Shown: positions 1 through 26,795 of the stretch, in pieces
Numbering within the stretch: the stretch's first letter is position 1
Layout of the letters: each line of letters starts with the position of its first letter
Source: a virus
Direction: 5' to 3' (one strand)
IMG/VR virus record: IMGVR_UViG_3300030419_004699
Location: 3,614-30,408 of that record
Length of the DNA stretch: 26,795 nucleotides
Notes under the pieces: generated by a model
Database searches by the model: none
What the model was told of the DNA's origin: nothing
Seen by the model: only the letters and a program-made list of their open reading frames with translations
Translations under genes and position numbers: made by a program

Positions 1-141
1 ATCTCGATTTTCATCATTATAGTACACCCTGTTGTTGTGCACGTGAAAGTTTACGCGAGGGTGCGCCTTGATGGTATTGCGAAAAACATCTTCTTCTTCA
101 AACTCAAATAAGTTTCCATACTGTGGAATATGTGAGGGCAT
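1..141 (-). CDS. Unrecognised phage structural-region protein, N-terminal fragment
   Basis: An open frame starts at the ATG at 141-139 and runs off the left edge without a stop. It gives 47 codons beginning MPSHIPQYGNLFEFEEEDVF and later RVNFHVHNNRVYYND. The start is supported by a purine-rich GAGGTAAGGAG directly upstream; its GAGG part lies at normal spacing and the AAGGAG part touches the ATG. The gene follows the 390-residue gene by only 12 bases on the same strand, so it is probably the next cistron of the same late transcript. The fragment is mixed acidic and aromatic, with no signal peptide or membrane segment. I do not recognise the family. Most of the protein lies outside the window. 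Confidence 0.7.
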   Translation of the reverse strand, partial: MPSHIPQYGNLFEFEEEDVFRNTIKAHPRVNFHVHNNRVYYNDENRD

Positions 142-153
142 CTCCTTACCTCG

Positions 154-1326
154 CTAGTAGTCTAGTCTAACCCTCAAAGTCAGTTCAGTATTTGGATCTT
201 TCCTTATTGGTTCTGAAAGTTTTGCAACCGCCAGCAATTCATTATCAGCAGAATACAAACCAACAGACGTAACATAAGAAACTGGCTGGTCAAACGAATT
301 ATCTTTCACGCGAATCTTGCTGCCTGTCAAATATGTTCGGTTAGAGCTATAATTAAACTCATTGTGGTTTGCACGACAGAAATAAATTGTTGAATTCAGT
401 TCTGTTGTGTTATTGAATTGAATATTATAAATTCTGTTTCTGATATAAGAAGACATATCCTGAATGCTAGAGCCGGTGATGGTGTCAAAGCCGGTGTTGG
501 CGGCGCTAACTTTGCAATCCTTGCACATTTCAACAGTACCATTAGTAGTTGTTAACCTTCCGCCATTATCAGCATCGTTGAATACAGCGGAACCGCTAAT
601 CACAGCAATCCCAGCTTGATAGTAAATTAATCCTACAGGAGGGTGAGTAGCAGGGGAGCTTACCTCAGAGGAGATGCTTTCGCCGGTAAGCAATGCAGTA
701 TCCAAAGTAGAATTACCATCATACGACGTCTGAGCATAGAGAATGCCGTACTCACCTGCAGGTGAATTAACTTTAAAACCTGTAGATCCGCTAGCATCTG
801 TGAGCTTGATTCTTTTAGTAAAAACTGCTCCGAGTTGATCATATGCCGCGTTCACCCCCAACTCTAACTGGAAAGAACCTTTTTTAATTTCGTCTTTTAC
901 GAGAAGCCTAGAGAAGTTAATAAAGAAGACTTCTTCAAGCTTGTTGCCACCACCTGCAACATTTCCATCCTCATCGAAGTCTTGAATATTGCCACTGATA
1001 TCTGTTGGCATCAACATAAGAGCCATTTGATTGTAAAGATTGATAGTCTTCTCTTGGTCTGTGCGACCAGACGTACCAGACAGGGCCGAGCCAGTTGCAT
1101 ACCCAACTGTTACATCAAAGATGTGATTTGCAGAAGAACTTAAATAAGGATAGTCATAGACAGATTCAAACATACCATGTGAAAAAGTTTTTACATGAGA
1201 TGTAGAAGTACTATCCTCTGCATAAGTTCCTGAAACAATACTTCCTGTAACCGGTATTGCTTCGTGCAACAAAGTCCTCGTTGAAGTTATGTCGTTGTTT
1301 AGAAAAGTTTTATATGTACCTGCCAT
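154..1326 (-). CDS. Putative phage baseplate/tail structural protein, 390 aa
   Basis: The protein has 390 residues and opens MAGTYKTFLNNDITSTRTLL. ATG at 1326 is preceded by AAGGAT seven bases upstream. It is rich in Ser, Thr, Gly and Asn, has no signal peptide or membrane helix, and looks like a beta-rich virion protein. The C-terminal third is the most motif-like part: a stretch around IRNRIYNIQFNNTTELN, then a tail reading SADNELLAVAKLSEPIRKD and ending in LRVRLDY. I have the impression that this tail is conserved among marine phage structural proteins, but I cannot check it here. A CxxC pair (C268 and C271, reading CKDC) could bind metal or form a disulfide. It sits downstream of the 339-residue gene by 26 bases. 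A role at the baseplate or in attaching a fibre is inferred from position only. Confidence 0.8.
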   Translation of the reverse strand: MAGTYKTFLNNDITSTRTLLHEAIPVTGSIVSGTYAEDSTSTSHVKTFSHGMFESVYDYPYLSSSANHIFDVTVGYATGSALSGTSGRTDQEKTINLYNQMALMLMPTDISGNIQDFDEDGNVAGGGNKLEEVFFINFSRLLVKDEIKKGSFQLELGVNAAYDQLGAVFTKRIKLTDASGSTGFKVNSPAGEYGILYAQTSYDGNSTLDTALLTGESISSEVSSPATHPPVGLIYYQAGIAVISGSAVFNDADNGGRLTTTNGTVEMCKDCKVSAANTGFDTITGSSIQDMSSYIRNRIYNIQFNNTTELNSTIYFCRANHNEFNYSSNRTYLTGSKIRVKDNSFDQPVSYVTSVGLYSADNELLAVAKLSEPIRKDPNTELTLRVRLDY

Positions 1327-1352
1327 GATTTTATCCTTTTGTTTTTAAATTA

Positions 1353-2372
1353 CTACGCATTAATCGCGGTGTTGAACCTAATGAATCTAACCGGGACATC
1401 AACACTGTATCCCGTTGTAGCACCACTAATTCTAATAATGGTGTCAATGTGCTTAAATCTGCATTTACCATCTGCGATGTCGGAGTTGCTGCAAGCTGTA
1501 CCGGTTGCGCCCTTCCCTTCATTCGCGTCCACTGTAACTTCTGTTGTGTCAGTTGTGCCGCCGCCGATCTTATCGAACAAATAATCACTGGTACGGAGAT
1601 TAGCAGAAGTTGCCACACTAAATTCTATAATCGTTCCCTTCGGACCAGCAATAGTCTGATCTGCCGTGCCGGATGATGATTTTCCTGCAGCGGTGTTTGG
1701 TTTTACTATCGAACTATCAGTACCAGCAGAGAAATAATAACTCGCAACAAAATCGTCATCAATGAAAGAGACCTTTTGTGCAACTCCCTGTACATTTGTA
1801 ATTGTCCCCAATCTGTGGTCCATTTCAATAATATATTGAGTCTCGTTTAAATCCGAGTCTAAAAGCTGAACTTCTGAAATGTCAGCCGTGTCCAAACCCT
1901 GGTCTAAACGAATTGCAGCAGAGAAAGTGTTGTCGGCTCCCGAAAGTACTCCTTTCTTTGTGTCTTTATTGAAATAATCTTGTGTAGTGCTATCAACAGC
2001 GACTAAATACGTGTTTGCAATGTCTTCATGGAATTCGCGACCGGTCATCTTATCGTTGACTTTAATAACCGGCAAGTGAGTTAAATTGTTTCTAGGAATT
2101 GAAATAAGCTTTGACTTCATAAGAGAAGTATTATTAGTAAACGCTTCCAGTACTGGGGTCTGAAGAATGTCCAAATCATAGTACGCACTTCCGGAAGCAT
2201 GGGCTCCATTGGCATGATTTGTATTTTTATAAAGAGAATAATTAATCTCGTCGTCGCCAAAGGCATACTTAACAATTCTAAACGAACCGTCTCCCTTTGC
2301 TAATCTGAACCTTCCCGTGTCCGTTAACACTGCGTCCAAAATTATATCACCACTGTTATCTAGAAAAGCCAT
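1353..2372 (-). CDS. Phage virion protein sharing an N-terminal domain with the 362-aa protein
   Basis: The protein has 339 residues. ATG at 2372 is preceded by AGGAG with 8-base spacing, a strong start. Residues 1-45 (MAFLDNSGDIILDAVLTDTG, then a YAFGDDEINY motif) match the first 42 residues of the 362-residue protein at 9325-10413 in pattern: MAFLD, D-x(2)-LD-x(2)-LT-x(2)-G, an L-x(2)-G step, then YAF-x-DD. This indicates a shared fold or an old duplication. The middle is acidic. The C-terminal part has two cysteines about 13 residues apart near residue 295 and ends in a short hydrophobic strand-like stretch. There is no signal peptide or transmembrane segment. It is probably a virion component assembled with its paralogue; the exact position in the tail or baseplate is unknown. 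Confidence 0.82.
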   Translation of the reverse strand: MAFLDNSGDIILDAVLTDTGRFRLAKGDGSFRIVKYAFGDDEINYSLYKNTNHANGAHASGSAYYDLDILQTPVLEAFTNNTSLMKSKLISIPRNNLTHLPVIKVNDKMTGREFHEDIANTYLVAVDSTTQDYFNKDTKKGVLSGADNTFSAAIRLDQGLDTADISEVQLLDSDLNETQYIIEMDHRLGTITNVQGVAQKVSFIDDDFVASYYFSAGTDSSIVKPNTAAGKSSSGTADQTIAGPKGTIIEFSVATSANLRTSDYLFDKIGGGTTDTTEVTVDANEGKGATGTACSNSDIADGKCRFKHIDTIIRISGATTGYSVDVPVRFIRFNTAINA

Positions 2373-2431
2373 ATTTTAAACTCCTGTTTTCTTAATATTT
2401 TGTTGTAATTAGTCTTCATTTTACCTTTTTA

Positions 2432-5400
2432 CTAGTTAGGATCTGTTAAAGATTCCGTTCCTTTAATAAAAGTTCCAGCCTGGTTATACCTTTTCGTTTT
2501 AAAATCAATATTCAAGTCTATTTTTCTACCCGTCTGCCTTGAGGTGAAGCGTATTTTAAACTTCTTCCCCCACAGAGGCTGATCTCTTGTGCCTAGTTTT
2601 GCTTCAGCCAACAAGTTCTCCACTTCTTCATCCACCAAGGGTGAAGAAAAGTTCTTTTGTAAAACCGCTTGCAAATACGCCGGCTCTATTTGAAAATACT
2701 TTTTCATTGGTACCGATTTAACATTTTTAACCCTTGGGGGAAACTCAAATACTTTGTTGATCAAATAAATGGATACCTTATCGTCAACCAGTTCTATCTG
2801 GTATACTGCAGATGGATTGGATAAGTTTCCATGCACATCGATTGTTCTAAAAGTATACCAATATGTTTTATTTGGTTTAATTGTCGTATCCAAAAAGGCT
2901 GCAGCAGAAGCTGCGCCTTTTTGTATTTCAAGTAATGATTCGGGATCTGCAATGGCAAGCCTCTTGCCCCGGAAATCATCATAAGAAAATGGCATTGTAT
3001 CGGTTCTATATACTTCAAAATATCCACTGTTACTAGCGGAATCGTCACTCTTATAATGCACCAAGCCAGTGTATGGATCTACACGTTCTTGAAGTTTATC
3101 ACTATCCTCAATTTCAATAAAAATAGGCTTGGCTTTGTATTCCCCTATACCACCATTTATATTAATCAACAAACGATTGTTAACCCCGTGATACGGAATC
3201 AGATCAACTTCTGGTGCGATTGGTGCATGATCAAGAATTTTACCTGTCATTTTTCCATATGACACCTCTACTAGTCTCACCATTGGCTCCGACACAACAT
3301 CGAACAATGCGACAAAATGGCCACTGGGGAACTTGCCGGTATAGCACTCTCCTTTGGTGTTGGGACTAATCTCTTTTACCAAGGTCGAAGCAATGTCTTT
3401 ACTCGATTCAGAATTTGTTTTATCTTTTTTATCAAGGTCGCCCTTATAAGACATTTGTTCGGGACCAGGATGAGAAGAGAACGCTCCCTCTGCTATAGCA
3501 TTGCCAGCAATATCATAAGGTTGTTGATCGTGAGTCTTGTCTGCTGTGGGCGGTGTACTTTCGTATTTGTATCTAGATCCTATAACCACTTGGTACGCAA
3601 ATATCTCATATTCATACTCAACACCATACTTTACCTGTGAGTCCAAATACTTAACAACTTCCAATTGATTTGTGTTTGGTATCCAAATATTCTGAACATG
3701 TTCTTCTTGTCTAGTTTCACCGTTTTTACCAAGTGGCGTCTTTTTAATCCTATATAAAATTGTTTCGGAGTACGCCATTTTGCCAGAAAGCACTTGCTCA
3801 AAACTTCTAAATTTATTATGCACAAACTTTTTAAAGTCATTTAAAAACAAAAGAGATTGAATGACATAAGCAAAGCTTCCCGCTGTTGTAGCTGCGCCAG
3901 TAAGTGCTCCATCCGTAGCACTGTCTAATTCACTTTTAAAATCACTTTTTGAATAACCCTTTGACAAGAATGCAAAGTCTGAAAAATATTGATTGATTTT
4001 TTTCATTAAATTGCTATCAATCTTGTTATAATTCCAATGCATTACACCGGATTTTGTCAACCATGATTCTAAGTCCCAGTTTCTTATAAACTTGGCCTCG
4101 CCGGCGACTCTTTTCTCGTAAGTCGGATCACCGGCATCTTGCGTTTTGAAAAAAGTAATTTCGGAAAATTCTCCTAACGGCATGCCCGTAAAAACACCCA
4201 ATGCTTCATCCCCGTGTTCAATGATATCTTTCACGACGCGAATCATCAATTGCATACCGAAAGGTGTAGCCTTTAAAGAATCAGTAAGTTCTGTTGTAAG
4301 GTCCGTTGTAAATTCTAAATTAAAATACATAGGAAAGAAACGTTTTTTATCTTCTGCGGTTTTTAATAATTCGTAATCAGAATAAGGTATTACAATATTT
4401 GAATATTCTTTTTCTAAAGCAATGACGGTATCCAATATGCCTTGTTGATATGGCGTTAGCCCAACCCCCTCTTTGGTACCATGGGCATCCTTTAACGCAG
4501 CTGTCAACTTATTCATTGTTTTTGCAAATTTCGTAAAATAATCATGTGATATTTTAGCAGGATCAAGCGCTTTACCCTTCTGAGATAAGAATAACCCAGC
4601 AGGAGCCAAGAGAACCAACGAAAGATGAGACGAATCCTGCATTGCTTGCGTAATGCCGGTGTGCATCGCTGACACTACTTGTATATTTGGAAAAACGCTT
4701 TCTCTAAGCCATGGTTTGTCGGAAACCATGTCTTCATACCCTGGTATATAATAATTGTATACCGGCTCTAATTTCATGTACGAATTTTTTCGTGCTTCGA
4801 TGTTAAAAATTTCATTTTCATGAAAAGGAGTTGGAACTTCAAAAGGGCAATCCATGTAGGATTCATCTAATTTTATACAATGAGCCCATGAAGCATCTTG
4901 TTTCATGTTGACCCCTTCGTGGGTTCCATTAATAAAAGAGGCCCAATACATTTCATCCCAGCCCACTGACGGGTGGATGGCAACAGAACTATGTACCTCT
5001 ATCTTTTCGCGCAAACCATTAAACAAGATACTGCTAGTATCGGCTATTTGTACTGGTGTTGTGCCGACCATTTTTATTTCACCAAACGGAGAATATATAT
5101 CACCAACTGGCTGAGAGCCTAGATTGGGATTTAAAAATTTTATTGTGTAATCAAGATCGTCAACCCCTCCAACAACGCCGGTCTCTTTTCCAAACAAACT
5201 ATACACCCAATATTTACCAGCATAATGTCTAAAGGTGTCGGCAATACCCATTGCAGCAAACAACTCCCCGAGTGCACCTGGGCCGGCTCCATCGGCGTGT
5301 ACAACGGGCAAAGTGCCAGACCATGTTGCTAACGCTGCCAATCCTGCTGCCACATCCGTTGTTGGGGGTGGCTTCGCTCCATACCCAAATTCTGGGCTAA

Positions 5401-5662
5401 CACGTTCGGCTCTAGTCAGCCCGATATTGTCAACAAAGATATATAATTTTTTCTTGCTCTGCCCATTAACTTTTAATTTGCCCGGTAATTCCAGTGTGCC
5501 CAATAAATGTTTCCATTTAGGCATATCACCCTCGGCTTGCCATAAAATCTCTGGTGTTAGTTTTACATCTTGTTCAGATGTGGTGCCAGTAACACCCTGT
5601 TCAGCTTTGCCTTTTACGGAGCTTGCAGGGTCTTTTGCTTGAGAGAAATCAAATTTACCCAT
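2432..5662 (-). CDS. Large phage structural protein with fibronectin-III-like domains, 1076 aa
   Basis: The protein has 1076 residues. Its ATG follows the TAG of the upstream 1219-residue gene with no base between, and GGAGGGA at the end of that gene serves as ribosome site, so the two are probably translationally coupled. The N-terminal region (about 34-110) contains ILWQAEGDMPKWKHLLGTLE and YIFVDNIGL motifs. Residues about 615-705 (LYRIKKTPLG, then VEYEYEIFAYQVVIGSRYKY) and about 870-962 (FEVYRTD, then KTYWYTFRTIDVHGNLSNPS) have the strand pattern of fibronectin type III folds. The C-terminal segment is basic and beta-rich (KKFKIRFTSRQTGRKIDLN). There is no catalytic motif, signal peptide or membrane helix. 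The size and the position in a baseplate locus suggest an outer baseplate or fibre-like component. I do not recognise a named family for the whole chain. Confidence 0.82.
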   Translation of the reverse strand: MGKFDFSQAKDPASSVKGKAEQGVTGTTSEQDVKLTPEILWQAEGDMPKWKHLLGTLELPGKLKVNGQSKKKLYIFVDNIGLTRAERVSPEFGYGAKPPPTTDVAAGLAALATWSGTLPVVHADGAGPGALGELFAAMGIADTFRHYAGKYWVYSLFGKETGVVGGVDDLDYTIKFLNPNLGSQPVGDIYSPFGEIKMVGTTPVQIADTSSILFNGLREKIEVHSSVAIHPSVGWDEMYWASFINGTHEGVNMKQDASWAHCIKLDESYMDCPFEVPTPFHENEIFNIEARKNSYMKLEPVYNYYIPGYEDMVSDKPWLRESVFPNIQVVSAMHTGITQAMQDSSHLSLVLLAPAGLFLSQKGKALDPAKISHDYFTKFAKTMNKLTAALKDAHGTKEGVGLTPYQQGILDTVIALEKEYSNIVIPYSDYELLKTAEDKKRFFPMYFNLEFTTDLTTELTDSLKATPFGMQLMIRVVKDIIEHGDEALGVFTGMPLGEFSEITFFKTQDAGDPTYEKRVAGEAKFIRNWDLESWLTKSGVMHWNYNKIDSNLMKKINQYFSDFAFLSKGYSKSDFKSELDSATDGALTGAATTAGSFAYVIQSLLFLNDFKKFVHNKFRSFEQVLSGKMAYSETILYRIKKTPLGKNGETRQEEHVQNIWIPNTNQLEVVKYLDSQVKYGVEYEYEIFAYQVVIGSRYKYESTPPTADKTHDQQPYDIAGNAIAEGAFSSHPGPEQMSYKGDLDKKDKTNSESSKDIASTLVKEISPNTKGECYTGKFPSGHFVALFDVVSEPMVRLVEVSYGKMTGKILDHAPIAPEVDLIPYHGVNNRLLININGGIGEYKAKPIFIEIEDSDKLQERVDPYTGLVHYKSDDSASNSGYFEVYRTDTMPFSYDDFRGKRLAIADPESLLEIQKGAASAAAFLDTTIKPNKTYWYTFRTIDVHGNLSNPSAVYQIELVDDKVSIYLINKVFEFPPRVKNVKSVPMKKYFQIEPAYLQAVLQKNFSSPLVDEEVENLLAEAKLGTRDQPLWGKKFKIRFTSRQTGRKIDLNIDFKTKRYNQAGTFIKGTESLTDPN

Positions 5663-8600
5663 CTAGTATGTCCCTCCGCTTGTCATAGCTGGTCCATCAG
5701 CAGAAGAAATTGGAGACTTAGACCCCGGGGCATCAGCTAAAGTAGAAGTACCGCCAGTAGGCGTATTATATCCTGTCACCACCACCTCTCCTATTATAGC
5801 GCTTTGAAAACTATCAGATAGAAGCGACACCGGTGTCAGACTTTGACTAGCCATTTTAAGTTTATTTTTAGTATCCTCGTGTGAAACAACGATAGCGGAT
5901 TTACTCATTGTTGTCGCGGCCACTCCTTTTAGTGGATGAGCTTGAATTAAAAAATGCTCATCATATATAGGCAGTTTCATTATTTCTGGTGGGGACATAA
6001 CAAACCCCGACTCTCCGGTGTGCTCGCGAAAATCATATGAAACAATTCTACAAAAAAGATTTTGAGTCCCGGGAAGTGATTTAAGGTGGTCATCTGTTAA
6101 TGTGTTCCAAATCGGAGAATTAATCAGAATATGTCCTTCTTCTGAAATTTCAAACCCTGCAAACACCTGCACTCTCTTTATATGGCCATATTTAAACATC
6201 AAAGCTGCTAAATGCTCTGGGTCATCAGAAATGCCCTGTGCTGTAACCTCTGGATTTTTGCCCCTTAAAACACCTGGGATGGCTTTTTGTGTCATGAGTT
6301 GTCGTAATTTGGTGGGGGCATTTTTATATTTTTGTACTACGATGCTATTCCTATTGGTGCGATTAGGGCTGTCCACGAGCTTTTTAACCATATCTCCAGC
6401 CTGATTTAAAAACTGGTTAAACTTTTTTATTGATTCGTTCAACCTAGAGGGATTAAAATCTTCATAAGCCAATAATTTTAACAAAAATGTATTAGGATTT
6501 ATATCATATATTTCATGGTCTTTATTTTGAAACCACTTTTCTTTAAATTGCGTTATGTCCTCATGCTCGTGGTCTGTTACGCGGCCAGTGTGGACATCCC
6601 CTCGACGTAAATGAGGATTTAAAGGTTCCCCCGAGGGTGTTGTAAAGCGAGCCTCTCTGGTGCTAGACGTCACTAAATTAGAGTGTACAAAAGCCTGCTC
6701 CAAAGTTCTAGCTAAGTTTACATCTGCTTTTAAAAGGTTTTTTGATTTACCTCCAGAAACATTATATCGCGAGGATTGTCGCTGTCCGGTTGTTAAACCC
6801 AGTTGATTGTATAAAACAACCTTGGACATCATCTGATTAAATAATTTAGTCTCATCGTCATCCATGACGCTAGCGTCGTTAGCTTCGCTAGTAACAATCG
6901 ATGTGGTTAACGATGCCAAGGAATAAAATATTCCTAACCCAAGATTAACATTTGATAACGATAAAAAGGAGGCCGCTGTATCGCCCAAGAAAGATTGCAC
7001 AAAATCAATTTGCTCCCATGACTGCGCATTCTGCGCAGCAGTTTTTGGTTGCATAAAGCTAGCATGCTTAAAAGCAAATTCTTGTTTAGTTCTCTCTCTG
7101 TATTGAACTTCTGTCATAGTTTTAAGGCGCGTTCCAGGGGCGTTTTGTAAAAATCCAGTTGTAGACAAATAATCAAACCCCACAAAATTTGGTATATCAG
7201 CATCATAAGTGGTTTTAAAGAAGTACTTTGTGCTTGTTACGCGAGTGTCTGACGGGCTTCTAAAATGTATACGTGGAGCGGTAGTAGAAGTTGTGTCTGC
7301 AAGTTTTTTAGTTTTTATTCCAGCCATCGAAGAAATCGTAGCAATCAAATCTTCTATCAATTTAATCAAATTCATTACCCCTCTGGGATTTCCAGTTTCG
7401 GGGTGACAATGCAACATCAGAGGGTTTATCAGGGACTGCAACAAATTCCAAGTTCCCTGACCACGAGAGGAGTCAGGCTGACCAAATATTAATTTTGCAA
7501 AAGTAATATAAGTTGAAACCCCATTTATCCAAGGGGCGGTTACATTGTCTAAAGTGCCGTAGTGTTCTATCATTTGGTTAATAAACCCTTGGGAAAATCT
7601 ATTAGACATTACATCAAAGCTGCTTGGCTTCCAGACACCCTCCCCTCCAGTACCTTCTGGTATGAATTGAGAATTAGGCTTAGACCCTTCATTCAAATAC
7701 CATCTTAACCCTTCGGTACCGGCTTTTCTACTGTTCACGGCATTATTTAACGATGCTATAGCAACGCTTTTTAAAATATCGGCTGTCCTGTCTTCAACTT
7801 CCAATTCGATACCATATTGATATGTTCCATCAGAAAGATCGTTCATGGTTCTATCTATTCCAGAAAAGTGTCTAACACCACGAAGGTGTGTTCTAGTATC
7901 CGCAGAAAAAATATTTAATTCTGAAATTGCTGCGCCAGGAGTCTCCGAAGTTATAAGTGTGAACCCTGCTCCACTAGACTTTGTTTGGGAATCGTGTGCC
8001 GTAACCAAAACTCGTATTGGCTCTTCATCGTCAAAAGCAGAGCCAAGCATGACGCGGTTGGCTACCTTGTTGGAGACCCAGGCTTCTTTAACACGACGTC
8101 TTACGATCTTAAGAGTCTTAATACGAATTGCTTCTTGTAGGAGCGCAGGACCCATTATACTATCTTTCTCATAAAGTTTACCATATAAAGAATGGTCCAT
8201 CGCGTACTTCACCAGATCAAAAGCAAATAAAAATCTTACATTATTTAAATTATCTCTAGAAAGGGAAATGTCCGAAAAATACGCATTCTTTTTTTGTACA
8301 TCAAAAGCCAGCGATTTTGTTCTAGATTTGGCTAAAATTAGTTTATTTTCAATAGTTGAAAGATTTAACTGCAATCTTGAAACAGCATCAAAATTACGAA
8401 AATCTTGTACTTTAGTGTTGGGTTTGATCTGTTTCACAAGTGGTACAGAAGACTCTGTGTGCTGTTTTCCGGTCATCCATGCACCATCGGACATTTGATG
8501 TACATCCCCAGCCCATGGAGCGCCATTGAGATCAACAAAACCATACGAAGTAGAAACAAGTTTATTTTTATCAAAAACCAATTCACCAGCAATCTTGCCA

Positions 8601-9322
8601 TGAGGCACGAACCCAGGCAAAGTGAATCCAGGAAAATCTTGTTTTAGAGCATCCATGTCTGCTTGTACCACAGCGAAGTATGCTAAATCAGATAAGTTCC
8701 CTGGTAAACTATCGAATTCCAGTGTAAACGGGACACTATATATCACCGCGCCGTTGTCCATTACTGTTTTATAGTTCTTCGTGAGATCTTTATTTTTTGT
8801 TAGCTCTCCTAGGTTTACAAATTTCGTAACTGTCGTGTTATCATATAGATCGTTATACTCTGTAGCCTTTTTTTGGGTTTGTGCAGTGGTTTGTTGGGGG
8901 GCTACTTTTTGATTATTTTGTGCACTATACATAATATCGGATTTTGAACCATCTGCCAAGTTCATCATTACCTTGGCAGTTGGAATACTGCGCATAATTG
9001 ATCTTGTCACAAGTATTTCTGTACTTTGAAATACCATTATTTTAAAATATTTGTGGAAAGCAACATCTTCAAACCACGTGGCTCGGCCATTTGGCTTTAT
9101 GTACTCTTTAAGAGAAAGCTGAATAGTGACCTTAAGAGGAGAGGTGCCCGGTTTAGCAAAAGAACCACCGACATATGCATTAGTTCCAGCTTGAAAAAGG
9201 TCTCCTAGTGTATCCAAAACGTGCGGATCATCGTAAGGCTTAGGCGTGTGACCACCATTCTCTAGAGTTATCCTGTCAATGAAGACGGTAGGAATAAAAT
9301 TTCCAACTATATTTTTTGACAT
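5663..9322 (-). CDS. Large phage structural protein, 1219 aa, unrecognised family
   Basis: The protein has 1219 residues. The start at 9322 lies two bases after the stop of the 362-residue gene, with AGAGGA about 12 bases upstream, a longer than ideal spacing. The N-terminus (MSKNIVGNFIPTVFIDRITL) is followed by a beta-rich stretch (LKVTIQLSLKEY). A Gln/Thr-rich linker spans about residues 134-160. The central part has alternating charged helices (for example LKIVRRRVKEAWVSNKVANR). A probable helical stretch lies in the last third (LNESIKKFNQFLNQAGDMVK). The final 30 or so residues are Gly/Ser/Thr/Pro-rich and likely disordered. I see no enzymatic motif. Its size and its coupling to the 1076-residue gene suggest the two proteins work in one assembly, perhaps filling the place that gp7 or gp10 has in T4. 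That is inference; sequence resemblance to those proteins is not evident. Confidence 0.82.
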   Translation of the reverse strand: MSKNIVGNFIPTVFIDRITLENGGHTPKPYDDPHVLDTLGDLFQAGTNAYVGGSFAKPGTSPLKVTIQLSLKEYIKPNGRATWFEDVAFHKYFKIMVFQSTEILVTRSIMRSIPTAKVMMNLADGSKSDIMYSAQNNQKVAPQQTTAQTQKKATEYNDLYDNTTVTKFVNLGELTKNKDLTKNYKTVMDNGAVIYSVPFTLEFDSLPGNLSDLAYFAVVQADMDALKQDFPGFTLPGFVPHGKIAGELVFDKNKLVSTSYGFVDLNGAPWAGDVHQMSDGAWMTGKQHTESSVPLVKQIKPNTKVQDFRNFDAVSRLQLNLSTIENKLILAKSRTKSLAFDVQKKNAYFSDISLSRDNLNNVRFLFAFDLVKYAMDHSLYGKLYEKDSIMGPALLQEAIRIKTLKIVRRRVKEAWVSNKVANRVMLGSAFDDEEPIRVLVTAHDSQTKSSGAGFTLITSETPGAAISELNIFSADTRTHLRGVRHFSGIDRTMNDLSDGTYQYGIELEVEDRTADILKSVAIASLNNAVNSRKAGTEGLRWYLNEGSKPNSQFIPEGTGGEGVWKPSSFDVMSNRFSQGFINQMIEHYGTLDNVTAPWINGVSTYITFAKLIFGQPDSSRGQGTWNLLQSLINPLMLHCHPETGNPRGVMNLIKLIEDLIATISSMAGIKTKKLADTTSTTAPRIHFRSPSDTRVTSTKYFFKTTYDADIPNFVGFDYLSTTGFLQNAPGTRLKTMTEVQYRERTKQEFAFKHASFMQPKTAAQNAQSWEQIDFVQSFLGDTAASFLSLSNVNLGLGIFYSLASLTTSIVTSEANDASVMDDDETKLFNQMMSKVVLYNQLGLTTGQRQSSRYNVSGGKSKNLLKADVNLARTLEQAFVHSNLVTSSTREARFTTPSGEPLNPHLRRGDVHTGRVTDHEHEDITQFKEKWFQNKDHEIYDINPNTFLLKLLAYEDFNPSRLNESIKKFNQFLNQAGDMVKKLVDSPNRTNRNSIVVQKYKNAPTKLRQLMTQKAIPGVLRGKNPEVTAQGISDDPEHLAALMFKYGHIKRVQVFAGFEISEEGHILINSPIWNTLTDDHLKSLPGTQNLFCRIVSYDFREHTGESGFVMSPPEIMKLPIYDEHFLIQAHPLKGVAATTMSKSAIVVSHEDTKNKLKMASQSLTPVSLLSDSFQSAIIGEVVVTGYNTPTGGTSTLADAPGSKSPISSADGPAMTSGGTY

Positions 9323-9324
9323 AA

Positions 9325-10413
9325 TTAATCACATTCCTCTACTTCTTCAATAACCTGCTTATAAGTATCTTTCACAGTCATTTGTGATGATAGTTTTTCC
9401 CCTGGTGCGGCTTTAGACATTGCTATAGCCATAGAACTAGCTTGTTCTTCTAAGGCACACTCAAACGAAGTAATGCTCGGGAACAGGCACGTAACGTCAT
9501 CCACCCTCTTGATTTTGCACAATGTATCAGTATCAATTTTATCATCTAAAGTAATTTTAAAAAAGTAATTTGCATGATTTGGCTCTAACTCAGTCTCCGG
9601 TAACCCATGAGAAGTACTAATAAAATCATAATCCACATTACCCTTTTCGTCAGTTGACAGTTGTCCAGGCCAATATAGCGGATACTGTTTTTCAGTGGAC
9701 CCGCTGCTTTCAATCAAAAACACCTCAATATCAAAATTCTCATTAGTACAAGTTGTATTAAGTTCTTCTACTTGTAATACAAAAGGATCTTTGTTAACAA
9801 TGATAACAGTGCCATCTTCCAAAGTAACTCTCTGCTCTCTAAGGAACCTGTCATTGTCTGACATTTTGCTTTTATGTAAAATCTCGTATTCCATAGAAGC
9901 GCTTAGTTGCGGAATAATATCTGATGAATGGGAGCCAGTTACTAGCTCAACCGATCCTGTCAAGTTACCATCCATTGCACGGACAAGCCAAGCAGGCGAT
10001 TTATCCGACGCAAGATCGCACGTACCTAAAGGGGCAAAAGTCGCATAACTATTTTCTGGAAGGGGTAAAATCTTTTCTTCACCATGTTCGGCTTCGTCTT
10101 TATCACTATAAAGATACGCAGGTTCTCCACCGTTCTTTTTCATTTGGCTACGAATTATTTTATTGGCCTCAGTCACAGAAGTTTCCACGCCGGCGTATAC
10201 GTATTGAACGCCTTGGCTAGGAGTTTGGTTTTTGATTCTGTATTCGATGTTACTTTGTGTTTCTGTTAGTCCACCGTAATCACCGTCATAGAGTACATCA
10301 TCATCAAAAAAAGCATAAAGAGTTGGCTTGAATCTACCCTGAGATAAAAGGTATTTTCCATACTGAGTTAGCTCAATATCTAAAACATCTTCTTTTTTAT
10401 CTAAAAATGCCAT
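9325..10413 (-). CDS. Phage virion protein, 362 aa, paralogous N-terminus to the 339-aa protein
   Basis: The protein has 362 residues. ATG at 10413 is preceded by CAGGT about nine bases upstream. It opens MAFLDKKEDVLDIELTQYGK, followed by LLSQGRF and YAFFDDDVLY, the same pattern as the start of the 339-residue protein at 1353-2372. The remainder does not align visibly with it. The chain is acidic overall and contains several cysteines, clustered near the C-terminus (LCKIKRVDD, then TCLFP, FECALEE, and the final EECD). The last 60 residues look helical and charged. There are no membrane segments. It lies 45 bases downstream of the giant 3833-residue gene and two bases upstream of the 1219-residue gene. 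A structural role in the tail or baseplate is inferred from the neighbourhood and the paralogue. Confidence 0.82.
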   Translation of the reverse strand: MAFLDKKEDVLDIELTQYGKYLLSQGRFKPTLYAFFDDDVLYDGDYGGLTETQSNIEYRIKNQTPSQGVQYVYAGVETSVTEANKIIRSQMKKNGGEPAYLYSDKDEAEHGEEKILPLPENSYATFAPLGTCDLASDKSPAWLVRAMDGNLTGSVELVTGSHSSDIIPQLSASMEYEILHKSKMSDNDRFLREQRVTLEDGTVIIVNKDPFVLQVEELNTTCTNENFDIEVFLIESSGSTEKQYPLYWPGQLSTDEKGNVDYDFISTSHGLPETELEPNHANYFFKITLDDKIDTDTLCKIKRVDDVTCLFPSITSFECALEEQASSMAIAMSKAAPGEKLSSQMTVKDTYKQVIEEVEECD

Positions 10414-10458
10414 TAATAATTTACCTGCTTAATATAAGTATCTCTTTACTCTATAATT

Positions 10459-13400
10459 TTATTCATCTTCTAGTGCTGTCCGTATAGCATCAATCGCGAC
10501 TTTATTTTTATCATCTGCTCCTCCAGCGCCTCTAGCAGAATTATTCGCTCTAAGCATCGCTTCAACCCTCTTAGTTGGCTTAATGGTCGGCTGGGCGTCA
10601 ACTTTAGCCAACTCAATTAGCGAGAAGAAATCATACGGCCAATTGTAGCTATATGTTGGTACCGAATCTTTTCCTCGGTTGGCGGAGGTAAATTTAAACT
10701 TTGTATCATCGGTTGTGTCTTTTGTTACAGAATAATAGTTAGTTTCCGCCTTTTGTTTAACTTTGAAAACCATCCAGCGCAAGTTAGATGGCAATCCTCT
10801 GTTATCCGGATCCACCAAGTGATCTGGCATTTCGCCTGCTAAAATCTCTTCACCGCCGGGAGTGTGGTTAACCGAAAAATACCCCATCAATTCATTTGTT
10901 GTTAACGGATGAGAGACCTCAGACATGACTTTATCAGAATCTTTATTTTTTTGAACTGTTGTTTGGCCACCGGGCATTATACCCTGCCAAATATCCTGTA
11001 AATCTCCTTTGGAGAACGTATGATTAAATTCAAATATATACATAACGCACGGATCAACACTTGTCTTCTTTTCGCTCTTGCCTGCGTCTTTAAGGCGGAG
11101 TCGCTCCGATACAAAATCAAATTGAGGAGGGATAACATACTTTTGCATTTTTGTAACCATATTTCTTATGGATGGTCCCGGAAGGGGCACATTACCACTA
11201 GTGCGATCCGTAAACTGCTCGTCATTAATCGCACTTAAAATATGATCAACAATATGCTGATCATGCTCGGGGTGGTGACTTAGCGGAACAAATGAATTTT
11301 GACCAAATATTGGCACAGCAACAATAGCCTCACTCACAGTTTTTTCACTGGCCATTTCACCAATTCGCCTTGTTGTAGACGACTTATCGAATCCACAGAG
11401 TTTAAGCAGGGATCCTACATTAGTGTTACTATCATCAAAAGTGTCTTCAGAAAAACTCTCTGCTAATTCTAAAGTAATACCATTGCTGTTGTTTGGTTTG
11501 GGTATATCACCATACGTTTTCCATGTCCCTCGTGTAACACTATCATCTGTATGAGCATTGTGACTTAGCACGGGACATTCAAATTTCGTACTCAAAACCC
11601 ACATGCTTTCCGATGTGTTTGCACCTCCATGTGCCGTTATAGGTGTTCCATCTTCAGCGTTCCAATCAACATTATATACTTGTGATTTACCAAAGAAATC
11701 AATAGAAGAGGTCAATTGCATTTGAAATAACCTAGCAACTGAAGATGACCAATTATAGTCATAAGTACTGCTATTGCTGCTATTCAGTCTATCTGCCTTT
11801 TCATTGGAGTTCCAACATGTGACAGTTGTGTTATTGTGAATATCTGATAAATCTGGTTTTACACCGCCATGGCCATAAAATTCATAGGATGGTGTATATT
11901 TCAAGCGGCATTTCGCAGTACCATAAAAATATGGAGGCGTATAAGGAGCGAATGCAGGATCTGCAGTGTGCATTATCCTATCAGCAGCATATTCTCCATC
12001 GGTAGTATTGTTGTTCTCCGCTGTTGACATAGGCACCTCACACGCTGGGCCGTAATGGATTCCACGAAGGAGTCGCCTTGGGGAATAGGCATCAGCATTG
12101 TGATCGGAGCCGGGGCCGTCTCTTGGGCCTTCATACGAAACAAAATTACTGCCAGTCTTTAATATAACATCCATATAATAATCTTTTGGAGTATCTTCAT
12201 CAACAGACTGTACCGCCTTGAAATCAGATGCTCTTACAGATGTAAATGTAGATAATTGTTCATCTTTTAAAAAGAATCTAACGGTTTCAGCTAAGAAATT
12301 GTGCATCGCTAGATCATACCTATAATCATCTCCAGCCAGACCACCGGTCGCGACCGTTAAAGGAACGTGAACGGGGTCTATTAAGTTCATTTGTGCTTTA
12401 GGTATATAACTCTTGGGATCGTAAATCGCTTCAAACGGTAATCTAAATTTGAAATTTTGGTTTATATAAGTCGTATTATCCCCAAGAAGCCCCCTATATT
12501 TACCATCAGAGCCAGTTTTATCAAAAGTATTATTTTCAGGATGCGTAGGTTTAGGACGAAATCCCGTGTCCATCATAACAGGCCAATCCACAGCCAACCC
12601 AGATTTAATTGAGTTATATAAGATGCCAGGAGCCATCAATGGCTGCAAAATAGTTTGCATACGCCCAGCTTCAGTGTTAACTCCCGTGCTAGGTACATTT
12701 TCTCTAATCTGGTCTCCATATGATTGAGAGAAGAGTGTACCCAATTGTAATGTTCTCGTAACCGGATAAAACCCTTGATATGGAAGAAACTTTTTAATCC
12801 CGCGACATATCATCTTAAAATGCGTTGTAGTATAACCGCTAGTTTCATGGTCCGTTTTCATTACATCAAAATGTTGTAAGAAATCTGAATGTGAGAAAAT
12901 CTTGAAAAAGTCTGTTTCACTTGATGAAGAGAGGTGTCCTCCCTCTAAAGTGAATGTCGCTGCCTCATCGTCATCGCCTTTAAAAGTTTTTGGAACTTCA
13001 AAATTATTCTCTAAGTACTCTTCCATGTGTTCAGAAACCCTAAACTCTGGAATAGTAGTATAGCCTTGGCCGATCAATCTAATATCTTGGGCATAGTCGT
13101 CATAAGAATCGTACCAGGGGTTTCTAGCAGTGCCTCTAATGGTGGCGCGATCCGTATTTGCAGTCCAATCAGCAATATAACTTTTAAATTTATATTGAGT
13201 GCTACTAACTTTATATGTATGTAACTGAAAACAGTCATACTGCAGTGAAGCTGTTGCTTGTGTTGCTCTCGCGTAGCGTAAGGGATAGTTGCCGATAAAA
13301 AATGTATCGACATCTGCGATAGTCCACCCATTATACCACGACAATTCACCTGTTTTACTGCTATCAGTGCTATCAGAAACAGTTGTACTAGCCAAAGGAG

Positions 13401-16400
13401 AAGAATAGGTTTTAGTCTTTGTCGGAAATCCTCCCGGCGAGCCTTTACAGTCCAGTGGCCAAACACTCTGTGGCATATAAACAGTAGCAGGCGATGCAAA
13501 TGCATTGGTGGAGGTGGAGAAATTATAAGTATAACTTGACGCGGATAACTCATAGCCAAGAGAACTGGTATGGATGGTGGGTGAGCCCTGTCCAACTTTT
13601 AACCTATCACTAGCATCGTTTCTCCAAAACGTCCTATTTTGCCCACCAACTGCCGTTGCCATTTGTAAAGCAGTTTCAGCATAATTCGTTCTACCGCGCA
13701 CCTTACCAAGGTATGCATTAATCTCTTTAGGGTACACCGTTTCAGTATACACAAATTTATCGAACTTTTCTATCGGATTGGTTTCCCAACTCATTCCACG
13801 AGCAGTATACAAATAAGTAATCTTATCGTACATCTGGTTACCACCGTCGCCTGTGACGGTATTTGTGATTCTGTTTAATTTATCGTTTGCAAAAGTTGTC
13901 AAGTTGTTACCATAAGTGGTCTTGACTTGCAACGCCTGCGGAACAAGGACATCCAGTGTACCGGGTGGTGTAAAACCATGATCTTTAATAAACAAAGAAT
14001 GCATAATCGGCTTAAACTTCGAAGTCACTGGAGGTTCTGTGAACTGATGAATTGTGGTTGTTTCTTTTGTTTTAAGAAAGTTTGCCGCTAGGCCGGCTAT
14101 ATCGCCACCTTTTTTAATTTGCCACCATGGTGTTGGGCCTTCCTTATTAACAATAGTATGTGAAACAATGTTGTTTCTTTTTTGATATCTTGCAATTGGA
14201 TGTTGTCCAGTTCTTGTTTGTTTCCAAGAAGGATGTTGATATGGTCCATTGCGGTGGAGCAGCAAAGAGTTAACGACGGCAGCGTATCCCGCATTCCTTA
14301 TTGCAGTATCATCCGTATCTCCAGAAGCAACATCACAAAAATCGCTATTTACATAATTTACATCGATGGCAGAGCCTGCACCGGCATGTGTTAATTGCGA
14401 GTATCCAAGCGTATTAGCGCTAGATGAAATCGGCTCATAAATATGATGATTCAAACCAACAAAGTCGGTTGGAACAAACTCGGTTAAAGTATTCCAATTT
14501 CCGTCGCTTCCAATTTGTACACCAAAGGTTCTACCTTTTTGATCTGATCCATATTTAACAACATGACTACCTAAATCACTTGCACTAACAAATTGAATTG
14601 CTTGTACAAAGCCGTCTGCAGAACTTGAATACCATCCGTCACCCGGAGGGTGACCATATGAATAAGAAGTGATATAGGAAGCAGTAATCCAAGTGTATTG
14701 CAATGTATCTGCTGGAATCTCTCGCTGAACCCAATAATTGTCATATGACTTTCTGGTTGCAACCGCTGTTAAATCACCCTCATTGATGCTGCCGCTATTA
14801 ACAATCTCGTATCTATCGAGAGGATTCTTATTCGTTTTATGGTAAGAAGCACTGGCCTCGGTTATAAGAGGTTGGTCAGAAGCGGCAGTTCTAGTGCCGG
14901 TAGAGGTGGTTATTATACTAGCAGCAGCATAACTACCAGCAATTGATAAAACAGCATCCACAGTAGTTGTTGAGATCGTTCCCACTTTGCCAGCAGAATT
15001 GTGAGCTATAGCAAGGTTTAAATCTTCATTTGTTATAGCCAATTTAATACTAGTATTAATATTTGATGCAAAATCTGCCACCGAACTAACATTTTTATTA
15101 ATAGAATAATTTGTAGCAGTAGCTTTAGCATTGCTAGTTTGGAACGTGAAAGTAACTTGTTTCCCTAAACCATCTCCAATTATAATAGTTTTATCAGCAT
15201 AGTCACCTGACGTGGTTGATGTGCATGTAAAGTCTACAGTATCATACGTATCAGGAGCGCCAAATTGTCCTGCATGTGTTGTTAATAAAGACCTTAACGG
15301 TTGTCTTACACTTAAGTTTCTAAAAGGAAGCGCATTATATGCAGAGTATTCTTCAGATTCAAAATCTAATGCGCCTCTAGAGTTAATCTCGGGTCCACCT
15401 GGGGCAGAGAATCTATTGACGATCACATGCTCGCTTCTTCCACGATCTGGAAGTTTAAAATCTACTAGGCCGTTGACGTGCCCAGACCATACAGGGAGGC
15501 TGACCTCTACATCTCTAAAGTCCACTGCGTTTATAAGAGCAGCAGTGTTGCCAGCAGCATTGTTAAAGGTTATTTGATTGCCGTCTGCTCCTATTTTATC
15601 AACCCTTAATGTAACATACCTCTCAGAAGATGACGCAATTGCAGTGAGCCCTTGGATTCCGTTGTCACTATCACCAGAACCAGTACCATAACGTACAATT
15701 GTATCGTCTGCTGATCCATTTATTGCAGCTACCACGTTAGCTTGCATAATAGCAGCTGTCGCCCCTCTCTTGATATTGATGCGGTTTGTGCCGGCAGCGA
15801 CCATCGTTGTTAAAAACATTACAACTATTGTGTTATCACTTCCGCCCACCGAAGATGGCACCAAAACTTCAAAAGCATCTTCATTAGCCACGCCGCCCGA
15901 ATTAAGATCTATTTTATCAGGAGCAGTTGACTTGGTAACAGTTTCAACGCTAGGGCTTGGTATGCCGTTTGACTCAATAAAATAGACATTATTGTTTGAT
16001 CTTCCTCCGCTAAGTTTAACTACTTCATAGCTCTTCTCATAGTTTCCAATAATCGTCGTTCCTGCTGAACCAGTGGTTTGTTTAATATTTCTAATGTTTA
16101 CAGGACGTTTTGCAGATTCGTCTCTCAACATTGAGGCTTTTGGGTATTCTGATTTAAAGGCCACGCTTGCGTTTCTTTGAGCAGGGAGCAAATATAAATC
16201 TTGACTAGCCGCCTGTTTAATTCTAAAACCCTCACCTCGTGTGGATTCTTGATCCGACGCATTATAATTCAAGGCGACATGTCTATATTGCCACCCACCA
16301 ACATATTTTTCTGTAAACGGACCCTGTAATGGAACATCATTTGTTCCCGGGGTGATATCATCATGATAATTGGCAATAACAATATTATCTTTAAAGTCCA

Positions 16401-19400
16401 CATTACCGACGCTAGAACTGTACAAAGTAAACGGCACAATGAAGTCATCACTAGTGAGATAACTTAAATCATGCGCAGTTGGATTTCTCGGTTGTACTTT
16501 ATAACTGACCTTTCTTTTAGATACTAACGTTTTATTATCATCGCACGAATCATTATAATCTATCGAAGTTCTGGAGACTGCCAAATGATCATAAGCATCT
16601 CGGGGGAAGTTAGTATTGAGAGAGGCATGGTAAAAATCGCGATTTTTGTTCGTTTCAGAGTTAGATCCGCCACCAAACGTCCTTGTCTTATCAATATCTA
16701 ATCTAAAGGGCCTAGAAAGCCGTCTAAGGGCGTAAGTTGAGGCTAGGTATGTGTTGCTATTGCCTCCGCCAGAACCGCTGTGAGCGAGCGTATCGTTGAT
16801 CCAGGAGCCACTAACATCACTAGTGATTCTTTCTAAAAGCGTGTTCCTATCCGAATCAACATTACCATCTCCGGAAGTAGCAGAAGTATCTCTTTCCACT
16901 CTTTCTTTCCACCAAAGACAATTATCACCTTGTGTCTTTGCACCGCCAGAAAACTTACTAGACACGGTAACGTTGCTGAAGTTATGAGTAATCGCTGTAT
17001 TACCCTCATAACCTGCAACGACTTGAGTTAAAGTAAGGGTTGCTCCATCGCGAGTTACTGTAATTTTATCACCTGCGGTGTTATGGCCGGCGGGGCCATC
17101 AATGGCCAGTTTTAGGCCGGCGGCGATCTCGGCGGGCGTGTTCGGTGCACCTCCATGGCCGACACCAAAGGCAAGATCCGAGCCAGACCATTGCGATCCT
17201 TTCGCTTGATAAGTTCTAGATGTTCCATCAGTTGAAATGATTGTGATGGTGTGGTCATATGAATAATCTGGATCAGGTGCACCAGTGAAAGTTATTGTTG
17301 CAGTCGCTTGGCCGATGGGTGCATGGCCAAACTTCCAATTATAGAGAAGTTCATTAATACCAAACAGAGAACCTTCCGGTTCACTAGGGGACGTTTCAAT
17401 TGTTGGGAACTTGGTCCAATACTTATTTCTCTCCAATACATGACTCTCAACCATGTTCTGTAATGCGTCTGAAGTGTTGGCCGAGACCGGTGTTAGTTGT
17501 TTTAAAATTTCAAATATAGACGTATCAATCCACTTATAAAAATCAACAAATTTATCGAGGTCTGGTGTGTTATTGACTTTTTCAAAGAAGAACTGCTTCA
17601 TCTTTGACAAGGATTTGTACGATTGGCGATACCGATATACAGGCTCACCAATTAAATTATTAAAATCCATTATAGAAGCAAACATGTTTAACATTTCTTC
17701 TGATATTGTTTGATACATACTCTTTTCAAAAGAAATATAATATGTAATTGGGTTATGCTCTCTTGTGAAATATTCGTCATCTTGTTCTAAAATCTGAACC
17801 ATATCAGAGCTATTAATGACTTCTGGCAGTTGTTGTTTTGCAGAATACACATATTCAGCGTTAATACAGCCGGTATCATTGGCATCAAAAGAATACCCAC
17901 GACCAGGGTGTCTATAGTTAGTGATTCCGCCGACCCAATTACACCTAGCGGCGTTGGCGACGGAGCCAGAAGTCACGTCTTTTACGATAAATTCACCAGA
18001 CGAATCAGATCCAGTAATCGTCGCGAAATCCCAATTTAAAGCAATCGTCTCAATTGCCGGCACTTCAGTTCCACTTAAAGTCGTCTGAAGAGAAGAAAAA
18101 GAATTTTTGTAAGCATTAGGAGCCCCATAATTAGAAGAATCCTTAGCGTGTTTTTTAATGACGTCATCATTAAGATAATTCATCCAAACGCGAGCGGATG
18201 AAATTCGTGCATCGCTGTAAGATAATATAGAGCCAGTAAAATTAGTTTTATGTGCACCAATGTACAATCGTTTTTTAGAGGTTAAAAAGCTTTTAGCAAG
18301 GGCAGTACTAGTCATAGAACCAGTAACTAAAAACTCGTTCTGTACAATATCTGTATTTGCGTTTACACCAACAAATTCAACGTTATACTTGTACGCATCA
18401 TTAGCGCTACTTGATGCAATCATATCTACTATCGGATACTTTACTGGTTTGAATCTAACAGCAAAGTTCCACTCGTTATTGTCATACACATTGTAAAACA
18501 AACTACTTGTCAGATTGGGAATTATACCATTGCTACTAGTAAGTTGGAAATATGCATGCGGTGAATCTCTCTTATCCCTAACCGCATACACTTGGAAGTC
18601 GTAATCGTCAGCGCCATTGGTAAAGCTTGTGATCGCAGTGTTAGAAAGAGTTGTAACAATTGTAGTGTTACCACCTGAGCCGGCTGTGGCCTGCGTCAAG
18701 GTCAATTTGGCCCCGTCGCGAGTTACTGTGATTTTACCATTGTGGCCAGCTGCAATTTCAATGCATTGTTTTAGACCATCAGCGATGGTAGCTAGCGCTG
18801 TTGGGGCACCGCCATGGCCGACTCCAAAAGCAAGATCATTGGAGTTCGCTGGGCCGAATTGTGATCCGTGAGTTACATAAGTCCTAGACGTCCCATCGGA
18901 TGAAACGATTATGATAGTGTTGTCATATGAGTAGTCTGGATCGGGGACACCAGTAAATTCAATTGTTGCAGTGGCTGCAGCGTTTGTTACCCATGTATAA
19001 TTTGTGTCAGTATTAGAAGCTTGCGCTGTATGTACACCAAACAATGAACTAGTAAGAGGAGCATAAGACTTATAAAATTCACCCGTGCCGGCTTCCTGGC
19101 CGAATTTATACGGAAAAATAACCTCTGCCTCAAATGTCATTGGTACACCTGGGTCAACATCACTAAAGGGTGTGCCAGAAATATAAGATCTTACATCTGC
19201 ATCAGCTTCGGATGTAGAAACGGTAAAAGAATCGATGAACGCACTTACATTAGACACAGTGGCGTCGTTTGAACCTATTTGATCCTCGATAGAAGAAGTA
19301 GTATCGTTTGCTCCATCTCCCATTCTCCACCAAGAAACCAAGTTTGAAGCTTGTGAGTGAGAAGATAAACTAATTGGACTTTCATATAACTCCGTAACCT

Positions 19401-21960
19401 CGTCCGCGTCCAGGGCAATACCCCAAATAGCCACCTCATCAACCGAAAAATCTCCATAGTTACTATTTACATCCCTACCGATACGGAAAGGTTTTGACTC
19501 GTTTTCCATGGTGACGTAGCTTGTACTACCCGCTCCAGTGCCCGTAAGAGATCCGTTTACATAAACCTTGAGTGACGAAGGTGATGTGCCACCTTCATAA
19601 ACTCCAACAACATGAACCCATTCATCACTAGTGGGAACAGCCACGGACACATTCATCAAATAAGCAGTATTATCACCAGTATCTACGATATACCAAACTA
19701 ATTTATTTGTTCCATTGTGCTGATGATATACATTAAATCCCCACTCGGCATATGTGGTTGTAGTGCTGGAATATAAAAGATCTTCGACCAACCCCTTACC
19801 AAGTACAGGTTCGTTTTTATAACCAGATCCGGGGGCTCCACCTAGTGTCCAATCTTCTTTGTTAATCCAGAAAGAAATAGAAAAAGCACTGGTTCCAAAA
19901 GAAAGGCTATCAGAATCAGCAACTTCAAGATATTGATTTGTACCGTTTAAGGAAATGGCTTTATTCGTGACATTACACGTGCTGCAGGCACTTCCAGTTA
20001 CCTGGAATACACTCCCTGTATGATTATTAGTAAAATCTACAAAGTGTTTCTTAACAGTCGTAACTCTAGTGTTTTCTTTTAGAACATATGTATCGTTATT
20101 TGCGTATAAATTGATTTTGATCAACTCATCATCGATGCCATAACATCTAATGAGGTTTCTAAAAGATTTCTCGGTTCCTTTTGTTTTATAGATGTAAGTC
20201 AAATTGTTATAAATGTTTTGATAAATCTCATTTCTAATCTCAAACAATTTCTCTTTATAGAGTTTTTCTTCGTCGCGACTAGCGAATCTTTCAAGCAAAT
20301 CAGCCTGCACAAAGATTTCTGGCACAATCAGCCCTCGCGACTCTAACATGCGATCTACGAAAGGAAGAGGAGTCTCATCGCTCTTATAATACTTTATATT
20401 TGTAAGTGTTGGTAAAGATTGTATTTGTAGATGCAAGGTATCAAAATAGCTTGAAATAATTTGCACCATATTCAGCAGAGTGCCATCGTCTTCTTCCGTA
20501 ATCCAATGCGGCAGAGAATTATATATTGAAGAATTGTTTTGGTAGTCCCACGCAGAACCTGATTGTCTCATGGTTGTAGTCAGTGACTTTACATCCGGGT
20601 GAAACGAATACATGACAGGATCTCTAAATTCCGATATTGCTGCACTAGCAGATACAATAGCAGATCCCGTGTTACGCGAGGAAGAAGTATACCCTGTCCA
20701 TGTACCATTGGAGATTCTTCCGGAATAGTCCAGCACACTTGAATCAGAAGAGCTAGTGCCAGTTATTCCTTCGTTAAACTTATAATATACGCCCAGATCC
20801 ACAGGGTTAGCAGAGCCCGTAAATTTGAAATTATCACTGTTGGTACCTCCCCCAACGTGAGTAAACCAATATCTTCCAATTTGCTTAGAAGTTCGTCTTT
20901 TGGTCCAAAATCTAAATTCATCCAAAGATCCGGATAGGCGACCTGCACCTCGTAAATTTACATCCGTAAAACTATTACCAGATGGAGCAGTAACCAGTGC
21001 CCCAACATATGCAATTGATCCAGTGCTAAATTCGCCTATAGTGGTACCTGCAGTAAAAGTTTTCTTTAGTTCCCCATTGAAATACGAATATAGTTTAAGA
21101 TTTGACCCAGAATTAACAAAAGAAACAGCTATGTGGTTCCAACTTCCAGTTGCAATTAACGTACTGTCATACAATGCTTGTTTGAAAACACCCGCTGTCC
21201 CCGATTGAGCCGTTAAGATGAGATTATAATTGTTTGCAACCGTTGCTGATGCTGACAATTCCAGTGTGACTCTACCATAATCAGCGCTGGATGATAACGA
21301 GCCACTTCGCCATAAATCAAATATAACTTGTTTATCAGTTGTGGTGTCTTTATCTAAAGCTCCCACCTTAAGCCATGCTTCGATGGTGTTACCTGTGCTT
21401 CCGCTAACCCCTAAGTTGGATTTTCTATTTATTTCTTCATCCCATATATTTGCATCACCTGTGTATGGGCTCGGAAATGATTTGGCAAAATTCTTACTAG
21501 AGTCAGAAGAAGCGTGTGGGCCTCCATATAAAGAGATATATTCTAAAGTACTTGGTTTTCCATAACCATCTGTAGCAGAACCATCCCTAGTAGACCATCC
21601 AGTAGCTGCAAAGACTGCATACCCTGTTGTCCTAGGGTACTTGTTCTCCAGCATCCAAAGATCCAGGTAAGTAGATTCATTAACCCACGTGGTTTTTTCC
21701 TTAAGCGACCCATCATAAGGATAAGTCTTATAAACTCTTTCGATAGAATCAAGGTAATATTTTTCCGCTGATCCAAAACGTGCGAAGTTTGAAGCAGTTG
21801 CATAGTTGACATTAGCTACAAATCTATCATCACGAGTCTGTATTTCTTTAAGATATTCTGGAGATTCTAGCTCACGTCCAGTGTTATCCTCGGTTGAGGC
21901 TTTGCGAACTTTATACGGCCTGTTGGTCGTTGTAAAAAGATCTTTTAATTTTTGGCCCAT
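10459..21960 (-). CDS. Giant multidomain baseplate/adhesin protein with LamG folds, 3833 aa
   Basis: One uninterrupted frame of 3833 codons (roughly 420 kDa) starts at ATG 21960, with AAGGTG seven bases upstream. Visible parts in order: an N-terminal region (FGSAEKYYLDSIERVY near residue 65); LamG/concanavalin-like fold 1 at about 190-365 (NTIEAWLKV to LDEFRFWTKRR); a helical segment at about 480-620 (LPHWITEEDDG to YIYKTKGTEKSFRNLIRCYG) that resembles the KGT-containing core of phage tail protein I; LamG fold 2 at about 663-865; a third LamG-like fold at about 937-1300, interrupted by an inserted repeat domain at 992-1116; a helical block at about 1367-1520 (FFFEKVNNTPDLDKFVDFYK, ESHVLERNKYWTKFP); a second repeat domain at about 1550-1673; weaker repeat-like regions at about 2017-2153 and 2240-2358; and a long C-terminal half with motifs such as LQPLMAPGILYNSIKSGLAV near 3103 and PYDFFSLIELAKVDA near the end. 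No protease or hydrolase motif is seen. It probably combines a baseplate docking core with glycan- or protein-binding modules. Confidence 0.88.
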   Translation of the reverse strand: MGQKLKDLFTTTNRPYKVRKASTEDNTGRELESPEYLKEIQTRDDRFVANVNYATASNFARFGSAEKYYLDSIERVYKTYPYDGSLKEKTTWVNESTYLDLWMLENKYPRTTGYAVFAATGWSTRDGSATDGYGKPSTLEYISLYGGPHASSDSSKNFAKSFPSPYTGDANIWDEEINRKSNLGVSGSTGNTIEAWLKVGALDKDTTTDKQVIFDLWRSGSLSSSADYGRVTLELSASATVANNYNLILTAQSGTAGVFKQALYDSTLIATGSWNHIAVSFVNSGSNLKLYSYFNGELKKTFTAGTTIGEFSTGSIAYVGALVTAPSGNSFTDVNLRGAGRLSGSLDEFRFWTKRRTSKQIGRYWFTHVGGGTNSDNFKFTGSANPVDLGVYYKFNEGITGTSSSDSSVLDYSGRISNGTWTGYTSSSRNTGSAIVSASAAISEFRDPVMYSFHPDVKSLTTTMRQSGSAWDYQNNSSIYNSLPHWITEEDDGTLLNMVQIISSYFDTLHLQIQSLPTLTNIKYYKSDETPLPFVDRMLESRGLIVPEIFVQADLLERFASRDEEKLYKEKLFEIRNEIYQNIYNNLTYIYKTKGTEKSFRNLIRCYGIDDELIKINLYANNDTYVLKENTRVTTVKKHFVDFTNNHTGSVFQVTGSACSTCNVTNKAISLNGTNQYLEVADSDSLSFGTSAFSISFWINKEDWTLGGAPGSGYKNEPVLGKGLVEDLLYSSTTTTYAEWGFNVYHQHNGTNKLVWYIVDTGDNTAYLMNVSVAVPTSDEWVHVVGVYEGGTSPSSLKVYVNGSLTGTGAGSTSYVTMENESKPFRIGRDVNSNYGDFSVDEVAIWGIALDADEVTELYESPISLSSHSQASNLVSWWRMGDGANDTTSSIEDQIGSNDATVSNVSAFIDSFTVSTSEADADVRSYISGTPFSDVDPGVPMTFEAEVIFPYKFGQEAGTGEFYKSYAPLTSSLFGVHTAQASNTDTNYTWVTNAAATATIEFTGVPDPDYSYDNTIIIVSSDGTSRTYVTHGSQFGPANSNDLAFGVGHGGAPTALATIADGLKQCIEIAAGHNGKITVTRDGAKLTLTQATAGSGGNTTIVTTLSNTAITSFTNGADDYDFQVYAVRDKRDSPHAYFQLTSSNGIIPNLTSSLFYNVYDNNEWNFAVRFKPVKYPIVDMIASSSANDAYKYNVEFVGVNANTDIVQNEFLVTGSMTSTALAKSFLTSKKRLYIGAHKTNFTGSILSYSDARISSARVWMNYLNDDVIKKHAKDSSNYGAPNAYKNSFSSLQTTLSGTEVPAIETIALNWDFATITGSDSSGEFIVKDVTSGSVANAARCNWVGGITNYRHPGRGYSFDANDTGCINAEYVYSAKQQLPEVINSSDMVQILEQDDEYFTREHNPITYYISFEKSMYQTISEEMLNMFASIMDFNNLIGEPVYRYRQSYKSLSKMKQFFFEKVNNTPDLDKFVDFYKWIDTSIFEILKQLTPVSANTSDALQNMVESHVLERNKYWTKFPTIETSPSEPEGSLFGINELLYNWKFGHAPIGQATATITFTGAPDPDYSYDHTITIISTDGTSRTYQAKGSQWSGSDLAFGVGHGGAPNTPAEIAAGLKLAIDGPAGHNTAGDKITVTRDGATLTLTQVVAGYEGNTAITHNFSNVTVSSKFSGGAKTQGDNCLWWKERVERDTSATSGDGNVDSDRNTLLERITSDVSGSWINDTLAHSGSGGGNSNTYLASTYALRRLSRPFRLDIDKTRTFGGGSNSETNKNRDFYHASLNTNFPRDAYDHLAVSRTSIDYNDSCDDNKTLVSKRKVSYKVQPRNPTAHDLSYLTSDDFIVPFTLYSSSVGNVDFKDNIVIANYHDDITPGTNDVPLQGPFTEKYVGGWQYRHVALNYNASDQESTRGEGFRIKQAASQDLYLLPAQRNASVAFKSEYPKASMLRDESAKRPVNIRNIKQTTGSAGTTIIGNYEKSYEVVKLSGGRSNNNVYFIESNGIPSPSVETVTKSTAPDKIDLNSGGVANEDAFEVLVPSSVGGSDNTIVVMFLTTMVAAGTNRINIKRGATAAIMQANVVAAINGSADDTIVRYGTGSGDSDNGIQGLTAIASSSERYVTLRVDKIGADGNQITFNNAAGNTAALINAVDFRDVEVSLPVWSGHVNGLVDFKLPDRGRSEHVIVNRFSAPGGPEINSRGALDFESEEYSAYNALPFRNLSVRQPLRSLLTTHAGQFGAPDTYDTVDFTCTSTTSGDYADKTIIIGDGLGKQVTFTFQTSNAKATATNYSINKNVSSVADFASNINTSIKLAITNEDLNLAIAHNSAGKVGTISTTTVDAVLSIAGSYAAASIITTSTGTRTAASDQPLITEASASYHKTNKNPLDRYEIVNSGSINEGDLTAVATRKSYDNYWVQREIPADTLQYTWITASYITSYSYGHPPGDGWYSSSADGFVQAIQFVSASDLGSHVVKYGSDQKGRTFGVQIGSDGNWNTLTEFVPTDFVGLNHHIYEPISSSANTLGYSQLTHAGAGSAIDVNYVNSDFCDVASGDTDDTAIRNAGYAAVVNSLLLHRNGPYQHPSWKQTRTGQHPIARYQKRNNIVSHTIVNKEGPTPWWQIKKGGDIAGLAANFLKTKETTTIHQFTEPPVTSKFKPIMHSLFIKDHGFTPPGTLDVLVPQALQVKTTYGNNLTTFANDKLNRITNTVTGDGGNQMYDKITYLYTARGMSWETNPIEKFDKFVYTETVYPKEINAYLGKVRGRTNYAETALQMATAVGGQNRTFWRNDASDRLKVGQGSPTIHTSSLGYELSASSYTYNFSTSTNAFASPATVYMPQSVWPLDCKGSPGGFPTKTKTYSSPLASTTVSDSTDSSKTGELSWYNGWTIADVDTFFIGNYPLRYARATQATASLQYDCFQLHTYKVSSTQYKFKSYIADWTANTDRATIRGTARNPWYDSYDDYAQDIRLIGQGYTTIPEFRVSEHMEEYLENNFEVPKTFKGDDDEAATFTLEGGHLSSSSETDFFKIFSHSDFLQHFDVMKTDHETSGYTTTHFKMICRGIKKFLPYQGFYPVTRTLQLGTLFSQSYGDQIRENVPSTGVNTEAGRMQTILQPLMAPGILYNSIKSGLAVDWPVMMDTGFRPKPTHPENNTFDKTGSDGKYRGLLGDNTTYINQNFKFRLPFEAIYDPKSYIPKAQMNLIDPVHVPLTVATGGLAGDDYRYDLAMHNFLAETVRFFLKDEQLSTFTSVRASDFKAVQSVDEDTPKDYYMDVILKTGSNFVSYEGPRDGPGSDHNADAYSPRRLLRGIHYGPACEVPMSTAENNNTTDGEYAADRIMHTADPAFAPYTPPYFYGTAKCRLKYTPSYEFYGHGGVKPDLSDIHNNTTVTCWNSNEKADRLNSSNSSTYDYNWSSSVARLFQMQLTSSIDFFGKSQVYNVDWNAEDGTPITAHGGANTSESMWVLSTKFECPVLSHNAHTDDSVTRGTWKTYGDIPKPNNSNGITLELAESFSEDTFDDSNTNVGSLLKLCGFDKSSTTRRIGEMASEKTVSEAIVAVPIFGQNSFVPLSHHPEHDQHIVDHILSAINDEQFTDRTSGNVPLPGPSIRNMVTKMQKYVIPPQFDFVSERLRLKDAGKSEKKTSVDPCVMYIFEFNHTFSKGDLQDIWQGIMPGGQTTVQKNKDSDKVMSEVSHPLTTNELMGYFSVNHTPGGEEILAGEMPDHLVDPDNRGLPSNLRWMVFKVKQKAETNYYSVTKDTTDDTKFKFTSANRGKDSVPTYSYNWPYDFFSLIELAKVDAQPTIKPTKRVEAMLRANNSARGAGGADDKNKVAIDAIRTALEDE
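14885..15240 (-). repeat. Divergent repeat-like domain D in the giant protein
   Basis: This encodes about residues 2240-2358 of the giant protein. It has an opening strand pair (DKTIIIGDGLGKQVTFTF), a helix-like FASNINTSIK block, and Ser/Thr/Ala-rich closing strands. This matches the strand-strand-helix-strand order of the clear copies but lacks the LTQ and GNT motifs. It lies shortly after domain C, so the two may be tandem diverged copies. Confidence 0.4.
15500..15910 (-). repeat. Divergent repeat-like domain C in the giant protein
   Basis: This encodes about residues 2017-2153 of the giant protein. It keeps part of the repeat pattern (QANVVAAIN, then GLTAIASSS, YVTLRVDKIGADGN) in the same order as ATNIA-x-AIN ... 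VTLTQ-x-x-G-x-x-GN of the clear copies. Spacing and identity are weak, so membership is tentative. Confidence 0.45.
16940..17314 (-). repeat. Repeat domain copy B inside the giant protein
   Basis: This encodes about residues 1550-1673 of the 3833-residue protein: an ATATITFTGAPDPDYSY opening, SDGT/STDGTSRTY, DLAFGVGHGGAP, KITVTRDGATLTLTQ, then a GNT and FSGGA close. It is about 60% identical by eye to copy A at 18611-18985, and the DNA is also visibly similar (both contain a ccatggccga core). It contains a strongly GC-rich patch at 17101-17160. Its flanks (YNWKFGHAPIG before, DNCLWWKERVERD after) read as if they were once continuous. Confidence 0.85.
18611..18985 (-). repeat. Repeat domain copy A inside the giant protein
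   Basis: This encodes about residues 992-1116 of the 3833-residue protein: ATATIEFTGVPDPDYSY, SSDGTSRTY, DLAFGVGHGGAP, GHNGKITVTRDGAKLTLTQ, then GNTTI and FTNGA. It aligns with copy B along its whole length. It interrupts a LamG-like fold: strands with EAEVIFPYKF and SSLFGVHTAQ precede it, and DDYDFQVYAVRDKRD, NEWNFAVRFKPVKYP and KRLYIGAHKTNFTG follow it. Confidence 0.85.
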
Positions 21961-21961
21961 A

Positions 21962-24181
21962 CTATTTCACCTTAAATCGGAATACTTCTGGCTGTTTTAC
22001 ATATTTTCCATTTGTGTAATGTATAAAGTTAATCTCGTATAAATACCCTGACTCTAACAAATCTATATTCAGATCAAAATAACTGCCACTGGTATCATAC
22101 GAAAGTTTTGTATAATCCACACTTCCTGTGCCATATGCTATTACCTCTGTATCATCATATGGCCTTCGGATTTTATAAAATAACTTCTCGATATTTGTCG
22201 TTTCAGCAGTTGCTGTCGCCTTAGTATAAATAGTAGGGTTCCAATTTTGTAAACGTGTGAAAACTCTAAACCTTGCAGTTTCATCACGAGTATATTCTGT
22301 TTTTAGATTTGTGATATTTATCACGTAATTTGGATTTGGATCATACCCGGGAGCAGCAAGGCTTGTTGGAGAAATAGTGCCGGTAAAATATTCAACTCCT
22401 CCCCTATACCAAACATCAAATAATTTCGTTAGCGGAGTAGAAGATGCTGTTGCAGCAAAACTTCCACTATATACACCGGTTGAAACGCGACCGCCGACAA
22501 CTTCTATTTTTGCCGAACCTGTGACATGCACCCCGTCTTTAACTAAAAGCAGGGGATCTCCGGAAGGAGACGTATTATCTGCTGACCCTGAGTATAGATT
22601 TATATACAGGCCCCCGGATTCGACGCCTCCGACAAAATCTGTTTTTGTCATGCCAGTTTGGCCACCTAAATCAGTGAGAGTGACAGTCGTATTGCCGTCT
22701 TTTCCTGTGGTTGCTTGAGTTATTGTTACAACAGCACCAGACGAGGTAGCTGTGAAATATGAACTATAATTTATAGCTGTGGCAATGTTCGTGGCCGTGT
22801 CGGTTGTACTGTTATTTGCAATTGCAGCTTCTACAGCCGTGGTAGCTGCAGCGGAAGTGGTAGTCCCTCCGATAGCGGTAATAGTACATACAACTGTCGT
22901 TTGGTCAGTAGAAATCAGGGTGATTTTGTCACCAGCTTCCATCCAACCTTCATTAGCAACAGTAACTGTAGCAGTGGCAGCGGCTGCATCCAAACTGGGT
23001 ATATCTTTCAGTTGCCCTCTAACATAGTTGTGAAGATAAACTGTATTTAAGTTATCAGCTGCAGTGGCTAAAGAGCTGCTATAATTAAAATTATTTCTTT
23101 GATCAAACGTGGCTTTATCCCATCGTGCTTCGATAACTGGCCTCTGAAAGAAATACTGCGTACCCCTGGCAGAAAACCTCTTTGTATAATATGAGCGCTT
23201 ATCAGAGCCATCTTCATATGTTCCAGACATCATAATGCCGACGCCATAATTGTTCTTGGTGCCGGCAATCCACTGCTCCACTAGTTCACTAATGTCAATA
23301 TCTAAATCTTCATGGCCGTCTTTAAATGTTTGAGAATATAGTGTAGCGGCGGTAGTATGATAATCTCCACCTTCTGTTGTCCATGACACTAAAGTGGAAA
23401 ATGCAGTTGCAACTGTAATAATACTGTCTGTAACAGCAGTCCCATCAGTGGTGGTCTCGCCAGAAAAGCCTGTTGTTTTTTGTGTTAAAGTAACCGTTGC
23501 GCCAGATGACGTAGCTGTAGTGTTCAAAGTTGCCGGTGATGCATCAGCAGCAGCATTAATAGCTGCAGCGATATTCGTTGCAAACTGTGTAGCATTACTA
23601 TTTGCATTGCCAAACGCAATTTTAGTTGCAGTTGATGTAGATATTGAGTTATCAATTGTAAAATTAACTGTATTGCCATCTGCATCTGTAACATTCAAAA
23701 CTCGTGTATTGGCCTGACCGGCAGTTTTACTTGTTGCCGTCAATACTGCAACAGCGTTAGAAGAAGACCCGGACTGTGCTAACTCCCAGTTTGCTTCATC
23801 GCGATCTGTATAGCTTTCCATGTCCAAGCCCAGACCCTCGTCCCAGGCAGTTGATACGGGTTTAACAGCCAGTGTATATTCACTTGGCAGTGTCAAAGGG
23901 TGTTCTGTGTTATAAAGTCTTAAAAACCAGGACACGCTACCGCTAGCGGGGATCGTCCCAGCAGTGCGATCAGCTGACATTGTATCAACAGGGAATTTTA
24001 TTAAAATACGTGATTTTTCTTGAGAAAGCCCCGCGCTTCCAGAATCTTGTCCATAAATAGAAAAAACCTCTAACGAGTCTGCCAAACCCATGTTAGACCC
24101 CGTGCCCCTATTGGATATAGTAGAATCAAAAGCATTAGTTATTGTTGTGTCTGCACTGGCAGTGTATCTGTATAATCCCAT
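21962..24181 (-). CDS. DNRLRE/CBM96-like domain structural protein with two inserted repeat domains, 739 aa
   Basis: The protein has 739 residues. Its ATG shares one base with the gp6 stop (TAATG), and the only ribosome site is an AGGA about 11 bases upstream, so translational coupling is likely. Residues 8-140 and 265-355 read as one DNRLRE/CBM96-like domain split in two: the first half has TTITNAFDSTISNRG, SRILIKFPVD and TAWDEGLG; the second has W-x-TEGGDYHT, DLDIDISELVEQWIAGTKNN and a closing RPVIEARWD. This family is associated with carbohydrate binding. Between the halves lies a repeat domain (about 142-262), and a second copy follows at about 398-523. The C-terminal 200 residues are beta-rich (VYSGSFAAT, LFDVWYRGGVEYFTG, ending FRFKVK). 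Its position between gp6 and the giant LamG protein suggests a baseplate component contacting the host surface. It ends one base before the giant gene. Confidence 0.85.
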   Translation of the reverse strand: MGLYRYTASADTTITNAFDSTISNRGTGSNMGLADSLEVFSIYGQDSGSAGLSQEKSRILIKFPVDTMSADRTAGTIPASGSVSWFLRLYNTEHPLTLPSEYTLAVKPVSTAWDEGLGLDMESYTDRDEANWELAQSGSSSNAVAVLTATSKTAGQANTRVLNVTDADGNTVNFTIDNSISTSTATKIAFGNANSNATQFATNIAAAINAAADASPATLNTTATSSGATVTLTQKTTGFSGETTTDGTAVTDSIITVATAFSTLVSWTTEGGDYHTTAATLYSQTFKDGHEDLDIDISELVEQWIAGTKNNYGVGIMMSGTYEDGSDKRSYYTKRFSARGTQYFFQRPVIEARWDKATFDQRNNFNYSSSLATAADNLNTVYLHNYVRGQLKDIPSLDAAAATATVTVANEGWMEAGDKITLISTDQTTVVCTITAIGGTTTSAAATTAVEAAIANNSTTDTATNIATAINYSSYFTATSSGAVVTITQATTGKDGNTTVTLTDLGGQTGMTKTDFVGGVESGGLYINLYSGSADNTSPSGDPLLLVKDGVHVTGSAKIEVVGGRVSTGVYSGSFAATASSTPLTKLFDVWYRGGVEYFTGTISPTSLAAPGYDPNPNYVINITNLKTEYTRDETARFRVFTRLQNWNPTIYTKATATAETTNIEKLFYKIRRPYDDTEVIAYGTGSVDYTKLSYDTSGSYFDLNIDLLESGYLYEINFIHYTNGKYVKQPEVFRFKVK
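22612..22990 (-). repeat. Repeat domain copy 2 in the 739-aa protein
   Basis: This encodes about residues 398-523: ATATVTVANEG, DKITLISTDQTTVV, TATNIATAIN, FTATSSGAVVTITQATTGKD, GNTTVTL and a DFVGG close. The order of motifs (ATAT, I-x-L/I-x-STD, ATNIA-x-AIN, GA-x-VT-x-TQ, G-x-x-GNT, F-x-GG) is the same as in the giant protein copies, although direct identity is much lower than between copies A and B. Confidence 0.78.
23397..23757 (-). repeat. Repeat domain copy 1 in the 739-aa protein, splitting a DNRLRE-like fold
   Basis: This encodes about residues 142-262: AVAVLTATSKTAG, DADGNTVNFTI, QFATNIAAAINAAAD, TATSSGATVTLTQKTTGFSG and a short Thr/Val-rich close. It shares ATNIA-x-AIN and TATSSGA-x-VT-x-TQ-x-TTG with copy 2 of the same protein. 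It sits between the two halves of a DNRLRE/CBM96-like domain. Confidence 0.75.
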
Positions 24182-25980
24182 TATCTAATAGTTCCTGTTA
24201 TATCTATATTTGGATATTTAAGCTCTGCAACCATATTCCCAGGAATATGAACGAATCGTCTGTCTGGCGATGTGTGGGCATCAATGTCAAGATAAGAACC
24301 AGCATATTCGGCTCCAGAACGATGTACAATTTTGACAGAAACAGTATCTGCGATGCCAGGTAGATTATTTAATGTTCTATAGATATTCGATATTGATATA
24401 TGCTCTCCTATCTCAAAAGGCACAGCAAACAAATTCTTCAATGCGCTAACTGCTTGCGTTAATATATCAAATCTATTTGCAGATACTTGACTGATAGCGG
24501 TAAATTTAATGCCAAAATTAAAAACCTTAGCGTCCAAGATATCAATAGTATCATTGACCATCCTGTAATTGTTAAGCCAAGTTTTTAAATTCTTTTTAAT
24601 AGCCGTGTTGGTTTTAGTAAATTTATTACCAGAACCCTCAGATACAACGTACATATTCAAGTTTCTTTTTAGTGTTCCAGTGTCGCGAACAATATTGCAT
24701 CTCTTGATAGCACCGAATTCCCCAGGCATGGCATATGTTAAAGCTATGTAATCTTGAGCAGTTACCGCTCTATTCTGTGTGGCGTGATGATCAAAAACTC
24801 GTATCTTGACCTCATCAGATGTTGTTTCTACCGTGTCTCCAGTTATTGGTTCTTCATTGGTACACTCCAGGGAACCAATGACAGCATTAACCTTGCCCTG
24901 ATCTAAAGTATTAAAGTCGTCAAACTTCATAATTGGACGAGCAACATTTGTGACAGAATCAACAGCAGCATTTGCATTATCCGTTGAGTTGGCACGATAA
25001 ATTACTCTAAGGGTGGTGTCTGCTGGTGCAATCCCGAATTTATCAGAAGACACCAAATTCGAAGGATCAAAGGATTTATCAGCAAAATAACTCTTGGCGT
25101 GTCTATCTAAAACTATGCTTGCAGGATCCTTAACAGATAAACTTGGAAGTTTCTTATCGGAACCATGACCAAATTGCAAAGAATTAACACCAAATCCATC
25201 TCGCTCAAGAGTAAATCTCCTAGGCACAACGACGCGCTTAATCAGCGAAGGCACTCCGTCTGATTTATAATCTGGGTTTGAAACAGCGGTATATATTGTG
25301 TTCTGTGATAAATTTTGTACTTCAAAATACTCATGTCCCTCGGAATCGCGAACAGAAATAATCTCAGTAACATCTTCACTAGCAAGATCAAGTTTTAAAA
25401 ATTTCTGTGCTGTTCCGATGGTGAACACCTCTTCCACCAAGTCTCCAGAAACAACAGTTCCAAACGCCTTAATAGCAAAAAAGGTTGGTGCGCCTGTAGT
25501 TGTATTAACATTGGCTACAATCACTTCGTTATTTGTATGAGAGAATTCCACATCATGTACTAGGGTAAACTTATTTCCGTCCACGGAACGAAGTTCTGTA
25601 CCTCTTTGCAGCACCGGTATATAATTCGTGTCCGGACCCACACCAGTAACACTAGCCGGCACAGAAGCAAAAAACGCGATGACTCCAGTTGAAGTTGACG
25701 ATCCTTTTGGTTTATATCCTAGCTGGCGACCATGCTTAACAACGTTTTGATATTCAATTGAAGTGGCCAGAAAAGATTCATTGGCTTGATAATCCAAATA
25801 AAACGATAAAATATCACCAACATACGCAACAGTATCAATCATTAAAGAGCCAAAAGACGCATCAGTAAAATCCTTATAGCTGTCCGGATAATACCTTTTA
25901 GCATAATTGACTAAATCTGTTCTTATGGATGCAAAATCTCGGCTAGTATACCTTATAGGAACGTTTTTTCTTTCTGGCAT
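24181..25980 (-). CDS. 6: Baseplate wedge protein, T4 gp6-like
   Basis: The protein has 599 residues, close to T4 gp6 in size (about 660). In T4, gp6 forms the inner iris ring of the baseplate that holds the wedges together and controls sheath contraction. Family marks seen here: the N-terminal block PIRYTSRDFASIRTDLVNY, then FTDASFGSLMIDTVAYVGDI and LDYQANESFLATS (residues 8-75), typical of gp6 and baseplate J-like proteins; an NRAVTAQDYIALTYAMPGEF block at about 403-423; and a C-terminal YPNIDITGTIR. ATG at 25980 has AAGGAA nine bases upstream. It follows the gp25 gene by 45 bases, the usual T4-type 25-6 neighbourhood, and overlaps the next gene by one base. Assignment is from motif recognition, not from a search. 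Confidence 0.93.
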   Translation of the reverse strand: MPERKNVPIRYTSRDFASIRTDLVNYAKRYYPDSYKDFTDASFGSLMIDTVAYVGDILSFYLDYQANESFLATSIEYQNVVKHGRQLGYKPKGSSTSTGVIAFFASVPASVTGVGPDTNYIPVLQRGTELRSVDGNKFTLVHDVEFSHTNNEVIVANVNTTTGAPTFFAIKAFGTVVSGDLVEEVFTIGTAQKFLKLDLASEDVTEIISVRDSEGHEYFEVQNLSQNTIYTAVSNPDYKSDGVPSLIKRVVVPRRFTLERDGFGVNSLQFGHGSDKKLPSLSVKDPASIVLDRHAKSYFADKSFDPSNLVSSDKFGIAPADTTLRVIYRANSTDNANAAVDSVTNVARPIMKFDDFNTLDQGKVNAVIGSLECTNEEPITGDTVETTSDEVKIRVFDHHATQNRAVTAQDYIALTYAMPGEFGAIKRCNIVRDTGTLKRNLNMYVVSEGSGNKFTKTNTAIKKNLKTWLNNYRMVNDTIDILDAKVFNFGIKFTAISQVSANRFDILTQAVSALKNLFAVPFEIGEHISISNIYRTLNNLPGIADTVSVKIVHRSGAEYAGSYLDIDAHTSPDRRFVHIPGNMVAELKYPNIDITGTIR

Positions 25981-26025
25981 ATATTTTTATTCCTTTATAA
26001 CACTTATAAATAGATTGGTACATTA

Positions 26026-26394
26026 CTATATTTCTAATATTTGTATTTCACTTTCGGAAGGAATAGAGTAAAATATTTTAATACTTAACAAAGGGTTGCC
26101 AAGTTGTTCCTCGGAAGACGTAAATTCCATGTCTTCTATGATAACTCCGGGGACATATTTTGTAACCTGCATTGAAACATCATTACGAATCTTTGATTCT
26201 ACATCAGGGGTAAAGTTCTCGAATAAATATTTAGCTACGCCTGCTCCAAAATCAGTGTTCATAACTCTTTCTCCTGGAATAGTCATAATCACGTGTTTTA
26301 AATTTTGTGATAATGTCTGTTTCAATGTCTTGTTTAGTGCATACCCATCAATAGTATCTTTGTATAGTGGCAACTTTGGCGAAATACCGGACAT
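26026..26394 (-). CDS. 25: Baseplate wedge protein, gp25-like (GPW/gp25 family)
   Basis: The protein has 122 residues, the normal size for the GPW/gp25 family. In T4, gp25 sits at the inner baseplate beside gp6 and gp53 and nucleates sheath assembly; the type VI secretion homologue is TssE. Diagnostic features are PGERVMNTDFGAG at 40-52, LFENFTP at 57-63, and an alternating-strand C-terminus with VPGVIIEDMEF at 81-91. ATG at 26394 is preceded by GGGAGGAA with six-base spacing, a strong start. The family's old name 'gene 25-like lysozyme' should not be taken as enzymatic; no lysozyme catalytic pattern is visible. It lies just upstream of the gp6 gene and 72 bases downstream of the gene cut by the right edge. 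Confidence 0.93.
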   Translation of the reverse strand: MSGISPKLPLYKDTIDGYALNKTLKQTLSQNLKHVIMTIPGERVMNTDFGAGVAKYLFENFTPDVESKIRNDVSMQVTKYVPGVIIEDMEFTSSEEQLGNPLLSIKIFYSIPSESEIQILEI

Positions 26395-26466
26395 AATGTT
26401 CCTCCCATATACATATAAATATGCACATTTTATATTTTTTATTTTACAACAATACAGGCTGCAGAC

Positions 26467-26795
26467 CTATACAGTATTATGGTCTTTTTTGTAATACTGC
26501 GAGCTGTTGTTGCTATAGACCATGCCGAGAGCCTCTCGCTCTTCCTTCTCCCAATCGCTCCAGGATTGACCAAATGTAATATAATTTCCGTCTTTCATCA
26601 TTTCAACCCCACCGACTGTTAAACTGACCAGCGTGTTATCAACTAATTTCGCATCTACTTGTTCTGCAAAGTCCCAAGTAATATCTTCCATGGTCGGAAA
26701 AGAACGCTGCACATCCTCTCCGCCGGCTGCAGAGGCCCCTTCATACCAACTATTACTAGCATTTGTACCTGCAAAACCAATATTTGCGAAGCCCG
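26467..26795 (-). CDS. Unrecognised phage protein, C-terminal fragment
   Basis: A frame open at the right edge ends in TAG at 26467-26469. At least 108 codons are visible. An internal GTG at 26712 could be mistaken for a start, but the frame continues upstream through it (NIGFAGTNASNSWYEGASAA before it, VQRSFPTMEDITWDF across it), so the real start lies outside the window. The visible part is Gly/Ala/Ser-rich, then acidic and aromatic (GNYITFGQSWSDWEKEEREA), ending YYKKDHNTV. There is no membrane segment. In T4-like gene orders this position often holds another baseplate or hub component, but I do not recognise the sequence. Confidence 0.72.
   Translation of the reverse strand, partial: GFANIGFAGTNASNSWYEGASAAGGEDVQRSFPTMEDITWDFAEQVDAKLVDNTLVSLTVGGVEMMKDGNYITFGQSWSDWEKEEREALGMVYSNNSSQYYKKDHNTV

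Follow-up and report, generated by a model that had tools for sequence, protein, structure and literature searches.

An in-frame beta/alpha domain is gained and lost at fixed sites of two adjacent baseplate-region proteins and travels between unrelated virion genes

Background

Two adjacent virion genes of one virus encode proteins of 739 and 3833 residues, and copies of one domain of about 120 residues occur in both of them. The question raised by this locus is whether the domain is a module that can be transferred as a unit between virion proteins, as a sequence-only reading had proposed, or whether vertical descent keeps it in constant places in its homologues. The window, that is, the whole stretch of 26,795 nucleotides analysed here, is described in Table 1. 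Its large genes are all encoded on the minus strand, the gp25-like and gp6-like baseplate wedge genes being followed by the gene of the 739-aa protein and then by that of the 3833-aa protein. Since both module-bearing genes lie just downstream of the gp25- and gp6-like genes, they are part of the baseplate region of a virus with a contractile tail. The closest gp6 proteins of isolates, those of Microcystis phage Mel-JY01 and the Flavobacterium immutoviruses, are around 30% identical.

Domain mosaicism, where unrelated phage proteins have fragments in common, frequently in tail proteins, is already known in phages (Smug et al. 2023, PMC10684548). The same is true of the Ig-like accessory domains, which are promiscuous in the structural proteins of diverse phages and are thought to be weak carbohydrate binders (Fraser et al. 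2006, as cited in PMC9230969 and PMC10684548). We found no description of a helix-containing module family such as the one reported here, of its breadth, or of the filled, empty or substituted state of defined loops.

Results

Copies of the module in the window

The four copies that had been proposed, two in each protein, are all real. Both reading frames are as described, each of the copies A-D was found with a profile made from the other three (21-99.6 bits), and the ordered motif set that had been read across them is visible in the alignments. The copies lie at 16942-23755, so the span of 16940-23757 given before was correct. Furthermore, a profile of C and D only gave 14.4 bits for A and 11.8 bits for B, whereas the best of 1000 composition-preserving shuffles of each reached 6.6 and 4.0. 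With a profile made solely from other viruses, A-D scored 69-101 bits and their shuffles peaked at 6-10. Among the four, C and D resemble each other most (62% amino acid and 71% DNA identity). The inserts A-D contain little besides the module (123-128 aa) and leave the frame open.

Table 1. Features of the window (E and F were scored with a profile without any copies of the window)
Feature	Position	Strand	Insert or domain in protein	Profile match (aa; window)	Evidence or content
Window	3614-30408 of the 30.4-kb virus record
gp25-like baseplate wedge	26026..26394	-			phrog_261, E=1e-13
gp6-like baseplate wedge	24181..25980	-			phrog_219, E=1.4e-19
739-aa baseplate-region protein	21962-24181	-			ORF; host of copies A and B
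Module copy A	23393..23770	-	aa 138-263 of 739	143-262; 23396-23755	leave-one-out profile, 21 bits
Module copy B	22616..22984	-	aa 400-522 of 739	402-519; 22625-22978	leave-one-out profile, 25.5 bits
3833-aa giant virion protein	10459-21960	-			ORF; hosts copies C and D, probable copy F, E-type insert and two LamG domains
First LamG-like domain	20896..21405	-	~aa 186-355 of 3833, bounds approximate		second Laminin_G_3 stretch
Second LamG (ConA-like lectin) insert	19210..19989	-	aa 658-917 of 3833		Laminin_G_3 at 672-855
Module copy C	18613..18996	-	aa 989-1116 of 3833	996-1116; 18613-18975	leave-one-out profile, 87 bits
Module copy D	16933..17313	-	aa 1550-1676 of 3833	1552-1673; 16942-17307	leave-one-out profile, 99.6 bits
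Insert E (tentative far relative)	15496..15951	-	aa 2004-2155 of 3833		15.3 bits vs shuffle maximum 11.2
Insert F (probable divergent copy)	14866..15255	-	aa 2236-2365 of 3833		20.7 bits vs shuffle maximum 11.0

Nevertheless, four was too low a count, as the 3833-aa protein carries two further and more divergent inserts. Judging from its profile score, insert F can fairly securely be considered a divergent relative of the module. Insert E, which may tentatively be taken as a far relative, reached a profile-profile probability of 56% against the main family in hhalign, and forms an E-type sub-family with inserts of L043, L048 (site A and site D) and L072. The two adjacent baseplate-region proteins of the window thus have four secure module sites and, in addition, one or two divergent ones.

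Regarding the surroundings of the inserts, copy A is placed inside a DNRLRE-like domain, between the flanks EANWELAQ and VSWTTEGGDY. The N-terminal half of the 739-aa protein is this interrupted DNRLRE/CBM-like domain (DNRLRE_dom NF033679, E=3.5e-4, which is below the family cut-off). Copy B occupies the turn joining strands 379-384 and 525-532 in an AF2 model of the scaffold. The 3833-aa protein matches Laminin_G_3 in two stretches (E=1.2e-27), and its first LamG-like domain is kept in the relatives according to the alignment and holds an inserted module in other viruses (L056, L061 and L124).

Some observations concern other genes. A 339-aa protein (1353-2372) and a 362-aa protein (9325-10413) of the window have in common an N-terminal MAFLD... 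motif (44% over 45 aa, E ~4e-5) and differ outside it, which from the sequences suggests a common virion-attachment segment. A 390-aa protein (154-1326) is 20.5% identical over 185 aa (E=1.6e-6) to a neighbouring 398-aa protein (L004:2364-3557), and the two are possibly paralogous tail proteins. No tandem DNA repeats were found, and no DNA similarity was detected between the window and L115.

Empty, filled and swapped insertion sites

With 80 further loci anchored on gp6, we had 86 homologues for the 739-aa protein and 64 for the 3833-aa one. Homologues were clustered, and site occupancy was counted on these clusters of related viruses, up to 68 per site. All the sites were empty in most of the clusters: A in 58 of 68, with typically 0-5 aa in place, B in 51 of 52, C in 27 of 29, D in 17 of 25, E in 37 of 46 and F in 34 of 40. 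The site of the second LamG insert was likewise empty in 28 of 29 clusters. In place of inserts of ~125-260 residues, the empty sites had medians between -1 and 10 residues, and at A-D mostly 0-5 residues stood there. Moreover, both A and B are missing from three homologues of the 739-aa protein (L005-L007), whose flanks join cleanly and are 46-54% identical. The length of the 739-aa family ranges from some 480 to 970 aa.

Where the sites are filled in other viruses, they have the module itself, E- or G-type relatives, or other domains. At site D the clusters that are not empty have the module, an E-type insert or a LamG domain, Laminin_G_3 (PF13385) standing there in L029 and MAM (PF00629) in L007. 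At site E we found Laminin_G_3 in L101, L087 and L055 and a Reelin-like piece in L105, and at site F the module in L007 and L104 and Laminin_G_3 in L022, L048 and L072. The Laminin_G_3 and MAM inserts occupy the module sites D, E and F of relatives; they are beta-sandwich domains of lectin or adhesion type, whereas their sequences are unrelated to the module, they are larger (~235-320 aa) and they belong to known Pfam families. Site E (also its homologous sites in L101, L087, L055 and L062) often receives LamG-bearing inserts of ~300 aa, and in L079 an insert of 723 aa. Inserts can also be nested: a G-type insert at site A (L069:5973-8291, plus strand) contains the module in a loop of its own, and the G-type insert of L102, a close host relative (sister) of L069, is without the inner module.

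Spread between viruses and between unrelated proteins

On the tree of the host protein, the five rows with a module at site A amount to five state changes, as scattered as shuffled labels, and the starred branches force at least four changes at this site, counts of parsimony in which gain and loss are not distinguishable. Regarding the tree of the module itself, copies from the same site are as a rule not grouped, and sites and host proteins are mixed. The window copies C and D do pair together, and window copy A comes closest to one in L022 that occupies another site (60% amino acid identity). One clade (99/97, starred) brings together copies from two sites of the giant protein, from a spike, from a podovirus-type tail protein of phrog_376 and from a protein with tandem repeats.

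Further scans of uncultured viruses yielded ~327 module copies, some of them fragments, in 182 ORFs and 47 clusters of host proteins. Many of the host proteins are without annotation. Among the annotated ones are tail sheaths (phrog_23; found in L008, L009, L013, L015 and L239), a head-tail adaptor (phrog_211), podovirus-type tail proteins (phrog_376), a spike (phrog_2234) and baseplate proteins. The module forms tandem arrays in 35 of the 182 ORFs. The sheath protein of L239 (3560-8053, plus strand) has 1498 aa and three copies. Another of the hosts, a phrog_376 tail protein (L025:7087-9999, plus strand), has E1_FCCH-like repeats (PF16190, E=6.4e-13) beside the module, perhaps another accessory repeat.

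In one case the movement is visible at the DNA level. L124 encodes a homologue of the giant protein with the module within its first LamG domain, and L128 encodes an otherwise unrelated protein of 418 aa; the two are 91% identical in DNA over 343 bp that coincide with the module, and the similarity stops at the module edges. This is a fairly recent DNA transfer of the module that ends at the domain edges. L124 and L128 may be fragments of one virus, and the transfer would then be intragenomic.

Thus, the proposal of a transferable module was borne out by sites that are mostly empty, by a module tree that mixes sites and hosts, by unrelated virion proteins as hosts and by one transfer of DNA, and the copies are not tied to constant positions through vertical inheritance. 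The module is an in-frame domain that is gained and lost at fixed sites and travels between unrelated virion genes. Vertical inheritance from an ancestor with the module at all sites, followed by many losses, is very unlikely, since the common empty state of A and B with near-zero residue scars, same-site copies in different module clades with nearest relatives at other sites and proteins, and the identity between unrelated genes all speak against it, even though site A is common to several lineages and parsimony cannot separate gain from loss.

The GC content of copies B-D is raised (46.6-49.3% against 39.7 +/- 2.8 in windows of the scaffold). A foreign origin deduced from it was rejected, as the GC3 corrected for amino acids was near that of the scaffold (|z| up to 2.2); because of this closeness the window copies need not be recent arrivals.

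The 739-aa protein and three module copies gave no match by tblastn in INPHARED (one of them not even at E=10), a search in which T/A-rich queries may be masked by the low-complexity filter. A scan of GTDB genomes with one sub-family of the module found none. No family model covering the module was found in Pfam, PHROGs or NCBIfam, and in this the family differs from the mosaicism of Smug et al. (2023), which concerns families of sequenced phages.

Fold and possible relatives

Copy D was modelled with AF2 from 41 aligned copies at high confidence (pLDDT 85, pTM 0.82). The model has strands at 3-10, 23-27, 33-39 and 49-51, a helix at 61-73 and strands at 85-90, 93-101, 109-111 and 116-118. One common fold had been expected for all the copies; it holds for D as modelled, and for the others it is deduced from homology, the modules within a model of the whole 739-aa protein (pTM 0.45) being of low confidence.

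A fold search of BFVD gave 28 matches at E <=0.001 in tail, baseplate-J-like and unnamed phage proteins, among them the sheath of 7-7-1 (Foldseek probability 1.00, TM 0.54), and therefore fold-level relatives exist in isolates. The best PDB matches were the contracted tail of PhiTE, the portal-tail complex of cyanophage P-SCSP1u (8i4m_A) and FliD, with TM of 0.46-0.50; the PhiTE tail (9cba) had a probability of 0.99, TM 0.46 and an rmsd of 8.8. A relation to flagellin/FliD was not retained, as it consisted of one Foldseek match (5fhy, probability 0.77) and sequence support was absent. The fold search with the whole 739-aa model returned antibody noise, and weak Pfam and PHROGs matches (HlyD_3, SWM_repeat, UL73_N and others) were dismissed as chance.

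At the sequence level, the module profile matched residues 91-172 of the Milano sheath gp20 weakly (E=0.0065 over all PDB chains) and a second sheath with E=0.025, and 3 of the 41 module members matched the tail sheath family phrog_165 (best E=1.4e-4). The Milano chain was absent among the Foldseek matches listed. Residues 91-203 of Milano gp20 are the external sheath extension domain (PMC10811340). This weak sequence match suggests that the nearest solved relative of the module may be the sheath extension domain of Agrobacterium phage Milano. The profile alignment begins at the published start of that domain, which is an external insertion of the sheath body; nevertheless, one sheath protein has that domain as a constant part, whereas the module is polymorphic and occurs in many unrelated proteins.

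The comparison with Ig-like insertions, made together with the description as beta-rich, holds for the phenomenon and fails for the fold. A classical phage Ig-like domain (I-set, Big_2 or FN3) would have the same lifestyle, as it is accessory, promiscuous, patchily distributed in structural proteins and beta-rich. However, this identity is highly improbable: a helix separates strands 4 and 5 of the model, the only Ig, Big or FN3 match of the 41 members in Pfam (PF00047, E=0.025) stood among chance matches, the antibody-type fold matches were weak (probability <=0.66, TM <0.5), and the insertions of the module lie within domains and loops. As for other mobile cargo (intein, homing element or DGR), no splicing, endonuclease or reverse transcriptase match was found in Pfam for the two host proteins.

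Discussion

We consider it very probable that the module is a mobile, self-contained beta/alpha unit moving among virion proteins. Recombination would paste it in frame into loops of virion proteins, a beta-hairpin turn being one clear case, and it would later be lost or exchanged for another domain; the empty sites could partly be due to such losses. No dedicated mobility gene was found within the module, and the movement would be ordinary illegitimate or homologous recombination, either between module copies in co-infecting viruses or at the loops.

Whether it has an accessory role in adhesion or decoration is a more balanced matter, and our analysis leaves even chances for it. The module probably faces outward, like the probably related sheath extension domain of Milano, because of this relation, of the tolerance to insertion and of the exchange with lectin-like domains. 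There it would make many weak contacts to the host surface or to glycans of the environment, and gains and losses would adjust how many copies there are and where they sit. A role of this type has been proposed for extra sheath domains (PMC9230969). Taken as a whole, mobility together with this role is the explanation that we moderately favour.

The module could instead stiffen or cement the tail and baseplate via neighbouring subunits and not bind the host. Its presence in sheath and baseplate lattices and the tandem arrays would suit such a reinforcement, and additional sheath domains may cement adjacent subunits (PMC9230969). However, the same site is filled or empty in homologues of the same machine, and it accepts LamG or MAM domains of another shape; both observations fit poorly with a specific lattice contact, and we regard reinforcement as unlikely.

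Equally, the module might be a near-neutral passenger, if a domain that folds well and has its two ends close together is tolerated in surface loops and recombination scatters it without benefit. The patchy distribution, the nesting of one module in another and the many unrelated hosts are what would be expected from this. Nevertheless, the same few sites are used again, also by lectin-like domains, and purifying selection on the fold is implied by the intact frames and the motifs that even very divergent copies have kept, so that a passenger without benefit seems improbable to us.

A more specific proposal is that contractile-phage baseplate and sheath proteins have dedicated "docking loops" served by a shared pool of beta-domains (the module, the E- and G-type inserts, LamG and MAM), whose specific and perhaps recombinase-assisted exchange would make up a combinatorial system of surface diversification. 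We find it quite doubtful.

With a mobile module of possible adhesion or decoration type as the preferred reading, the finding concerns a promiscuous phage domain that the current libraries have missed despite hundreds of copies in uncultured viruses. The natural insertion sites are unusually clean, the same residue of the same protein being filled, empty or occupied by a lectin-like domain, and therefore single modules could be deleted or compared as a direct test of what accessory tail domains do. Gain and loss of the module would also explain part of the length variation of tail proteins and of their resistance to annotation.
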